This document shows, one piece after another, positions 1 to 64,000 of a stretch of DNA of 64,000 bases. Both the position numbers and the translations under genes were made by a program. The notes below the pieces were generated by a model. That model was not told where the DNA came from. It saw nothing but the letters and a program-made list of their open reading frames with translations, and ran no database searches. This DNA is from Cryobacterium tagatosivorans (GTDB taxonomy: Bacteria > Actinomycetota > Actinomycetes > Actinomycetales > Microbacteriaceae). Location of the stretch: assembly GCF_004402215.1 (NCBI RefSeq), contig NZ_SOEZ01000038.1, positions 1 to 64,000 of the forward strand, read 5' to 3'. Positions within the stretch are counted from its first letter, which is position 1. Every line of letters starts with the position of its first letter.

Positions 1-1
1 T

Positions 2-529
2 GATCTCGTGAAGCGGAAGTTCACCGCGACACGCCCGAACCAGCTGTGGCTGACCGACATCACCGAACACCGAACCGATGAGGGCAAGCTCTACCTCTGC
101 GCGATCAAGGACGTCTACTCGAACAAGATCGTCGGCTACTCGATCGATTCGCGGATGAAGGCGTCCCTGGCCGTCGCCGCGGCCCGGAACGCGATCGGCC
201 AGCGCACCATCAACGGCACGATCCTGCATTCCGACCGCGGGTCCCAATTTCGCTCCAACGCCTTCCTGCGGGTGCTGAAGAACAACGGCATCACCGGGTC
301 GATGGGGCGCGTGGGCGCTTGCGGCGACAACGCCGCGATGGAGTCGTTCTTCGCGCTCCTGCAGAAGAACGTCCTCGACCGGCAGCGCTGGGCGACGAGG
401 GAGGAGCGGCGCCTCGCGATCGTGGTCTGGATCGAGCGGACCTACCACCGGAAGCGCCGGCAACGCCGCCTTGGCAAGCTCACCCCGATCGAGTTTGAGA
501 CAATACACATGGCCCTCACGGCCGCCTGA
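2..529 (+). CDS. IS3-family transposase OrfB, 5' end cut by window
   Basis: Integrase catalytic (rve) half of an IS3-family transposase, which cuts and joins the insertion sequence ends. The DDE triad is visible: the first Asp in LWLTDITEH, the second in HSDRGSQF, and the Glu in NAAMESFFALLQKN. The frame stays open to base 2 upstream of the first GTG at 8, so the gene starts outside the window and the N-terminal part and OrfA are not visible. The C-terminus is intact and is followed by a plausible right inverted repeat (539-565). Confidence 0.9.
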   Translation, partial: DLVKRKFTATRPNQLWLTDITEHRTDEGKLYLCAIKDVYSNKIVGYSIDSRMKASLAVAAARNAIGQRTINGTILHSDRGSQFRSNAFLRVLKNNGITGSMGRVGACGDNAAMESFFALLQKNVLDRQRWATREERRLAIVVWIERTYHRKRRQRRLGKLTPIEFETIHMALTAA

Positions 530-538
530 AACCACTAA

Positions 539-565
539 CCACTTGAGTCAACTGAACTCGGGGCA
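539..565. repeat. Probable right terminal inverted repeat of the IS3 element
   Basis: This segment begins ten bases after the transposase stop and ends ...CTCGGGGCA, which fits the terminal CA of IS3-family ends. The partner repeat would lie left of the window, so it cannot be matched here. Confidence 0.45.
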
Positions 566-866
566 GTCCCTCGATCCACCGGTCGGCTATGGGGTCGTGT
601 CTGATTTCGGGTTGAATCAGTCGGGTGCGCTCGGGCGGGATGCCTCGATGACCGGCCAGACGTAGGCGCGCGAGTTGCTCGGACCAGCCGCGCGCGAGTA
701 CGGTGACCACTCCGGGGCTCCCGGTGCAAAGTATTTTTCGCGCCATCCGCTGACCTGGACATTTAGCGCAACGCTTAGCCAGCTGAAGAACAGGGCACCC
801 CTTGACCATCTGACCAGCTGCCTCGGCGCGATAGCGCACAAGCGGGAACACGCACCCCGGAAGACC
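566..866. other. Non-coding stretch between IS element and hydrolase gene
   Basis: No supported gene. Reading frames on both strands here are short or arginine/proline-rich shadows. The last bases hold the GGAAG ribosome binding site of the hydrolase gene. Confidence 0.5.
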
Positions 867-1754
867 ATGACCACAGAACTATTCGCCACCCTCCCCGACG
901 GGCGCCGGCTCGCCTACTTCGATCTAGGAGACCCGGACGGCCACCCGGTCATCCACTCGCACGGCGCGCCAAACGGCAAGCTGGAGACAGCATTCTTCGA
1001 CCTGGATGGCGCAGCGAAACGTAGCGGCATCCGCCTGGTCGCCGTCGACAGGCCGGGAGTGGGCGGTTCCGACCCGGCACCGGGTCGCACCCTGCTCGGC
1101 TGGGCGGACGATGTCGCCGGCCTCGCGGATGCTCTCGGCCTCGACCGTTTCGCCGTGTTCGGCTACTCCATCGGTGGCGCCTCTGCCCTCGCCTGCCTGC
1201 ATCGTCTGCCCGACCGGCTCACTGCTGTGACCATCGTGTCAGGCGTGGGACCGGCAGACGTGGCGGGAATCGCGGTCCGCCGATCGAAGGATGTCGCCCG
1301 TGTCATGCATTTCGCGCGCAACTGGCCTCGGATCACGAGTCTCGTGCTTGCCTTCATGAAGTTCGGCACCAAAACGCCCGAGAAAATGATCGCGGCATCG
1401 GCTAAGGGCATGCCGGCCCCGGACCGCGCCATCGCGGATCGACCGGAAAGTGCCGCCCCCTTCGCAGCGTTCATAGCGGATGCCCTCCGCAACGGTACCG
1501 ACGGAGTACGCGATGACCTGCGCCTGGCTGCGTCACCGTGGGGTTTCACCCCGGTCGAAAGCAAAGTGCCGGTTTCCATTTGGCACGGCACCGCAGACAC
1601 CAACGTTCCGGTCGCCGCCGCACAGTGGCTATCCGGTCTCCTGCCCAGTGCGACCGTGACGCTCGTACCCGAAGGCGGCCACATCTCCGTACTCGATGAG
1701 CGCGCCGAGGAAGTCCTGCTGCAACTCACCGAGATGCAGGCGTCCGCCGGCTGA
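867..1754 (+). CDS. Alpha/beta-fold hydrolase
   Basis: A 295-residue cytosolic alpha/beta hydrolase with a complete-looking catalytic set. HSHGAPN (about 31-37) is the oxyanion region, DRPGVGGSDP (61-70) is typical, and the nucleophile elbow is GYSIGG with Ser101. The acid is probably the Asp of WHGTADTNVP, and the His lies in EGGHIS near residue 275. The ATG at 867 is preferred over the upstream in-frame start because it has GGAAG just upstream and begins at the usual N-terminus of the family. There is no signal peptide. The substrate cannot be told; esterase, lactonase and haloalkane-type activities are all possible. It stands alone downstream of the IS element. Confidence 0.85.
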   Translation: MTTELFATLPDGRRLAYFDLGDPDGHPVIHSHGAPNGKLETAFFDLDGAAKRSGIRLVAVDRPGVGGSDPAPGRTLLGWADDVAGLADALGLDRFAVFGYSIGGASALACLHRLPDRLTAVTIVSGVGPADVAGIAVRRSKDVARVMHFARNWPRITSLVLAFMKFGTKTPEKMIAASAKGMPAPDRAIADRPESAAPFAAFIADALRNGTDGVRDDLRLAASPWGFTPVESKVPVSIWHGTADTNVPVAAAQWLSGLLPSATVTLVPEGGHISVLDERAEEVLLQLTEMQASAG

Positions 1755-2255
1755 ATTCGCAGGGAGGCGCCGAGGTCGGACCGTCCTGCCCGATCATCCG
1801 TGGATCAGCCATGAAGTTCCGTTGGCGGCTCGTACTGGGCGTCGCCTCCCATTCGAACTGAACGCGGGGTTGAAGGTTACCGCGCTGGCCGCCGTAAGGC
1901 TCGGGAACCGTCAGCCGCTCGTCAGCCAGCTGGGCGAGCCCCGGTTGATCCGGGAGTTCGGGGCAACCCTGATCAGCACTGCTGAGCATGCCGCAGAACT
2001 CACCGGCGGGTAGACCCGGGTGCCGGTCGGCCGCCCGGCCGGGCGGTGAGGGACCAGGCGCCCCTCACACTCCCCCGCCCGCCCGGCTGCGCCGGAAAAG
2101 TGCCCCTGGCGGAGCTGTTTCTTGTCCGTTTTTTCCTTTCGGCAGCCGATCGTAGTTCGCTCCCGGCCCTGCGTGTCTGGTTTCCCGGACGCGGTCGCTG
2201 CGCTCCCTTGTTTCGCCAGGGAGACCAGGCACTTCGGTCCAAAATCTGTCCGGGT
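1755..2255. other. Intergenic region without a supported gene
   Basis: About 500 bases with no convincing reading frame. Both strands give short, arginine- or proline-rich frames. A GC-rich palindromic run (GGCCGCCCGGCCGGGCGG) lies near 2029-2046. The block could be remnants of older insertions. Confidence 0.4.
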
Positions 2256-2627
2256 TTATGTGGTGGTGGCGATTTCGTGCCTGTCGGAGTCAAAGTCAAA
2301 GTCGGGGTCAAAGTCGGTGACGGCGCCGGTTTCGTAGAAGGCGAATGGTTCGGGTGGGGTGAGGGTTTGGGTGCGGGCACGGAGGTAGGCGAGCGCCGCG
2401 GCGGTGTCTGCTATTTCCCCGGGTGATTCCTCGGGGATGCTGATGAGTTCACTCTGGGGGCCAACGACGAGTTTTACGGTCATTGGTTTCCCTGTGCTGT
2501 TCACCGCGGGGAGTTCGAGTGTTTCCGTGGTTTGGCTGATTCCGAGTGCGATGACCAGCGGTAGGAGTGCATCTGCGACGGCGGCTGTGGTCAGGAATGA
2601 CGCTCCGCTGTATGAAATTCTTCTCAT
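2256..2627 (-). CDS. Hypothetical protein with acidic tail
   Basis: A 123-residue protein of unknown function. The core starting MRRISYSGASFL reads like folded protein: alternating hydrophobic segments, then TVKLVVGPQSELISIPEE and a helix DTAAALAYLRARTQ. The C-terminus ends in an Asp/Phe-rich run (DFDPDFDFDSD). The frame is open further upstream to an ATG at 2795, but that part is low-complexity, so the start at 2627 is preferred. It lies downstream of, and on the same strand as, the riboswitch at 3095-3178, so it could be the second gene of a c-di-GMP-controlled transcript. Confidence 0.55.
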   Translation of the reverse strand: MRRISYSGASFLTTAAVADALLPLVIALGISQTTETLELPAVNSTGKPMTVKLVVGPQSELISIPEESPGEIADTAAALAYLRARTQTLTPPEPFAFYETGAVTDFDPDFDFDSDRHEIATTT

Positions 2628-2888
2628 CGCTTTCGTCTCGGGCGTGCATGTGGAAGTCCCTTGCGGTGAGCACACGTGGGATACCTCCAATTGCATTTCG
2701 ATGCCTGGCGTTGGGGTGGATTCACGGGCGCGGTGCCTGGCGATCGTGGGCATTGCCGCGTCGGAGACTGAGTTGATGTCCGCGGTGTTTGTCACTGTGC
2801 AACCACGTCTGGTCCCACGGGCTGTCGCGGGGTATTGCGGGTGCGCGCGAAGACCGAACCCGAATCGGCCCCCGCCCGCACTTCAGCG

Positions 2889-3080
2889 TCAGGTCGACAT
2901 CAGTGGTCGCCGTGACTGCTCGCTGATTCGTTGTCGATTTATGGTTGCCCGGCGACGAATCAGTGTCGTGGCGGTGTCGGTGTCGGTGAGGGCGCGTGAA
3001 TGTTCAGCGCTTCCGCTTGGCCAATAATTCAGGCCTACCGGTCCGGTGCGAAGGTCAGACTCGAGGAATGGAAAGCTCAT
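2889..3080 (-). CDS. Short ORF directly under c-di-GMP riboswitch A
   Basis: A 63-codon frame starting ATGAGC ten bases after the AAAAAGGA ribosome binding site at the 3' end of the riboswitch. Its first residues, MSFPFLES, match MNFPFVES at the start of the frame under the second riboswitch (11436), and the nucleotides match as well. The rest is Thr/Arg-rich and not recognisable, and may be decayed or a fusion to unrelated DNA. The start is well supported by position and conservation; the identity as a functional protein is not. Confidence 0.45.
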   Translation of the reverse strand: MSFPFLESDLRTGPVGLNYWPSGSAEHSRALTDTDTATTLIRRRATINRQRISEQSRRPLMST

Positions 3081-3094
3081 TTGGTGCCGGTCCT

Positions 3095-3178
3095 TTTTCA
3101 TTCGGTGGGACGGCTAACCCGAAGGTCCCGTGCTTTTGCGACCCCGCCTCTCCACGGGTGTGCCTTTGCGACTGGCCT
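3095..3178 (-). ncRNA. c-di-GMP-I (GEMM-I) riboswitch, copy A
   Basis: Reading the minus strand, the segment has the order of conserved blocks of the GEMM-I aptamer: CGCAAAGGCACACCC, a hairpin closed by a GAGA (GNRA) tetraloop, GGGGTCGCAAAAGCACGGG, then CCTTCGGGTTAGCCG and CCACCGAA. GEMM-I RNAs bind cyclic-di-GMP and control the gene downstream. A ribosome binding site (AAAAAGGA) follows at once and no terminator hairpin is seen, which suggests translational control. The boundaries are approximate. The GNRA loop and the CGCAAA...CACGGG core are the decisive features. Confidence 0.8.
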
Positions 3179-3557
3179 ATGGAACCGCCTCGCCTTTATA
3201 TGACCACCTGCGCTGAACATAGCACCGGGGTGAATGGTTTGTGCCGACGATTGTGGGAACCGTACCCCCAAAGAGAGGGTCGCCGGTGCGTCAGCTGTGG
3301 GACGGCACCCGGCAGATTTGTGGCACCGCCGTGCGATTATCGGCCGGCATTCACGGTCCGCCGGTGATTGCCAGTCCGACGCGGACATCCTCCTCCTGAA
3401 CTCAGGAGAAAAATGAAATCCGCCAGGAACGAATTGAGGTTGCGCTGATGCCTTCCCAGTGAGCCTGTTGAGGAGCACACTTCTCTCATTGACCCGGGCC
3501 GACACCGTATGGGGCGGGCAGAAGAGACCAAACCCGAAATGGTCCCCGGTGCAATTT
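3179..3557. other. Intergenic region upstream of riboswitch A
   Basis: No supported gene. On the minus strand a TATA-rich element (CATATAAAGG, near 3196-3206) lies upstream of the aptamer and may be its promoter. The remainder shows nothing recognisable. Confidence 0.35.
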
Positions 3558-3590
3558 GGGTCAGGGTGACACCCGAATGTCCCCTGACCC
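3558..3590. terminator. Hairpin terminator after recombinase remnant
   Basis: Inverted repeat GGGTCAGGG / CCCTGACCC with further pairing of GACA/TGTC inside, six bases after the minus-strand stop codon at 3596. There is no T-tract, as is common for terminators in high-GC actinobacteria. Confidence 0.6.
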
Positions 3591-3595
3591 ACTCC

Positions 3596-4072
3596 TCAGA
3601 ACACGACGTCGAAACCCTGCCAACAAGTCGGCATTGTGACGGACGCGAAGACATCGCCGTCTACGTCACTCAAGATGCCGAGGCGGAAGAGGCCCTGCCT
3701 GGTCGCCGGCATCGTGTCGCGGTAATGAGCCCAGCTCGCCCCTGTGCATTCGTCTCGGGCAACACAGGCCGACGCTAGATCATCGAAGTCGGTGGTCGTG
3801 AGGTCGTCCAGGGGCCGCCCCGAGCCGATCAGAAGCCGAAGGACGATTTGGGACGCCATCGCTGAGGTGACTCGCTCGCTGCATCCCTGACCGCGGGCTG
3901 CGGTCGTGAATGCGACCACGTCATTCTCCAGCGGGGTGCCGCCGATCTCCCGCCAGACGCTGCTGAACTTGCGGCCGAGGAGGTAGTCATAGCCGGGTTG
4001 CAAGGGCCGGGTCAGCATCAGGAATGTTAGGAACGGCCGTAATGACTGGCTCGCTGAAAGCCGAACCTCCAA
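3596..4072 (-). pseudogene. Tyrosine recombinase, only N-terminal domain left
   Basis: The product resembles the N-terminal, DNA-clamping part of transposon- or ICE-borne tyrosine recombinases: LTRPLQPGYDYLLGRKFSSVW, then SERVTSAMASQIVLRLL and a helix DLTTTDFDDLASAC. The frame stops after about 150 residues, so the catalytic domain with the Arg...His-x-x-Arg...Tyr residues is absent and does not follow in another frame. The likely start is ATG 4018; the frame is open to 4072. It is best read as an inactivated remnant of a mobile element. Confidence 0.65.
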
Positions 4073-4276
4073 GGGTCAAACCGCTTGTACTCAGATTGTG
4101 GGCCCGGAGTCAGGCCCGTCGCTGTCGGGTCCACGCATGAGGCCGGTTCGCCACCGGGGGTGCCAGCGGACTGCAGTGGACGGGTTGCCGGAACTCCCGA
4201 CTGACTGCGAGACAATGTCGCGGGCATGTGCTTCCTCGATGTTGGGCTGTGGCAAGTCTCGTAGACACTTCTTTGG

Positions 4277-6925
4277 TCAGAGACCCCTACGCTGCCCCCG
4301 ACCGCCGCTGGGCGCCCCCAGCCACTCCGGGATCTCCTCCGGCGCAAGCGGCCGGGACCACAGGAACCCTTGGGCCAGACGGGATCCGATCCGGCGCAGC
4401 TCCCGCAGCTGCTCCGCGGACTCCACCCCCTCCGCGATGACGTCAAGGTCCAGCGCTCTGGCGAGACTGACGATCGCATCGACGATCGACGAAGCGTGCG
4501 GGTCGTCCCCGCCCAAACCCTTGACGAAGGACTGGTCGATCTTGATCGTCTGCACCGGCAGACGGCTCAGGTAGCTGAGCGCGGCATACCCGGTGCCGAA
4601 ATCGTCAATGGACAGCCGCACCCCGAGTGAGCGCAGCCCGTGCAGGGTTCCCATCGCCGCCTCAACATCGTTCATCACCATGGTTTCCGTAATTTCGAGG
4701 TGCAGTGCCATCGGGTCCAATCCGGTCTGCGTGAGGGCGTCCTCGACAACCCCGAGGAAGTCTGGATCCTGCAATTGCAGGGTCGACAGGTTCACGGAAA
4801 TCGACAGGTCTTCAGCCCCGGGGGCCTCCGTGCGCCATTTCTGTGCTTGTGCGAGAGACTGCCGCAGCACCCACTCGCCGATCGGAATGATCATGCCGGT
4901 TTCCTCCGCGACCGGGATGAACTCAATCGGCAAGATCAACCCGCGCTGCGGGTGCACCCACCGCACCAGCGCCTCGAAGCCAACGACATCCTCGGTCGAC
5001 ACCTCGACGATGGGCTGGTAGTAAACGCGCAACTCGTCCTTGTCCAGGGCGCGCGCTAGTTGGGAATCGAGGTCGAGCCGACTCGACGCTTTGCGGTGCA
5101 TCTCCTCGCTGAACACCATTGCTTGCGCGCGACCGTTATCCTTCGCCTGGTACATCGCGGTATCCGAATTGCGGAGCACGGTCACCGCTTCTTCGTCCCC
5201 GTTGGCGAGCACAATGCCCACGCTGACGGTGACGAACACCTCCCGGCCCTCCAACACGAACGGTTCCTTACCCGAGGCCGCGATTCGCGTGACCAGCCGT
5301 TCGGTGTTCTCCCGTGTCATGTTCTCGCAGACAATGACGAACTCGTCGCCGCCGAACCGGGCTACCGTGTCGGTGGGCCGCACCATGGACTGCAGCCGCC
5401 TGGCCATCTGCACGAGCAGCTGGTCGCCGGCCGTATGCCCCAGGCCGTCGTTGACGATCTTAAACTGGTCGGCATCGAGGAGGAGCACGCTGACCTGACC
5501 GCCGGATTCTCTTGCGTCGGCGAGGGAACGGTCGAGACTCTCGGTTAGCAGCAGCCGGTTGGCTAGGCCGGTCAGCGGATCGTGGAAGGCCTGGTATTCG
5601 AGCATCTCCTCGGCCTGCTTACGGGAGGTGGTGTCCTGCAACTGCACGAACGTATATGCCGGTTCCCCGTCTCTCCCTGGCACGAGCGAAACGGTCTCCT
5701 GCACCCACACCACGTCGCCGTCCGGCCGCAGATACCGCCGTTCTTTGTGGACGGACTCGGTCTCGCCGGATCGCAGGCGAGCGGATCGCCCGGACCGGTC
5801 CCCGGTGTCCTCCGGGTGGAGGAAATCCTGGGTCCGCTTACCCAGAACCTCATCCTCCCTGCGCCCGAGGATCTCACACACGGCCGGGTTGACCCGCTGG
5901 AACCGCCCGTCAAGATCGGCCATGCCCATGCCGATCGGCGAACGATCGAAACCAAGGTGGAAATTAGTCTCGGCCTCCCGGCGCTTCGCGACCGCCAGAT
6001 ACAGATCCGTCACGTCCATGGTCGTGCCAAGGATCCGGGCGGGCGATCCATCCTCGGCGTATTCAAAGCTCAAGATTGACCGCACCCAGCGCATCTGGCC
6101 GGACGGGAGCACAATGCGGTAGCCAAAGTCCAACGCAGGTCCGCCGGAGTCAAGCTTCCGCCACACCCCTTCAACCCGGTCTCGATCATCGGGATGCACA
6201 GCAGCGAGCATCAGTTCCCGCGACGCCGGCTGTGTTTCGTCGACCCCGAGAATCCGCCAGTACTCAGCGGACCACGACTGTTCACCGGTGGCCATGTCGA
6301 TCGCGAAGCTGCCGACATGCGCCGTCTGCTGTGCTGCGGCCAAACCAAACCGGTCGGCCTCCTCTGCCGTGTAACCGAACATGGAGCCGGCCGCCGCCTT
6401 CCACGTCGTAATCGCACCGTCGACGGCATATCGGAAGATGGCGTCGCTCGACGACTCGACCAAAGTCGACAGCATCCGCATGTCCGCTTCGGTGCGTTTG
6501 CGATCGGTAATATCACGGATGGCGCTTGAGAAGAGCATTCCCTGGTCGGTCTTGAGCGGGCTGAGCGAGATCTCGACCGGGAACTCCGACCCGTCCCGGT
6601 GCCGGGCGAGAAATTCGAGATTCGAGCCCATGTCCCGCACGTGCGGGGCGTCGGCGTAGCGCGTGAGATGCCCGGCATGCTGGGCACGGAACCGTTCCGG
6701 TAAGAGCATCTCAATGCGCTGACCAAGCATCTCCGCACGGGAATGACCGAAGAGCCGCTCCGCCTGCGCGTTGACCAATACGATCTCGCGGTCGGTGTTC
6801 ACGATGACCATGGCATCCGGCGCCGCTTCGAGGAGCCCGCGGAATTGGTTGATGGACTGCACACGCGCACCCAGCGCCTCGATCACGTCTGGATGCGTGC
6901 CATCGGCTACCACGAAGTCTCCCAC
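4277..6925 (-). CDS. PAS-GGDEF-EAL c-di-GMP turnover protein
   Basis: An 882-residue soluble sensor enzyme for cyclic-di-GMP. Domains in order: PAS (about 25-145), the first part of a second PAS (150-190), PAS-3 type (200-308), PAS (320-435), GGDEF (440-603) and EAL (615-865). The cyclase motif RFGGDEF is intact at 524-529, and the inhibitory I-site RPTD is five residues before GGDEF (516-519). The phosphodiesterase motifs EAL (651-653), SVNLS, EITET, DDFGTGY (774-780) and EGVE (832-835) are also intact, so both making and breaking c-di-GMP are possible. There are no membrane segments. The second PAS looks shortened and joined directly to the next. It lies between the two c-di-GMP riboswitches on the same strand, which suggests it sets the signal they read. 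Confidence 0.93.
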   Translation of the reverse strand: MGDFVVADGTHPDVIEALGARVQSINQFRGLLEAAPDAMVIVNTDREIVLVNAQAERLFGHSRAEMLGQRIEMLLPERFRAQHAGHLTRYADAPHVRDMGSNLEFLARHRDGSEFPVEISLSPLKTDQGMLFSSAIRDITDRKRTEADMRMLSTLVESSSDAIFRYAVDGAITTWKAAAGSMFGYTAEEADRFGLAAAQQTAHVGSFAIDMATGEQSWSAEYWRILGVDETQPASRELMLAAVHPDDRDRVEGVWRKLDSGGPALDFGYRIVLPSGQMRWVRSILSFEYAEDGSPARILGTTMDVTDLYLAVAKRREAETNFHLGFDRSPIGMGMADLDGRFQRVNPAVCEILGRREDEVLGKRTQDFLHPEDTGDRSGRSARLRSGETESVHKERRYLRPDGDVVWVQETVSLVPGRDGEPAYTFVQLQDTTSRKQAEEMLEYQAFHDPLTGLANRLLLTESLDRSLADARESGGQVSVLLLDADQFKIVNDGLGHTAGDQLLVQMARRLQSMVRPTDTVARFGGDEFVIVCENMTRENTERLVTRIAASGKEPFVLEGREVFVTVSVGIVLANGDEEAVTVLRNSDTAMYQAKDNGRAQAMVFSEEMHRKASSRLDLDSQLARALDKDELRVYYQPIVEVSTEDVVGFEALVRWVHPQRGLILPIEFIPVAEETGMIIPIGEWVLRQSLAQAQKWRTEAPGAEDLSISVNLSTLQLQDPDFLGVVEDALTQTGLDPMALHLEITETMVMNDVEAAMGTLHGLRSLGVRLSIDDFGTGYAALSYLSRLPVQTIKIDQSFVKGLGGDDPHASSIVDAIVSLARALDLDVIAEGVESAEQLRELRRIGSRLAQGFLWSRPLAPEEIPEWLGAPSGGRGQRRGL

Positions 6926-7430
6926 GGGGGCACGCTATAGCGGTGCCCGCTCGCCTCAGCATACTGTGACCCTGCAGGCGTGTGCAATCGTGGCCTCACC
7001 CAACCCTGACACGTAGGGACGCGATCATGGACCGGATCATCCACAACACGATCTGGGTCGAGACCGGCAACTACAACATGCGCGAGCACACAGCACTCGC
7101 CACCGCCTAGCCACCGTGACGGAGGGCGTCAGCGGCACCATGCCACCCGACCACTGGCGCTCTCTCGCACGAACCCCGGCGCTGAACCGCACGAACAGGC
7201 GGCGCTCAAGGCTTCAAATACTCACTGCGATTATCGGGGGTAAGAAACCACCCCCTTGAACCGAGATGAGGCTGAGCAGAAAAAGGGGCTGGGGACCTTC
7301 GAGTCGGGCTGTCCACGCGGCCTGGCCGGCCCGGCCGGCCCGGCCACCTGGCCAGCATGACCAGCTGGGGCACTCAGGCCGGACAGCCCTCTTCCGGCCG
7401 ACCATCCGGCCACCGGCCACCGGCCGCCTT
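6926..7430. other. Intergenic region with small hairpin and GC-rich repeats
   Basis: No supported gene. A hairpin GGGGGT / ACCCCC with an 8-base loop (7236-7255) lies downstream of the nucleotidyltransferase gene and may terminate it. Next to it is a run of alternating CCGG/GGCC (about 7319-7347). A 27-codon plus-strand frame (7027-7110) is too short to support. Confidence 0.4.
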
Positions 7431-8159
7431 CTACGCGCCTAGCGCGACGAGCAGCCGTTCGATTCCGAGGTCGGACCCGTCGATGGCAGGGATGATGGTC
7501 CCGTCCATGCGGATGGCCCCGATCGCGTTCTTGAGCCGCTCGCGGTCCCGCTTGGTTATCTGCGCCGCCAGCAGGTCGCCACGGGCGATGAGGGTGGTGA
7601 GCACAGCGAAGTCTATGAGGTGCCGTTTGACGCCCTGGTCAAGCGGGACGGTGAACGCGGCAGCTTTGAGGACGAGCGCTCCGAGCAGGTTCGGCCGCCA
7701 GATCTGCGCCTGGCGCCCTTCGTGGCTGACGGTGACTATCTCAGCCCGGTCGATTGCTTGATTGGATCCTCGGGCTTCCAGGGCGGTGCCGCCGGTGACG
7801 CCGCGCCGGGCTGCCGCCCTCTCACCGACGTGTTCGGGGATGAGGAGGTCGATGGTGGCATCACCGCGGGTCCACCGGTGCTGATGACCTTCGGGGCTTT
7901 CGCCGGCGGACTCGAAGCCGATGTCAACGAGGGCCTTGGTGACCTGATGGAGGATGGTGGGCTGCGCGCGCACATCCAAGACGGCGTCCGCGTCGTCGGT
8001 CGGCCGGTTCGGCGTGATACCCCGTTCAATGCACCAGAGGTGCACCATCTGGCCGCCGACCAGGCACCAGTTGTTCGGCACCTTCTCGGCCAGGTCGAAG
8101 AGGGCGTGCCAGGCCAGCGAAGACCTCTGACCGAGCACCGGCATTTCGATGACGGTCAT
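7431..8159 (-). CDS. AbiEii-like nucleotidyltransferase (putative toxin)
   Basis: A 242-residue protein with the fold signature of AbiEii/AbiGii-type and other minimal nucleotidyltransferases. A Gly-Gly motif in LVGGQMVHLW (33-42) is followed by TDDADAVLDV (54-63), which supplies the metal-binding acidic pair, and a third acidic residue sits in TIDLLIP (102-107). Family members act as toxins of type IV toxin-antitoxin or abortive-infection pairs, or modify tRNA or proteins. Its start overlaps the stop of the upstream HTH gene by four bases (ATGA), so the two are translationally coupled. The exact target is unknown. Confidence 0.75.
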   Translation of the reverse strand: MTVIEMPVLGQRSSLAWHALFDLAEKVPNNWCLVGGQMVHLWCIERGITPNRPTDDADAVLDVRAQPTILHQVTKALVDIGFESAGESPEGHQHRWTRGDATIDLLIPEHVGERAAARRGVTGGTALEARGSNQAIDRAEIVTVSHEGRQAQIWRPNLLGALVLKAAAFTVPLDQGVKRHLIDFAVLTTLIARGDLLAAQITKRDRERLKNAIGAIRMDGTIIPAIDGSDLGIERLLVALGA

Positions 8160-8800
8160 CGGTTGCTCAGCAGCTCTTTGACCCGCTTGCTTTCGCGTGG
8201 ACCGGCGTGGTCGGCGAGGTCAGCGAGGACCAGTCCGAGCGGCGCTCGCCCGTCGGCGTCCGCTTGGACGCGAGCAAGATGGAGCCAGACATTCGGCATC
8301 TTCGCCTCGACCAACAAGTACTCGCTTATCAACCCATCGGCGAACTCGGGCGCGACATAGCCTTCAACCTCATGCTCGCTGCTGAGGCCCGCGCGGTCGT
8401 CACTGATCCCGGAGAGGACAATGCGCTTGTCGCTGCGGAGGTCCGCTAGATCACCAGCGTTCGCGTGCAGGGCACGGACCGGTGCGCGATTCCGGAGCCA
8501 GCTGGCAAGGAGGGGCGCCGGCGCGGCGTTTTCGAGCAGGGCAGCGCACTTGCGGTCCAGAAGCCAGCGGGCCTTCGCCTCCATGTTCTCTGGTTCGATG
8601 CCGGACAGCAGAGCGATGAACGACCATGAGTTGGCTGGGCTCAGCGGGCGGGAGAGCGGAGGCTGCCGGCGGAGTTCTGACTCGTCGATCCCCCAGCTCG
8701 AGCCGATCTTCTCGGCATCGACCTTGCCCTCGCGGATCAGCTGGTGCACGCGCGCGACGGAGATGTCCTGGCGGGCGGCATACTCTTTCACACTCAACAT
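8156..8800 (-). CDS. HTH antitoxin-like protein, partner of AbiEii-like gene
   Basis: About 214 residues. The N-terminus MLSVKEYAARQDISVARVHQLIREGKVDAEKIGSSWGIDESEL (in part) is a MerR/excisionase-like winged helix that would bind DNA. The rest is helical and unrecognised. It is first in a two-gene operon with the nucleotidyltransferase, which fits an AbiEi-type antitoxin and autorepressor. The start near 8800 is preferred over an upstream TTG because a promoter-like element and an operator-like palindrome lie immediately upstream. No ribosome binding site is seen, so the mRNA may be leaderless. Confidence 0.65.
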   Translation of the reverse strand: MLSVKEYAARQDISVARVHQLIREGKVDAEKIGSSWGIDESELRRQPPLSRPLSPANSWSFIALLSGIEPENMEAKARWLLDRKCAALLENAAPAPLLASWLRNRAPVRALHANAGDLADLRSDKRIVLSGISDDRAGLSSEHEVEGYVAPEFADGLISEYLLVEAKMPNVWLHLARVQADADGRAPLGLVLADLADHAGPRESKRVKELLSNR

Positions 8801-8803
8801 GTC

Positions 8804-8838
8804 ACAAGGGTATAACCGCTGAAAGGCTTGTGACAAGT
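8804..8838 (-). promoter_or_regulatory. Promoter with palindromic operator for the Abi-like pair
   Basis: Perfect palindrome CTTGTCACAAG (about 8828-8838) covers a -35-like TTGTCA. After 16 bases comes TATACC, then a second half-site CTTGTGACATG that runs into the ATG. This arrangement suggests autorepression by the HTH protein and a leaderless transcript. Confidence 0.5.
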
Positions 8839-8937
8839 ATCAGAAAGAATGGGCAAGGTGACGGCTCATCGGAGAATGAACGCGTTCGTGCGGATCATCA
8901 CAGAGGCCAGCGAGCTGCCACGGAGCACCTTCGCCGT

Positions 8938-9207
8938 CTATCCAGACTCTTCGAGAGCCTCATCCAGCTCACGAGGCTTGTCGAATTCCTCTGCGGTTGG
9001 ACCGCACGTCACCACGCAAAGCCGTGCTGCCACCAGACACTCTCGCCTTCCGGTGACCGCGAGCGACCGCAACCCCGTCACGGGCGCGAACCAGGTGGCG
9101 CAGACCATCTTCGGCAGCACTGCGTAGACGAGCCCATCAGCAGGGCCCAGCCTGGAACGGGTGACCGGGCTGGCCGATCGCGGTCCGTCCATCAGGGTGT
9201 ACCCCAT
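8938..9207 (-). CDS. Possible small hypothetical protein
   Basis: An 89-codon frame whose C-terminal two thirds read plausibly as protein (GLVYAVLPKMVCATWFAPV, then an acidic EEFDKPRELDEALEES tail). No ribosome binding site, domain or operon partner supports it. It could also be chance reading between the Abi-like genes and the recombinase. Confidence 0.3.
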   Translation of the reverse strand: MGYTLMDGPRSASPVTRSRLGPADGLVYAVLPKMVCATWFAPVTGLRSLAVTGRRECLVAARLCVVTCGPTAEEFDKPRELDEALEESG

Positions 9208-9250
9208 CGAGCAGGTCGAAAACCCTGAGAACTGCGTCCAACAGGGTGGG

Positions 9251-9269
9251 TGTCCGATATGGTTGGACA
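9251..9269. promoter_or_regulatory. Resolvase crossover-like site (res/inv type)
   Basis: TGTCCGATATGGTTGGACA is an imperfect dyad 23 bases before the recombinase start. TGTCCGATA matches the half-site consensus known for gamma-delta/Tn3 resolvases. It may be a recombination site and at the same time an autoregulatory operator. Only one clear copy is visible. Confidence 0.45.
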
Positions 9270-9291
9270 GAAGCGACGGGGGATCCAAATC

Positions 9292-9882
9292 ATGACTGGA
9301 CACAAAGGGCAGGTGGTCGGGTACGTGCGCGTCAGCGCCGCCGACCAGAACGAAGCGCGGCAGGTCGAAGCACTCGGCACATTGGACAAGATATTCTCCG
9401 AGAAGGTTTCGGGCAAGAACGCCCACGACCGAGTGCAGCTCCAGGAAATGCTCGCGTACGTGCGCGATGGCGACAAGGTACGGGTGAAGTCACCGGACCG
9501 CCTGGCCCGTTCGACGACAGACCTTCTCGCGCTCGTCGAACAGCTCAAGGGTAAGGGCGTCGCTCTGGAGTTCGTTGACAACCCCGCCTTGAATTCGGAC
9601 ACCCCTCAAGGGGAATTCATGCTCACGGTTCTCGCCGCCATCGCTCAGTTGGAGCGCAAGACCATCCGCGAGCGGCAGGCAGAAGGCATTGCCATCGCCA
9701 AGCGGGACGGAAAGTACGAGAAGGCTCCGAAGCTCGCACTGGAGCAGATCGCAGAAGCCCGCGAGCGAGTCGACGCTGGTGTGCCGAAAGCGTTGGTGGC
9801 CCGAGACCTCGGGGTGTCACGACAGACGCTCTACGCCGCGCTGAACAGTTCCGGGAAGTACGCTGCGTTGGCGGGAATCTAG
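9292..9882 (+). CDS. Serine recombinase (resolvase/invertase family)
   Basis: A complete 196-residue small serine recombinase. The nucleophilic Ser lies in GYVRVSAADQ, the active-site arginines in SPDRLARSTTDLL, and the long E helix reads GEFMLTVLAAIAQLERKTIRER. The C-terminal HTH is GVPKALVARDLGVSRQTLYAAL. Family members resolve cointegrates or invert segments at short dyads. The ATG at 9292 has GGGGGA upstream and gives the canonical N-terminus; an in-frame ATG at 9250 would include the res-like site. It lies within accessory DNA, so it probably belongs to a former transposon or plasmid. Confidence 0.92.
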   Translation: MTGHKGQVVGYVRVSAADQNEARQVEALGTLDKIFSEKVSGKNAHDRVQLQEMLAYVRDGDKVRVKSPDRLARSTTDLLALVEQLKGKGVALEFVDNPALNSDTPQGEFMLTVLAAIAQLERKTIRERQAEGIAIAKRDGKYEKAPKLALEQIAEARERVDAGVPKALVARDLGVSRQTLYAALNSSGKYAALAGI

Positions 9883-10318
9883 AGCAGTGTTGCCTCCCAC
9901 GGACTAGGGCGAGCACCTCTGCCGGAGTGTGGCGGCAGCTGCCGGCCGGAGACGTTCCTGGCCGCCGTCCGTTGGCGCGGGCGAGCCCCGAGCGCGGCCT
10001 CTTGCACTTTCCGCGCTTGCACACAACTCATCCGCACCGAGGTCGACACTCGTTGTCGTCCCGTGCGGGGAAACCCTCAGCGGGACATCGGATTTGTCCG
10101 CAAAGCGGATTCCCTACCGGACTGCTTGATCTTTGATAGCCAGGCGAATCACGCGGGTTGTCGTATACCTGGGCTTGAGTTCCACTCGTGCGACGGTGGT
10201 GGGGCGGAGACGCTGCGACTTATCGCGCTTGATGCGGGACTACAAGTGGAAGGCGGGATCGCCGAGAGCCATAGGATGAGCGTAGTAATCCACATCTCTA
10301 CTCTGGGGGAATCACAGC
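9883..10318. other. Intergenic region between recombinase and lipoprotein
   Basis: About 435 bases with no supported gene. The composition is more AT-rich than the flanks near 10120-10180. The last bases carry the upstream region of the lipoprotein gene (CTGGGGGAATCACAGC before the ATG). Confidence 0.4.
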
Positions 10319-10789
10319 ATGAACCGTCGCATCGTTGCTCTGACCATCGCTGTCGTCGCAGTACTGGGGCTCACCGCTTGCTCGGGAGGGTCGGACGACG
10401 CCCCGTCCAGCGAACCGGCTGCCACGTCGGCTCCTGCCGAAGACACGAGCACCGAGCAGACGGTCGCCGAAGCCTGCGTGAGCATGGCTGGACCGTTGCA
10501 GGAAGCGGCTACCACGATCTCCGAGGTCGCCAATGCTGCCTCCGACCCGCAGTCTGCCGTTGACGCCTGGACCGCCAACGTCGATGCATTCCGCACCGTC
10601 TCGGAGTCCGTGACCACCCCGGAGGTCAAGGCGGCCGCGACCGCGGTGTACGAAGACACCGCCGCCGTGCGTGACGCGATCGCGAAGATTTACGTCGATG
10701 GGGACACGGGCGCGGTGACCGAACTCACCACCGCGACCAGTGACATGCAGACCTCGTACATGGCGCTGAACACGCTCTGCGCGGGCTGA
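10319..10789 (+). CDS. Small secreted lipoprotein
   Basis: A 156-residue protein with a type II signal peptide: MNRR, a hydrophobic core, then lipobox LTAC with Cys21. A Ser/Ala/Glu-rich linker follows, then a helical domain of about 100 residues with two further Cys (in EACVSMAG and NTLCAG) that could form a disulfide. It is expected to be anchored to the outer face of the membrane. No family is recognised. GGGGGA lies upstream of the ATG. It stands alone. Confidence 0.85.
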   Translation: MNRRIVALTIAVVAVLGLTACSGGSDDAPSSEPAATSAPAEDTSTEQTVAEACVSMAGPLQEAATTISEVANAASDPQSAVDAWTANVDAFRTVSESVTTPEVKAAATAVYEDTAAVRDAIAKIYVDGDTGAVTELTTATSDMQTSYMALNTLCAG

Positions 10790-11022
10790 TCCAACGAGAG
10801 GTCTTGTAGTCCTCTCTTCGGCCGGCGCACCGCTCAACCACTCGACGGATCAGAGGCTCTTCCCACGAGGAGACGACCCTGGTCGGCCTATCGGCAGTCG
10901 ATACGCCGCCCGGTGGTTCAGACGATGACGCCCAGCCGCCAGGCGCCCGTATGTCGAACCCTCTGCGGGACCGCGCTGAAAGCGCCGGCCTCGAGGACCG
11001 GGATGCCCGGCGCACCAATCGT

Positions 11023-11436
11023 TCAATCGCCGGGTTTCCCTTTCACCGGCGTCGCGACCTGCTTTGCATCTGCGCCGCGCCTGCTAGTGAGCTCATACGT
11101 CGTTCCGTCGCAACCGTCGCCGAGCCACATGCCAAAGGCCACCTGCCCATTGACATCAATCGGGTCGACGAGAACCGTGGGTAGCTGACCGTATCGATTC
11201 GGTTCAAGGATCACCGCCGATATCGGTTCCAACGAATCCACACCGTAAAGAGTGACGGTCATCGTGCTTTTGGCTCTGAGAAGAGTGCCGGTCCAAACTC
11301 CATCGCTGTCGGTGATCGAACTTGGTGCGCGTCGTTTTCGGCTCGGTAACCGCGTGAATGCTGCCAGGACCCATCCGGGAAGTGCGCGTGGTCCCGGCTC
11401 AGGCCGAGCACATGACTCGACAAAGGGGAAGTTCAT
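11023..11436 (-). CDS. ORF under c-di-GMP riboswitch B
   Basis: A 137-residue frame beginning ten bases after the AGGA ribosome binding site at the 3' end of riboswitch B. It opens MNFPFVES, matching MSFPFLES of the frame under riboswitch A. The C-terminal 85 residues read like a folded, beta-rich domain (MTVTLYGVDSLEPISAVILE, QVAFGMWLGDGCDGTTYEL). Residues 9-45 are Arg/Pro-rich and weak, so a frameshift or a later start at MTVTLYG is possible. No domain is recognised. It is presumably expressed according to c-di-GMP level. Confidence 0.5.
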   Translation of the reverse strand: MNFPFVESCARPEPGPRALPGWVLAAFTRLPSRKRRAPSSITDSDGVWTGTLLRAKSTMTVTLYGVDSLEPISAVILEPNRYGQLPTVLVDPIDVNGQVAFGMWLGDGCDGTTYELTSRRGADAKQVATPVKGKPGD

Positions 11437-11449
11437 CTGGCATTGGTCC

Positions 11450-11540
11450 TATTCGTTCGGCGGGCCGGCTGACCCGAGGGTCCCGTGCCTTTGCGACGCC
11501 GCCTTACGACGGGTGTGCCTTTCGCGATCGACGTGAGTAC
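11450..11540 (-). ncRNA. c-di-GMP-I (GEMM-I) riboswitch, copy B
   Basis: The minus strand carries the GEMM-I aptamer blocks: GCGAAAGGCACACCC, a hairpin with a GTAA (GNRA) tetraloop, GGCGTCGCAAAGGCACGGG, then CCCTCGGGTCAGCCG and CGCCGAACGAA. It aligns along its whole length with copy A at 3095-3178, and the similarity continues through the ribosome binding site into the first eight codons. The sensed ligand is expected to be cyclic-di-GMP. No terminator is visible, so the control is probably at translation. Confidence 0.82.
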
Positions 11541-11691
11541 CGCCACGCCAGCGGCCTGCGACCGCCTGGGGTGAACGTAACAGCCCGATCTTCGTTGTGG
11601 AGAGCCCCAGAACGGGGTCTCCGCAGGACGTGACCCGAGTGGAGTAAGCGAATCCCTTCCGGTCGCGGGCTTCGGGGCGTAGAGTCCCGGA

Positions 11692-11823
11692 ATGGACGAC
11701 CTCGAGCCCCTCTATCCACCGAACTGCCTAAACTGTTCGACCAGATGCGAAACGTCAGGGACAACTGCTCACCCCTACTGGGTGTGTCCGGGTTGCCACA
11801 CGGCGGTGCTGTCCAGATTCTAG
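11692..11823 (+). CDS. Tiny four-cysteine zinc-ribbon protein, copy 1
   Basis: A 43-residue protein, MDDLEPLYPPNCLNC... ending PYWVCPGCHTAVLSRF. Two CxxC pairs (NCLNC, VCPGC) would hold one zinc ion. It is a paralogue of the 39-residue proteins at 14678 and 18883, sharing MDD, P-N-C-x-x-C and P-Y-W-x-C-P-x-C. TAGAGT six bases before the ATG suggests a -10 element and a leaderless mRNA. Function unknown; such ribbons usually bind nucleic acid or proteins. It is followed 92 bases later by another small zinc-ribbon gene. Confidence 0.65.
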   Translation: MDDLEPLYPPNCLNCSTRCETSGTTAHPYWVCPGCHTAVLSRF

Positions 11824-11914
11824 ACAGATGCGGCGGTCGCGGACTTACAGTTACGTTCCTACGCAAGCACGTCGCTTTTGCGCTCGAGATACACACTGAA
11901 GGAGAAGGATAAAG

Positions 11915-12127
11915 GTGAGCTTCCACCCCCGATGTCAGGGAACGGGATGCGAAGGTGGCATGCGCGTGCTCGACCCCTCAACGCTGACCCTCTTGGACGA
12001 GGAAATCTGGTTCCAATGTGAGCAATGCGGAACCCACACGCATTCGGCGAACCTGGATGTCGACGACAACAACCGTTGGAGCCATCGTGTGGTGTGCTTC
12101 GTGAGTTCTTCAGTCGCTACTCACTGA
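11915..12127 (+). CDS. Small zinc-ribbon protein
   Basis: A 70-residue protein with two cysteine pairs, CQGTGC near the N-terminus and FQCEQCGTHTH in the middle, forming a likely treble-clef or zinc-ribbon site. The GTG start at 11915 has a strong AAGGAGAAGG ribosome binding site. It differs from the MDD family nearby but has the same general character. No partner or function can be named. Confidence 0.65.
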   Translation: MSFHPRCQGTGCEGGMRVLDPSTLTLLDEEIWFQCEQCGTHTHSANLDVDDNNRWSHRVVCFVSSSVATH

Positions 12128-12196
12128 CCATCCCACTGGCTCTGTGCAGCTTCCGGATTCGTTGGGTCTCGCTGACATCGGAGTCGTTTTTCTGAG

Positions 12197-12901
12197 CTAG
12201 AGAACGGTGGGCTGTACCTCAGCCCAAGCTCGGAGCGTCGGCGGGGCGCCGGCGCTCGGCCCATAGAAGCCAGCCAGGTAGTCATGCATGATGCGTCGGC
12301 TCTCAGCGATGAACCGCGGGTCGCCCTGCGGGTTGGACTGGAACGCGCGCGACAGAAGCGCGTCGGCTATCTCGACGGTGATCTCCAGTCGAAAGATCAG
12401 GTCCGGACCTGCCGGCAGTCCGAATTCGTCGACGAGCACGTTGGCGAGCTGGCGGGCGAAGAAGCCAGCGACGTCGTCGGTCGCGCTGATGGGTGCTCGG
12501 TCGCGGTCGGCGAAGTGCAGGATGCGGAAGCCCGGCTCGAAGCGGTAGAGGCCGACGAACGCGGTGACCGCGCAATCGACGGCATCCCACCAGGTCTTCG
12601 GTTGCCTGGCGCCTAGTTCCTCGGCGACGCGCTGTCTGCAGCGCAGCACGGCGCGTTCGCGTAGGGCGTGCAGTACGGCCACCCGATCAGGGTAGTACCG
12701 ATAAACGGTGCCGATCGATGCGCCGGCACGCTCGGCGACCATCGCCGTCGTGATGCGGTCGAAGCCCACCTCGTCGACGACGGCTGCGGCGGCATCCAGC
12801 AGCGCAGAAAGACGTGCGGCACTGCGCTGCTGCATGGGCTCGGTGCGAATTTGCTGGCCCGGGGCCCCGGGCTCATGACCAAAGGCGCCATTTAGCGACA
12901 C
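12197..12901 (-). CDS. TetR-family regulator, accessory paralogue
   Basis: A 234-residue TetR repressor. The N-terminal HTH (RSAARLSALLDAAAAVVDEV through GASIGTVYRYYPDR) is essentially identical for some 70 residues to the regulator at 55246-55932, and the ligand domain is also clearly homologous but diverged. It starts at GTG 12901 with AAGGAGGATAA upstream, matching the start used by the other copy. Identical DNA-binding domains predict shared operators and possible cross-talk. It is convergent with the small zinc-ribbon gene at 11915 and divergent from the GntR gene at 13030. Confidence 0.92.
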   Translation of the reverse strand: MSLNGAFGHEPGAPGQQIRTEPMQQRSAARLSALLDAAAAVVDEVGFDRITTAMVAERAGASIGTVYRYYPDRVAVLHALRERAVLRCRQRVAEELGARQPKTWWDAVDCAVTAFVGLYRFEPGFRILHFADRDRAPISATDDVAGFFARQLANVLVDEFGLPAGPDLIFRLEITVEIADALLSRAFQSNPQGDPRFIAESRRIMHDYLAGFYGPSAGAPPTLRAWAEVQPTVL

Positions 12902-13009
12902 TTATCCTCCTTGACGATTCAGCACAACACTAGAGGAGTGACTCCTGGTGAACCGCGAGGCGAGGTTCAGTGCCGTCTCCCTCACAAGAATGTATCCATT
13001 GGCAATTCC

Positions 13010-13019
13010 TTGCATGCAA
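13010..13019. promoter_or_regulatory. Palindromic operator candidate before GntR gene
   Basis: Perfect 10-bp palindrome TTGCATGCAA ending 11 bases before the GntR start, next to an AT-rich AATAATTC. The position fits autoregulation by the FCD-type GntR protein. Confidence 0.4.
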
Positions 13020-13029
13020 TAATTCTGGG

Positions 13030-13662
13030 ATGAGCGTGTACACGGATATTCGAGCCATGGTCCTTGCGGGCGACTTCGACGAGGACTCGAGGGTGAGCGA
13101 ATCGTCGCTGGCGGCTCGCCTGTCTGTCAGTCGGACTCCTGTGCGGGAAGCGCTCCAGCGGCTGGATGCCGACGGACTTGTGCACTCACAAGGACGCGGC
13201 ATTCGCGTGCGCGTCCATCGTGATGCCGAGCTTGCCGCAGTGTTCGAAGCGCGTGCCGCACTCGACGGGTACGCGGCAGCGACGATCGCAACCCGCAACG
13301 GTCTCGGTGAGATCGCGCCAGCTCGCATCGACGAACTCCTGACCCTTGCGGACACCGCGCATGGACAGACCATGACCGGAGACCTTACCCTGGCGACAGG
13401 TCAGAACCGGGCCTTTCATCAAGGAATTGCAGCTTTGGTGGGAAATCCCGTCATTGTGCAAACGCTTGACCGTTTTTGGGACCAGATCTTGGTCTCTACC
13501 CGTCGCGGCCTGGACGAACAGTCGCGGGCAGAGGCGGTCGATGCCGAGCACCGACGCGTCCTCGATGCCATCAGGCGTGGAGACTCAGCCGCCGCGTACG
13601 CAGCCGCCGCCGAGCACGCCATGACTACTCGCGACATCACGACGGAAGGGAACAAGAAATGA
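13030..13662 (+). CDS. GntR-family regulator, FCD (FadR) type
   Basis: A 210-residue regulator. It has an N-terminal winged helix (VSESSLAARLSVSRTPVREALQRLDADGLV) and an all-helical FCD ligand domain with the expected metal-binding pattern (Asp in EIAPARIDELL region, HQGIAAL and EHAMTTRD histidines). The ATG at 13030 gives the usual N-terminus. An upstream in-frame ATG would read through the operator. Its stop overlaps the start of the OsmC gene (ATGA), so it probably controls that gene in response to a small acid. Confidence 0.88.
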   Translation: MSVYTDIRAMVLAGDFDEDSRVSESSLAARLSVSRTPVREALQRLDADGLVHSQGRGIRVRVHRDAELAAVFEARAALDGYAAATIATRNGLGEIAPARIDELLTLADTAHGQTMTGDLTLATGQNRAFHQGIAALVGNPVIVQTLDRFWDQILVSTRRGLDEQSRAEAVDAEHRRVLDAIRRGDSAAAYAAAAEHAMTTRDITTEGNKK

Positions 13663-14129
13663 GCAAGCAGCACGCCTACGCCCTCGATCTTCACTGGACC
13701 GGCAATCGAGGTAACGGAACGACCTCGCCACGCGCCTACAGTCGCGACCACGACGTCAGCATCGACGGGGTGGGGACGATTCAGGGCTCATCGGACCCGT
13801 CTTTCCGGGGCGACCCGACTCGGTGGAACCCCGAACAACTATTGGTTGCATCCGTGGCTCAATGCCACATGCTCTGGTATCTGGGCCTCGCTGCGTCAGC
13901 TGGCGTCGTCGTGACAGCCTACGAAGACCACCCTTCGGGGACGATGAGTGAGGAGGCGGACGGCAGTGGTCAATTCACCGAGATCACCCTGCGCCCGCGA
14001 GTCACAATTAGCGGAGAAAGCCACACCACGATGGCGAGAACTATCCACGACCGTGTTGGCGATTTCTGCTTTATCGCGCGGTCGATCAACTTCCCTCTGC
14101 ATCACGAGGTCGAGATCATCGTCATCTGA
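13659..14129 (+). CDS. OsmC-family peroxiredoxin-like protein
   Basis: A 156-residue OsmC/Ohr-fold protein, which reduces organic or lipid peroxides through a reactive cysteine. The segment NPEQLLVASVAQCHMLWYL carries the first Cys, and DFCFIARSINFPL carries the second, as in OsmC rather than Ohr spacing. It forms a two-gene operon with the GntR regulator through an ATGA overlap. Confidence 0.88.
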   Translation: MSKQHAYALDLHWTGNRGNGTTSPRAYSRDHDVSIDGVGTIQGSSDPSFRGDPTRWNPEQLLVASVAQCHMLWYLGLAASAGVVVTAYEDHPSGTMSEEADGSGQFTEITLRPRVTISGESHTTMARTIHDRVGDFCFIARSINFPLHHEVEIIVI

Positions 14130-14558
14130 CAGTTTTGAGAGTCCTGAGTCGCGACTCATTTCTTGAGCCCGTAAGGCGGACGCCCTGCGGACACTCCCCC
14201 GCGACGACTGGGTTGCGCGTCGCGCTTGGGCGGTTCGTGCCCGTATGACTCGCCCGTTGAGGATTCGCCCTCAGGTGCTTTCAACGCGACACCCGTTCAA
14301 CGCTCCAGCTGTGATACCGCACTGTTTCGTCGTGGCTCCATTTGCGCACGATGGGTGCCGGGTCCGTGGGAGCGACACTTGTATGAGGGCTTCCAGTCGG
14401 CGGCGTTGGCGCCGGTGGCGTCGAATAGGCTCAGCAGCTCGTCAGTCGTATTGGGGACCACGTATCTACCGCACATGCAGTTGAAACTAGCTCTCCCCCG
14501 GCCTCGTCAGCATTGAAATCATCCTGTTCCCTTCTGAGCTCCATCGGGGAGAGGGTCG
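14130..14558. other. Intergenic region with a dispersed repeat
   Basis: No supported gene. Bases 14188-14220 match 37753-37785 (GGACACTCCCCCGCG core followed by GACTGG..TGCGCG), with weaker similarity for about 40 further bases. Confidence 0.4.
14188..14220. repeat. Dispersed repeat, copy 1 (partner 37753-37785)
   Basis: Shares the block CGGACACTCCCCCGCG and the following GACTGG and TGCGCG with 37753-37785. It lies in non-coding DNA in both places. The origin may be the end of a mobile element. Confidence 0.45.
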
Positions 14559-14678
14559 TCATGCGAGCCGAACGATGCGGCACCCCGGGCAGCACCAGTA
14601 GGGGCCTTCATCTGCGCCCTCGATCACCATGGGCACTAGGCACCGTTCGCAGTTCGGCACGCCCAGATCGTCGTCCAT
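14559..14678 (-). CDS. Tiny four-cysteine zinc-ribbon protein, copy 2
   Basis: A 39-residue protein starting MDDDLGVPNCERCLVPM and ending PYWCCPGCRIVRLA. It has two zinc-binding pairs (CERC and CPGC). It differs from the copy at 18883 only near the C-terminus (Gly for Glu in CPxC, and the last residue). TAGTGT seven bases before the ATG suggests a leaderless promoter. The surrounding DNA is duplicated as well. Confidence 0.65.
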   Translation of the reverse strand: MDDDLGVPNCERCLVPMVIEGADEGPYWCCPGCRIVRLA

Positions 14679-14727
14679 GACGGCCACACTACGCGCGCAC
14701 CCGTGCCTGGCCTCGAGATCCGCCACC
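14563..14727. repeat. Duplicated segment carrying the zinc-ribbon gene, copy 1
   Basis: Aligns with 18768-18931 in the same orientation. The match covers the whole reading frame, its promoter-like TAGNGT and the upstream block CCTCGAGATCCGCCA. Confidence 0.7.
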
Positions 14728-14866
14728 GGGACGCAACCCCCGCGACAGCGGATTCCACGCGGCACGTGACGAGGACCCTTTCGTATGCACGTATGCACGA
14801 TCGGAGTCGCAACAATCGGCCGGCCGGCCCGTGCGCGTATCAGCCACGACCGAGGGACGGACGTGT

Positions 14867-15517
14867 TCAAGGCTGCGCCCGCCCGCCCAGCAGCGACGGG
14901 AATGCCGCAACGAGCTTGTCGCGCGAGGCAGCCGGGTTTTCGACGAACGGGTAGGGATCATATTGCGCCAGCCCAGCGTCCACATAGTCGTGCTGCGACA
15001 ACCGCGCGATGGTCGCGTCCCAAGGGCCCTCCATGTGAACAACGTCCTCGTCGCCGACCCTCCGGAAGAGCGCAGCGACCCGCGCGAACGGGATCGAGTA
15101 GAGCCACTTGTGCCGATCACGTTCAGACACGACCCAGATCATCGCTGGCCCATGCTCCGATTGAGGATGGAACTCGAGCACGAAGGAGTGGATGAACAAG
15201 CTGACGAGCTCGCGAACGGTCAGCTGTGTCTGACGCTTCGAATCCATGTCGTAGTACTCCCAGTATGCCCACCGGTCATAGATCCCGGGAACACGACCTG
15301 TCAGAGGATGCATCCCGAACGACACCCGCTCGCGTGGCAGCAGCGACGACGTCTTCGCGGACTCGACCAGGCGCCGGATGGTGAACATGCCGACCATGAG
15401 GTCACGCTCGACGAGGAATCCCGTCCGTGCTGTCCATCGTTTCAGCTCAGCCCGTCGTTCCAGCGCGGTTGCCAACTTGAGGAGTTCTTCTCGCCACGGC
15501 ACGGAATCTGCGATCAC
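14867..15517 (-). CDS. Hypothetical protein, 216 residues
   Basis: A well-formed protein of unknown function. It is mixed alpha/beta, with aromatic-rich segments such as YDRWAYWEYYDMDSK and SLFIHSFVLEFHPQSEHG, and DRHKWLYSIPFARVAALF. There is no signal peptide, membrane segment or recognised motif. It is monocistronic and on the same strand as the zinc-ribbon gene 190 bases downstream. Confidence in coding is high; function is open. Confidence 0.75.
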   Translation of the reverse strand: MIADSVPWREELLKLATALERRAELKRWTARTGFLVERDLMVGMFTIRRLVESAKTSSLLPRERVSFGMHPLTGRVPGIYDRWAYWEYYDMDSKRQTQLTVRELVSLFIHSFVLEFHPQSEHGPAMIWVVSERDRHKWLYSIPFARVAALFRRVGDEDVVHMEGPWDATIARLSQHDYVDAGLAQYDPYPFVENPAASRDKLVAAFPSLLGGRAQP

Positions 15518-15923
15518 AGTCGAAGTCTCGCAGGCTAATCTCCGCCGCTACGGCTGCGGAGGCGCCCACGCTATCCCCGACGTGAGGTGAATTACTACCG
15601 CGCGAAATCGGTCCCTTCTGGGCGCGGTGTCGCGGCCGCGCCAGCGTCGAAGGCATCGACCCCCTTGCAGAATCGTCTACTTCCAGGACCACGGACACCA
15701 GGCGCCGTGGCTCACACGGTGACCGGTCAGTCGTTTTCGTCCACTGGCATCTTTCCGACCACCCGGCGCCACTCAGCGTCCCGCTGAGCTTGCTCAGCCG
15801 CCATGGTTGGAATCAATACCAAGGGAGTCTTCGCCGGAAACCGACCGAAGCGAGCACCCACCTTCACTTACCGCGCCGCTGCGCCCGAGCGGTTCGATGC
15901 ACCCGACACGCACCGCGGCCGGT
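15518..15923. other. Intergenic region without a supported gene
   Basis: About 400 bases. A 25-codon minus-strand frame (near 15727-15804) is too short to support. Nothing else stands out. Confidence 0.35.
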
Positions 15924-16157
15924 TTATCGGTATCGCGCTCTGCGCTCCCGCTCACGGTGCCGTTCGTACGCCGAAGCGGACAATTTCTCGTCGAGCCAAC
16001 TCCACAGTTTCCCGAGGAAGAAGGCAGGGGCGCCGAGGAGGAGCGCCGCAACCAGGAACGACGCAGTTGGATCGCCGCTGGTGGCAACGGGCACAAGAAT
16101 CAGACTCGCGCCCCACAGGTAGAGTCCGAAGATGCCATAGAACAACAGGTAGATCAT
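15924..16157 (-). CDS. Small membrane protein, two transmembrane helices
   Basis: A 77-residue protein with two hydrophobic helices (about 3-26 and 32-52) and a charged C-terminal tail (YERHRERERRARYR) expected in the cytoplasm. No family recognised. Its distinct hydrophobic pattern makes it likely to be real. Confidence 0.65.
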   Translation of the reverse strand: MIYLLFYGIFGLYLWGASLILVPVATSGDPTASFLVAALLLGAPAFFLGKLWSWLDEKLSASAYERHRERERRARYR

Positions 16158-16436
16158 GGATACGAGCGTATGACTACGCGCCGCTCGGTGGCTCGATCAC
16201 CGGAGGCCCAGTTCGAGGGGCAGCGCCGCAGACATGCGGGCGCCGTCGCAATCGACGCGCCTCGTGGGTGCGACCGAGCCTCAGCTGCCCAGCTGGTAGC
16301 CGCTGCCGCGGCTACTTCCGGTTGAGCGGGGGCCGGTACGACAGTCCCAGTCCAGTTCCCGATTCCAGCTGTCAGCAAACCGCCCGACGACTCCTCGGAC
16401 AAGAACAGTAACCAGCACTCAGCGGCACGCTTGGCG

Positions 16437-16691
16437 CTACGTGTTTCGAGTCGGATCCGCAGCGGAGGTCAGCTGCCGCACCCTGACGGGCTGCCGGTCG
16501 AGCCACGGCTCGGTGAATTCGGGGGCGAAGTCGCGGGCCTCGGGCTGGAAGCAGAGGTAGCGCAGGATCTGGTGGTATCTCGAAACCCCGATGCCGAAGG
16601 TGTCTCGGATCGCGTCGCGCTTCGATTCGCCGGCGCCGGGCGTCCACTTCATCTCGAACTCGAGAATCGCTCTGTGTCGTTCCGTGAACAT
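16437..16691 (-). CDS. DUF3263-type small protein
   Basis: An 84-residue protein resembling the DUF3263 family of actinobacteria: LTERHRAILEFEMKW-type start (here MFTERHRAILEFEMKW), a helix with KRDAIRDTFGIGVSRYHQILRYL and a PEARDFAPEF segment. The helix pair resembles an HTH, so DNA binding is plausible. It stands alone between intergenic DNA. Confidence 0.75.
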   Translation of the reverse strand: MFTERHRAILEFEMKWTPGAGESKRDAIRDTFGIGVSRYHQILRYLCFQPEARDFAPEFTEPWLDRQPVRVRQLTSAADPTRNT

Positions 16692-16870
16692 GCACTCATG
16701 CTGGCATCGATGACTGGCATTGAGAATGCGTGTTGATATTGACTGGAAGTCGTCCAGTCAGACCGGCCGCGAGACGGAATGTCGAGAGCTTGCCGACTCG
16801 TAAGTCGTCGTTGAGGCAGTCCGTTCCTAGGGCTCGCCGGGATGACTCACGGCCAGGCGTCGACCGGCGC

Positions 16871-17578
16871 CTATTCGTAGATCTCGACCAGACTGGCGGA
16901 CTTCAGCTCGATCTGTGCGACGCCTTCGTACAGTGTGATCTCACCCGTCGTGCACAAAGTCGTCCCGTGCGGGATGGGCTCCACGCCGCCGACGTCCCAG
17001 AGCACGATCTGGAATCGCCCGGTATCCGGGTAGTCGCGCCCGAGGTTCAGGAAGACATCGTCTTTCGAGTTGCCGCTGCCAGCAAGCGGTCCGCACACGC
17101 GCTGAGTCGTGCCGGCGTAGTTGACAGCCTCGTTCCACGCGATCCCGCCCCCGGGCTGGCTCTCCCCGACAGGGGCGTCGACCGGCGACCCGGCAGCGCC
17201 GCTCGAGCAGAGCCCGTCTTCGCTCAGAAGAACTATGGCCTCCCGTCCGATGTACTGCGTCAAGGAGTCGCAGGCATCCGGGCCGAACTGCTCCGCACTC
17301 CCCTTCGTCGACGCATAGTCAACGAAGACGTCGTATTCGGCCGAACACTTGCTACTGAGCCAGTCGATCTCTGAATTGATGGCCCCGGCAGTGTCACCGA
17401 CCCTTTCTCGATCCACCACCTTCGCCAGCACATCGTCACAGGTGATCGACGGCTCGGACCGATTGGTGCTTCCTCCATAACTGCTACAGCTCGTGAGTAG
17501 CAGGACGGTCAACGGCGCCGCGATGAGGATCGGGGAAGCCACGTCTCGCATTCGCTTAGCGTGATCGAACGTTGTCAT
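16871..17578 (-). CDS. Lipoprotein with OB-fold-like C-terminal domain
   Basis: A 235-residue protein with a type II signal peptide ending in LLTSC (Cys31). The N-terminal half has several cysteines and helices. The C-terminal part reads like an OB-fold module: AVNYAGTTQRVCGPL, DDVFLNLGRDYPDTGRFQIVLW, then TTLCTTGEITLYEGVAQIEL. An internal ATG at 17551 gives a more usual signal peptide length. Expected at the outer face of the membrane; function unknown. Confidence 0.82.
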   Translation of the reverse strand: MTTFDHAKRMRDVASPILIAAPLTVLLLTSCSSYGGSTNRSEPSITCDDVLAKVVDRERVGDTAGAINSEIDWLSSKCSAEYDVFVDYASTKGSAEQFGPDACDSLTQYIGREAIVLLSEDGLCSSGAAGSPVDAPVGESQPGGGIAWNEAVNYAGTTQRVCGPLAGSGNSKDDVFLNLGRDYPDTGRFQIVLWDVGGVEPIPHGTTLCTTGEITLYEGVAQIELKSASLVEIYE

Positions 17579-17964
17579 CGGGAATGCGCCTTACGTTCGG
17601 AGCGGTGGGGTTCTGGCCTTCCACGCCTTTCAAAGGGTCAGTAATGGCTCAGGTTAGCGACCAGGCAAGCCGCGCGGGCCCACAGGCTTCCCCCCAATTC
17701 AGGGATGACAGCGGACTGATTCGAATCCGGTCGACCTATCGCACCCGCCTCCAGGCAGGGAAGGCAAGCAACGATGCATGTGGCATCGTGAGGCCTGATG
17801 CCGCAAGGCGTTGCCCGTCCCGAGCGGATGAGTTGCAGCCAGCACCGCCGTCACCGAGGAGCTGCCGCCACCCGAGCTACGGGCTGCGCTCGTCGTGGCG
17901 GCCCGCAGGGCTGAGACGGTGACTGAGGCAGCCACCGGCACCCCGCAGCGCGCGGGTGAACGCC
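17579..17964. other. Intergenic region without a supported gene
   Basis: About 385 bases with only short shadow frames on both strands and no clear signals. Confidence 0.35.
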
Positions 17965-18543
17965 CTAGTCGTGCCGAACGGTGAGCGTCTCTGTCAGGAG
18001 CGGACCGAGCTCATCCCATATCGCGTCGGCCCTCTGCGGCTGATCACTGGCCTCGTAGAGGCCCGCGAGCTCTCGCAATGACTTCAGAAGTCGATCGCGA
18101 GCATCGGCCTTCTTCATCGTTACTCCACGCGCCAAATCGGCCTTGGTGATGTGCGCCTGTTTGCGGAGTGTCGGCAGGAGCGACCCAATCGGATGCAAAT
18201 CCTTGCTGCCCGAGGCGATTTTGTGCCTTCCTTTCGGGAAAGCGTGAAACACTTCCCAATGGTCCACGCCTCGAAGGGCTGCAACGGCCCACGACTGGCA
18301 TTCTCCTCTGGCTTGAAGCTGCATGGCGAGCTGGCACATAAGGGGGATGGCGCCTTCTGCTTCCGTCAACGGGAAGCTGGCATCACCCAAATTGCCAGCG
18401 ATGGTCTCCGGCGTGTGGACGCTAACCCCGGTCCCGTCGTCGCCGAGCAACACGAGTCGAGCCTCGGGATGCTTCGTTTGCACGCGCGGAAGCATCTCGA
18501 TGAGTTTCTCATCGCTGATGAAGGTGCTCTCCCTCTTCCACAT
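17965..18543 (-). CDS. Hypothetical protein, 192 residues
   Basis: A soluble alpha/beta protein beginning MWKRESTFISDEKLIEMLPRV (in part), with LVLLGDDGTGVSVHTPETI and a helical C-terminal half (DRLLKSLRELAGLYEASDQPQRADAIWDELGPLL). The C-terminus looks like a short TPR-like helix pair. No motif identifies a reaction. It is on the same strand as, and 220 bases downstream of, the zinc-ribbon copy at 18764. Confidence 0.7.
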   Translation of the reverse strand: MWKRESTFISDEKLIEMLPRVQTKHPEARLVLLGDDGTGVSVHTPETIAGNLGDASFPLTEAEGAIPLMCQLAMQLQARGECQSWAVAALRGVDHWEVFHAFPKGRHKIASGSKDLHPIGSLLPTLRKQAHITKADLARGVTMKKADARDRLLKSLRELAGLYEASDQPQRADAIWDELGPLLTETLTVRHD

Positions 18544-18763
18544 TTCCTAGCTGACCTCGCGGCGGCGGGCATCTTTCGGCATGCGGTTCCCCTCGATCAA
18601 GCGGCGCCAACCGTTCAAGTCATTCGCACCGCGGCCAGCATCGCTCATCCTAACGTCAGCCGCCGTCCACACACCGGAAGCTACCCGCAACCAACGCGAC
18701 AACGAACCCAGAACCTGAACCGAAAGACCCGTCACCTTCTGAGCAACATCGCTGAATGGGTCG

Positions 18764-18883
18764 TCAATCGAGGCGAACGATGCGGCACTCTGGGCAGCAC
18801 CAGTAGGGGCCCTCATCGGCGCCCTCGATCACCATGGGCACCAGGCATCGTTCGCAGTTCGGCACACCCAGGTCGTCGTCCAT
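18764..18883 (-). CDS. Tiny four-cysteine zinc-ribbon protein, copy 3
   Basis: A 39-residue near-duplicate of the protein at 14678: MDDDLGVPNCERCLVPM start and PYWCCPECRIVRLD end. Two CxxC pairs would bind one zinc ion. TAGGGT lies seven bases before the ATG, so a leaderless transcript is likely. Confidence 0.65.
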   Translation of the reverse strand: MDDDLGVPNCERCLVPMVIEGADEGPYWCCPECRIVRLD

Positions 18884-18931
18884 GTCGGTCACCCTACGCG
18901 TGTACCAGTGCTTGGCCTCGAGATCCGCCAA
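18768..18931. repeat. Duplicated segment carrying the zinc-ribbon gene, copy 2
   Basis: Partner of 14563-14727. Differences are scattered and mostly silent in the reading frame, which suggests that the protein sequence is under selection. Confidence 0.7.
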
Positions 18932-18998
18932 CAGGGCGCGGCACCCGGTGGCCGCCGCTTCCGCGCTCAGCGTGACGGGATTACAGTTTCGTCATTTT

Positions 18999-19041
18999 GT
19001 TTACGTATTTCGTTTACGTATTACGTCGATTGCGATACGAT
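18999..19041 (+). promoter_or_regulatory. Promoter with tandem 13-bp repeats
   Basis: GTTTACGTATTTC (18999-19011) is followed head to tail by GTTTACGTATTAC (19012-19024). A -35-like TTTACG lies inside the second copy. Exactly 17 bases later is TACGAT (19036-19041), six bases before the ATG at 19048. This predicts a leaderless transcript with the repeats as operator or iteron-like sites. Confidence 0.6.
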
Positions 19042-19047
19042 ATTGCT

Positions 19048-20049
19048 ATGAGCACCCCCGAAGTCACCGATGTGCGCACCTGTCGTTTCCCAGGCTGCGA
19101 CGAGCCCGTTGAGGCCACGCCTGGCGTTGGGCGACCCCCCGCCTATTGCACCGACCCCGCTCACAACAAATCCGCCGCATGGCAGGCACGCCGCGCCGAG
19201 GCCGGCCAGCGCACAGTCGAGGACGAGAAGTTCCCCGTCGATGCCGCCCGTCAGCGCGCCAGCATGCTGAACGCACAAGTCGCTGGCATGGCCGAGCACT
19301 TTCAGCAGCAGTTCGCACTCCTCGTCGGGGAGCTGCACACGGTCGCGGATCCCGACGCGGCCGAAGCCCAGATCGAGGCAATGAAAGCTGACGCAGCCGA
19401 GCAGGTCGCGTCCGCAGCCGCCCGCGCCAACCGGGCCGAGACCGCCATGCGTGAGGCCGAAGCCGACCGCGCCGAGGCCGATGCGGCCGCTGAGGAATCC
19501 GCCGCCCTGGCCGTCGAACTCCGGACGGCCCTCCAAGCACTCCAGCAGCGGGCGGCCACCCTGGAGGAGGATCTGTTCACCGCGAGCGAGGACGCAGTGC
19601 GGGCCGCCACGGAGATTGCCACCCTCGCGGACCAGAAAGGCACTCTGAGCGCCGACAACACAGCCATCACAGCGCAGCTCCTTGAGGCCCGGGAGATGCT
19701 CACAGCGACCGCAGCCGCCAAAGATGAGGCTGTGGCGGCCGCGCGGGACGCTGCCGTACTGGCCAGCAGTGCCACGGCGCGCGCCGAGCACGCCGAGACG
19801 GAGACTGCGAGCACCCGCAATCAGCTGGACCAGGCCCGGACCGAGCGCGAGGCCGCGCGGGCGGAAGCGCTCGTGCTCACTGGGCGCCTGGAAATGGTCA
19901 TCAGCGAGCGTGACAGTGCCGTGGCCCAGGTCGCGAGGGAACGTTCCTACGCCGAGCAGCGCGTCACCGACGTGCGCGCCGCCCACGAGCAGCAAGTCGC
20001 CCTGCTGCGCGCCGAATTGGAGCAGTCACACATGGGTGAACGCGAATAA
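19048..20049 (+). CDS. Zinc-finger plus long coiled-coil protein
   Basis: A 333-residue protein. The N-terminus has TCRFPGCDEPV and AYCTDPAHNK, which look like a small Cys/His zinc site, followed by a basic AAWQARR. From about residue 80 to the end it is one long Ala/Glu/Arg-rich coiled coil. The architecture resembles KfrA-like proteins of plasmids and integrative elements, which bind DNA at the N-terminus and assemble through the coil; this is inferred from form, not from a recognised domain. Its stop overlaps the next start (TAATG). The ATG at 19048 fits the promoter six bases upstream. Confidence 0.8.
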   Translation: MSTPEVTDVRTCRFPGCDEPVEATPGVGRPPAYCTDPAHNKSAAWQARRAEAGQRTVEDEKFPVDAARQRASMLNAQVAGMAEHFQQQFALLVGELHTVADPDAAEAQIEAMKADAAEQVASAAARANRAETAMREAEADRAEADAAAEESAALAVELRTALQALQQRAATLEEDLFTASEDAVRAATEIATLADQKGTLSADNTAITAQLLEAREMLTATAAAKDEAVAAARDAAVLASSATARAEHAETETASTRNQLDQARTEREAARAEALVLTGRLEMVISERDSAVAQVARERSYAEQRVTDVRAAHEQQVALLRAELEQSHMGERE

Positions 20050-20342
20050 TGCACCAGCGCCGATGCACAGTTGCCACGCCCCATACGGGAGTAGACCGCC
20101 GCATCCCCCGCCGGCGCGAGATCAGCAGGACCACCAAGAACGGCCTCGACGCCGCTCGCAAGCGCGGCAGGGTCGACGGGCGCAGCCGAGTGACCGACGA
20201 CGACAAGCGCGCGGTGATCCTCGCTCGGCGCGAGAAGGGCCAGTCGATCAGGGTCATCGCCCGGGTGCTCGATGTGTCGGTCGGCACAGTGCACACGGTG
20301 CTCACCGAAGAGGCTGCAACGACCGAGGCGGTCCAATCGTGA
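20049..20342 (+). CDS. Orphan C-terminal segment of a serine recombinase (HTH)
   Basis: A 97-residue frame whose second half matches the end of resolvase-type recombinases: ISRTTKNGLDAARKRGRVDGRSRV (in part), then AVILARREKGQSIRVIARVLDVSVGTVHTVL, an HTH. The catalytic serine domain is missing. It overlaps both neighbours (TAATG upstream, GTGA downstream), so it is arranged as a true operon member. Either a decayed recombinase or a DNA-binding protein made from its HTH; the tight coupling favours the second. Confidence 0.6.
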   Translation: MHQRRCTVATPHTGVDRRIPRRREISRTTKNGLDAARKRGRVDGRSRVTDDDKRAVILARREKGQSIRVIARVLDVSVGTVHTVLTEEAATTEAVQS

Positions 20343-20875
20343 TCGCGTACCCGACTGGAAACGAGCCCGACCTCTGGGATCCGAACCCCGGCCAGAGCGG
20401 CTACCGCTTCGCGCTGGGGAACGCGGCGCTTGCAACGTCCAAGAATCCACCGCTTATCGCGATCTGCATGAACCCTTCGCACGCCCGCGAGGACCAGTCC
20501 GACAAGACAATCAACAGGCTCATCCGGGCAAGCGAAGAGCGCGGCTATGCGGGATGGATCATGCTCAACCTCTACCCGGAGCGCTCCCCCAAGCCGAGCG
20601 CTCTCTCCGCGTTTGATCCAGCTCTTTCAACCGCGAATAAGTTCGCGATAACTCAAGTGCTCGCTCGGTTCAGGGCGACCGAGGTCCTCGGCGCGTGGGG
20701 CAACCTCACACATGCCACGCTTCGGCACGCGAAGCTCGACGTTCTCCCGCTTCTGGCCGGGCTCGGCGTGCGGGTGTTCACCTTCGACCCGCCCACGAAG
20801 GACGGCAACCCTCGGCATCCGAGCCCACAGGGCAGCTATCTCCCGATGCTCGGCCCGAAGGTATATCTGACATGA
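20339..20875 (+). CDS. DUF1643-family protein
   Basis: A 178-residue protein of the DUF1643 family, commonly found on phages, plasmids and islands. Typical segments: FALGNAALATSKNPPLIAICMNPSHA, the DKTINRLIRASEERGYAGWIMLNLYP block (in part) and a VLGAWGNLTH motif. GTG at 20339 overlaps the stop of the HTH gene. The role is not known. Third gene of the coiled-coil operon. Confidence 0.82.
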   Translation: MIAYPTGNEPDLWDPNPGQSGYRFALGNAALATSKNPPLIAICMNPSHAREDQSDKTINRLIRASEERGYAGWIMLNLYPERSPKPSALSAFDPALSTANKFAITQVLARFRATEVLGAWGNLTHATLRHAKLDVLPLLAGLGVRVFTFDPPTKDGNPRHPSPQGSYLPMLGPKVYLT

Positions 20876-21241
20876 GGAGCGACCCAGGCTCGACGCTCGA
20901 CAACGAGTGCTAATTGCTCGAATCGTCGGTAGCCGGCCAGGACCGACGCCAAGTGTGTCGCAGGGGAACCTCTTGCGGGCATCCCGGAGCCGCAGTGGCG
21001 ATGTTCGGCACCCAGCCACCGGATCGTGGACCACGCGACCCAGTGGCCTGACGAGGCAATCAAACGATCGGACTGACAAGCACAATGAGCCGGATGTGCT
21101 GTTCGGATATTCTCCAATGCGCACCCGGCTCAATACCTCACTCTCTAATAGGAGCCTCGACCGGCGGCTCCAAGGGCAACGGGATAGGTTGAGAGAAAGT
21201 CCCGGCGCAATCGATGCGGCTGATGAGCGGCGGGTGGCCCA
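20876..21241. other. Intergenic region between convergent genes
   Basis: About 365 bases between the DUF1643 gene and the CU044_5270-type gene, which point towards each other. No supported gene or clear terminator seen. Confidence 0.35.
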
Positions 21242-22357
21242 TTACTTCTTGTCCTCTGGTGGGCAGTACATCTCGCCTGGACGCTCGCCAGGCACGCAGC
21301 CCGCAAGGTCGCTGGCTCCGTTCGGGGTTCCACCGGCAGGGGCCGCATCGACGACGGAAGTATGTACGCTCGACCAGCGCCACACGTCGCCTGCGGCAAT
21401 GCTCGATTCCGGTATCGCGACCACGGCAACCTCACGTTCGCCGATCAGGCGTCCGGAAGTAGGGTCGATGATGATCTCTTGGCGGAGTCCATTTTCGCTT
21501 TCGACCCGTCCGATGGCGGTGCCTGTCTGGCCGTCGAGGGTGGCTTGATCATCGGTGATCGTCACGCCGGGAATCATCGCGGCGGCGCGGAGTAGAGCGG
21601 CGCGCAAGTCTGCGGGAGCCGTACCCTGTCGAAGGGTGTCGGCAATGAACACGAGTGCCTCGCCGTCTGGTGACGATCCGGCGCCGATGGTAGTGAGGTA
21701 GATGTGGTTCAAAAGCCGGTAAGGATCCCGGGGCATCGAGGCAAAGTCGCCCCACTGACTCTCTGCGGTGTTCCCATAGAAGGAGCCGAAGGGTGCCCGC
21801 AACAGCTCGGGGTCTCCGGCCTGCGCGCCGGACGGGTAGAAGCGCTCGACCATTGGCTCACCGCCTGGGGTGAGCACGTCGACGACGCTGATCGGCTCGC
21901 GGACCCAAACCCAGTCGTCAGATCGGTCCGCCGGCACATACAGCTCGCTCGACTCTTTGATCCGGAAGGCAATGACGGGACCGTTCTGCTCCTGCCCGTC
22001 GGTGACATGCACTGTCTGGCTCGAAACTCGAAGGTACTGCCCCGCGGCGAGCGGGGCGTCTTCGAAGGTCATTGCCGCGACGGCGGCGCGTTCGAGAACG
22101 GCAGCTGCGGCCGCGTCGGCACCGCCGCGCCAGCCACCGAACCCGAGCACGTTCGTGGCGACGAGGACCCCCACGATGGCGAACGCTCCGGCGGCACCGA
22201 GACCGGCGAGAGTGAAGCGACGACGGGCAGTGGTCACACGCTCCTTGGGTGCGACTGCGTTGATCTTGTTGAACAGTGCCGCCCGTCCACGGGTCACTGA
22301 TTCGTCTGTTGGATTCCGGTCTTCACGCAGTCTCCGCAGCAACGTTATTTCGTCCAT
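21242..22357 (-). CDS. CU044_5270-family membrane protein, sigma-linked, copy 1
   Basis: A 371-residue protein with one transmembrane helix (about 49-71: TLAGLGAAGAFAIVGVLVA) and a large external domain. It has the layout of the CU044_5270 family: LLERAAVAAM-like segment, LYVPADRSDDWVW, LRAALLRAAAMIPGVTI and EIIIDPTSGRLIGER. Family members are encoded with ECF sigma factors and may act as their membrane partner. Its start lies inside the sigma gene with GGAGG upstream (35-base overlap). A clear paralogue is at 31356-32447. Confidence 0.85.
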   Translation of the reverse strand: MDEITLLRRLREDRNPTDESVTRGRAALFNKINAVAPKERVTTARRRFTLAGLGAAGAFAIVGVLVATNVLGFGGWRGGADAAAAAVLERAAVAAMTFEDAPLAAGQYLRVSSQTVHVTDGQEQNGPVIAFRIKESSELYVPADRSDDWVWVREPISVVDVLTPGGEPMVERFYPSGAQAGDPELLRAPFGSFYGNTAESQWGDFASMPRDPYRLLNHIYLTTIGAGSSPDGEALVFIADTLRQGTAPADLRAALLRAAAMIPGVTITDDQATLDGQTGTAIGRVESENGLRQEIIIDPTSGRLIGEREVAVVAIPESSIAAGDVWRWSSVHTSVVDAAPAGGTPNGASDLAGCVPGERPGEMYCPPEDKK

Positions 22358-22919
22358 GCTCCACCTCCTGATCCGGGGTCGAGCCCCGGTGGCTAGCCGC
22401 GCGCAGCGTGCGCCGTGCGCGGTTCAGACGTGAGCGGACGGTTCCGACCGGGATCTGCAGCGCCTGGGCAACACCCTCGTAGTCCAAGTCAGCCCAGGCG
22501 TACAGAAGTAGGGCATCACGATCACGCGTCGGCATCTTTCGCAATGCGGCCGCGATCGCCTTCACTGCAAATTCCGCGTCGATTCGCGACCCGATGGCCT
22601 CAATAGCGTCATCAGGCACAGCCGCTGCGCCGTGGGCGACAAGACCCTTCCACGCCTTCGCCTCCACCCGGGAGTGCTTGCGCATTAACGTTGTCGCTAT
22701 TCCGAACAGCCACGGCCGCGCGTCTCCAATAGTGATGTCGAATGACTCCCGCCGTTCGAAGGCCACAAGGAACGTTTCCGACATGATGTCGTCGGCATGG
22801 CCATTGCCCACACGACCGGCGGCATAGCGGAATACAGCCCGCGCATACCGGTCGTACAGCTCGGCGAACGCCGCGGGTGTTGCCCCGGACCTTCTGATGA
22901 TGTCGCTATCTTCGCTCAC
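22323..22919 (-). CDS. ECF-type RNA polymerase sigma factor, module 1
   Basis: A 198-residue sigma-70 family protein. Region 2 is AFAELYDRYARAVFRYAAGR, then DDIMSETFLVAFERR and PWLFGIATTLMRKHSR. Region 4 is MPTRDRDALLLYAWADLDYEGVAQAL, then PVGTVRSRLNRARRTLR. It overlaps the CU044_5270 gene downstream, so the two are co-translated. GTG start at 22919. Confidence 0.9.
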   Translation of the reverse strand: MSEDSDIIRRSGATPAAFAELYDRYARAVFRYAAGRVGNGHADDIMSETFLVAFERRESFDITIGDARPWLFGIATTLMRKHSRVEAKAWKGLVAHGAAAVPDDAIEAIGSRIDAEFAVKAIAAALRKMPTRDRDALLLYAWADLDYEGVAQALQIPVGTVRSRLNRARRTLRAASHRGSTPDQEVEHGRNNVAAETA

Positions 22920-23344
22920 AAAAGGTATTGCTCATTTCCCTAACATTGGTTCACGCTAATTGTGTCGGCTTCAGGGAGACCTGGCATGCACTGAGAACGA
23001 GCTACTCGTCCGAGCGACTTACGAACGTGCACGGACCGCCAGAGGAGCACTTTCCCGGCAGCATCAGCATGACGGCACGCCTGACCTCTTACACGTGAGG
23101 GTACCTCCTCGGTCCGCACCAGACCCCACGCGGCCCGCCCGCAAGGGGAACCCCTAGCGCGCGCGTCAGTGCCCGTGTCGACCCGCGGAATATCTGCTTG
23201 CCGGCTACGGGCAGTCCCTGTCGACCCTTGACGCCCGTGAAAGGATCTGGCGAGTCGCGAAATAGGATCTGCGTGAGGGCAACGCTTCGGCCCGGTGTGG
23301 ACATGAGCTGGATGAGAGCAGTTTCACAGACATCGGAGGAACAC
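22920..23344. other. Divergent intergenic region between two sigma modules
   Basis: About 425 bases between the divergent sigma modules 1 and 2. It should contain both promoters, but I cannot assign them with confidence. Confidence 0.35.
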
Positions 23345-24052
23345 ATGACTCAAGACAAGGACCACCCGGCCGGGACAGACCGCGAATTGGGAGCGTTGCT
23401 AGCCCGGGGTGCTCGCCCAACGACCGAGGCGACAACAGAGGTCCGTGACCAGCTGGCGGAGATGGCTGCCGCGATCGTAAGCACGAACCAGGCCCGTTCT
23501 CGTCGGCGCGCGGGCCTGATTTCTGTGATCGTCGCCCCGATCTTGGTGCTGGGCGTGGCCGGCACGGCGTACGCGGTGACCAATATCGATTGGTCGCAGC
23601 TTTGGCACAACACGCCCGAATGGGCCGAGTGGGCGCAGGACCCGGACGCGACCGTCCATTACGCCTTGCCCGGCGGAGGCACGTGTGAGTTGCGTCTTGG
23701 CGAGGTTGTTTACAGCCCTGACCCGAATCGCCCTGCCGACGTCGCCGCCGATCCTAGGGCGGAGCAGGCGGCCCGAGACTTCTTGCGCACGGCGGACCTG
23801 CTGACGGTGGCGGATGTGGACGCCATGATCACCGCGATGCGCGATAAAGACGAGAACTGGGCTCAAGCAGACGACGGAACTGCAGTGCCATTCGGTTACG
23901 GCACGGACAACTACAACGCCGACGTCGAGTACAACATGGCCGTGAAGCAGGCCATCCAAGTCGCCGTGACTGACCACGTCGAGTCGATGGGTATCCCCTC
24001 GACGGGACTGGGTTTTCAAAGTCAAGAGCAGTGCACCGGGGCCGACCAGTGA
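23345..24052 (+). CDS. Single-pass membrane protein, likely partner of sigma module 2
   Basis: A 235-residue protein with a cytoplasmic N-terminus of about 55 residues, one transmembrane helix (about 56-78, LISVIVAPILVLGVAGTAYAV in part) and an external domain. The external part holds two Cys and HYALPGGGTCELRLG. GGAGGA precedes the ATG at 23345. It overlaps the sigma gene downstream (GTGA), so it is probably an anti-sigma-like or effector protein, though no zinc-binding anti-sigma motif is seen. Confidence 0.75.
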   Translation: MTQDKDHPAGTDRELGALLARGARPTTEATTEVRDQLAEMAAAIVSTNQARSRRRAGLISVIVAPILVLGVAGTAYAVTNIDWSQLWHNTPEWAEWAQDPDATVHYALPGGGTCELRLGEVVYSPDPNRPADVAADPRAEQAARDFLRTADLLTVADVDAMITAMRDKDENWAQADDGTAVPFGYGTDNYNADVEYNMAVKQAIQVAVTDHVESMGIPSTGLGFQSQEQCTGADQ

Positions 24053-24567
24053 GAGGTCGCGCGCGGGACGGTGACGAACAACGATTCCTCGACATCACCG
24101 GCGAAATTGGCCCCGAGCTGCTGCGGTACTTCCAACGGCGAATCGGCAGCGATGCCCCTGACCTGGTCGCGGAGGTGATGGTCACCGTCTGGCGCAAGCG
24201 TGCGCTACTCCCGTTAGAACACGAGCACGCCCGGATGTGGTGTTTCGGGATTGCCCGCAATCTGCTCCGAAATTACTCCCGAGGCGAGCAACGACGCAGC
24301 GAGCTCAGCAGAGCACTCCGAGCGACCGTCTCCGTGACAGATGTCGAGCTCGACAGCGAGGAGGCCGTCGCGATCCGGGACCTCATCTACCAACTGGGGC
24401 CGGACCTCGCAGAGGTCGTCACGCTCACCCATTGGGAGGGATTCAGCCTCGCCGAAATCGCACGATTGCAGGGGGTGCCCGCCGCGACTGTGCGGGGAAG
24501 ATACCGTCGCGCGCGCCTAGCGCTGCTTGCCGCTTTGTCAACCGATGTAGCTCCGACTCTTCTCTAG
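24049..24567 (+). CDS. ECF-type RNA polymerase sigma factor, module 2
   Basis: A 172-residue sigma factor. Region 2 is LLRYFQRRIGSDAPDLVAEV, then TVWRKR and RMWCFGIARNLLRNYSRG. Region 4 is LAEVVTLTHWEGFSLAEIAR, then PAATVRGRYRRARLAL. GTG 24049 overlaps the stop of the membrane protein gene. The gene order (partner first, sigma second) is reversed relative to modules 1 and 3. Confidence 0.88.
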   Translation: MRGRARDGDEQRFLDITGEIGPELLRYFQRRIGSDAPDLVAEVMVTVWRKRALLPLEHEHARMWCFGIARNLLRNYSRGEQRRSELSRALRATVSVTDVELDSEEAVAIRDLIYQLGPDLAEVVTLTHWEGFSLAEIARLQGVPAATVRGRYRRARLALLAALSTDVAPTLL

Positions 24568-24766
24568 GCATCGAACTCACATATGGGTCCGTGCAGACCG
24601 ACGCGTCAGCTAGGAACGTCCAACGGGACAGCGCCCTCACGGGAGCCGTTTGGCGAGTCGACAGCAAAACAACAGTCCACAGAATAAATCCGTGGGAGCA
24701 TGCGTGCATGTCTCCAGCTAGCGACGACACCGCCGCCTCGGCCGACGAGGCCGTCGTCGCTAACCC

Positions 24767-25993
24767 ATGACCCTTTTCATTCTGCTTGCGCTCGTCTCCG
24801 CCGTCGTGACTTTTGGGCTCTCAATCGTTGTTCTCAAGCTGAGCCACCGCTATCGCCTGTATCCGAAGATCCGCTCACGGGACGTGCACAGCACCCCCAC
24901 CCCGCGCCTCGGCGGAATCGCGATGTTCATCGGCATCCTCGTGGCCTTTGGCGTTGCCTACCTCGTCGCGTCGCAGTTCGCGCCGCTGCGGATCATCTTC
25001 GCTGAACCGGAGAGGATCCTCGCGATCCTGGGCGCCGCGCTGCTGATCGTGTTGCTCGGCGTGACGGACGACATCTGGGACCTTGACTGGATGACGAAAC
25101 TCGCCGGCCAGTTCATCGCCGCTGGCCTCGTCGCCTGGCAGGGCGTGCAGATCTACTCGCTTCCGATCGGCGGCCTCATCATCTTCTCAGGGTGGATCTC
25201 GGTCGGGCTCACTGTAATCACCATCGTGATCGTCATGAACATGATCAACTTCATCGACGGCCTCGACGGCCTCGTCGCCGGCGTCGCCCTCATCGCAAAT
25301 GGCGTGTTCTTCCTCTACAGCTACCTTCTGGTCCGGGACACCTCGCCCACCAACTACTTCAACCTCGCCTCGCTCATCGCGGCGATCCTCGTCGGAGCCT
25401 GCCTGGGCTTCCTGCCGCTCAACTGGCACCCCGCGAAACTATTCATGGGCGACGCCGGAGCGCTACTCGTCGGCCTGCTGATGGCGACATCTGCCATCGC
25501 CGTCACCGGTCAGATCGACCCGGCCGCCATCACGAACTCCACGCTGTTCCCCGCATTCATCCCGATCGTCCTGCCGGTCGCGATCCTGATCATTCCCCTG
25601 CTGGATTTCGGGCTGGCGGTGTTCCGCCGAGTGCGCGCCGGCAAGTCGCCGTTCAGTGCCGACCGGAAGCACCTGCACCACCGGCTCTTGGACATGGGGC
25701 ACTCGCACCTGCACGCCGTGCTCATCTTCTACGGCTGGACCGCAGCAGCCTCCGTCGGGTGCCTGCTGTACTACGTGCTGCCCGTCTACTTCGGGCTGCC
25801 TACCTGGTACGCCACGGTCTTCCTGGTGGTCGCGCTGCTCGCCTGCACCATCGTCACCCTCGCCCCGCTCAGCCGGCGAAAGGCGGTCGAGGCAGCCAGC
25901 CAGCTCGCGCACGCCGAGCCGGGACGCCTCCAAGAATTCGCCCAACTCGACCCCCTCGATGCGGCCTCAGAAAATGCCGAGGGAACCGCATAA
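24767..25993 (+). CDS. Undecaprenyl-phosphate sugar-1-phosphate transferase (WecA/TagO-like)
   Basis: A 408-residue polytopic enzyme that moves a HexNAc-1-phosphate from its UDP donor to undecaprenyl phosphate at the inner membrane face, starting cell-wall polymer synthesis. Motifs: TPRLGG (45-50), TDDIWDLDW (100-108, Mg-binding Asp pair), NFIDGLDGLVAG (161-172), LFMGDAGALLVG, and HLHHRLLDMGHS for the nucleotide sugar. About ten or eleven helices, with an acidic cytoplasmic tail. In many Microbacteriaceae this gene sits before the atp operon; here unrelated small genes follow, so it is displaced or an extra copy. Confidence 0.9.
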   Translation: MTLFILLALVSAVVTFGLSIVVLKLSHRYRLYPKIRSRDVHSTPTPRLGGIAMFIGILVAFGVAYLVASQFAPLRIIFAEPERILAILGAALLIVLLGVTDDIWDLDWMTKLAGQFIAAGLVAWQGVQIYSLPIGGLIIFSGWISVGLTVITIVIVMNMINFIDGLDGLVAGVALIANGVFFLYSYLLVRDTSPTNYFNLASLIAAILVGACLGFLPLNWHPAKLFMGDAGALLVGLLMATSAIAVTGQIDPAAITNSTLFPAFIPIVLPVAILIIPLLDFGLAVFRRVRAGKSPFSADRKHLHHRLLDMGHSHLHAVLIFYGWTAAASVGCLLYYVLPVYFGLPTWYATVFLVVALLACTIVTLAPLSRRKAVEAASQLAHAEPGRLQEFAQLDPLDAASENAEGTA

Positions 25994-26179
25994 CACTCAC
26001 CAAGCCGACCTCGAACCCGCTGCGGACGACCATGAAGGGAACCCTCAGCGGCACGGTCCAGGTCGCCAGTCTGGTGGCTTCCATCTCCGGACCGAGAAGT
26101 CCTCTCACTCTGGCAGACCCGTTCATGGTGCGTGCGCCCAGGGCTGGTACTAGTGGACGTTAGGAAGCATCATTGTCGA

Positions 26180-26689
26180 ATGGCAGACGATGATGACGTT
26201 GAGCTGGCGCCGATTGAGGCGCAGGGTTTCGCGTACTACAGGTCCTATGGGCCTCCGGTCCCGCTTCCCGATGACGTACTTCGCGCAGCCGCGGGTTCCG
26301 ACGACGTCGCTGTCAGGTCGGAGCTTGGAGCTTACGCCTTCGTGTTGCCCACCGATGCGTTCCTGGCCCTGATCGATGACCCGGACAAGGGGGTGAGGGA
26401 GTCGACAATCATGCATTGGCCAGCGACAACGAGTCAGCTTGAACTCGCGTTGACGCTGCGGCCGGAGTTCGAAGGGCACGCCATCTTGCATGATCACGCA
26501 CCGCTGAGGTTGATGGACCGTCGTCCAGTGGGTGTGACCGATGGCCGCCTCCGACAGCACTACCTTGATCAGCACGGCGCGAGTGAAGCCGAGCGCAGCA
26601 GGTTTTTCTCGTTGTGCAACGAGTGCCCACCTGATGAGCAGCTCACCGTGACCCTCGGAGATTTGTGGGAAATCGCCCACGCGGGGTGA
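26180..26689 (+). CDS. Hypothetical protein, 169 residues
   Basis: A soluble acidic protein starting MADDDDVELAPIEAQGFAYY. It has a long helix-rich middle (AFLALIDDPDKGVRESTIMHW) and ends in TVTLGDLWEIAHAG with one Cys pair in LCNECPP. No domain recognised. The ATG at 26180 is preferred over an upstream in-frame ATG at 26132 that would overlap unrelated sequence. Confidence 0.65.
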   Translation: MADDDDVELAPIEAQGFAYYRSYGPPVPLPDDVLRAAAGSDDVAVRSELGAYAFVLPTDAFLALIDDPDKGVRESTIMHWPATTSQLELALTLRPEFEGHAILHDHAPLRLMDRRPVGVTDGRLRQHYLDQHGASEAERSRFFSLCNECPPDEQLTVTLGDLWEIAHAG

Positions 26690-26756
26690 TCGGCCGGAGG
26701 TGGCCGTCGAGATCCACGCTCGCACGTCCGTAACACGCGTGCCAGAGGCCGAACCG

Positions 26757-26978
26757 TCAGAGGACGACGCTCGCAGTGATGAGCGCTGCGGTGACGCCCG
26801 CCACTACGACCAACAGGAGAACGGCGCGATTGATTCTCTTGCGGCTGACCGTTCCTTTCCGAAACGCTGATCGTGAAACTCTGTCCAACCCTGGAAGCAG
26901 AGCCTGAAAGGGTGGGTCCTGCGGTGCCGGGCGGACGGGCTCTTCGGTCGGACGGCCATCATTATCGATTTGCGCCAT
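26757..26978 (-). CDS. Small tail-anchored membrane protein
   Basis: A 73-residue protein with a soluble N-terminal half rich in Pro and Glu, a basic stretch SRKRINR and one C-terminal transmembrane helix (AVLLLVVVAGVTAALITASV). No family recognised. Confidence 0.6.
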   Translation of the reverse strand: MAQIDNDGRPTEEPVRPAPQDPPFQALLPGLDRVSRSAFRKGTVSRKRINRAVLLLVVVAGVTAALITASVVL

Positions 26979-27241
26979 GGCCCGATCGTACCCACGGCGA
27001 CCGCGTGCGGGCCGCTGGGGAGACCACTCATTGCCATTCCCGAGGATTGGCGCGACTTACTCACCGCCCAGGCTGCGATATTCGAGAGCATCGCGAATCA
27101 CCCTTATAACGACGTATGAGCAATATTCCCGAGCGTGGTCCACCGCAAGGGACCCCTTCGCGTTCGAGCGCGGCCCGAAAGCCGGACGCTGAACGGACGC
27201 GCCGCTCGGGTAGGGAGCGGGATTCCTGTCCAGATCAGCTC

Positions 27242-27736
27242 TCACCGTCTTGGAAAGGCGGCGAGTTCCGTTCGCCAGGTCGCAGCGGCGGTGGCAGCAT
27301 CTGCGAGAGTGATCTCCGCTTCGACCCAGAAGGCGTACTCCGCAATGTGATCGACATTCGGCCCACGTCGATCGGGAGGCAATGCCTCCGCTGAGAGATG
27401 AACTCGAATGACGGCTGTGTCATCGCCGTAGTTGTGGACGCTGAAGGCAAGGTTCGGCTCGGTGAAAGCAAGGGACGGGTCAATGTCACCGCTCTCGCCC
27501 ACTTCGGTGGGCTCCTCAAGCCGAGCCGCAACCCGCTCAAGCCAATCGGCGATCTCAATCGCATCGTCGACGAGCAAGGAGGGGTCTCGGAAAGACCATT
27601 CCTCTTCTCCGGAGACAACCTCACCGGCAATGATGAGCCAGTTGTCCTCCCAATCATCGCCAACCACCGATTCGAACTCGTAGCCCGCCGGATGAAGAAC
27701 GACCCGCGCTGGTCCCGAAAGGTCCTTGAGTTCCAT
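27242..27736 (-). CDS. WapI/immunity-like hypothetical protein
   Basis: A 164-residue acidic cytosolic protein. The order of motifs (GYEFESVVGDDWEDNWLIIAG, then EEEWSFRDPSLLVDDAIEIADWLERV, both quoted only in part) is reminiscent of WapI-type contact-inhibition immunity proteins. The second half is beta-rich (LAFSVHNYGDD, VIRVHLSAE). The ATG at 27736 gives this compact domain; the longer frame to 27895 overlaps the divergent gene at 27868. The immunity assignment is tentative. Confidence 0.6.
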   Translation of the reverse strand: MELKDLSGPARVVLHPAGYEFESVVGDDWEDNWLIIAGEVVSGEEEWSFRDPSLLVDDAIEIADWLERVAARLEEPTEVGESGDIDPSLAFTEPNLAFSVHNYGDDTAVIRVHLSAEALPPDRRGPNVDHIAEYAFWVEAEITLADAATAAATWRTELAAFPRR

Positions 27737-27867
27737 GGCAAGATCATCCCATCGCGCTCGGTTTCCGTCCGTCGGATCCGCTCCTAATTCTCGCGTCTCG
27801 CCCAGCAAGCAGCACAGCGACCGAGTCAACGGGGTCCCAGTGCCATGACGAAGAAGCAGGATCAACG

Positions 27868-28293
27868 GTGATAGACGAAAATCACCTTGGAGCAAGGCTT
27901 GTCCACGCGGTAGGGGATGAGATCAAAGCGCGATATGGCGACCGCGTCGCGATCGACTACCCGACGGTGGATCAGCCGTTTTCCATGGTCACGTTCACGC
28001 CGCGCCGTGCGGGGGCTGTCTACGTGAGTCTGGACGGCCACGCCGACTGGAGTTTCCAAGTCGATGTCGACGAGGTATCCATGTTGGAAGACCAATTCTT
28101 CAACCCGCCCGAATCCGAGCACATCGCGCGAATCGTCTCCATCGTCGACGCATTCGCAAGGCACGGACTGGTGAAGGTTCGAAAGCATCGTTTCTGGGGC
28201 CCGTTCTCGCCGACCGCATACGACTCCAGGAATGATCTGCAAGACCTCTTGGCCAAGCCGTCGTCAAAGATTGTGAAGGAGTGGCTGCCTTGA
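27868..28293 (+). CDS. Hypothetical protein, 141 residues
   Basis: A soluble alpha/beta protein (ARLVHAVGDEIKARYGDRVA, AVYVSLDGHADWSFQVDVDE, HIARIVSIVDAFARHGLVKV). No motif identifies it. Size, acidity and divergent pairing with the WapI-like gene recall small polymorphic-toxin immunity proteins, but no toxin gene is present nearby. Confidence 0.6.
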   Translation: MIDENHLGARLVHAVGDEIKARYGDRVAIDYPTVDQPFSMVTFTPRRAGAVYVSLDGHADWSFQVDVDEVSMLEDQFFNPPESEHIARIVSIVDAFARHGLVKVRKHRFWGPFSPTAYDSRNDLQDLLAKPSSKIVKEWLP

Positions 28294-28471
28294 TAGTCGC
28301 CGCGACTCGGCACGCGGCTCGATCAGCGATCAACCGCTAACCGGTGGCGCTGGGACTTCTCAACGAAGGGTGACAGATGACACTGCCGTGCGCCTGTCCG
28401 TAAGCGGGACCACCCCTCACGCCCCCCTACTGGTCTCGCTCGCGAGCGAGGCGCATGTCTCGGCTTCGTAC

Positions 28472-29905
28472 TCAGCCAGCTATTCGCTTGGCTACTTCGT
28501 AGCCGTCACGAGAGAAAATGGTCTGAAAGGGCACTCCTGGGTGCTTTTGTGCAGCGACCTCCCCGACTGAATGCCACTCTTTGGGCAGGCCTCCGGATTG
28601 CAAGTCGATCACAATGAATTCCGGGGTGGGGTTCTCATTGCCGATCCAGTAAACCGTTGCTCGATCAACGAGGTATCCCATCAAGCCGACGTCGGATTCC
28701 ACCAGCGAGGACTCAGGGACAATCTTGACTGCAGCTCTGGCGGCCTCACTGCGCGGGCTTGATTCTCGATCCGGGCTGAAGAGGTTGGCGAGCGGAAGCT
28801 GGGGCCACAAGGCTATCGCGGCGATCATGACTGCTGCCGGCGCAATTCGTCCGTATGCCCGTACCCATCGAGCCTGGCTTCTCCGACAGCCCCCGATCGC
28901 ATCCAGCGCGGCGCAGAACAGGATTGGCATGAGCACTGCGCTGTAATGCCAGGTATGGCCCCAGTATCCCGGATTATCGGACAGGAATCGCCACGCAAGC
29001 GTGGGCAGAAGCACCAGGGCCAGAGGCGACCGGAGGGCAACGGTGCCGGACGCCACGATAAGGAGAGCGAGTGTCAGGGCCTTCTCGGGTTGAAGGAAGG
29101 CGGCCAGAAACGCAAACAGGTCAATGCTCTCGGTGTAAGCCCAATGGCCATCTGGGTTGAGGGCGGGCAGGACGATCAGACTTGCGATACCGAACCATGC
29201 AATTCCCCAAGCCGCGAGCCAAATTCCTAAGGGCTTGCGGCTGCGGTAGGCAAGCACGATCCCGAGCGCGGCAACTGTGAAGCCCAAATCTTCCTTCACA
29301 AACACAAGAGGCATGGCCCACAGCATGCAGGCGATCCACCGCCGGCCCAGAAAGGCTGTCAGCGAGAATGCCAAAAGAGGCACCGCAAAGGCGATTTCGT
29401 GAAACTGAGCCTCGACTGCACCCTGCAAGCCCCAGCTAAATGCAAAGGCCAGTCCAAACAGCAGTGCCGCAGGCCGGCCAAGCATCCGACCTGCCGAGTA
29501 AGTGATGGCCGCAGTAGCCATTCCAAACAGCACATTTTGGACGACCAACAGGGTGAAGGCGCTTGGGAAAGCTGCATAGATAGGTCCCAGAACAACAAGC
29601 AGCGGATGAAAGTGATCCCCGAGAAGGTTGAAGTCGCCACCCTTGATAGTGACGATTGGTGCATGAAATGACGCGTACTGCTTCGCGAGTTGCGTGAAGA
29701 TTCCCAAGTCCCACGATCGCACCTCATAGGCGTCCCACTGAAACCACGAAAACAGGGTGTAGACCGTGGCCGTGAACAGCCCGAGCAGTGCCGCTGGTCC
29801 GACACCTCGAGTCAGCGCCCGCGACCCTGCGAAGGCGCCCTCGATCTTTTCAACGCTCGAAGCGCCGACATCGGGCGGGACGAGTCCAGACGATTGGATC
29901 GCCAT
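28472..29905 (-). CDS. DUF2079-family polytopic membrane protein
   Basis: A 477-residue membrane protein with about ten helices. It shows the DUF2079 signatures: DLGIFTQLAKQYASF after the first helix, GDFNLLGDHFHPLLVVLGP in an external loop, and EAQFHEIAFAVPL. The soluble C-terminus (PESSLVESDVGLMGYL through IFSRDGYEVAKRIAG) is also typical. The family is related to membrane glycosyltransferases, but the reaction is not established. Monocistronic. Confidence 0.88.
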   Translation of the reverse strand: MAIQSSGLVPPDVGASSVEKIEGAFAGSRALTRGVGPAALLGLFTATVYTLFSWFQWDAYEVRSWDLGIFTQLAKQYASFHAPIVTIKGGDFNLLGDHFHPLLVVLGPIYAAFPSAFTLLVVQNVLFGMATAAITYSAGRMLGRPAALLFGLAFAFSWGLQGAVEAQFHEIAFAVPLLAFSLTAFLGRRWIACMLWAMPLVFVKEDLGFTVAALGIVLAYRSRKPLGIWLAAWGIAWFGIASLIVLPALNPDGHWAYTESIDLFAFLAAFLQPEKALTLALLIVASGTVALRSPLALVLLPTLAWRFLSDNPGYWGHTWHYSAVLMPILFCAALDAIGGCRRSQARWVRAYGRIAPAAVMIAAIALWPQLPLANLFSPDRESSPRSEAARAAVKIVPESSLVESDVGLMGYLVDRATVYWIGNENPTPEFIVIDLQSGGLPKEWHSVGEVAAQKHPGVPFQTIFSRDGYEVAKRIAG

Positions 29906-30137
29906 CGCGCCCCCGATTCGTGCATGGCCTCACGGTTGAACTCGAAAGATACCATCGCGACAGCACGTTCCGGTCAGGTTCGGCCCGCAAGCCGGACCTC
30001 AGCGGGCATCGCGCTCAGTCACTCTCGGGAGTGAATCACCTCGGCTCCGTTGTGCGTGGGAGAAGCGTCCTGGTCTTGCAAGTGCCGGCGGTTCAGATAG
30101 GACACCTGATGACCACCTTGCGCCATAGGGTTTCGGT

Positions 30138-30629
30138 ATGGATGCCAAGGTGATCGTCCGCCCCGCGTCATCGAATGATGTCGAAGCGCTCGCGCAGTTG
30201 CATGTGTCGACCTGGCGGGAAACGTACTCGGAGCTCGTCCCCAAGAGTTTCTTTTCCGAGAAGGTCGTGGACCATCGTCGACGGATGTGGGCGGAGTGGA
30301 TTCAAGACCGCGAATCGGATCGAGTGATTCGTGTGGCGGAGATCAACGGAACCGTCGAGGGGTTCGCCGCCGCAGGTGCAGCGATGTCTGATCCCGCGCC
30401 GCGTGCGCGAGAGCTGTACATGATCTACGTTGCGAAGTCCTGGCATGGTTCCGGCGCAGGACAGTCATTGCTCGATGCCGTGCTCGGCGAGCAATCGGCG
30501 TTCCTCTGGGTCGCCAAGCAGAATCCTCGCGCCCACGCGTTCTATACCCGCAACGGCTTCAAACCAGACGGCGGCGAGCAGGTTGATCCACGAGCGGAGA
30601 AGTTGGTTGAGGTCCGTCTGGTCCGGTAG
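30138..30629 (+). CDS. GNAT-family N-acetyltransferase
   Basis: A 163-residue GNAT enzyme that would move an acetyl group from acetyl-CoA to an amine. The acetyl-CoA loop is VAKSWHGSGAGQSLLD, and motif B is WVAKQNPRAHAFYTRNGFKPDG. The substrate is unknown. A second, more distant member of the same subfamily is at 34749. Confidence 0.88.
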   Translation: MDAKVIVRPASSNDVEALAQLHVSTWRETYSELVPKSFFSEKVVDHRRRMWAEWIQDRESDRVIRVAEINGTVEGFAAAGAAMSDPAPRARELYMIYVAKSWHGSGAGQSLLDAVLGEQSAFLWVAKQNPRAHAFYTRNGFKPDGGEQVDPRAEKLVEVRLVR

Positions 30630-30729
30630 AACGCAACACAGGAGTGTCGACCCCTAGCCATTCACGATGTCCTCACCCACCGCACCTGGTGAGGGCGAGA
30701 CGATTTCACCGCTCAGGACACTACTGAAT

Positions 30730-31359
30730 ATGACCGCGAATACTGAACCAACGGATCTGCTGACGTCAATGCCGGCCCTAGCCGATGCCGTTGACTCCGT
30801 CGTCTCAGATCTCGCAAGTCTCACGGCAGCACAGGGCGGCGATCGCAAGGCCTTTGCCGCGCTGTACAACGCCCACGTTCGGGCGGTGTACTGGTTCGCG
30901 CTCAAAATGGTCGGATCGATCGCCGACGCCGAAGACCTCACCCAGGACACCTTCGTCATCGCCTGGAGCAAGCGACAAGAGATCAGACCGGTCGACCAAT
31001 CCGTCCTGCCGTGGCTCCTCGTGACCGCACGCAACGTCGGCAACAATCGGCTCCGCAGCCGCGTGCGCGAAGATCGGCGCCGCGCCGACAACGATCACTC
31101 AGATTTCACTGACCCGCGAAACCGGTCGGTAGCCGACGAAGTCCAGGGCCGGCTGCTATTGGCGGCGATCGACCAAGCCGTCGGTCAGTTAACCGAGACC
31201 GACCAAACCCTCTACTTCCTCTGCATTGACGAAGGCCTGAGCTACGACCAGGCGGCACACGCGCTGGGCACGTCTCATGGCGCCGTTCGAAACAGGCTCG
31301 CTCGAGTCCGCATCACTCTCCGACGTAAACTCTCCGCACAGAAAGAAGCCCTGTCATGA
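30730..31359 (+). CDS. ECF-type RNA polymerase sigma factor, module 3
   Basis: A 209-residue sigma factor. Region 2 is AFAALYNAHVRAVYWFALKM, then DAEDLTQDTFVIAWSKR and VLPWLLVTARNVGNNRLRS. Region 4 is LTETDQTLYFLCIDEGLSYD, then SHGAVRNRLARVRITLRRK. The ATG at 30730 is chosen over an earlier in-frame ATG (30667) because it begins the conserved length. Its stop overlaps the next start (ATGA). Confidence 0.88.
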   Translation: MTANTEPTDLLTSMPALADAVDSVVSDLASLTAAQGGDRKAFAALYNAHVRAVYWFALKMVGSIADAEDLTQDTFVIAWSKRQEIRPVDQSVLPWLLVTARNVGNNRLRSRVREDRRRADNDHSDFTDPRNRSVADEVQGRLLLAAIDQAVGQLTETDQTLYFLCIDEGLSYDQAAHALGTSHGAVRNRLARVRITLRRKLSAQKEALS

Positions 31360-32447
31360 ACAGATCAATCGGTCCCTCCGATACTCAAATCGACCAGATG
31401 CGGGAAAACGTCTTCGCGAGAATAGGCGAGTCACTGCCGGCACTCGAGCACGCCGCCGGTCGCTCCCGACAGGTACTCGAGGGGCCAACGCCTATCGTGC
31501 TCGACCGCAGGCCAGAAGCAACGCCACATGCAGCGCAGAAGCGGCGCAACGGATCGTTCCTCACTCGCCGGCTCTCCGCCATCTCCCTTGCTGCGGCTGC
31601 GCTGGTCGCCATCCTCGTCATCGGAAATGCGTTCGGGTGGGGACCGAGCGGAGGCGCAACGGCCGAAGCCGCCAGCTTGCTGGAACAAGCAGCCGTTGCA
31701 ACGATCCAAACCTCGGACCCCACGGTCGGACCTGACCAGTTTCTCCAGATCAGCACCCATGCCGTTTTCGCGACCTACGCGGTCGGGCCCAACGACGATC
31801 CAAAGAATCTAGCCAGCCGGTCCGTCTTCCTGACCCCCTCCACGAGCACTCTGTACATGCCGGCCGACAAGTCAGGCGAATGGGTATGGCAGCGCACAGC
31901 CCTGAAGCCCGATACCTTTTTCAGTGAAAAGGCCAAGGTCTATGCCCTCGACCAGTGGAAGCACCTCGGCCCCGACGAGCGCACGGGGACCTTCCGAGCC
32001 CCCGATGGCAATTTCGACGGTTCGCCCTGGTTAGGCGAGGACCTCGCGGCCATGCCATCCGACCCAGGTGCCCTCCTTTCCTACTTCTATGAGACGTCCA
32101 ATGGCGGGTCAAACTCACCCGAAGAAAACGCAATGGTCCGGATTTCCGACGTTCTCCGATCCGGGCTGGCCCCGGCAGAACTGCGCGCAGCGCTCTACAG
32201 GGCGTTTGCGATGATTCCCGGAGTCACCGTCGTCGAACGCTCGGCGACGCTCAACGGCCAGGTTGGCGTGGCCATCGGCCGGCAGGACCCCACGCGTGAC
32301 TTCAGACAAGACATCATCGTCGACCCGGCCACGGGACTCCTGATCGGTGAACGACAGGTCCAGGTCAAGGCCGACGCAAACGTGCCCGCGAACACTGTCA
32401 TCGGTTGGACGTCGGTCACGACCACGGTCGTCGATTCCGCACCGTAA
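31356..32447 (+). CDS. CU044_5270-family membrane protein, sigma-linked, copy 2
   Basis: A 363-residue paralogue of the protein at 21242-22357, with a cytoplasmic N-terminus of about 70 residues, one transmembrane helix (about 73-93, LSAISLAAAALVAILVIGNA) and an external domain. Shared blocks: LYMPADKSGEWVW, LRAALYRAFAMIPGVTV and DIIVDPATGLLIGER. It is translationally coupled to the sigma gene and followed by a strong hairpin. Confidence 0.85.
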   Translation: MNRSIGPSDTQIDQMRENVFARIGESLPALEHAAGRSRQVLEGPTPIVLDRRPEATPHAAQKRRNGSFLTRRLSAISLAAAALVAILVIGNAFGWGPSGGATAEAASLLEQAAVATIQTSDPTVGPDQFLQISTHAVFATYAVGPNDDPKNLASRSVFLTPSTSTLYMPADKSGEWVWQRTALKPDTFFSEKAKVYALDQWKHLGPDERTGTFRAPDGNFDGSPWLGEDLAAMPSDPGALLSYFYETSNGGSNSPEENAMVRISDVLRSGLAPAELRAALYRAFAMIPGVTVVERSATLNGQVGVAIGRQDPTRDFRQDIIVDPATGLLIGERQVQVKADANVPANTVIGWTSVTTTVVDSAP

Positions 32448-32461
32448 CGCTGCCACACAGC

Positions 32462-32508
32462 GACCGGCGTGACGCCCAGGACAGACCTGCCCGGGCGTCA
32501 CGCCGGTC
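32462..32508. terminator. Strong hairpin after sigma module 3
   Basis: Perfect 16-bp inverted repeat GACCGGCGTGACGCCC / GGGCGTCACGCCGGTC with a 15-base loop, 14 bases after the stop codon. No T-tract, as usual in high-GC genomes. Confidence 0.75.
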
Positions 32509-32573
32509 AGCGGCCGTTCCTCTCCATGGTCAAGCTGCTGGATTGGCCGTCGCGCCGGGCCTAGTCTTTCGGA

Positions 32574-32831
32574 ATGGCGACAACGTTGGGCAAAGCTGAG
32601 CCGATACTCGGTTGGGTGATCCTGATCCTGCTCCTGGTTGCGGTCAATTTCCTGCTCTTCGGCTATCGGGTGGGCGAATGCACGGACTACACCGTGGAGT
32701 CGGGTGCGGAGAGCACCTGCACCAGCGGCCCGCTCTTGGGTGTCCTCGGGACAGGGGCGTTCGGGATCCTGAGCCTGTTCGCCTTGGCCTACTTCGTGTA
32801 TCGAATCGCGCGGCGCCGCGTTTCTCACTGA
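32574..32831 (+). CDS. Small membrane protein, two transmembrane helices
   Basis: An 85-residue protein with helices at about 13-31 and 52-74, separated by a loop with two Cys (GECTDYT, STCTSG) that could form a disulfide outside the cell. Basic tail ARRRVSH. No family recognised. Confidence 0.65.
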   Translation: MATTLGKAEPILGWVILILLLVAVNFLLFGYRVGECTDYTVESGAESTCTSGPLLGVLGTGAFGILSLFALAYFVYRIARRRVSH

Positions 32832-32929
32832 TTCTCCTGGCCCATGGCGCGGTGGATCGCCAAGCTTGCGACGGGAACGAGAGCACCCGCAATGCGAACC
32901 CCGCGCGGTCAGACTTGCAGCCCAATCCG

Positions 32930-33931
32930 CTACCAGTTTGTCGAATTCCACACGGTGGCGCCTGGTCGAGCATTCACCTTTGCGTTCTCTGGAGGCGGGC
33001 CTTGGCGCGAGCGACGTATGGCGAGTCGTCCAGCAAGTGCAATTCCCGCCGCAACGATCACAAGACACGTGACCCCCAAGGTGTTCCACGCATCGGATCG
33101 GAACGCTCCGGCATAAGCGATGATCGCCCAAGGAACAAGAGCTCCGAGAACCAGCAGTGCCAGCTCCCGCTGTCTCGCGATTCCGAGAAAGATCGCGGCC
33201 ATCAGCCCGACGAATATCATCAGCACCACGCCATAGCTCCAGGCCATGCCCGACCAAAAGTATCGGTCGTCGACGTAATGCGCTTCCGGCACCCCGTTCA
33301 TTGCGTAGACGATGTAAGCCGCGGCAAGGGTCACAGCCGCAATTACGGCGATGCGACTAGGGCTCGCGGGGGTGCCAGCGAGCACGCAGAAGGCCAGCAG
33401 CAAGAAGAACCCGAGAGTGGTGGTGGCGGGGCCGGGCCAGGTGTCACCCTGCAAGTGATTAACCAGTCGCAGTGTCATCGGGACAATTGCCGCCGCGATC
33501 ATCGTGTATTGCAGAGCACGATTCCACGCCAGTAAACCGAAAACGAGGCCGACTACCCAGATCCCGTAGAGGAGGACGCCGGGGTTCGCAAACGGTCCGA
33601 AGGTCGGGAACGCGTCAGCGATATCGATACTGAGGTCTGCCCACGGAGACCAGGTGTGAACGATGAGGAAGACCACGGCAAGAACCGCACCGCTCCCAAG
33701 CGCCACGGTGGAGATCCTGTCTCGTGCCCTCGCAGGGACGACGCGGCCGACTCTCGTGGCGATACCTGTCGCAACGAGATTGAGGAGCTCTGGGAGTCGC
33801 GTCGTTGTTCGGTCTTCTCCATCGGCCACGGCCAGGAGTGTTGAGATCACAACATCGCCTTGTTCCTCGCGCCACTTGCGAGGGTACCACCGCAACGCAC
33901 GCCGGTAGCGCTGCTCCATCGCGTCGGTCAT
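32930..33931 (-). CDS. Polytopic membrane protein under PadR control
   Basis: A 333-residue protein. The cytoplasmic N-terminus YRRALRWYPRKWREEQGDVV is typical of actinobacterial membrane proteins encoded next to PadR regulators. About eight helices follow, with a short hydrophilic C-terminus. It overlaps the PadR gene by four bases (ATGA). The function is unknown; such pairs often concern membrane stress or transport. Confidence 0.8.
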   Translation of the reverse strand: MTDAMEQRYRRALRWYPRKWREEQGDVVISTLLAVADGEDRTTTRLPELLNLVATGIATRVGRVVPARARDRISTVALGSGAVLAVVFLIVHTWSPWADLSIDIADAFPTFGPFANPGVLLYGIWVVGLVFGLLAWNRALQYTMIAAAIVPMTLRLVNHLQGDTWPGPATTTLGFFLLLAFCVLAGTPASPSRIAVIAAVTLAAAYIVYAMNGVPEAHYVDDRYFWSGMAWSYGVVLMIFVGLMAAIFLGIARQRELALLVLGALVPWAIIAYAGAFRSDAWNTLGVTCLVIVAAGIALAGRLAIRRSRQGPPPENAKVNARPGATVWNSTNW

Positions 33932-34281
33932 GCGTGCGCTCCGGCGACGAACCGGGGCGCCGGACGCATCCGCAGTCGGGCTCTCGCCTGCTGGGCGTTG
34001 CTTTCGAGACGGGCCGCCTCGTGAGCCAATTGCTCGGCGCCGGCGTCGGTCAGCTCGTAGTAACGGCGCAGTCGCCCATCGACGACCTCCTCGCCCGCTG
34101 ATGCAACAAGTCCGTGGGATTGCAGCCGATCAAGTGCAGCGTACAAAGTTCCAACCTTCAGCTTCACCCGACCGTTGGACAGTTTGTCTGCTTCGCCAAT
34201 GAGCGCGTAACCATGTTTCTTGCCATCCGCCAACGCGGTCAGAACCAGAAAGGTCGGTTCGCGCATATCCAGAGTTGTCAT
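33928..34281 (-). CDS. PadR-family transcriptional regulator
   Basis: A 117-residue regulator: winged helix from MREPTFLVLTALADGKKHGY to VKLKVGTLYAALDRLQSHGL, wing VVDGRLRRYYELTDAG, then the short dimerisation helix. The ATG at 34281 gives the standard length; the frame is open far upstream but not conserved in style. An AT-rich TATATATCGATGGATTG lies just upstream and may be promoter and operator. First gene of an operon with the membrane protein. Confidence 0.88.
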   Translation of the reverse strand: MTTLDMREPTFLVLTALADGKKHGYALIGEADKLSNGRVKLKVGTLYAALDRLQSHGLVASAGEEVVDGRLRRYYELTDAGAEQLAHEAARLESNAQQARARLRMRPAPRFVAGAHA

Positions 34282-34382
34282 GGCTCGAAGATACTCAATC
34301 CATCGATATATAGCGGCTGAAAATCGGCGTGTCGCAAATCCACGCCCAGAAGCCCTGCGCCCGCGAGCCGAATGGTGTTCGG

Positions 34383-34679
34383 TCACGCACCCCAGCCGAG
34401 GACCGCGCCACCGAACCACATCACGCCAAACCATGTTGTGACGGCAACGACAGGCACTAGGAGCAGCAAATAGGATCTGCGCGTCATAAGAAGCACGCCG
34501 ACAAGAGTGAGCGCCAGCCACCACACCAAGAACAACGCGACCGCGCCGATGGGTGCAACGAGACCGCTGACTAGGTAGAAGTACCCGACCACCAGCTGCG
34601 CGATCGCGGCGATCACGACCGCTGCAACGAACAACACGGAACGGCCGTCACGGACTGCGACCGGTGGACGGAATACCAT
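34383..34679 (-). CDS. Small membrane protein, three transmembrane helices
   Basis: A 98-residue, very hydrophobic protein with helices near 15-37, 41-64 and 70-93. No family recognised and no clear partner. Confidence 0.65.
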   Translation of the reverse strand: MVFRPPVAVRDGRSVLFVAAVVIAAIAQLVVGYFYLVSGLVAPIGAVALFLVWWLALTLVGVLLMTRRSYLLLLVPVVAVTTWFGVMWFGGAVLGWGA

Positions 34680-34748
34680 TCTCTGAACCTAGCTCCGAAG
34701 GCGGGCGATTTCAACCGTTTCCCAACCCAGCGCCCGTATGCGGGACCT

Positions 34749-35228
34749 TCAGCGGACCATTCTGATTTCACGGACATTGCCGAAGTGCTCGTCAATCTTG
34801 TCGGTTCCGTCTGGCGAGAATCCATTGCGGGCATAAAACGCGTGTGCTCGAGGATTGTCGTCCAAGACCCAGAGCGACGCCCCTCGACCGCCAAGTGAGA
34901 CATCGAGGAGTTCCTGGCCAAGCCCCGACCCGTGATGCGCGGCGAGCACGTAGATGCTGCCAAGCTCAACATCCCTAACCGGCGGATGTTCGCGAGGAGG
35001 ACCCGTCGAGGCAAAACCTACGATCCGGCCTTCAAGCTCCGCTACCCACAACTCGCCGAAGTTCGCTGTCAGGAACCGGGTCCACATCTTGGCCCGCTCA
35101 GTGGCGGGAAAGCTCTCGATGACTCCTTCGGGAAATATGCCTGAGTAGGTTTGGACATGCGCCTCGTAGTGGACATGACCAATCTCGTCCACGTCCTCCA
35201 GTGAAGCTTTCCTCACAGCGCCAGCCAT
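34749..35228 (-). CDS. GNAT-family N-acetyltransferase
   Basis: A 159-residue GNAT enzyme. The acetyl-CoA loop is LAAHHGSGLGQELLD and the C-terminal motif is WVLDDNPRAHAFYARNGFSPDG, closely like the enzyme at 30138, so both belong to one subfamily. The substrate is unknown. Confidence 0.88.
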   Translation of the reverse strand: MAGAVRKASLEDVDEIGHVHYEAHVQTYSGIFPEGVIESFPATERAKMWTRFLTANFGELWVAELEGRIVGFASTGPPREHPPVRDVELGSIYVLAAHHGSGLGQELLDVSLGGRGASLWVLDDNPRAHAFYARNGFSPDGTDKIDEHFGNVREIRMVR

Positions 35229-35325
35229 AGGGACAGACTAACCACCGACCAGTGTTGGAAATCTCCCGACGCGCGCGACAGACGCCGATCTACTGAGCTC
35301 CTCAGGGTGCCCGCACGCCGGACGT

Positions 35326-36090
35326 CTACTGCCGCAGATTCCGCCTGGACTTGACCAGCAGCACAACGCCGAGCGCAAGCCACCAAAGCATTCCCAGTGG
35401 GATCAGGGCCATGGAGCCAAGCCAGAGAAACGCGGGCAAGTCGATACTTGCTGCCGTCAGGAGTGGACCAGTGATGAGCATCACGAGCCGGAGGCCGGTG
35501 ACGACTCCCAGGACGCATAACCAGATCGGCAGGGCGTGGGAGCGTGCCCCGGCGACACTGATACCCACGGCCCAGACACAGAGCGTAAGGAGGCTCGCTT
35601 GGGCGAAACCATGGGTTCCCAGCATCTGAAGGGTGAGGTAGGCGGACTCGCCCCATCCGCTGTTCATTCCGTCGATGTAGAGCAACGGCCCCAGCGACTC
35701 GCGCAAGACGCCGTGCATGAATAGAAATGCAGCCGACATGAGACCGAGCGCGCTCAGGCTTCGGCGAGTGATACTGCTAGTGCGTGGTGCAAGCGCATCT
35801 GAGACGGCGAAGCTCGCCACGACGAACGCGATCGCCATGATGAAAAGTACGACCCCGGCAAGTGGGTAAAACTGCGGATACTGGCGCAGATAATCGAGGC
35901 TCACTGCGGGGTTGTCGGTGTCGTCGAAGCCGAGAACCGGCGGCAGGAGCTCGAGCGTAAACCACGTGATGCCTCCGAGCCCGGCAATGACAACCGCCAT
36001 TCCGCCTGCCCGCAACGCTGCCCGATTGGTGTTCGTAACCGCGGTCTTCGCCGGCGCGGAACCGCTGTTGCGTTCGCGGGTTGCACGCAT
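35326..36090 (-). CDS. Polytopic membrane protein, about seven helices
   Basis: A 254-residue integral membrane protein. The N-terminus is basic, then helices alternate with short loops (GDTDN-like acidic loop LGFDDTDNPAVSLDYLRQ after the first helix). It begins at ATG 36090, which has AAGAGGAG upstream; a longer in-frame start is not needed. No family can be named with confidence. Confidence 0.72.
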   Translation of the reverse strand: MRATRERNSGSAPAKTAVTNTNRAALRAGGMAVVIAGLGGITWFTLELLPPVLGFDDTDNPAVSLDYLRQYPQFYPLAGVVLFIMAIAFVVASFAVSDALAPRTSSITRRSLSALGLMSAAFLFMHGVLRESLGPLLYIDGMNSGWGESAYLTLQMLGTHGFAQASLLTLCVWAVGISVAGARSHALPIWLCVLGVVTGLRLVMLITGPLLTAASIDLPAFLWLGSMALIPLGMLWWLALGVVLLVKSRRNLRQ

Positions 36091-36237
36091 GGTGCACTCC
36101 TCTTGGGTAGCCCCGCGCTGGCAGTTATGGCGAGCCGGCCACGGTTGAGCGATGCACGGAATGGTACCCGCAAGGGCGGCCGGGCGGAATGGATTCACCA
36201 GGTGCCTCACCGGCGCCGCCGCCACCGACGGCCCCAC

Positions 36238-36600
36238 CTAGCGGGTCGCGGCTTCCTCGGTCGTTTTCCACTCCGCTCGTACGGCACGGATGGCGTCCTC
36301 CAGGGTCAGGCCGTTAAGCGAAGCGATGTAGGCGCGGGCCGCTTCGCGGGCCTGGGTAGGAAAAGCGTCGATCTGTTTGACTCTCGTGCCCGTTCGGTTC
36401 GATTCCAGCAGCCCGTCTGCCTCGAGTTCGGAGTAGGCCCGCGCGACGGTTCCCGCCGCAAGCCTCAGGTCGCCGGCGAGTTGGCGCACCGAGGGTAGCT
36501 TGTGTCCTGGCGCAAGATTGCCCACGCGGATTTCGTCGGCGAGCTGTCTGCGAATCTGCCCGAAAGGCGGGGTCGGGTCGGACTCGTCGATCGTGATCAT
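36238..36600 (-). CDS. GntR-family regulator, YtrA type
   Basis: A 120-residue short GntR protein, a winged helix (FGQIRRQLADEIRVGNLAPG, then LPSVRQLAGDLRLAAGTVARAYSEL) with only a small C-terminal helix part, as in the YtrA subfamily. It overlaps the upstream membrane protein gene (ATGA at 36597-36600). YtrA-type regulators usually repress a linked transporter or membrane operon, which fits this arrangement and the dyad at 37585. Confidence 0.88.
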   Translation of the reverse strand: MITIDESDPTPPFGQIRRQLADEIRVGNLAPGHKLPSVRQLAGDLRLAAGTVARAYSELEADGLLESNRTGTRVKQIDAFPTQAREAARAYIASLNGLTLEDAIRAVRAEWKTTEEAATR

Positions 36601-37568
36601 GCCAGCACTTCGGCGACGGGAGCGATCTCGAATGGCTTGCGCGTAGCATCTCCGATCGCGCCTACGACGAAGGCGATGGCGGCAGCCACGAGCGCAACGC
36701 CCAACCACAGCGCGATGGTGCCGAGGGTCCCGATGGCTTGCATTGTTGCATCCGCCGGAATCGGGTTGCCGCGGCCGTCGACACTGGTGCCGCGGTTGAT
36801 GGATTCCGCCGTGTTCCCGGCGAGAATACAGACTGACCCCGCTGTCACCAGCAGGGCGGATGTCGCGGTTTTCGTGACCACGCGGATTCCGAGGAGCCGC
36901 ACGGTCGAATCGGCCTCGCGAAGTGACGCGTCCGTGGGACGAGGTGCTGAAGCGATGCGCTTGAGTGCAACGATGAGGACGCCAGCCAGAAGCACCATCC
37001 CGACGAGGAGGGGAATGCCGTAGACAAGGCCGGGGAATGTGCCACCTCCGCCACCCATTTTTGCGACGTCGGGTGAGTAGCTGAGCATGCGCCCATCCGG
37101 GTCGGCCACAGCCCCGAGCAGCACAATGAGAAATGCCAGGAGCGCCGCGGCAGCGACAGGCGCCACGAACACCGAGCGAGGGCCGAACGTGAGCGGGGTC
37201 CGCCGAGTCAGGTCCGCCGTTCTCGACGCCGATTCCTCCGGGAACGCCGGCAGGAAGGCGAAGAACGCGACTGCCGTGACGGCCGTCAGGATCGGAGTGA
37301 GCAGGAGCAGGTGAAGGGCGTCCAGGGGCTCCTGGCGTTCCGTCGTAATCGAGCCGATAAGGCCCGCGACGGTGAGCAACGTGGCGCAAGCCACGGTCGC
37401 TGCGATAGCGCCCACGTTACGCAGCCGCAGCCGACGGTTCGTAGCTTCCGCCGAAGCGGCGGCGGCTGAAGAGATATGGAGGGCCCGGAAAGGGCCGCGT
37501 CTGGCCACCGCCAGCGCGATCATGGCGACGACGACGACAAGCGGGAACAATAGAGCGAAGTGGAGCAC
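36597..37568 (-). CDS. Polytopic membrane protein of YtrA-type operon
   Basis: A 323-residue membrane protein with about eight helices, resembling the DUF1648/DUF5808-style proteins found next to YtrA regulators. A cytoplasmic loop holds RIASAPRPTDASLREADSTV. First gene of the operon. A dyad operator lies 17 bases before the start. Reaction or substrate unknown. Confidence 0.75.
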   Translation of the reverse strand: MLHFALLFPLVVVVAMIALAVARRGPFRALHISSAAAASAEATNRRLRLRNVGAIAATVACATLLTVAGLIGSITTERQEPLDALHLLLLTPILTAVTAVAFFAFLPAFPEESASRTADLTRRTPLTFGPRSVFVAPVAAAALLAFLIVLLGAVADPDGRMLSYSPDVAKMGGGGGTFPGLVYGIPLLVGMVLLAGVLIVALKRIASAPRPTDASLREADSTVRLLGIRVVTKTATSALLVTAGSVCILAGNTAESINRGTSVDGRGNPIPADATMQAIGTLGTIALWLGVALVAAAIAFVVGAIGDATRKPFEIAPVAEVLA

Positions 37569-37584
37569 GGCCGCAACCTTTCGT

Positions 37585-37602
37585 GTGTCAAGTACGTGAC
37601 AC
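37585..37602 (-). promoter_or_regulatory. Operator dyad of the YtrA-type operon
   Basis: GTGTCAAGTACGTGACAC is a dyad with perfect 6-bp arms. On the minus strand it contains TTGACA, a consensus -35, so binding would block the promoter. The likely ligand is the GntR protein at 36238. Confidence 0.6.
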
Positions 37603-37619
37603 AGACGTTAGCACGTGTA

Positions 37620-38279
37620 TCGGCCTGTTGGTACAGGTGTTGTGCGAGAAGCATAGACAACGGTGCGGCGAAGCCCGTCCGGTTGCGGTGATCGGGAGCT
37701 CATGCTGAACGACTCTTCCTGAGGGACGACGACGCGTTTGCGGGACCTCTTACGGACACTCCCCCGCGGAGACTGGACTGCGCGGGCCGCGTGGGCAGGA
37801 GAGTCGCATTTGACCCGCCCGCACGAAAATCCCGCTCCCGTACGTCTTACGGGACGCCCGGTGAGACACTGGCTGTTTGTCCGAGGGCCCGCATTGGGAA
37901 GCGCAACGGAGCTTTGCCCGAAACGCAAACCTAGACCGGAGTTTAGAGCGGAGCTGAGTGGCATCCGAGAAAAAAGAAAGGCCCTGTGACCGATAGAGTT
38001 GCTGGCCAAAAAGGCCTTTATGTGTAGCGTGAGCGGGTATTTAACCCGCGACACCACGAGCATGCGGTTCCGAAGCGATCCCAATAGCGTGTCGGTCATG
38101 TTGCCCGCGAGCATCCGCACTCGCGTGGCAGGCTCGCATCCGTTCGCATGTCAGGAAAACGCACCACTCGCATCCTTCGGCGGACGGTCGAATAACCCGC
38201 AAGACCGAGTGCGCGCGCCTGAGACTGCCGTCAAACTCCGCATCTATCCCGCAAATTCAGTGGCAGCCAGTGAAAGCAA
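37620..38279. other. Non-coding stretch at the island edge
   Basis: About 660 bases with no convincing gene. It holds a dispersed repeat (37753-37785), a short palindrome GGCCAAAAAGGCC (about 38003-38015) and a hairpin GCGGGT / ACCCGC (about 38033-38049). The composition is less GC-rich than the core to the right. Confidence 0.4.
37753..37785. repeat. Dispersed repeat, copy 2 (partner 14188-14220)
   Basis: Same CGGACACTCCCCCGCG core followed by GACTGG and TGCGCG as copy 1, in the same orientation. Confidence 0.45.
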
Positions 38280-39242
38280 TTAGCAGCGGAAAACGCCAGT
38301 GATCAGGGAAGATCGAAGATGCTGGCACTCCGCAGAAACCCCTGACAGAGCCGTACTCTTACTCGACGAACTGCACTCGGTATACCCATCCCTCATTACA
38401 ACTGTGTCTCCGGAGACGGCCGGGAGGTGGTTCAGCGAACTCGTCTTCATCGACGCGTCGAGCTCCTCGCTCACCGCGCCGGTGTCGCCGACGGCGAGCC
38501 CGGGCAGCAGGTCGCCGCCGTCCCCGGGCAGCCGGGAGGCCGCGTCGGAAAATCCGCGCCGCAGTTCCCCGGCCCAGGCGAGCCACCACGACGGGCCCGT
38601 GCCGGCCTCCGGTGGGGAGCGTCCGAAGAAGAGGACCGCCGCGGCATCTCCCGGCCGTGCGACCTGGACCGTCCCGGTCAGCCGCACGGAGGAACCGATC
38701 TCCAGCGCGCGCGAAGCGGATGCCGCAGACTCGGCGAACACCACCACCGGCACGGAAACCCGCACGGTCCGGGCGCCCAGCCGCAGTTCGGTGAGGGTGC
38801 CGCGGAAGCGGATCCGGCTGGAGAGGCCGGTGAACCCGCGGAACGATTGCGTCTCGGCGGGCGTCGTGGTGATCGTGATGGTGCCGGTGACGACCGCGTG
38901 GCGTTCGGCGGCCGACCGTACCTCGCCCGGCAGCCGCGCGGACGCACCGGCGGCGATGACCGTGGCGACGAGCGCTGCCGCCGCGAGACTGACGCCCACT
39001 GTTCCCCACGGGGACCGCCGACGCGGGCGGTCCTGGGCTCGCCCCTGGGCCCGCGCCGGGGTCCGCGAACGCCACCACCCGGGCCGCGGCCGGCGATCGG
39101 CGAGGCCGATCCCGATGGCGGCCGCCGACCCCAGCCAGAGCAGGCCCGCCGCTGCGGCCACCTGCTCCGGCGCCGCGCAGAGCACCCCGGCAGAGAGCCA
39201 GCAGGCCGCGGCCGGGACGGCCAGGCGAAGATCGACCGTCAC
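38280..39242 (-). pseudogene. comEC: ComEC competence channel, truncated after N-terminal domain
   Basis: ComEC is the membrane channel that takes DNA across during transformation and normally has about 700-800 residues. Here residues 1 to about 275 look like a genuine actinobacterial ComEC N-terminus: helices, the OB-like GTITITTT and RFRGTLTELRL region, then SSLNHLPAVSG, the start of the Competence domain. After AVSG (38406-38417) the sequence becomes unrelated Ser/Thr-rich residues and stops at 38280. The Competence domain and the beta-lactamase-like domain are missing. It overlaps comEA by four bases. The gene is almost certainly non-functional. Confidence 0.85.
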
Positions 39243-39991
39243 GGCGTGATCAGCTCCTTGAGGCCGTCGAAGGTCTTGTCGCCGATGCCGGTCACATTGC
39301 GGAGGTCTTCGATGGCGGCGAACGGGCCGTTGGCCTCCCGGTAATCGATGATCCGCTGCGCCATCAGCGGCCCGATCCGCGGGAGCGTGTCCAGTTCCGA
39401 GACGCTCGCGGAATTGAGGCTGACCTTCCCGCCCGGGGCGTGCGGTGCCCCCACCGCCCCGGTGCCGCCCGGCGGGGCGCCGGGCTGCGCCTCGCCGAGC
39501 TTCGGAATGTAGACCTGCTCGCCGTCGCCGACGAGCCGGGCCAGGTTGACGCCGGCCGGGTCGGCCGTGGCCAGGAGGCCGCCGGCGGCCGCGACCACGT
39601 CGATCACCCGTGCCCCGTCGTGCACCTCGAACAAGCCCGGCCGCCGCACCGCGCCGAGCACGTGAACGAACAGGATGCCGCCGCTCGCGGAACCATCCGG
39701 GCTGCCGGAGGCCGACCCCGTGCCTCCGCCCGAGCCGGAGCCCGAGCCTGTTCCCGCCCCTGTTCCCGCCCCGGCGCCTGGTCCCGTCCCTCCGGCACCC
39801 GCGCCGCCGCCGACGGGCGCGACAACCTGCCCGGTGGGCTGGCCGAGCGCGGACACGGCGACGGCCGCCACCAGGGCGGCAATCAGCAGCACGACCGCGG
39901 CGCCCACCCCGACGCGACGGCGCGAACGCTCGGGGGCGCGCGCCGAGGGGGCGAGGCGCGCGAGGGCATCGATCGGCTCGTCGGACTCCAT
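39239..39991 (-). CDS. comEA: ComEA-family DNA-binding protein
   Basis: A 250-residue protein. It has a cytoplasmic N-terminus, one transmembrane helix (about 28-49), a long Gly/Ala/Ser/Pro linker with GSGSGSG-type repeats, an SLBB domain (ILFVHVLGAVRRPGLFEV) and a C-terminal helix-hairpin-helix pair (SLNSASVSELDTLPRIGPLM, NVTGIGDKTFDGLKEL). ComEA binds incoming DNA outside the membrane and hands it to ComEC. Here its partner is broken, so the protein may have lost its role. Confidence 0.93.
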   Translation of the reverse strand: MESDEPIDALARLAPSARAPERSRRRVGVGAAVVLLIAALVAAVAVSALGQPTGQVVAPVGGGAGAGGTGPGAGAGTGAGTGSGSGSGGGTGSASGSPDGSASGGILFVHVLGAVRRPGLFEVHDGARVIDVVAAAGGLLATADPAGVNLARLVGDGEQVYIPKLGEAQPGAPPGGTGAVGAPHAPGGKVSLNSASVSELDTLPRIGPLMAQRIIDYREANGPFAAIEDLRNVTGIGDKTFDGLKELITP

Positions 39992-40086
39992 GCCGGAAGG
40001 CTAGGCTGCGCCCGGGCGCCGATCCCGCACCCGCCCCAAACGGTGCGCAACCGCCCCCGCGCGCGCCTGTGGAGGCGTCCCGCCCT

Positions 40087-40149
40087 CCGCGAAACCGCAG
40101 TTGTGCGCGCTAAACGGCGCTCATAACCTGCACAACTGCGGTTTCGCGG
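40087..40149. terminator. Long hairpin after leuS, repeat family copy 1
   Basis: Perfect 20-bp arms CCGCGAAACCGCAGTTGTGC and its complement, with a 23-base loop that begins GCGCTAAA. It lies three bases from the leuS stop. The same arms occur after dnaE (61529-61591). Confidence 0.8.
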
Positions 40150-40152
40150 GGG

Positions 40153-42828
40153 CTAGTGCTTGGTGACGATGCTGACCAGGCGCGGGGCGCGCACGATCAC
40201 GTTCACGATGTCGCGGTCGGCGACCGAGCGGATGACGGCGGCCGACTCGCGGGCCAGCTTCTCCAGGTCCTGGCCCGAGACCTTCGGCGACACCTCGAGG
40301 CGGTCGCGCACCTTGCCGTCGACCTGCACGACGCAGGTGACCGCTTCCGCCACGAGCAGCGTCGGGTCGGCCTTGCGCCAGAGGGCCAGGGCGACGCACG
40401 GCTGATAGCCGAGGCGCTCCCACATGTCCTCCGCCGTGTACGGCGAGAACAGGTTCAGCGCCATCGCGGTCGTCTCGGCGGCCTCCCGAACGGCCGCGTC
40501 CCCTCCCCCGGCACCCGTGTCGATCACCTTGCGGGTGGCGTTCACGAGCTCCATCAGGCGGGCGACGACGACGTTGAACTTGAAGGCCTCGATCAGCGAC
40601 GGGGCGTCGGCCAGGAACCGGTGCGTGACCCGGCGCAGGGCCTGGTCGCCCGTCTTCCACTCGATGCCGGGCTCGCTCGTGACATCCCTGGCCACGCGCC
40701 AGGCGCGGGCGAGGAACTTGGCCGATCCCACCGGCGAGACATCCGCCCAGTCGATGTCGTCCTCTGGCGGGCCGGCGAAGGCCATGGTCAGGCGGACGGC
40801 GTCGACGCCGTGCCGCTCGACCTCCTCGGTGAAGTAGACGAGGTTGCCCTTGCTCTTGGACATCTTGGCGCCGTCGAGCACCACCATGCCCTGGTTGAGC
40901 AGCGAGGTGAACGGTTCGGTGAAGGTGACGTGGCCGAGGTCGAAGAGCACCTTGGTGATGAAGCGCGCGTAGAGCAGGTGCAGGATCGCGTGCTCGACGC
41001 CGCCGACGTACTGGTCGACCGGCGCCCACTTCTCGGCTTCCTTCGGGTCGAACGCCTGGCTGTCGTCGTTCGGGTTGAGGAAGCGCAGGAAGTACCAGGA
41101 ACTGTCGACGAAGGTGTCCATCGTGTCCGCGTCGCGGCGGGCGGGCGTGCCGTCGATCGGGTTGGGCACGTTGACCCAGTCGGTCGCCCCGCCGAGCGGC
41201 GAGGTTCCCTTGGGCTTGAGGTCCAGGCCCTCGCTGGAGGGCAGGAGAACGGGAAGCTGGTCCTCGGGGACCGGGATCTCGGAGCCGTCAGCGCCGTGGA
41301 TGATCGGGATCGGTGTGCCCCAGTAGCGCTGGCGCGAGATCAGCCAGTCGCGGATGCGGTAGTTCTTCGCCGCCCGGCCGGTGCCGTCGCTCGTGAGCTG
41401 TTCGATCATCCGCTTGACGGCGTTGTTCTTGCTCAGGCCGTTGAGCGCGCCGGAGTTGACCAAGCGGCCCTCCCCGGCCAGCGCGATGCCCGTGGCCGCG
41501 GGGTCCAGCGGCGGGAGTTCCTCGCTGCCGTCGAGCATGGCCTCGGTGATCACCGGGATCGTGCCGGTGACCGGGGCGGTCGTGTCGACGACGACCCGCA
41601 CGGGCAGGCCGAAGGCGCGGGCGAAGTCCAGGTCTCGCTGGTCGTGGGCGGGGACGGCCATGACCGCGCCGTGCCCGTAGTCCGCGAGCACGTAGTCGGC
41701 CGCCCAGATGGGCAGACGCTCCCCGTTGGCGGGGTTGATCGCGTAGCGCTCGAGGAAGACGCCGGTCTTCTCCCGGTCGGTACTCTGGCGCTCGATCTCT
41801 GTGCTGTTCTGCACCTGGGTGAGGTAGCCCTGGAAGGCCTCCTGGACAGCGGGCGAGGCGCCGGCGGCGAGTTCGGCGGCCAGGTCGGAGTCCGGGGCGA
41901 CGACCATGAAGGTGGCGCCGAACAGGGTGTCCGGACGGGTCGTGAAGACGCTGATCGGGGTGTCGTGGCCCTCGATCACGAAGTCGACGTCGGCGCCGAT
42001 CGAGCGGCCGATCCAGTTGCGCTGCATGGTGAGCACCTTGGCCGGCCAGCTGCCCTCGAGCTGGTTGAGGTCGTCAAGCAGCCGGTCGGCGTAGTCGGTG
42101 ATCTTGAAGTACCACTGGGTGAGCTTCTTCTTCACGACCACGGCGCCGCTGCGCTCGGAGGTGCCGTCGGGCAGGACCTGCTCGTTGGCCAGGACGGTCT
42201 GGTCCACCGGGTCCCAGTTCACCCAGCTGTCCTTACGGTAGGCGAGGCCCTTCTTGTAGAGCTGCAGGAACAGCCACTGGTTCCACTTGTAATACTCGGG
42301 GTCGCTGGTGTGCAGCTCGCGCTCCCAGTCGAAGGATGCCGCGTAGAGCTTCATGCTCTTCTTCTGCTGGGCGATGTTGTCGTAGGTCCAGGCCCGGGGG
42401 TCGATGCCGCGCTTGATCGCGGCGTTCTCGGCCGGCAGGCCGAAGGAGTCCCAGCCGATCGGGTGCAGCACGTTGAATCCCTGCTGGCGCCAGTAGCGGG
42501 CGACGATGTCGCCGAGCGCGTACACCTCGGCGTGGCCCATGTGCAGGTCACCGGACGGGTACGGGAACATGTCGAGTACGTACTTGCGCGGGCGGGTGTC
42601 GTCCGGGTCGCTCGTGCGGAACGGCTGGAGCTCCTCCCACACCGGCTGCCACTTCGCCTGGATGGCCGCGAAGTCGTAGAGGTCTTCGTCGGTCTCGCGG
42701 CCGCTCTCGGCGCCGGTCGGTGCGGTGTGCTGCTCGTGTGCCACGTGGCTCTCATTCGGTGCGGTGTTGGGGGACGTCCGGCTCGACGGCTTCTGCCGAC
42801 GGCGTTGGCCAGGTTCTAGGTTACTCAA
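40153..42828 (-). CDS. leuS: Leucyl-tRNA synthetase
   Basis: Class I leucyl-tRNA synthetase, which charges tRNA-Leu. HIGH signature [11 protein letters not shown] (89-99), a CP1 editing domain with [12 protein letters not shown] and the [12 protein letters not shown] block, KMSKS motif [13 protein letters not shown], then the anticodon-binding helices. 891 residues from ATG 42828; a GTG at 42744 gives a start closer to most homologues, and the first 28 residues are low-complexity. It overlaps pabB by four bases. Confidence 0.97.
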
Positions 42829-44294
42829 TCCCGGCGGGACGGCGGCGCGGGGGTGCCGGCTGCGGCGCCGAGGGCGCCGAGCAGGGCCGCGGCCTTGATC
42901 CGGGTTTCCTCGATCTCGGAGGCCGGAACGGACAGGGCGGTGATTCCCCCGCCGGTGCCGATGGATGCTCCGTCGCCGTCGAGGACGATGCTGCGGATGA
43001 CCATGGCCAGGTCGACCGCGCCGTCGAGCCCGAAGTAGCCGAACGCTCCGGCATAGACGCCGCGCGGGCCGCCCTCGAGGCCGTCGAGGATGGTCATGGC
43101 GCTGATCTTCGGCGCGCCCGTCATCGACCCGGCGGGAAAACAGGCGGCGACCGCATCCACCGAGGACAGGCCGGCGGCGAGCCGGGCCTCGACGGTGCTG
43201 ACCAGCTGGTGCACGTGCGCGTAGCTCTCGACGGCGAGCAGGCTGGAGACGGTGACCGACCCCAGCCGGGCGATGCGGCCGAGGTCGTTGCGCATGAGGT
43301 CGACGATCATCAGGTTCTCGGCGCGCTCCTTCTCGCTCGATTCCAGCCCGGCGCGCAGCTCGTCGTCGAGCGCGGCGGTGTCCGATCGCGGGCTGGTGCC
43401 CTTGATCGGTTTCGTGGTGACCAGGCCGTCGCGGGTGACGGCCAGGAACTGCTCCGGCGAGGCGCTCAGCAGGGCGGTGGAGCCGAAGCGAAGCAGGCCG
43501 CCGTGGTGGCTGGGACTCCCGGCGCGCAGGGCGAGGTAGGCCACGACCGGGTCCGGCCGCGCGTCGATCCTGATCTCGTTGGTCAGGCAGAGCTGGTAGG
43601 CGTCGCCCTCGCGGATGGCCGCCTGGCAGCGGAGGATCAACTCGGCATAGTGTTCCGCGTCGTGACGCCAGTGCGCCACCGGCGGCGCGGTTGTCGGCGA
43701 GGTTGTCGGCGACGTCTGCGGTGCCGGGGCTGTCGACGCGCCGAGGATGGCCGTGACCGACTGTGCCCAGTCCCTGGCCGCGTCCGCCGGGTCACCGGGG
43801 GCCCGACGGACAAGGGCCGTGACGGTGCGGGCCGCGTGATCGAAGACGAGGGCACGGTCGACCTCGAGGAGCGCGGCATCCGGGTACCGGGATTCGTGCA
43901 CCGGCGTCCCGACCGTCTGGGCGCCGAGCTCGTAGCCGAGCCAGCCGACCCAGCCGAGCCGGAAACCGTCCTCGGTCGTGTCGTCCAGGGCCACGCGGGT
44001 CGCGAGGTCCTCGCGGAGGAACTCGAAGATGGTTTCCGGCGACGTGACCGCCGGCGCCGCCGGGCCGGTCTGATCCTCGGCGCCCACCACGGTGACGGTG
44101 ACCGTCCCGTCGGGAACGGAGGCGGTCACGAAACGGGAGCCCGGGGAGGCCTCGCCCAGGTAGCTGACGCCGGACTCTGCGCCCTCGCCGGCGTCCAGCC
44201 AGAAGGCGTATGGGCTGTTCGCATGGAGGGCGAGGAACGCGCGCGCGGGGTCCCACCAGTGGGGCAGCACAGCACTTTGGATTGACCCGGTCAC
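42825..44294 (-). CDS. pabB: Chorismate-binding enzyme, aminodeoxychorismate synthase component I
   Basis: A 489-residue chorismate-utilising enzyme, most like PabB, which makes 4-amino-4-deoxychorismate for folate. The C-terminal catalytic core is complete: [58 protein letters not shown] and YAGAFGYFG. The Lys in PIKGTSPR is the residue that marks aminodeoxychorismate synthases rather than anthranilate synthases. TrpE-like use cannot be ruled out completely. Confidence 0.88.
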
Positions 44295-44329
44295 GAGCCC
44301 AGCCTAGGAGACAGCGAGTGACGGGGAGA

Positions 44330-46090
44330 TCACTCCGGTCGTTGCCGCGCCGCCGCGCGATCCGGCAGGGTGACTCGGGCGGTGATGAGCTCGGCCGGGA
44401 CCGGCGTGTGCGAGATCAGCAGCACCGCACGCCCGCCCCCGGCGGCGGCGGCCAGGATGTCGCGCACGAGCACCTCGGCCTGGCCGGCGTCGACGTTGGC
44501 CGTCGGCTCGTCGACGACGAGCACGGGGAAGTCGGCGAGCAGGGCGCGGGCCAGCGCGATTCGTTGCGCCTGGCCGCCCGACACGAGGGCGCCGCGCTCG
44601 CCGACCTGCGCGTCGAGGCCGCCGCGCTGCTCCGCCCAGGCGCCGAGGCCCACCCGGTCGAGCACGGCTCGCAGCTCGTCGTCGGTCGCGGTTTCCCTGG
44701 CGAAGAGCAGGTTCTGGCGGATGCTGTCGTCGAACAACCAGGGATGCTGCTCGCACAGCCCGACCAGGCGTCGAACCTCGGCCTGCGGAAGGTCTCGGAC
44801 CGGGACTCCCCCGAGCCGGTAGGACCCCGTGTGCTCGAGGAAACGGACGAGCGCCTGGGCCAGGGTCGTCTTGCCGGAGCCGCTCGGTCCGGCCAAGTGG
44901 ACCCGGTCCCCCGGCGCGAGCCGGAGGGTCACCCCGGAGACCGCCGGCGCGGCGGAGCCCGGCCAGGCCGCGCCGACGTCGTCCAGTTCCAGCAGGGGAA
45001 CGGTGCCGGCGGGCGCGGGCTGTGCGGGCTGTGCAGGCGCGGACGCCCGATGCGTCTCCGTCGCAGGTCCAGTCCGGGACTCCGCCGGGATCTCCGCCGG
45101 GATCTCCGCCGGAAGCGCGTCGGCGACGCGCCCGGCACTGGAGCGCACCTGGCGCCAGGCGCTGAGGGCCGGCGGGATCAGGCCGAAGACCTCGAACACC
45201 GCCAGCGGTACCAGCACGATCACGGCGACGGCCGGGCCGGCGATCGCCGACGAGCCGTGAGCCGGGATGCCGACGACCAGGGCCGCCACGGTCGCCGCGC
45301 CGGCGAACAGGGACAGCACGGCGCCCTGCACACCCACCCCGAGCGACCCGCGGAGCGTGGCCCGCCGCAGGCGCTGGTCCGCCCGGGCGAGCGACGCCAG
45401 CCGCTCGTCGAGCACGTCGAAGGCGCGGAGCACGTCGAGGTTCTCCACGACCTCGAGCACCTCGTCGGCGAGGGCCCCGCGCAGCGGCGCGAGCTCCCGC
45501 TCCGACCGCGCCGCGACCGCCCCGGCCGACAGCGTGCCGAGGATGCCGGCGAGCAGCAGGCAGAGCCCGAGCGTCATCCCGGCGGCCGGCAGCACGAGCC
45601 AGACGCCCACGACGCTCAGCACCGACACGAGGCCGGCCGTGGCCAGCGGCTGCACGACCCGCAGCGGCAGGTTCTGGAGGTCGTCGACGTCGCGCACGAG
45701 CCGGCTGAGCAGGTCGCCGCGCCGGGTGTTCGCGAGGCCGGCGGGGGCGAGCGGCACGATCCGTTCGTAGACGCCCAGCCGCAGATCGACCAGCCGGCGG
45801 AACGCGGCGTCGTGGCCGGTCAGACGTTCCAGGTAGCGGAAGGCCGAGCGCGCGAGGGCGAACGCGCGCACCCCGACGACGGCCATCGAGAGGTACAGGA
45901 TCGGCGGCTGCTCGGCCGCCCGGGTGATCAGCCAGGCCGAGGTCGCCAGCAGCGCCACCGCGGACAGCGCGCTCAGGACGCCGGCCGCGAGGCCGGGCAG
46001 GAACCAGCGCGCCTTCGGCTGGGCCAGCCGGAGCACGGCCCGCGTGGCGGCCGGGCGGGCGTCGGAGGGGCGGGCGGGAACGTCAGACAT
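44330..46090 (-). CDS. cydC: Heterodimeric ABC exporter subunit CydC
   Basis: A 586-residue ABC transporter half with six helices and a nucleotide-binding domain. Walker A is GPSGSGKTTL, the signature is LVSGGQAQR, Walker B is VLVVDEPTANVD and the switch is LISHT. CydDC exports cysteine/glutathione or haem and is needed to assemble cytochrome bd. A small in-frame repeat EIPAEIPAE lies in the linker between the domains. The start ATG 46090 overlaps cydD by eight bases; the frame is open further upstream but inside cydD. Confidence 0.92.
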   Translation of the reverse strand: MSDVPARPSDARPAATRAVLRLAQPKARWFLPGLAAGVLSALSAVALLATSAWLITRAAEQPPILYLSMAVVGVRAFALARSAFRYLERLTGHDAAFRRLVDLRLGVYERIVPLAPAGLANTRRGDLLSRLVRDVDDLQNLPLRVVQPLATAGLVSVLSVVGVWLVLPAAGMTLGLCLLLAGILGTLSAGAVAARSERELAPLRGALADEVLEVVENLDVLRAFDVLDERLASLARADQRLRRATLRGSLGVGVQGAVLSLFAGAATVAALVVGIPAHGSSAIAGPAVAVIVLVPLAVFEVFGLIPPALSAWRQVRSSAGRVADALPAEIPAEIPAESRTGPATETHRASAPAQPAQPAPAGTVPLLELDDVGAAWPGSAAPAVSGVTLRLAPGDRVHLAGPSGSGKTTLAQALVRFLEHTGSYRLGGVPVRDLPQAEVRRLVGLCEQHPWLFDDSIRQNLLFARETATDDELRAVLDRVGLGAWAEQRGGLDAQVGERGALVSGGQAQRIALARALLADFPVLVVDEPTANVDAGQAEVLVRDILAAAAGGGRAVLLISHTPVPAELITARVTLPDRAAARQRPE

Positions 46091-47834
46091 GGCTGGTCTC
46101 CCGCATCCGCACGACCTGATCGGCCGCGGCCGCCAGCGCCGGCCGGTGGCTGACGACGATGACGATTCGCCCCGTCGCGGCCAGCCGGCGGAGGCCGTCG
46201 ACGAGGACCGCTTCGGCCTCCGCGTCGAGCGCCGAGCTGGGTTCGTCGAAGACGACCACCGGGCAGCCGCGCACCAGCGAGCGGTAGATGGCGCGGGCGG
46301 CCGCGACCCGTTGGGCCTGCCCGCCGGACAGGCCCTGCCCGGCGACGCCCAGCCGCGTGGCCGGGGCCAGGTCCGCAGCACCCGACCAGGCCAGCGACCG
46401 GGTGAGGGCGTCGTGGTCGACGGATGCCTCGCCCAGGGTGACGTTGCCCTCGATCGTTCCCGCGAACAGTCCGGGCCGCTGCCCGGCCCAGGCCAGCCAG
46501 GGCCTCCGCCCGCCCGGTCCGACGGGCTCGCCGCCGAGGGTGATGCGCCCGGTGAACGGGACGAAGCCCTGCAGCGCCGCGACCAGCGTCGACTTGCCGA
46601 TCCCGCTCGGACCGCTGATGACGGCCAGCTCACCCGGGCCGAACTCGGCGTCGAATCCGTCGACCGTGCCAATGCCGCCCCGCGGGATGGTGACGTCTTC
46701 GAAGCGGAGCACCGAACCCAGCCCCAGCCCCGAACCCAGCCGCGGACCCCGCACCGAGCCCTGCCCCGACGAGTCCGCGGGCGCGGGGGCGGGGCGCTCC
46801 GGGAGGCGGCCGCCGGCGGGCGGACCTGCTGCCGCACCGGCGGCATCCGCGTGCTCGGTGTCGCTGTCTGTGCCGCTGTCGCCGTCGGCGCCCAGGATCT
46901 CGAACACGTCCTCGGCGGCCGCGAGACCGTCGGCCGCCGCGTGGAACTGCGCGCCGACCTGTCGTACGGGCAGGAAGGCCTCGGGGGCCAGCAGCAGCAC
47001 GAAGAGCCCTGCCCCCAGGGCCAGGCTGCCGTCGACGAGGCGCAGCCCCACGGAGACGGCGACGAGCGCGACGGACAGGCTGGCCGCCAGTTCGAGCACG
47101 AACCCGCTGAGGAAGGAGACCCGCAGCACCGTCATCGTGCGGGTGCGGTATTCCTCGGTGATGGCCCGCAGCCTCGCGGACTGGCGGCGCTCCCGGCCGA
47201 AGATCTTCAGGGTGCCCAGCCCGCCCACCAGGTCGAGGAACCCCGTGCCGAGCCGCTGCAGGGACTCCCACTGCCGGCGTTGCACGGACTGGGTGGCCCG
47301 GCCGATCAGCACCATGAAGACCGGGATGACCGGCAGCACCACGATGACGATGATGCCGCTGGGCAGGTCCTGCCAGAGCATCACCGCGACGAGGATCGGG
47401 GTGGCGATGACGGTCAGCAGCAGCTGCGGCAGGTACCGGGAGAAGTAGTTGTCGAGCGCGTCGAGCCCCACCGTGGTCACGGTTGACAGCCGGGCGCCCT
47501 GCCGGCCGGCCAGCCAGTCCGGACCTCGCTCGGCAATCCGGGCGAGCACCTGGCCGCGCAGCTGGCTCTTGACCTCGGCCGCGCCCCGGTTCGCGGCGAC
47601 CTCGAGCAGCCAGACCAGTCCGGCGCGCAGCACGACAGCAGCGGCGAGGGCGCCGATCGTGCCGGCCAGTTGCTCGAGCGGTTTGCCGTCGATCGCCTGG
47701 CTGATGCCGCGGCTGAGCAGCCAGGCGACGGCCACGGTGACGACCGTCTGCGCGAGGCCGAGCACCGCCCCGACGACGAGGAACCGCCGGGCGGCGCTCG
47801 CGTAGCGGAGCAGCCGAGGATCGAGGGGGCGCAT
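46083..47834 (-). CDS. cydD: Heterodimeric ABC exporter subunit CydD
   Basis: A 583-residue partner of CydC. Six helices (residues 20-300), then the nucleotide-binding domain with Walker A GPSGIGKSTL, signature LSGGQAQR, Walker B PVVVFDEPSSALD and switch VSHRP. The linker between the domains (about 320-380) is Gly/Ala/Pro-rich. It begins five bases after the cydB stop, so it is part of the cydABDC operon. Confidence 0.92.
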   Translation of the reverse strand: MRPLDPRLLRYASAARRFLVVGAVLGLAQTVVTVAVAWLLSRGISQAIDGKPLEQLAGTIGALAAAVVLRAGLVWLLEVAANRGAAEVKSQLRGQVLARIAERGPDWLAGRQGARLSTVTTVGLDALDNYFSRYLPQLLLTVIATPILVAVMLWQDLPSGIIVIVVLPVIPVFMVLIGRATQSVQRRQWESLQRLGTGFLDLVGGLGTLKIFGRERRQSARLRAITEEYRTRTMTVLRVSFLSGFVLELAASLSVALVAVSVGLRLVDGSLALGAGLFVLLLAPEAFLPVRQVGAQFHAAADGLAAAEDVFEILGADGDSGTDSDTEHADAAGAAAGPPAGGRLPERPAPAPADSSGQGSVRGPRLGSGLGLGSVLRFEDVTIPRGGIGTVDGFDAEFGPGELAVISGPSGIGKSTLVAALQGFVPFTGRITLGGEPVGPGGRRPWLAWAGQRPGLFAGTIEGNVTLGEASVDHDALTRSLAWSGAADLAPATRLGVAGQGLSGGQAQRVAAARAIYRSLVRGCPVVVFDEPSSALDAEAEAVLVDGLRRLAATGRIVIVVSHRPALAAAADQVVRMRETSHV

Positions 47835-47839
47835 CCGGT

Positions 47840-48847
47840 CTAGTGTACGGCGGCTTCGATGGTCTTCCGGCTGAGCCGTTTGCGCAGGATCCAGTAGGTC
47901 CAGCCCTGGTAGAGCAGGATGACCGGCATCGCGAACAGGGCCGTCCAGCTCATGACCTCCAGCGTGTACGGCGTCGACGAGGCGTTCGCGATCGTCAGGC
48001 TGTTCGCCGGGTCGTTGCTGGCCGGCATCACATCCGGGAACAGGGAGGCGAAGAGCGTGAGCACTGCGAGGGCGATCGTGGCGGCCATCAGCCCGAAGGC
48101 CCAGCCCTCAGCCTCTCGAAGGTTGGCGATGAAGGCGGCCACCAGGGCAACGGCGGCCAGGGCGGCGAGGATGCCGGTGGCCGGGCTGCCGTACGCCAGC
48201 ACGGTCCAGGCCAGGAAGGTTGCCGCGACGACGATGGTGGCGACGCCAGATCGGACGGCGAGGAGCCGGGCGCGCCGGCGGATGTCGCCTTCCGTCTTCA
48301 GCGAGACGAAGACCACCCCGTGCGTGAAGAACAGCAGCAGCGTGGTCAGACCGCCGAGCAGGGCATACGGATTCAGCAGGTCGAAGAACGTGCCGGTGTA
48401 GTTGAAGCCGGCGTCGAGGGGAACGCCGCGGACGACGTTGGCGAAGGCCACGCCCCAGAGCAGCGCCGGGATGGCGGACCCGGCCACGATCATCCGGTCG
48501 AAGCCGCGCTTCCACTCCGCCCCCGGCCGCTGGTGCCGGTATTCGAACGAGACGCCGCGGGCGATGAGCGCCAGCAGGATCAGCAGCAGGGCCAGGTAGA
48601 AACCGCTGAACATGGTCGCGTACCACTCGGGGAAGGCCGCGAAGAGCGCGGCGCCGGCGACGATGACCCACGTTTCGTTGAGGTCCCAGACCGGGCCGAT
48701 CGTGTTGATGAGCACGCGGCGGTCGACGTCGTCCCTGCCGAGGAAGGGCAGGGACATGCCGACGCCGAAGTCGAACCCGTCGAGCACGAAGTACCCGACG
48801 AACAGCGCCGCGATGATCCAGAACCAGAGTGTGTTGAGTTCCATCAT
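47840..48847 (-). CDS. cydB: Cytochrome bd oxidase subunit II
   Basis: A 335-residue membrane subunit of cytochrome bd, the high-affinity terminal oxidase. The typical N-terminus LWFWIIAALFVGYFVLDGFDFGVG holds the conserved Asp pair (quoted in full length 24 only in part: FVLDGFDFGVG). Also GPVWDLNETWVI (WDxNEVW motif) and FEYRHQ. About nine helices. Second gene of the operon, six bases after cydA. Confidence 0.96.
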   Translation of the reverse strand: MMELNTLWFWIIAALFVGYFVLDGFDFGVGMSLPFLGRDDVDRRVLINTIGPVWDLNETWVIVAGAALFAAFPEWYATMFSGFYLALLLILLALIARGVSFEYRHQRPGAEWKRGFDRMIVAGSAIPALLWGVAFANVVRGVPLDAGFNYTGTFFDLLNPYALLGGLTTLLLFFTHGVVFVSLKTEGDIRRRARLLAVRSGVATIVVAATFLAWTVLAYGSPATGILAALAAVALVAAFIANLREAEGWAFGLMAATIALAVLTLFASLFPDVMPASNDPANSLTIANASSTPYTLEVMSWTALFAMPVILLYQGWTYWILRKRLSRKTIEAAVH

Positions 48848-48853
48848 TCGCTC

Positions 48854-50263
48854 CTAGTAGACCGTTGTCCGCGGCGTGATTTCCCCGGAGACCGGGTCCG
48901 GGGCGGCCACATCGTCCGGCCCCTTGCGGATCGCCCGCAGGATGAGCCCGAATTCGACCACGGCGAGGGCGCCGTAGATCGCGGTGAAGGCGATGAGAGA
49001 TATCAGGATTTCGAGGCCGGAGACGTTGGGCGAGACGCCGTCCTGCGTCTTCAGCAGGCCGAACACGAGCCAGGGTTGCCGGCCCATCTCGGTGAACACC
49101 CAGCCGACGCTCATGGCCAGCAGCGAGAACGGGAAGGACCAGATCGCGACCCGCCACATCCACCGGCGGGGAACACGCCCGCCGCGGGTGAACCAGAGCC
49201 CTGCCACGGCCACCAGCATGTGCGCGAGGCCGAGGCCGATCATCCAGCGGAAGGACCAGTAGGTGACCCAGATGATCGGCGTGTAGTCGCCGGGCCCGTA
49301 GAGCTGCGTGTACTGCGCCTGCAGGTTGTTGATGCCCTCGACGGTGCCGTCGAACGTGTGCGTCGACAGGAACGACAGAAGGTACGGCACGCGCACCGAG
49401 AAGAGTTCGTGCACGCCGTCCGGTGTGCCCAGGGTGAAGATCGAGAAGGATGCGTTCGCGCCGGTTGCCGTCGTGTACAGGGCCTCCGCCGCGGCCATCT
49501 TCATCGGCTGGGCGTCCACCATGGCCAGGCTGAGCTGGTCACCCATCAGCGTGGTCAGCACACCGGAGATGACCATCATCCAGAGGCCGAACTTGAGCGC
49601 CGGACGCATCGTCTCCAGGTGCTGGTTGCGGGACAGGTGCCACGCGGCCACGGAGATGATCAGCCCCGCGGACACCATGAAGCAGGCGGCGATCGTGTGC
49701 GGGAACGCGGCCAGGGCGATCGGGTTGGACAACAGCTCGCCGATGCTGGTCAGCTCGGCGCGGCCGCGTGCCTCGTTGATCTGGAAGCCGACCGGGTTCT
49801 GCATGAAGGCGTTGGCGGCGATGATGAAGTAGGCGGACGCCGTGCTTCCGATCGCGACCAGCCAGATGGTGGCGAGGTGCAGGCGGCGCGGGAGCTTGTC
49901 CCAGCCGAAGATCCACAGGCCGATGAACGTCGCCTCGAGGAAGAACGCGACGATGCCCTCGAACGCCAGCGGGGCGCCGAAGACGTCACCGACGAAGCGG
50001 GAGTAGTCCGACCAGTTCATGCCGAACTGGAACTCCTGCACGATCCCGGTGACGACGCCCATGGCGAAGTTGATCAGCAGGATCTTGCCGAAGAAGTGGG
50101 TGAGCTGCAGGTATTTCGCCTTGTCGGTGCGCACCCAGGCCGTCTGGAAAATGGCGACGGTGAGGGCCAGGCCGATGGTGAGCGGCACAAACAGGAAGTG
50201 GTAAATGGTCGTCAGGCCGAATTGCCAGCGGGAGAGCAGTAACGGGTCCAGCCACTCGGTCAT
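48854..50263 (-). CDS. cydA: Cytochrome bd oxidase subunit I
   Basis: A 469-residue haem-binding subunit of cytochrome bd quinol oxidase. Hallmarks: RWQFGLTTIYHFLFVPLTIG with the haem b595 His, NFAMGVVTGIVQEFQFGMNW, the EATFIGLW helix and the periplasmic Q-loop. The GRQPW motif (EMGRQPWLVFGLL) is present. First gene of cydABDC. Its promoter region, shared with blaI, carries two TTCTAC-N5-GTAGAA dyads. Confidence 0.97.
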   Translation of the reverse strand: MTEWLDPLLLSRWQFGLTTIYHFLFVPLTIGLALTVAIFQTAWVRTDKAKYLQLTHFFGKILLINFAMGVVTGIVQEFQFGMNWSDYSRFVGDVFGAPLAFEGIVAFFLEATFIGLWIFGWDKLPRRLHLATIWLVAIGSTASAYFIIAANAFMQNPVGFQINEARGRAELTSIGELLSNPIALAAFPHTIAACFMVSAGLIISVAAWHLSRNQHLETMRPALKFGLWMMVISGVLTTLMGDQLSLAMVDAQPMKMAAAEALYTTATGANASFSIFTLGTPDGVHELFSVRVPYLLSFLSTHTFDGTVEGINNLQAQYTQLYGPGDYTPIIWVTYWSFRWMIGLGLAHMLVAVAGLWFTRGGRVPRRWMWRVAIWSFPFSLLAMSVGWVFTEMGRQPWLVFGLLKTQDGVSPNVSGLEILISLIAFTAIYGALAVVEFGLILRAIRKGPDDVAAPDPVSGEITPRTTVY

Positions 50264-50281
50264 CGTCTCTCCACATTCCGT

Positions 50282-50323
50282 TTCTACTGTGGGTAGAACA
50301 TTACACTTCTACGAAGCGTAGAA
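50282..50323. promoter_or_regulatory. Two BlaI-type operator dyads between cydA and blaI
   Basis: TTCTACTGTGGGTAGAA (50282-50298) and TTCTACGAAGCGTAGAA (50307-50323) are two dyads with identical perfect 6-bp arms and 5-base spacers, centred 25 bases apart. They lie in the divergent promoter region and are the natural targets of the BlaI-type protein, placing cytochrome bd under its control. Confidence 0.75.
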
Positions 50324-50353
50324 ACAACACTCCGGCGGCGGTAAACTGAACCA

Positions 50354-50740
50354 ATGGGCAATCTGGGCACGTTGGAGAGAACGGTGATGGATGTCCTCTG
50401 GGACATCGATGGGTCGCTGAGCGCCAACGAGCTCAGGGACCGCCTGGCCGACGCATCCGCCACGCCAGCCGGGCGCGGCACCCTCGCCACGACGACGATC
50501 CTCACGGTCCTCTCCCGGCTCGAGAAGAAGGGCTTCGTCATGCGCGACCGGGGCAGCCGGCCGCATCTGTACCGGGCGACGACGACGCGCACGGATCACA
50601 CCGCGGACCTCATGCTCGAGGTCCTCGGCTCCGCCTCCGACCGGCAGGCCGCGCTGGCCCGGTTCATCGGCACGGTGAGCCCGCAGGAGGCCGAGGCCCT
50701 TCGGCAGCTCCTCGGCGTCGGTTCACCCGGCCGCGAGTGA
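50354..50740 (+). CDS. BlaI/MecI-family transcriptional repressor
   Basis: A 128-residue winged-helix repressor: LGTLERTVMDVLWDIDGSLSANELRD (in part), TTTILTVLSRLEKKGFVMRD and RPHLYRATTTR wing. The C-terminal dimer helix is present. In known systems such repressors are cleaved on signal from a membrane M56 protease. TAAACT lies six bases before the ATG, so the mRNA may be leaderless. Confidence 0.93.
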   Translation: MGNLGTLERTVMDVLWDIDGSLSANELRDRLADASATPAGRGTLATTTILTVLSRLEKKGFVMRDRGSRPHLYRATTTRTDHTADLMLEVLGSASDRQAALARFIGTVSPQEAEALRQLLGVGSPGRE

Positions 50741-50780
50741 GCTCGCACCCCGCGCGGCACCCGCCGCGGCCGGAGTAGGC

Positions 50781-51737
50781 GTGTTCGCGGCAGCGGCGAG
50801 CCTCGGGATCGTGGCGGTCGCCCTGGCCTGGCCGGTCCCGATCCTGCTCGCCGCCAGCCGGTGGCCGGCCCGCGCGCCCGGGGTCGCGCTCGTGCTGTGG
50901 CAGTCGATCGCGCTGGCCGGCGGGCTCGCGATGATCGGTTCGTTGCTCGCCTACGGGCTGCTCCCGTTCGGGACAACGCTGCCGGGCGGCATCCTCGGCG
51001 TGCTCCGGCAGCTCTCCGGCGGGCCGCTGCCGGCCGGCACGTCCTTCGCCCATCTGCTGGCGCTGTGCGCCGCGCTCCTGCTGGGCGGGCACCTTCTGCT
51101 CAACCTGGCGACGACCTTCGCCAGGGCCGAGCATCAGCGTCGGCGGCACCTCCATCTCATCGGTCTGCTCAGCGAACCGCTGCGGGATCGCCCCGGAACG
51201 CGTGTGATCGCGCACGCGGCGCCGGTGGCGTACTGCCTGCCCGGGGCGACCCGGTCGGCCACGGTGTTGTCCGAGGGGCTCCTCCGGCTCCTCGACGCGG
51301 ACCAGCTCCGCGGGGTCATCGCGCACGAACGCGCGCACCTCCGGCAGCAACATCACCTGGTGCTGCTCGCCTTCAAGTCCTGGCACAGCGCCCTGCCCTG
51401 GTTTCCGATCGCCAACCGTGCCGAGAACGCGGTCGCGCTGCTCGTCGAGATGCTCGCCGACGACCAGGCCCGGCGCCACGTCGACGATCGCACCCTGGCC
51501 ACGGCGATCGCGCTGGTCGGTTCCGCCGGGCACGCCCTTCCGGGCGAGGACCCGGCGTTCGCGGGATCCGCGGCTTCGGCGGCCACGGCGGCCGAGCCGG
51601 GCCACGCGCCGGTCGCTCCGCGGGTGCGGCGGCTTCTGGCCCCCGAGCCTTGCCTGACCCGGGCCGCCGGTGTGGGGGCGGGCGCCGCCGCCGCCGGCCT
51701 GCTCGCGCTGCCGGTGCTGCTCCTGCTCCTCGCCTGA
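50781..51737 (+). CDS. M56-family membrane metalloprotease (BlaR-like)
   Basis: A 318-residue membrane protein with four or five helices and the zinc-protease motif HERAH at 182-186. A downstream ADDQARR provides the third ligand region. It starts at GTG 50781, 40 bases after the repressor gene, so the two form a signalling pair. There is no penicillin-binding sensor domain, so the signal is unlikely to be a beta-lactam; cydA control suggests redox or respiratory stress. Confidence 0.88.
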   Translation: MFAAAASLGIVAVALAWPVPILLAASRWPARAPGVALVLWQSIALAGGLAMIGSLLAYGLLPFGTTLPGGILGVLRQLSGGPLPAGTSFAHLLALCAALLLGGHLLLNLATTFARAEHQRRRHLHLIGLLSEPLRDRPGTRVIAHAAPVAYCLPGATRSATVLSEGLLRLLDADQLRGVIAHERAHLRQQHHLVLLAFKSWHSALPWFPIANRAENAVALLVEMLADDQARRHVDDRTLATAIALVGSAGHALPGEDPAFAGSAASAATAAEPGHAPVAPRVRRLLAPEPCLTRAAGVGAGAAAAGLLALPVLLLLLA

Positions 51738-51781
51738 CCGCGCCGGCCGCGCCGGGAAGACCGACGGTCTGCACACGCACG

Positions 51782-51858
51782 AATTCGACGGACATTCCCG
51801 TGAATCCGGGCGGCGAGGCCCGGAAGACCGGCCTGCGGCCGAGAATGTCCGTCGAATT
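51782..51858. terminator. Long inverted repeat between convergent genes
   Basis: Perfect 16-bp arms AATTCGACGGACATTC / GAATGTCCGTCGAATT, with an inner 45-base loop that can form a further GC-rich stem. It lies between the convergent M56 and substrate-binding protein genes and probably serves both as terminator. Confidence 0.75.
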
Positions 51859-51871
51859 GGTGAGGAGCGGG

Positions 51872-52795
51872 TTAGAACAGGTTGGCCTGCTTGAGCCAGG
51901 CGGCAGCGATGTCTTCGGCCTTCTTCTGGTCGTTGGCGCTCTCCGCGTTCAGGCTCACCAGGTCCTCGGCGGACAGCGCAGCGCTGACCGTGTTGAGGAC
52001 CTTCTCGGCCTTGTCGGTGACCTTGTCGGAGACCACCGGCACGACGTTGTCGGCGAAGAAGAGCCCGTCCGGGTCGGCGAGGGCGACGAGCTTGTTGGAC
52101 TTGATGTTCGGGCTGGCCGTGTAGATGTTGGTGATCTGGATGTCTCCGTCGACGAGGGCCTTGACGGTGAGCGGGCCTCCGCCATCCTCGATCGGTTTGA
52201 AGCCGGCGGTTTCGATGCCGTACTTCTCCTTGAGCGCCTTCGGCCCGTAGGGACGGGTCTCGAGCTCCGCGTTGCCGCCCACGACGATCGGCTCCGTGAC
52301 GTTCTTCAGGGACTCGATGTCGGTCAGGTTGTACTTGTCGGCGAAGGCCTGCGTGACGGTCCAGGAGTTCTGGTCGGAGGCATCCGCCTTGTCGAGGACG
52401 CGGAGACCCTCGGGCAGGGCTTCCTGGAGGGACGCGTAGATCTCGTCGCTCGTGCCGCCGGCCGCGTTCTTGTCGAGCGCCTGCAGCAGGCTTCCGGTGT
52501 ACTCGGGGAAGACGTCGATCTTGCCCGCCTCGATGTCGGGCAGGTAGACCTCGCGCTGGCCGATCCGGAAGTCCCGCTCGACCGCGATGTCGTTCGCCTC
52601 GAGCGCCTGGGCGTAGATCTCGGCGATGATCTCGTTCGAGTAGTAGTCCTGCGAGCCGACGATCAGCTTGTCGCCGGACGCCTTATCCGACCCGCTGTCC
52701 AGCGGATTGCCGGACGCACACCCTGCGAGGGCTACGACGGCCCCAACCCAGGCCGCGCTGACAAGCGCGAGCCGGCCTCTTTTTGCTGTGAACAT
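51872..52795 (-). CDS. Glycine betaine/choline ABC transporter, binding lipoprotein
   Basis: A 307-residue OpuCC/ProX-type substrate-binding lipoprotein. Signal peptide ends in lipobox LAGC (Cys26). The domain begins KLIVGSQDYYSNEIIAEIYA and includes DVFPEYTGSLLQAL and TVTQAFADKYNLT, typical of compatible-solute binders. Last gene of a four-gene osmolyte uptake operon; the upstream permease stop is directly followed by its ATG. Confidence 0.93.
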   Translation of the reverse strand: MFTAKRGRLALVSAAWVGAVVALAGCASGNPLDSGSDKASGDKLIVGSQDYYSNEIIAEIYAQALEANDIAVERDFRIGQREVYLPDIEAGKIDVFPEYTGSLLQALDKNAAGGTSDEIYASLQEALPEGLRVLDKADASDQNSWTVTQAFADKYNLTDIESLKNVTEPIVVGGNAELETRPYGPKALKEKYGIETAGFKPIEDGGGPLTVKALVDGDIQITNIYTASPNIKSNKLVALADPDGLFFADNVVPVVSDKVTDKAEKVLNTVSAALSAEDLVSLNAESANDQKKAEDIAAAWLKQANLF

Positions 52796-53536
52796 TTAGT
52801 TTCTTCCTTCCGCGATGGTGGATTCCATCCCCGGGCGTGGTCTGGCTGACCGGGCCCGGACTTCTGTGGGGTGTCCCGCGGCGACGCCGCGCGGCAGGAC
52901 GACCCTGTCGATGACCGAGAAGATACCCTCCAGGGCCAGGGCGAGCAGGATCACGAGGATCGAGCCGCCCAGCATCTCGGCGTAGTCCCGGGTCTTGAGC
53001 CCGGTGAACAGGAAGCGGCCGAGCCCGAAGTCCGCGACATAGGCGGCCAGGGTGGCCGTGGCGACGACCTGCAGCGTTCCCGAGCGGAGGCCGCCGATCA
53101 GCAGGGGCAGCCCCAGCGGGATCTCCACCTTGCGCACGATCTGCCACTCGGACATACCCACCGAGCGCGCGGCGTCGATGGTGGTCCGGTCGATCGCCTC
53201 GAACCCGGTGTACGCGCCGGCCAGGACCGGCGGGATGGCCAGCACGGTCAGCGCCACATACGGCGCCTCCAGCCCGATGCCGACCCACAGCGCGACCAGG
53301 GTGAGCAGGCCGAGCGTCGGCAGGGCCCGCAGCCCGCCGGACACAGCCACGGCCAGGCCCCGGCCGCGGCCGGTGTGGCCGATCAGGAAGCCGAGCGGCA
53401 CGGCCAGCGCCGATGCCATCAGGATGGTCACGAGGGTGAAGACCAGGTGCTCGAGCAGTCGGGACGGGATGGAGCCGTCCCCGACGTTGTTGGCCGGGTC
53501 GAAGATCCAGTTCAGTGCGTCCAGGAAGAGGGTCAC
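52796..53536 (-). CDS. Glycine betaine/choline ABC transporter, permease
   Basis: A 246-residue BPD-type permease with about six helices. The EAA loop that contacts the ATPase is EAIDRTTIDAARSVGMSEWQ. It starts at GTG 53536, overlapping the first permease by four bases. Together with the second permease it forms the membrane channel of an OpuC-type importer. Confidence 0.92.
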   Translation of the reverse strand: MTLFLDALNWIFDPANNVGDGSIPSRLLEHLVFTLVTILMASALAVPLGFLIGHTGRGRGLAVAVSGGLRALPTLGLLTLVALWVGIGLEAPYVALTVLAIPPVLAGAYTGFEAIDRTTIDAARSVGMSEWQIVRKVEIPLGLPLLIGGLRSGTLQVVATATLAAYVADFGLGRFLFTGLKTRDYAEMLGGSILVILLALALEGIFSVIDRVVLPRGVAAGHPTEVRARSARPRPGMESTIAEGRN

Positions 53537-54249
53537 TTCGGCGCCTCCACACCGAGCACGGCCGCGTCCAGGGCCTCCGGCCCTGGCGCCGCCCGGGCCG
53601 GTGAGCCCGACGGTCGCGCCGGGCGCGACCACGGCATCAGGAGGCGCCCGAGCGCGACGAGCGCCCCGTCGAAGGCCAGGGCGAGCAGGACGGTGCAGAC
53701 GATCCCGGCCACGATCTCGGCCTCGATCCCGCGCTGGAAGCCGTCGGTGAACAGGCTGCCGAGGCTCTGCACGCCGATCACGGCGCCGACCGTGGCCAGG
53801 CTCACCGTGCTCACGGCCACGACGCGGAGGCCCGCGAGGAGCACCGGCCCGGCCAGCGGCAACTGCACCTGCCAGAAGAGGACCCGGCCGGAGAAGCCGA
53901 CGGCCGTGGCCGAGAGGCGCACGTCTGCGTCGACCGAGGCCAGGCCGTCGGCGACGACCCGCACCATCAGGGCGACGCCGTAGATCGTCAGGGCGATGAC
54001 CAGATTGAGCGGGTCCCGGCCGCTGGTGCCGACGATCGCCGGCAGCACGACGAACAGCGGCAGCGAGGGGATCGCGTAGAGCAGGCCCACCGAGATCAGG
54101 ATGAAGCCGCGGCCCAGGCGGAACCGGCGTGCCAGCCACCCGATCGGGAGGGCGATGAGAAAGCTCAGGATGATCGGGGGCACGCTGAGCAGGAGGTGAT
54201 CAAGGGTGCGGTCCCAGATGACGTCAAGGTTCGCCCAGATCCAGGTCAC
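53533..54249 (-). CDS. Glycine betaine/choline ABC transporter, permease
   Basis: A 238-residue BPD-type permease, second channel half. EAA loop region ASVDADVRLSATAVGFSGRV. It has a longer Pro/Ala-rich C-terminal tail. It overlaps the ATP-binding gene upstream by four bases. Confidence 0.92.
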   Translation of the reverse strand: MTWIWANLDVIWDRTLDHLLLSVPPIILSFLIALPIGWLARRFRLGRGFILISVGLLYAIPSLPLFVVLPAIVGTSGRDPLNLVIALTIYGVALMVRVVADGLASVDADVRLSATAVGFSGRVLFWQVQLPLAGPVLLAGLRVVAVSTVSLATVGAVIGVQSLGSLFTDGFQRGIEAEIVAGIVCTVLLALAFDGALVALGRLLMPWSRPARPSGSPARAAPGPEALDAAVLGVEAPK

Positions 54250-55127
54250 CGGGAATCCCCACCCTGCGCCGCAGCACCCGAACCCGGAACCGGGGCAGCC
54301 TCGCTCTGGCGTGACCCGTCGGTCAGTACCCCGGCCAGCCGGCCGTCGCTGTCGACGAGGATGTCGCGGCCGCCGTGGCTTTCGAGGTGGAGCGCCCGCC
54401 TGCCGCGATCGGCGCCGACGAAGCTGGCCACGAAGTCGTCGGCCGGATTCGCCAGGATCTCCGCCGGGGAGCCGACCTGCGCGATCCGTCCGCCCTGGCG
54501 CAGGATGACGACCTGGTCGCCCAGCAGGAACGCCTCTTCCACGTCGTGGGTGACGAAGACGACGGTCTTGCCGAGCTCTCGCTGCAGGCGGATGAGTTCC
54601 TGCTGGAGCTCGGCCCGGACGATCGGGTCGACGGCGCCGAACGGCTCGTCCATCAGCAGGATGTTGGGGTTCACGGCCAGCCCGCGCGCCACGCCGACGC
54701 GCTGCTGCTGGCCGCCGGAGAGTTGGCTCGGGTAGCGGTCCGCCAGGGTCCGTTCGAGGCCGACGGTGTCCAGCAGGGCCAGGGCATCCGTTCTGGCCTG
54801 CTTCTTCGGCACGCCGCGGAGCAGCGGCACGGTCGCGACGTTGTCGACGACGGTGCGGTGCGGCAGCAGCCCCGAGTTCTGCATCACGTAGCCGATGCTG
54901 CGGCGCAGCTTGACCGGCTCCAGGCCGGCGATGTCGACCCCGTCGATCTCGATGGCGCCGCCGGTGGGGTCGACCATGCGGTTGATCATCCGCAGCAGGG
55001 TGGTCTTCCCCGAGCCGGAGGACCCGACCAGGACGGTGGTCTTGTGGGAGGGCAGCACGAGGCTGAAGTCATCGACGGCGAGCGTGCCGTCGGGGAACTG
55101 CTTGCTTACCGAACGGAACTCGATCAT
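54246..55127 (-). CDS. Glycine betaine/choline ABC transporter, ATPase
   Basis: A 293-residue ABC ATPase of OpuCA type. Walker A GSSGSGKTTLLRMINRM, Q-loop GYVMQNSGLLPH, signature QLSGGQQQRVG, Walker B ILLMDEPFGAVD and switch VTHDVEEA. The C-terminal part (from about 235) is a shortened regulatory segment without full CBS domains, so the ion-sensing CBS tandem of classic OpuA/OpuCA seems missing. First gene of the operon. Confidence 0.93.
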   Translation of the reverse strand: MIEFRSVSKQFPDGTLAVDDFSLVLPSHKTTVLVGSSGSGKTTLLRMINRMVDPTGGAIEIDGVDIAGLEPVKLRRSIGYVMQNSGLLPHRTVVDNVATVPLLRGVPKKQARTDALALLDTVGLERTLADRYPSQLSGGQQQRVGVARGLAVNPNILLMDEPFGAVDPIVRAELQQELIRLQRELGKTVVFVTHDVEEAFLLGDQVVILRQGGRIAQVGSPAEILANPADDFVASFVGADRGRRALHLESHGGRDILVDSDGRLAGVLTDGSRQSEAAPVPGSGAAAQGGDSR

Positions 55128-55245
55128 GGACGTGGCTCATTCCTCGCGGGGGCCGGATCAGCGCGCGGCGGACCCAACCACACTGTATTCGTAAGTCACG
55201 CGCAAACGGATTGGTCGCGCCGAAACGAAATCGGGCCCTGCCCGC

Positions 55246-55932
55246 TCAGGAGCGCTGCGAGAGGACCGGGGCGTTCGAGCCGACGCTGGGTCCGTAGAAG
55301 CCCACGAGGTAGTCGTGCATGATCCGACGGCACTCGGCGATGATCCGCTCGTCGCCCTGCGGGTCGGACGCGAAGGCGCGCGACAGGAGGGCGTCGGCCA
55401 TTTCGATGGTCATTTCCAGCCGGAAGTTCAGGTCCGGCCCGGCCGGCAGGCCGAACTCCTCGGCGAGGATGTCGGCGAGGCGTCGGGCGAAGAAGCCGGA
55501 TTCGGCGTCGCCGTCGGCTTCCGGGGTGCGCTCGCGATCGGCGAAGTGGAGGATGCGGAAACCCGCCTCGGAGCGGTAGAGACCGACGAACGCGGTGACG
55601 GCGCAGTCGACGGCATCCCACCACGTCTCCGGTCGGGTGAGGTTCATCTCCTCGACGAAACGCTGACGGAAACGCAGCACGGCCCGCTCGCGCAGCGCGT
55701 GCAACACGGCAACGCGGTCGGGGTAATAGCGGTAGACGGTGCCGATCGAGGCCCCGGCGCGTTCGGCGACCATCGCGGTCGTGATGCGGTCGAAGCCGAC
55801 CTCGTCGACCACGGCGGCGGCAGCGTCGAGCAGGGCAGACAGGCGGGCTGCACTGCGCTGCTGCATGGGTTCGGTACGGATCTGCTGGCCCTGGCCGGTT
55901 GATCCGTCCCCGATGATGTCATTAAGCGACAC
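55246..55932 (-). CDS. TetR-family regulator, core paralogue
   Basis: A 228-residue TetR repressor starting at GTG 55932 with GAGGAGGAAAC upstream. Its HTH (SALLDAAAAVVDEVGFDRIT to GTVYRYYPDRVAV) is the same for about 70 residues as in the protein at 12197. The ligand domain ends MHDYLVGFYGPS in both. It lies next to the osmolyte transporter and divergent from the App1 gene; the target is unknown. Confidence 0.93.
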   Translation of the reverse strand: MSLNDIIGDGSTGQGQQIRTEPMQQRSAARLSALLDAAAAVVDEVGFDRITTAMVAERAGASIGTVYRYYPDRVAVLHALRERAVLRFRQRFVEEMNLTRPETWWDAVDCAVTAFVGLYRSEAGFRILHFADRERTPEADGDAESGFFARRLADILAEEFGLPAGPDLNFRLEMTIEMADALLSRAFASDPQGDERIIAECRRIMHDYLVGFYGPSVGSNAPVLSQRS

Positions 55933-56040
55933 GTTTCCTCCTCGACGCCTCGTCACATCTTACGGGTTGCCGCCGGTGGCTTTGTGTCGCGGCGCGCATG
56001 GCAGACTGGGTGGGTGCCAGAGTCCCCCGAATCGCCGAGC

Positions 56041-57084
56041 ATGGCTGACCCCGCGAGCATCATGCACCGGGCTGCCCGCGCCGAGGACTGGCTGCACGAC
56101 GTCCGCGAACGGCACGCCCGCAGCCGCGGCTACCGGCCCATTGTCATTCCCTACGCGGGCTACGGGACAACCGAGCGCGTGCGCATCCTCTGCCGTGTGC
56201 TGCTGGCCAAACCCGAGGATCCGGAAGGCCAGGCCAGGGAACCGCGCCGCCGCACCGACGGGCGGGATGCCGGAATCCGGGGCTGGCGCAGCTTCACCAG
56301 CGTGCCGGTCAACGACGTGACCGTGACGATCGAGATCGGCGGCGACACGCACCGGGTGCAGGCGGACCGGGGCGGCGTGGTCGACACCGTCGTCGAGGCC
56401 CGGCTCGCGCCCGGCTGGCATGTGGCCCGGCTGCACACGGATGACTCGGCCCCGGTCGAAGCGCCCCTCTTCATCGTCGCCCCCACGGTGCGCCTCGGAA
56501 TCATCTCCGACGTCGACGACACCGTCATGGTGACGACCCTGCCCCGCCCGCTGCTGGCGGCCTGGAACACCTTCGTGCTCGACGAGCACGCCCGGGTGCC
56601 CACGCCGGGCATGGCCGTGTTCCTCGACCGCCTCGCGGCGGCACACGAGGGCGCGCCGGTCATCTACCTCTCGACCGGGGCCTGGAATGTCGCCCCGACC
56701 CTGACGCGCTTCCTCTCGCGGAACCTGTACCCGGCGGGCGCGCTCCTGCTCACCGACTGGGGACCGACCCACGACCGCTGGTTCCGCAGCGGCCGCGACC
56801 ACAAGCGGGCCAACCTGCGCCGGCTGGCCCAGGAGTTCCCCGACATCCGCTGGATCCTGATCGGCGACGACGGCCAGCACGACGAGGCCATCTACAGCGA
56901 ATTCCAGCGGGATTTCCCGGAGAGCGTCGCCGCGATCGCCATCCGCCGGCTCTCCCCCAGCGAAGCGGTGCTGGCCGGCGGCCGGTCCAAGGATGCCGCC
57001 CAGGCCCGCCCTGGCGCGCCGTGGGTCTACGGACCGGACGGTTCGAGCCTGGCCGACCAGCTCGCCGAACACGACCTGTTCTAG
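56041..57084 (+). CDS. App1/DUF2183-family phosphatase
   Basis: A 347-residue protein of the DUF2183 family, HAD-like phosphatases related to yeast App1, a phosphatidate phosphatase. The N-terminal half is beta-rich; the catalytic half has DVDDT (157-161) as the nucleophile motif, then VIYLSTGAWN and IRWILIGDDGQHD. The start is uncertain: ATG 56041 is given, and GTG 56014 or ATG 55984 are in frame. Confidence 0.87.
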   Translation: MADPASIMHRAARAEDWLHDVRERHARSRGYRPIVIPYAGYGTTERVRILCRVLLAKPEDPEGQAREPRRRTDGRDAGIRGWRSFTSVPVNDVTVTIEIGGDTHRVQADRGGVVDTVVEARLAPGWHVARLHTDDSAPVEAPLFIVAPTVRLGIISDVDDTVMVTTLPRPLLAAWNTFVLDEHARVPTPGMAVFLDRLAAAHEGAPVIYLSTGAWNVAPTLTRFLSRNLYPAGALLLTDWGPTHDRWFRSGRDHKRANLRRLAQEFPDIRWILIGDDGQHDEAIYSEFQRDFPESVAAIAIRRLSPSEAVLAGGRSKDAAQARPGAPWVYGPDGSSLADQLAEHDLF

Positions 57085-57118
57085 CCGGCCTGGCCCGCCG
57101 GCGCGGCCGGCGTGCCGG

Positions 57119-58153
57119 TTACGGGCGGTGCAGCAGGCGGTCGAGCCCGCGGTTGACCTGGCGGGCCCAGAACGGCCCGCGGTAGAGGAACGCCGTGTAG
57201 CCCTGCACGAGGGTCGCGCCGGCGCCCAGGCGTTCGGCGACCTGCTCGGCGGTCTCGACGCCGCCGACGGAGATCACGCAGAGGCCCGCGGGAACGCTCG
57301 CCCGGATCAGTCGCAGCACCGCCAGGGACCGTTCGGCCAGCGGTGCCCCGGAGAGGCCGCCGGCGCCGGCCGCGGCCACCGTGGCGGCATCCGTCTTCAG
57401 CCCGGCGCGGGAGATCGTGGTGTTCGTGGCGATGATTCCGTCCAGGCCCAGTTCGACGACGAGCCCGGAGATGCGGGTGACCTCCTCGTCGCTGAGATCG
57501 GGCGCGATCTTTACCAGCAGCGGTGTTGCCCCGGCCGCTGTCCGGACCGCGCGCAGCAGCGGGGCCAGCTGGTCGAGTTCCTGCAGCCCGCGGAGGCCGG
57601 GCGTGTTCGGTGAGCTCACGTTCACCACGAGGTAGTCGGCGAGCGGGGCGAGGGCCGCGGTGCTGACGAGGTAGTCGGCGGTGGCATCCTCGACGGCGGT
57701 GACCCGGCTCTTGCCGATGTTGATGCCGAGCACCGGGCGTCCGGGCGTCGCCCGCACGCGCGTGAGGCGCGCCACGGCGGCGGCGGCTCCCCCGTTGTTG
57801 AAGCCCATCCGGTTGATCACGGCGCGATCGGGAATCAGGCGGAACAGGCGCGGCCTCGGGTTCCCCGGCTGGGCGATCGCGGTGAGGGTGCCGACCTCGA
57901 CGTGCCCGAAGCCGAGCTGGCCGAGGCCGATGACGGCCTTGCCGTCCTTGTCGAAGCCTGCGGCAAGGCCGAACGGCGAGTCGAAGGTCAATCCCAGCGC
58001 GCGCACCGAGAGGTCGGTGCGGGGCCGGGTGAACCGCCGGACCAGCCGGCCGAAGCCGAGGGCCGGCAGCGCGCGGATGACGTCGAAGGCCAGGTGGTGG
58101 GCGCGCTCCGGGTCGACGCGCGTCAGCACGACCCGGAAGAAGAGGGGGTACAC
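57119..58153 (-). CDS. pyrD: Dihydroorotate dehydrogenase (quinone), class 2
   Basis: A 344-residue class 2 enzyme of pyrimidine synthesis, bound to the membrane through its N-terminal helices and using quinone. Landmarks: SPFGLAAGFDKDGKAV (FMN site), the INRMGFNNGG motif, VVNVSSPNTPGLR with the catalytic Ser, KIAPDLSDEE, ATNTTISR and GGLSGAPL. The GTG at 58153 gives the correct class 2 N-terminus; the longer open frame runs into nrdR. Confidence 0.95.
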   Translation of the reverse strand: MYPLFFRVVLTRVDPERAHHLAFDVIRALPALGFGRLVRRFTRPRTDLSVRALGLTFDSPFGLAAGFDKDGKAVIGLGQLGFGHVEVGTLTAIAQPGNPRPRLFRLIPDRAVINRMGFNNGGAAAAVARLTRVRATPGRPVLGINIGKSRVTAVEDATADYLVSTAALAPLADYLVVNVSSPNTPGLRGLQELDQLAPLLRAVRTAAGATPLLVKIAPDLSDEEVTRISGLVVELGLDGIIATNTTISRAGLKTDAATVAAAGAGGLSGAPLAERSLAVLRLIRASVPAGLCVISVGGVETAEQVAERLGAGATLVQGYTAFLYRGPFWARQVNRGLDRLLHRP

Positions 58154-58158
58154 GGGTT

Positions 58159-58644
58159 CTACAGCTCGGCCCGGGGGGCCTTGTCCGACGCCTGGGCGTC
58201 GTGCTCCGTGCGCAGCTGGCTGATGGCCTGCTCGAAGTCCTCGAGCGAATCGAAGCCCTGGTAGACGCTGGCGAACCGCAGGTAGGCGACCTCGTCGAGG
58301 TCGCGCAGCGGCGGCAGGATGGCCAGGCCGATGTCGTTGGCGTCGAGCTGGGACGCGCCGGTCTGCCGCACGGTCTCCTCGACCTTCTGGGCGAGCATCG
58401 CGAGGTCGGAGTCGGTGACCGGCCGGCCCTGGCAGGCCTTGCGCACGCCGGAGACGATCTTTTCTCGGCTGAACGGCTCGACGACGCCGCTGCGCTTGAT
58501 CACGTTGAGGCTGGCCGTCTCGGTGGTGCTGAAACGACGGCCGCATTCCGGGCACTGGCGCCGGCGGCGGATCGAAAGCCCGTCGTCGCTGGTGCGCGAG
58601 TCGATGACTCGGGAGTCGGGGTGGCGACAGAACGGGCAGAACAT
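58159..58644 (-). CDS. nrdR: Transcriptional repressor NrdR
   Basis: A 161-residue NrdR, repressor of ribonucleotide reductase genes that senses ATP/dATP. It has a complete zinc ribbon (CPFC... and CPECGRRF) and an ATP-cone domain ([20 protein letters not shown] in part). The acidic C-terminal tail is usual for actinobacteria. It ends five bases before pyrD. Confidence 0.96.
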
Positions 58645-58687
58645 TGTGCTGCCAGCCTATCGTGCCGCGGCGACGGGCCGGTCGATG

Positions 58688-59998
58688 TTACTCGCCCGCG
58701 AACCGGGCCGCCACGGCGTCCCCGTGCGCCGGCAGCGCCTCGGCGTCGGAGAGCGCCCGGATGTGGCCCGACACCGCCCGGAGGGCCTCCCGGCTGTAGC
58801 GCACCACCTGCTGCGGGCGGAGGAACGTGTAGGCGCCCAATCCGGGCGCGAACCGGGCCTGGCCTCCGGTCGGCAGCACGTGGTTGGAGCCGGCCGCATA
58901 GTCGCCGAGGCTGACCGGCGAGTGCGGGCCGAGGAAGATGGCGCCGGCGTTCTCGATCAGGCCGAGGACGGCATCCGGGTCGACGGTCTGGATTTCGAGG
59001 TGTTCAGGGCCGAAGGCGTTGCTGAAGGCGGCCGCGGCCGCCAGGTCGTCCACGAGGACGAGCGCCGACTGCCGGCCGCCGAGCGCGGCGGTCACCCGGG
59101 CGCCGTGGGTGGTGGATGCCGCGAGGTCGGCCAGTCGGGCCGTGACGGCGTCGGCCAGCGCCGGCGAATCGGTGACGAGCACCGCGGCGGCGAGTTCGTC
59201 GTGTTCGGCCTGGCTGACGAGGTCCGCCGCGACGAGCAGCGGGTCGGCGTCGGCGTCGGCGATCACGAGGATGTCGGTGGGCCCGGCCTCCGCGTCGATG
59301 CCGGTCTGGCCGCGGACAAGGCGTTTGGCGGCGGCGACGAAGACGTTGCCGGGGCCGGTGACGAGCTGCACCGGGTCGAGCCCGATGCCGGGGACGCCGT
59401 AGGCGAACGCCCCGATCGCGCCGGCGCCGCCCATCGCGTAGATTTCCTCGACGCCGAGCAGGCCGGCGACCGCGAGGATGGTGGGGTGCACGCGGCCGTC
59501 GAAGTCGCTCTGCGGGGGTGAGGCGAGGGCGATCGAGGTCACGCCGGCCACCTGGGCGGGGACCACGTTCATCACGACGCTCGACGGGTAGACGGCCTTG
59601 CCGCCGGGCACGTACAGGCCGACCCGGGCGATCGGCTGCCAGCGCTGGGTGATCTCCGCGCCCTCGGCGATCACGGTGGTGACCCTCGGCGGAACCTGGG
59701 CGGCGCTCGCCCGGCGGACCCGGGCGATGGTCTCCTCGACGGCCGTGCGGACCGTCGGGTCGAGGCCGGCCAGCGCCTCGCTGATGTGGGCGGCGGGCAC
59801 CCGCACCTGCGCGGGGCGAACCCGGTCGAGGCGCTCGGCCTGGTCGAGCAGCGCCGCCTCTCCCCTGGCCCGGACGTCGTCGATCAGCGCCGCCGCGATG
59901 TCGCTGGCGGATGCCACATCGGTGAGCGCGCGCGGCACGGCGGCCAGCAGTTCGGCCGGCGTCGGCCGGGTGCCTCGGAGGTCAATCGTCTGGATCAT
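58688..59998 (-). CDS. hisD: Histidinol dehydrogenase
   Basis: A 436-residue NAD-dependent zinc enzyme of the last two steps of histidine synthesis. Landmarks: GLYVPGGKAVYPSSVVMN, GAIGAFAYGVPGIGLDPVQL, GPTDILVIADADADP, ASQAEHDELA-type LVSQAEHDELAAAVLVTDSP and FGPEHLEIQ. The ATG at 59998 (MIQTIDLRG) matches the family start better than the ATG at 60022. Confidence 0.96.
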   Translation of the reverse strand: MIQTIDLRGTRPTPAELLAAVPRALTDVASASDIAAALIDDVRARGEAALLDQAERLDRVRPAQVRVPAAHISEALAGLDPTVRTAVEETIARVRRASAAQVPPRVTTVIAEGAEITQRWQPIARVGLYVPGGKAVYPSSVVMNVVPAQVAGVTSIALASPPQSDFDGRVHPTILAVAGLLGVEEIYAMGGAGAIGAFAYGVPGIGLDPVQLVTGPGNVFVAAAKRLVRGQTGIDAEAGPTDILVIADADADPLLVAADLVSQAEHDELAAAVLVTDSPALADAVTARLADLAASTTHGARVTAALGGRQSALVLVDDLAAAAAFSNAFGPEHLEIQTVDPDAVLGLIENAGAIFLGPHSPVSLGDYAAGSNHVLPTGGQARFAPGLGAYTFLRPQQVVRYSREALRAVSGHIRALSDAEALPAHGDAVAARFAGE

Positions 59999-60069
59999 CG
60001 CATCCAGCCTATCCGCGAACAATCACCGCGCGGGAATAGGGTGGTCATCTAGGAGATTGAAGCAGCAGT

Positions 60070-60621
60070 ATGAACGACACGACCTCGCCCCGGCAACCGC
60101 CTGCAACCGTCCCTCCCCTCGACGGCGACCCGCACGCTCCCGTCGACCTCGCCGCGTTCAAACACGCGTTCCGGCGGCACGCCTCCGGGGTCGCCGTGAT
60201 CACGTCCACTCGAGCCGACGGCACGCCGGTCGGCTTCACCGCGACCTCGCTCGCCTCGCTCTCCGCCGTGCCGCCGCTGGCGACGTTCAACATGGCCCGC
60301 TCGGCCAGCGCCTGGCCGGCGATCGTGGAGAACGACCGGGTCGTCATCCACATGCTCGGTGTGCGCAATCGCGCCGTCGCGGAGAAGTTGTCTGGCCCGA
60401 ATGAGCAGCGGTTCGTCGGCGACCATTGGTACCGCGGCCCGTACGGGCTCCCGGTGCTCACGGGCGTGACGTCGTGGATGGTCGGACGCATCATCGAACG
60501 GGTCCAGGTGCACAACAACGCCGTCGTCGTCGTGCAGATCGAGGAGGGCGGCATGGGCGAGGACGACCAGGCGCTGCTCTACCACGAGCGCACCTACCGG
60601 GTGCCGGGCGCGGATGTCTGA
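60070..60621 (+). CDS. Flavin reductase family protein
   Basis: A 183-residue flavin reductase (DIM6/NTAB-type) FMN-binding protein: FRRHASGVAVITSTRADGTP, GFTATSLASLSAVPPL and the MVGRIIERVQVHNN strand. It would reduce FMN/FAD with NAD(P)H, often for a partner monooxygenase, but no partner is nearby. AGGAG lies upstream of the ATG. Confidence 0.92.
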   Translation: MNDTTSPRQPPATVPPLDGDPHAPVDLAAFKHAFRRHASGVAVITSTRADGTPVGFTATSLASLSAVPPLATFNMARSASAWPAIVENDRVVIHMLGVRNRAVAEKLSGPNEQRFVGDHWYRGPYGLPVLTGVTSWMVGRIIERVQVHNNAVVVVQIEEGGMGEDDQALLYHERTYRVPGADV

Positions 60622-60693
60622 ACGCCTACGTCGCCGACGGTGACCGTTGCGGTCGGGTTCGCCTGGTGCGCCGGTCACTCGGGACCGGAAGGG

Positions 60694-61485
60694 TCATGGT
60701 CGAGCCGGCTTGCGGGCCTGGCTCTCGCGCTCCTCGCGGCGGCGCCGGCGTTCCGCCTCGGCGACCGCGGCCTCCTCCGGCGTCGGGGCGGTGCCGCCCA
60801 GGTGCTCCGGCTGCCACCACTTCCCGGTCCCGTCCTCGGGGTAGTTCTCCTGTAGCCCGTCGACGAGCCACTGGAGCGTGTCGTGCAGCCTCAGCGTCTG
60901 TTCCGTCCGGTCGCCGGCAGGGTCGACCCGGATCGGTTCGCCGATCGCATAGCGAATCGGCGTGCCGACGGCCTCCCGCAGCGAGGGCTCGTGGTTTTTG
61001 GTCAGCAGGCGGTGGCCGCCCCAGACCGCGACCGGGATCACCGGGACGCCGGCCTCCGCCGCCATCCGCACGGTTCCGGTCTTCAGGGCGCGCACGGTGA
61101 ACGAGGCGTTGACCCCGCCCTCGGGGAACACGCCGAGCACCTCCCCCGACGTGAGGGCGGCGACCGCCTGGGCATACGCCTCGGCGCCGGCCGTCATGTC
61201 CACGGCGATGTGGCCCATCGAGCGCAGCACTGCGCCGGCCACCGGCTGCCTGAAGACGCCCTGCTTGGCCAGGAAACGGATGCGTCGGCGGTTCCGGTGC
61301 CAGAGCATCCACTCGACCAGGGCGAAGTCCAGATAGCCGAAGTGGGTGATCGCCAACACGGCGCCCCCGGCATCGGGCAGGTTGCTCAGCCCGGTGGCAC
61401 GGGGCTTGAGCCGCAGGGAGGTGAACAGCACCCGTCCCACCCCGATCGCGGCGGTGTATACCGGCTCACCCATTCCCATCCACAA
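60694..61485 (-). CDS. 1-acyl-glycerol-3-phosphate acyltransferase-like enzyme
   Basis: A 263-residue PlsC-fold acyltransferase of phospholipid synthesis. The catalytic HX4D motif is THFGYLDF (His48, Asp53), and the substrate motif FPEGG is at 120-124, followed by VPVIPVAVWGG. It ends in a basic/acidic helix. The exact acceptor is not certain in this family. Confidence 0.92.
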   Translation of the reverse strand: MWMGMGEPVYTAAIGVGRVLFTSLRLKPRATGLSNLPDAGGAVLAITHFGYLDFALVEWMLWHRNRRRIRFLAKQGVFRQPVAGAVLRSMGHIAVDMTAGAEAYAQAVAALTSGEVLGVFPEGGVNASFTVRALKTGTVRMAAEAGVPVIPVAVWGGHRLLTKNHEPSLREAVGTPIRYAIGEPIRVDPAGDRTEQTLRLHDTLQWLVDGLQENYPEDGTGKWWQPEHLGGTAPTPEEAAVAEAERRRRREERESQARKPARP

Positions 61486-61528
61486 ATCCTATCCCGCCGC
61501 CAAACCCCCCCTCCCGCGAAAACAACAT

Positions 61529-61591
61529 CCGCGAAACCGCAGTTGTGCGCGCTAAAACACCCGAATAAGGCGCACAACTGCGGTTTCGCGG
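61529..61591. terminator. Long hairpin after dnaE, repeat family copy 2
   Basis: Perfect 22-bp arms beginning CCGCGAAACCGCAGTTGTGC, with a 19-base loop starting GCTAAA. It directly abuts the dnaE stop codon. Same element as after leuS (40087-40149). Confidence 0.82.
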
Positions 61592-64000
61592 TCAGCTCAG
61601 GCAGTAGGGGCCGAGGAGGCTCTTCAACTCGCCGAACAGGTCGGCGCTCACCTTGACCTGGTGCGGCAGCTCGAACACCCGGGCGGAGGCGCCCTTGACC
61701 AGCTTGAGGCGCACCTCGGAGTCGCCGCCGTGGCGGGTGAGCACCTCGCCGAGGGCCCGGACCGTGTCCGCGGTCGCCCGGGCCTCGGTGAGCGTGATCG
61801 CCAGGGGTCCGCTCTCGAAGCCCTGGCCGAGGTCGGGGCTGAGCAGGCTGAACGCGTGCAGGTTCATCCCATCGTCGCGCAGGCTCACCCGCCCGCGCAC
61901 GACGACGATCGAGTCGCTGACGAGGTCGGCGGTGAACTCCAGGTACGCCTTGCCCATGAACATCACCGTGATCTCGCCGCCGAAGTCCTCGACCTGGATC
62001 ATGCCGTACTGGTTGCCGGATTTCTTCGCCGTGCGGTGCTGCACGCTCGTGATCAGCCCGGCGACGGTGACGGTGTCGCCGTCCTGGGTCGCCTCGGAGG
62101 CGATCAGGTCGGCGATCGTCGTGCTGGCGTGCTTGGCCAGCGGGATCTCAAGCCCCGCGAGCGGGTGATCGGAAACGTAGAGGCCGAGCATGTCGCGCTC
62201 AAAGGCGAGCTTCTCCTTCTTGCTCCACTCGGGGCGTTCCGGAACCTGCTCGGTGTCCTGCGGGTCGTCGAAGAGGCTGTCGAAGTCGAAGCCGACCATG
62301 CCGTGCACTTCGTCGCGCTTGATCTTCACGGCGGATTCGACGGCGCCCTCGTGGATCTCGACCATGGCCCGCCGGGTGGCGCCGAGCGAGTCGAACGCGC
62401 CGGCCTTGACCAGCGACTCGATCGTGCGCTTGTTGGCCACCGGGAGCGGAACCTTGCGCAGGAAGTCGTGGAAGGACTCGAAGCGGCCCTTCTCGTCGCG
62501 GGAGGCGCGGATGGCGTCGACGACGTTGAAGCCGACGTTGCGCACCGCTCCCAGCCCGAACCGGATGTCGGTGCCCACGGCCGCGAAGAACCCGATGGAC
62601 TCGTTGACGTCCGGCGGCAGCACCTGGATGCCCATCCGGCGGCACTCGTTGAGGTAGAGCGCGAGCTTGTCCCTGGCGTCGCCGACGCTGGTGAGCAGCG
62701 CGGCCATGTACTCGGCCGGGTAGTGCGCCTTGAGGTACGCCGTCCAGTAGGACAGCACCCCGTACGCGGCGGAGTGCGCCTTGTTGAAGGCGTAGTCGGA
62801 GAACGGGAGCAGGATGTTCCAGACCGTGTTCACGGCATCCATCGAGTACCCGTTGGCGACCATGCCGGCGGAGAAGCCCTCGAACTGCTTGTCCAGCTCG
62901 GACTTCTTCTTCTTGCCCATCGCCCGCCGCAGCAGGTCGGCCTGGCCGAGGGAGAAGCCGGCCAGCTTCTGGGCGATCGACATCACCTGCTCCTGGTAGA
63001 CGATCAGCCCGTAGGTGTTGCCGATGACATCGACGAGGGCCTCTTCGAGCTCCTTGTGGATCGGCACGATCTCCTGCTGGCCGGTCTTCCGCAGCGCGTA
63101 GTTGGTGTGCGAGTTCGCGCCCATCGGTCCCGGCCGGTACAGCGCGATCACGGCGGAGATGTCCTCGAAGTTGTCGGGTTTCATCAGCCGCAGGAGCGAA
63201 CGCATCGGGCCGCCGTCGAGCTGGAACACGCCGAGCGTGTCCCCCCGGGCGAGCAGTTCGTAGGCGAGCGTGTCATCGAGCTCGAGGTCTTCGAGGATGG
63301 GGCGGTGGCCGCGGTTCACCTCGATGTTGTCGAGGGTGTCGTCGATGATGGTCAGGTTTCGCAGCCCGAGGAAGTCCATCTTGATCAGCCCGAGGGCCTC
63401 GCAGGCGGGGTAGTCGAACTGGGTGACGACCTGGCCGTCGACCTCGCGCTTCATGATCGGGATGATGTCGATCAACGGGTCGGAGGACATGATCACGCCG
63501 GCCGCGTGCACACCCCACTGGCGCTTGAGGTTCTCCAGGCCGAGGGCCGTGTCGAAGACGGTGCGAGCCTCCGGGTCGGACTCGATCACCGCACGGAAGT
63601 CGCCGGCCTCCCGGTACCGGGGGTGGTCCTTGTCGAACATCCCCGTCAGCGGCACGTCCTTGCCCATGATCGCCGGCGGCATCGCCTTGGTGAGCTTGTC
63701 GCCCATCCCGAAGGGGAAGCCGAGCACCCGCGACGAGTCCTTCAGCGCCTGCTTGGCCTTGATCGTGCCGTAGGTGACGATCTGCGCGACCCGCTCGTCG
63801 CCGTATTTCTCGGTGACGTAGCGGATGACCTCGCCGCGCCGGCGCTCGTCGAAGTCGACGTCGAAGTCGGGCATGGAGACGCGGTCGGGGTTGAGGAAGC
63901 GCTCGAAGATGAGGCCGTGCCGGAGCGGGTCGAGGTCGGTGATCCCCATCGCGTAGGCGACCATCGAGCCGGCGCCGGAGCCACGGCCCGGGCCCACCCG
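61592..64000 (-). CDS. dnaE: DNA polymerase III alpha subunit, 5' end outside window
   Basis: C-terminal part (about 800 residues) of the replicative polymerase alpha subunit. The frame runs out of the window at the right edge, so the PHP domain and the first polymerase motifs are missing. Visible: GPGRGSGAGSMVAYAMGI, the catalytic PDFDVDFDERRR, the fingers region, a helix-hairpin-helix segment (LGAVRNVGFNVVDAIRASR in part) and an OB domain near the end (DGDTVTVAGLITSVQHRT). It is the housekeeping DnaE1 type by sequence style. Confidence 0.96.
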   Translation of the reverse strand, partial: RVGPGRGSGAGSMVAYAMGITDLDPLRHGLIFERFLNPDRVSMPDFDVDFDERRRGEVIRYVTEKYGDERVAQIVTYGTIKAKQALKDSSRVLGFPFGMGDKLTKAMPPAIMGKDVPLTGMFDKDHPRYREAGDFRAVIESDPEARTVFDTALGLENLKRQWGVHAAGVIMSSDPLIDIIPIMKREVDGQVVTQFDYPACEALGLIKMDFLGLRNLTIIDDTLDNIEVNRGHRPILEDLELDDTLAYELLARGDTLGVFQLDGGPMRSLLRLMKPDNFEDISAVIALYRPGPMGANSHTNYALRKTGQQEIVPIHKELEEALVDVIGNTYGLIVYQEQVMSIAQKLAGFSLGQADLLRRAMGKKKKSELDKQFEGFSAGMVANGYSMDAVNTVWNILLPFSDYAFNKAHSAAYGVLSYWTAYLKAHYPAEYMAALLTSVGDARDKLALYLNECRRMGIQVLPPDVNESIGFFAAVGTDIRFGLGAVRNVGFNVVDAIRASRDEKGRFESFHDFLRKVPLPVANKRTIESLVKAGAFDSLGATRRAMVEIHEGAVESAVKIKRDEVHGMVGFDFDSLFDDPQDTEQVPERPEWSKKEKLAFERDMLGLYVSDHPLAGLEIPLAKHASTTIADLIASEATQDGDTVTVAGLITSVQHRTAKKSGNQYGMIQVEDFGGEITVMFMGKAYLEFTADLVSDSIVVVRGRVSLRDDGMNLHAFSLLSPDLGQGFESGPLAITLTEARATADTVRALGEVLTRHGGDSEVRLKLVKGASARVFELPHQVKVSADLFGELKSLLGPYCLS

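Follow-up and report, generated by a model that had tools for sequence, protein, structure and literature searches.

GEMM RNAs occur upstream of DGC and PDE genes, according to PMC12564702, which cites Weinberg and Sudarsan. They belong to the same Rfam family as two aptamers in the stretch of Cryobacterium tagatosivorans DNA analysed here (64 kb, hereafter the window), but the window differs in that its c-di-GMP enzyme lies beside the riboswitches rather than behind one. For the Vc2 riboswitch of Vibrio cholerae, an excerpt of PMC4744006 gives G20, A47 and C92 as the ligand-contact positions. Both window aptamers share these contact letters, carrying GGC, CAAA and CC at the corresponding places in a hand mapping; they differ from Vc1 and Vc2 in a pairable P2 base, in a start codon 19-20 nt past the aptamer and in the surrounding genes. 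In Mycobacterium tuberculosis, the Mbox-uORF (PMC12810186) and the B12 riboswitch-uORF (PMC11260477) place a riboswitch before a short upstream ORF and then the main gene. As in the window, where the short leader ORF is a predicted one, an aptamer directly precedes a short ORF in an actinobacterium; however, the ligands are different and the window leaders show no C-over-G excess of the Rho type.

Among the open-licence papers searched, none dealt with c-di-GMP riboswitches of Cryobacterium. The sequence-only reading of this DNA knew of no described locus with an enzyme between two c-di-GMP riboswitches, and none appeared in the papers searched, although c-di-GMP-I riboswitches before DGC/PDE genes are themselves described (PMC12564702).

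An enzyme between two c-di-GMP-I riboswitches

RF01051 is the sole Rfam family above its gathering score when the 64 kb window is scanned with cmscan, with exactly two matches, both on the minus strand. Aptamer 1 (11456-11529; 50.8 bits, E 5.5e-7) and aptamer 2 (3101-3174; 37.3 bits, E 0.0011) clear the cut-off of 35 bits. Between them and on the same strand lies the gene of an 882-aa PAS-GGDEF-EAL c-di-GMP turnover enzyme (4277-6925), assigned from domain matches (PAS domains, GGDEF at 153.7 bits, EAL at 252.3 bits) and motifs. Its translation has an RxxD I-site five residues before GGDEF (RPTD-TVARF-GGDEF), as well as FEALVRW, VNLS, LEITETM, IDDFGTG, TIKIDQSFV, AEGVE and AQGF, all of which we take to be diagnostic motifs. 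Judged from this translation, both enzyme domains have intact catalytic motifs, and the I-site is intact. The arrangement proposed in the sequence-only reading is thus borne out by cmscan, the domain matches and the translation. Of its two distances, the 4.5 kb from aptamer 1 to the enzyme start holds; the 1.8 kb on the other side is in fact 1.1 kb, from the enzyme end to the beginning of aptamer 2.

The source genome holds 4 RF01051 matches and 12 GGDEF domains in 3.78 Mb, so such closeness of aptamers and enzyme is unlikely to be due to chance. The Rfam search of the window found no riboswitch in the enzyme's own leader. Aptamer 1 and the enzyme are unlikely to form one transcription unit, as inferred from strand and spacing only, because a serine resolvase/invertase (9250-9882, plus strand) lies between them in the opposite orientation.

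Aptamer 1 is of the variant GGCACA...GUCGCAAAGGC form and keeps 20 of its 21 P2/P3 pairs, with one broken. Aptamer 2 is degraded: three of 21 pairs are broken, the second worst result among 39 aptamers, with the ligand-contact letters retained. The P2 base can pair as A-U and C-G in the window aptamers, in place of the AA and GA of the Rfam consensus. The diagnostic letter for GEMM-Ib (cAMP-GMP) is G, not A, in both, hence that specificity is not expected. We also considered whether the variant is peculiar to Cryobacterium and rejected the idea: the exact pattern retrieves 67 stretches, 28 in Cryobacterium and 39 in other organisms of several phyla, as pattern matches alone. In predicted foldings of the 39 variant aptamers, no single common structure masking the Shine-Dalgarno sequence was seen. 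The main predicted Shine-Dalgarno partner lies 8 nt before the aptamer end in eight of them, including aptamer 2 (probability 0.46), and adjoins this site in two more. A shared platform based on pairing with the aptamer 3' strand is not claimed, aptamer 1 having no such pairing in its predicted folding.

Small genes behind the aptamers

Nineteen nucleotides past aptamer 1 starts a 137-aa ORF (11023-11436, minus strand), with a leader-like N-terminus, MNFPFVES, followed by a domain of about 70 residues that we call GQLP as a working name. Two GGDEF-EAL proteins, in genomes G026 and G004, have a related N-terminus, and in genome G025 a GQLP frame overlaps the start of a relative of the window enzyme. 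Fusion of this domain to GGDEF-EAL enzymes elsewhere, or its position immediately ahead of their genes, makes the small GQLP protein a likelier partner of an enzyme than an output, to judge from these sequence relationships. GQLP occurs in 22 of 57 genomes, 12 of which have no RF01051, and of 15 GQLP matches (12 genomes) only 3 have a GGDEF domain 1 kb or less away. Its predicted model has a mean pLDDT of 66, rising to about 84-93 over residues 61-110; no PDB fold match with E <= 0.001 was found, nor any solved relative by sequence (best E 0.1).

Past aptamer 2, a start at 20 nt opens a 63-aa leader ORF, MSFPFLES... (2889-3080, minus strand); a 70-aa ORF is also open from 3101, but its start would fall on the aptamer's final base, and a start at the customary spacing yields the 63-aa version. 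The second gene encodes a 123-aa protein (2256-2627, minus strand), whose family, f123 for our purposes, is found in 56 of 57 genomes, RF01051 being missing from 37 of the 57. Neither GQLP nor f123 proteins receive a name from Pfam or NCBIfam; f123 has sub-threshold matches of this type alone (one of six members hits DUF3188 at E 0.013), and its model (mean pLDDT 66) gave no PDB fold match with E <= 0.001. The sequence-only reading had suggested the two small genes as outputs, and neither seems to be simply that: the first is GQLP, coupled to GGDEF-EAL elsewhere, and the second belongs to a nearly ubiquitous family.

The starts of 23 leaders follow one loose pattern; over codons 2-8 they show 279 synonymous versus 700 non-synonymous differences. 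Their pN/pS is 0.35 in one group of five, indicating purifying selection, and 1.12 and 0.83 in two groups of three, which give no such sign. No Rho signature was seen past the leader ORFs, the mean C minus G being 0.023 in 22 leaders versus a background of 0.008 (sd 0.065).

Riboswitches and c-di-GMP enzymes across Cryobacterium

Across the genus, c-di-GMP-I riboswitches and c-di-GMP enzymes are strongly linked, far above chance. At least 24 of 49 Cryobacterium RF01051 riboswitches have a GGDEF domain no more than 5 kb away, with 1.45 expected, and at least 34 within 10 kb, with 2.65 expected; these counts use 242 of 258 GGDEF matches from 20 genomes and are not independent, as riboswitch loci across genomes share descent. 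Positions were transferred by hand and distances taken from aptamer centre to GGDEF-domain centre, with rounded genome sizes and contig ends ignored. The 49 riboswitches are what remains of 55 after removing six from non-Cryobacterium genomes; one of them, at 31.0 bits, falls short of the gathering score. As a control we used the f123 family, with 35 of its 36 matches in 12 genomes (of a split match only the first half was counted). Away from five riboswitch loci, a GGDEF domain lies within 10 kb in only one of 30 cases, some of these sitting far away on riboswitch-bearing contigs; the five matches set aside in riboswitch loci include two within 10 kb of GGDEF.

What do these riboswitches precede? 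An ATG or GTG is present 14-22 nt past the aptamer in 47 of the 49. Twelve directly lead a GGDEF or GGDEF-EAL frame of 509-795 aa, which starts 14-19 nt past the aptamer. Another six lead a run of genes for MCP, CheA, CheB, CheR and REC-GGDEF, identified by tblastn in all six loci and by Pfam in one, plus the MCP of a second; CheW is also present in one of these loci (Pfam). These runs are Wsp-like, resembling chemosensory operons of the Wsp type, in which a REC-GGDEF cyclase comes last. The gene order is the same as in Wsp-type operons, but here the run is headed by a c-di-GMP-I riboswitch; no such operon is present in the window. Four further riboswitches lead WxL-like gene pairs that continue to a GGDEF-EAL protein; the pairs of G004, G046 and G001, whose models are below cut-off or unmatched, were named by size, order and signal peptide. 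WxLIP_PGBD exceeds its cut-off in G013 (31.3 bits) and at C60, a second locus of the source genome (33.8 bits), where a WxL domain falls just below (23.6 versus 25).

The window and its paralogous locus

C60 is a diverged paralogous locus in which enzyme, riboswitches and GQLP proteins are all present. The combination of enzyme and riboswitch is repeated only there, within the same genome. Co-occurrence of the three parts, whose lack had been named beforehand as refuting the layout, was seen in none of the five other Cryobacterium genomes with relatives of the enzyme (>=57% identity, E <= 1e-150), all of which have no riboswitch near these relatives; nor was a riboswitch found near a third paralog, on contig C66 of the source genome. 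The enzyme-between-two-riboswitches layout is not a conserved unit.

Does the window enzyme nevertheless set the c-di-GMP level for both riboswitches, with the two small genes as outputs of a dedicated local circuit? Closeness, a common strand, intact catalytic motifs and the repetition of the elements at C60 would be consistent with this. However, the 12 GGDEF domains of this genome would all act on a single diffusible pool. With riboswitch 2 weakened, the GQLP gene resembling an enzyme partner and the layout failing to recur around enzyme relatives in five other genomes, we consider a dedicated circuit unlikely. The sequence-only reading had placed such a circuit on accessory DNA. A reduced GC content in the riboswitch-enzyme region, a transposase and the resolvase agree with accessory DNA, and the genus-wide linkage supports the tie between riboswitch and enzyme; the unit itself does not recur in the five other genomes with enzyme relatives. 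The transposase is an integrase-core fragment at the contig end (8-529, plus strand; PF00665, 87.9 bits), and its DNA is 91% and 96% identical in two other Cryobacterium loci. Two ORFs considered as conserved accessories, one lipoprotein-like (10319-10789) and one at 3596-4072, were rejected, their relatives being absent from the comparison loci.

The same mobile elements could suggest that duplication and recombination within an island scattered copies of the riboswitch leader, some of them decaying, and that closeness to the enzyme has no function. The stretches shared with C60 are of unequal age: 96% identity for the TetR-family regulator upstream of aptamer 1 (12197-12901, minus strand; the matching stretch spans 12143-12987), 91% for 11654-12143, 87% for aptamer 1 and 74% for the enzyme. 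C60 also holds a decayed aptamer copy (9542-9695, 27.9 bits) and, at 4612, a copy with no start codon at the usual place, and riboswitch 2 of the window is itself weakened. Against this, riboswitch 1 is almost intact, and the excess of GGDEF domains beside riboswitches extends across the genus and is not shared by the f123 control. We therefore regard functionless debris as rather improbable.

We favour a third reading, to which we give a probability of roughly 0.55: the window is one of two paralogous loci in a genus-wide set in which riboswitches are tied to c-di-GMP enzymes, and it would include a GQLP loop. The PAS-GGDEF-EAL enzyme would add to or lower c-di-GMP; riboswitch 1 would sense it and set translation of the GQLP protein, which may in turn act on the enzyme next to it, or on paralogs of that enzyme, and so close the loop. 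Riboswitch 2 would control the leader ORF, and by way of that ORF the gene behind it; alternatively, it may be on its way to loss. The window locus appears related to the runs of riboswitch, WxL-like, GQLP and GGDEF-EAL genes in other Cryobacterium species, with its parts rearranged.

In weighing this reading we counted in its favour the Rfam and domain matches, the start-codon spacing, the GGDEF excess, the f123 control, the riboswitches heading GGDEF or GGDEF-EAL, Wsp-like and WxL-like genes, the GQLP fusions, the overlapping GQLP frame of G025 and C60. We counted against it the riboswitch-free enzyme relatives, C66 included, GQLP in riboswitch-free genomes and seldom beside GGDEF, the lack of common Shine-Dalgarno masking, the degraded aptamer 2 and the relatedness of the loci by descent.

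A wider proposal is tentative and, in our view, doubtful as a whole: a feedback loop would run from riboswitch through GQLP to the neighbouring GGDEF-EAL enzyme, with GQLP forming part of the enzyme in sister species, and this loop would be one form of a genus-wide rule placing c-di-GMP enzymes, chemosensory operons and surface proteins, including an ice-binding protein, under riboswitch control. Enzymes of this kind share a single c-di-GMP pool, which raises the general question of how each comes by its specific effects. With about half of its riboswitches within 5 kb of an enzyme, and a quarter of all directly leading an enzyme gene, Cryobacterium is a direct test case for feedback at the RNA level.

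Two riboswitches around one enzyme

A cmscan search of the whole 64 kb returned two c-di-GMP-I aptamers (RF01051) on the minus strand, aptamer 1 at 11456-11529 (50.8 bits) and aptamer 2 at 3101-3174 (37.3 bits), and no other match over threshold. An 882-aa PAS-GGDEF-EAL protein is encoded between them on that strand (4277-6925); its GGDEF, I-site and EAL motifs are intact, and we take their roles to be the usual ones. The arrangement proposed by the sequence-only reading, two same-strand riboswitches around an enzyme gene with intact motifs, is borne out by cmscan, domain calls and translation. We found no riboswitch in the leader of the enzyme gene itself. A 137-aa ORF (11023-11436, minus strand) starts 19 nt after riboswitch 1, and a 63-codon ORF (2889-3080, minus strand) 20 nt after riboswitch 2; behind the latter comes a 123-aa gene (2256-2627, minus strand). 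Riboswitch 1 and the enzyme are separated by plus-strand genes, a resolvase and a lipoprotein-like ORF, which makes it unlikely that the two share a transcription unit.

The window is the start of a 139-kb contig in a 3.78-Mb genome. Its first 36 kb are lower in GC than most of the remainder and the contig end bears a transposase fragment, in keeping with accessory DNA. Two TetR genes in the window, at 55246-55956 and 12197-12901 (both minus strand), share 79.5% DNA identity, and a near-identical copy of the latter lies on contig C60 of the same genome.

Do the three parts co-occur in related genomes, the check named in the same reading? Five other Cryobacterium genomes (G047, G025, G037, G029 and G001) encode relatives of the enzyme (at least 57% identity across the conserved part, E <= 1e-150), and the genome under study has two more, on contigs C66 and C60. 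No riboswitch lies near the relative in any of the five genomes, and a second, genus-level riboswitch model found none in the enzyme regions of four of them or of C66. G047, G025, G037 and G029 have no match to either model in the whole genome; G001 has three, all on contigs other than that of the enzyme relative. By the refuting condition that the sequence-only reading itself set, these results (0 of 5 genomes) therefore speak against a conserved unit of this layout.

Riboswitches and GGDEF genes across Cryobacterium

Of 100 related genomes, 26 have a match to RF01051; 20 of these belong to the set of 57 Cryobacterium genomes, and together the 20 carry 49 riboswitches. At least 24 of the 49 have a GGDEF domain within 5 kb, against 1.45 expected, and at least 34 within 10 kb, against 2.65, the expectations being derived from how much of each genome lies near a GGDEF, with 242 of 258 GGDEF matches used. 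As a control, among 30 members of f123, the family of the 123-aa protein, in 12 genomes and away from five riboswitch loci, one has a GGDEF within 10 kb. Because loci of sister species are related, they cannot be counted as independent, and the magnitude of the excess counts for more than any probability. Judged by strand and spacing only, a GGDEF gene stands in the same-strand run after the riboswitch at 26 of 49 loci. The riboswitch-enzyme link in the genus is strongly supported.

The loci are of several kinds. At 12 of 49, a frame of 509-795 aa for a GGDEF or GGDEF-EAL protein starts 14-19 nt past the aptamer; a 13th is laid out likewise, with a broken frame, and in three more (G001_C23, G056_C30 and G011_C68) the GGDEF gene is the first long or the second gene. 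Six of 49 riboswitches head runs with MCP, CheA, CheB, CheR and REC-GGDEF genes. The run at L082:1905-9964 (minus strand) also has CheW, established there; the five further chemosensory loci were matched for the other components. WxL-like surface-protein pairs are headed by a riboswitch at 6 of 49 loci, three of them named by likeness only, and four continue to a same-strand GGDEF-EAL protein. Such pairs stand behind riboswitches at L005, L080 and L067 and, less surely, at L052, L054 and L050.

An alpha-amylase-family gene, sucrose-phosphorylase-like, followed by an f123 gene stands behind the riboswitch at 5/49 loci, one of which was scanned with Pfam. In these (L068:10291-11781, plus strand, and four further loci) a leader ORF bearing the motif ISWFG..PAVA also follows the riboswitch; in L068 a CorA-like gene comes next. 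One riboswitch (G007:C30 19268-19344, 75 bits) heads an ice-binding protein gene (PF11999, 198.5 bits; L047:8818-9948, minus strand), which follows directly; its frame is open from 20 nt past the aptamer, with ATC as first codon where others have ATG. At L078, a riboswitch and leader ORF lie near GGDEF and f123 genes on the smaller of that genome's two contigs (G005:C2, 117,589 bases), possibly a plasmid.

Aptamers and leader ORFs

A variant form with GUCGCAAA and GGCACA, in which A-U and C-G pairs extend the base of P2, accounts for 39 of the 49 Cryobacterium aptamers; an exact-pattern scan for it gave 67 stretches, 28 from Cryobacterium. Both window aptamers keep the ligand-contact letters named in PMC4744006. 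Broken P2/P3 pairs number 1 of 21 in aptamer 1 and 3 of 21 in aptamer 2, the second-worst of 39. A low score by itself is no proof of loss, since the worst-paired of all 39 stands at the head of a GGDEF-EAL gene. A block near GGCGAGRCGG...ACGTC, conserved just upstream of many variant aptamers (alignment A1, columns 5-30), is a candidate P1 or promoter element.

An ATG or GTG lies 14-22 nt past 47 of the 49 aptamers. Short ORFs sharing a loose pattern, M-[SN]-F-P in most, follow many variant aptamers (23/55, including the 137-aa ORF), recalling the riboswitch-led upstream ORFs of Mycobacterium tuberculosis described in PMC12810186 and PMC11260477. One leader ORF group of five is under purifying selection (pN/pS 0.35), which neither of two groups of three shows (1.12 and 0.83). 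We found neither a common Shine-Dalgarno masking among variant aptamers nor a Rho-like skew in base composition.

Small proteins and a paralogous locus

The 137-aa protein contains a domain of about 70 residues, GQLP, with predicted beta structure (pLDDT is about 84-93 for residues 61-110; the model is unreliable over the first 50). GGDEF-EAL proteins of G026 and G004 have GQLP as their N-terminus. The domain adjoins GGDEF-EAL genes in G013 and G046, and the GQLP frame of G025 overlaps a window-enzyme relative at that gene's start. GQLP occurs in 22 of 57 Cryobacterium genomes, 10 with RF01051 and 12 without. Among 15 matches in 12 genomes, three lie less than 1 kb from a GGDEF domain; for eight, the contig has none at all or none closer than 100 kb. 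Judged by domain fusion and gene order, the GQLP protein is more probably an enzyme partner than an output, though many members stand elsewhere. The suggestion that the two small genes are outputs accordingly loses ground for the 137-aa protein. The f123 family is present in 56 of 57 Cryobacterium genomes; family and fold searches gave it no named family and no fold match.

The genome has 12 GGDEF domains and four RF01051 matches; the window accounts for two of the latter and C60, a paralogous locus, for the other two. The C60 PAS-GGDEF-EAL gene has 74% DNA identity to that of the window over about 2 kb, the TetR stretch is 96% identical, and aptamers and flanks are 74-87% identical. C60 encodes two GQLP-type small proteins; a fifth, decayed riboswitch copy (27.9 bits) precedes one of them, and in the copy at C60 4612 the start codon is gone from its usual position. 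A C60 riboswitch is also followed by a WxL-like gene (23.6 bits, just below the cut-off) and a WxL-interacting-protein gene (L005:7518-8093 and 6283-7323, minus strand). In the same run, L005:5640-6182 (minus strand) encodes a DtxR-type C-terminal half with a FeoA domain, in which no DNA-binding domain was found; a relative in G051 directly follows a riboswitch. A second, shortened WxL-like copy (L005:277-777, plus strand) lies ~7 kb from the longer one.

GEMM RNAs upstream of DGC and PDE genes are already in print (PMC12564702). We found no paper on c-di-GMP riboswitches in Cryobacterium in the open-licence literature; the one containing both 'Cryobacterium' and 'riboswitch' (PMC8164766) deals with ANTAR RNAs. 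The interpretation given by the sequence-only reading holds in part: the layout does not recur as a conserved unit, but the tie between riboswitch and enzyme stands. Our best reading of the window locus is that it has been rearranged and belongs to a genus-wide set of riboswitches coupled to c-di-GMP enzymes.
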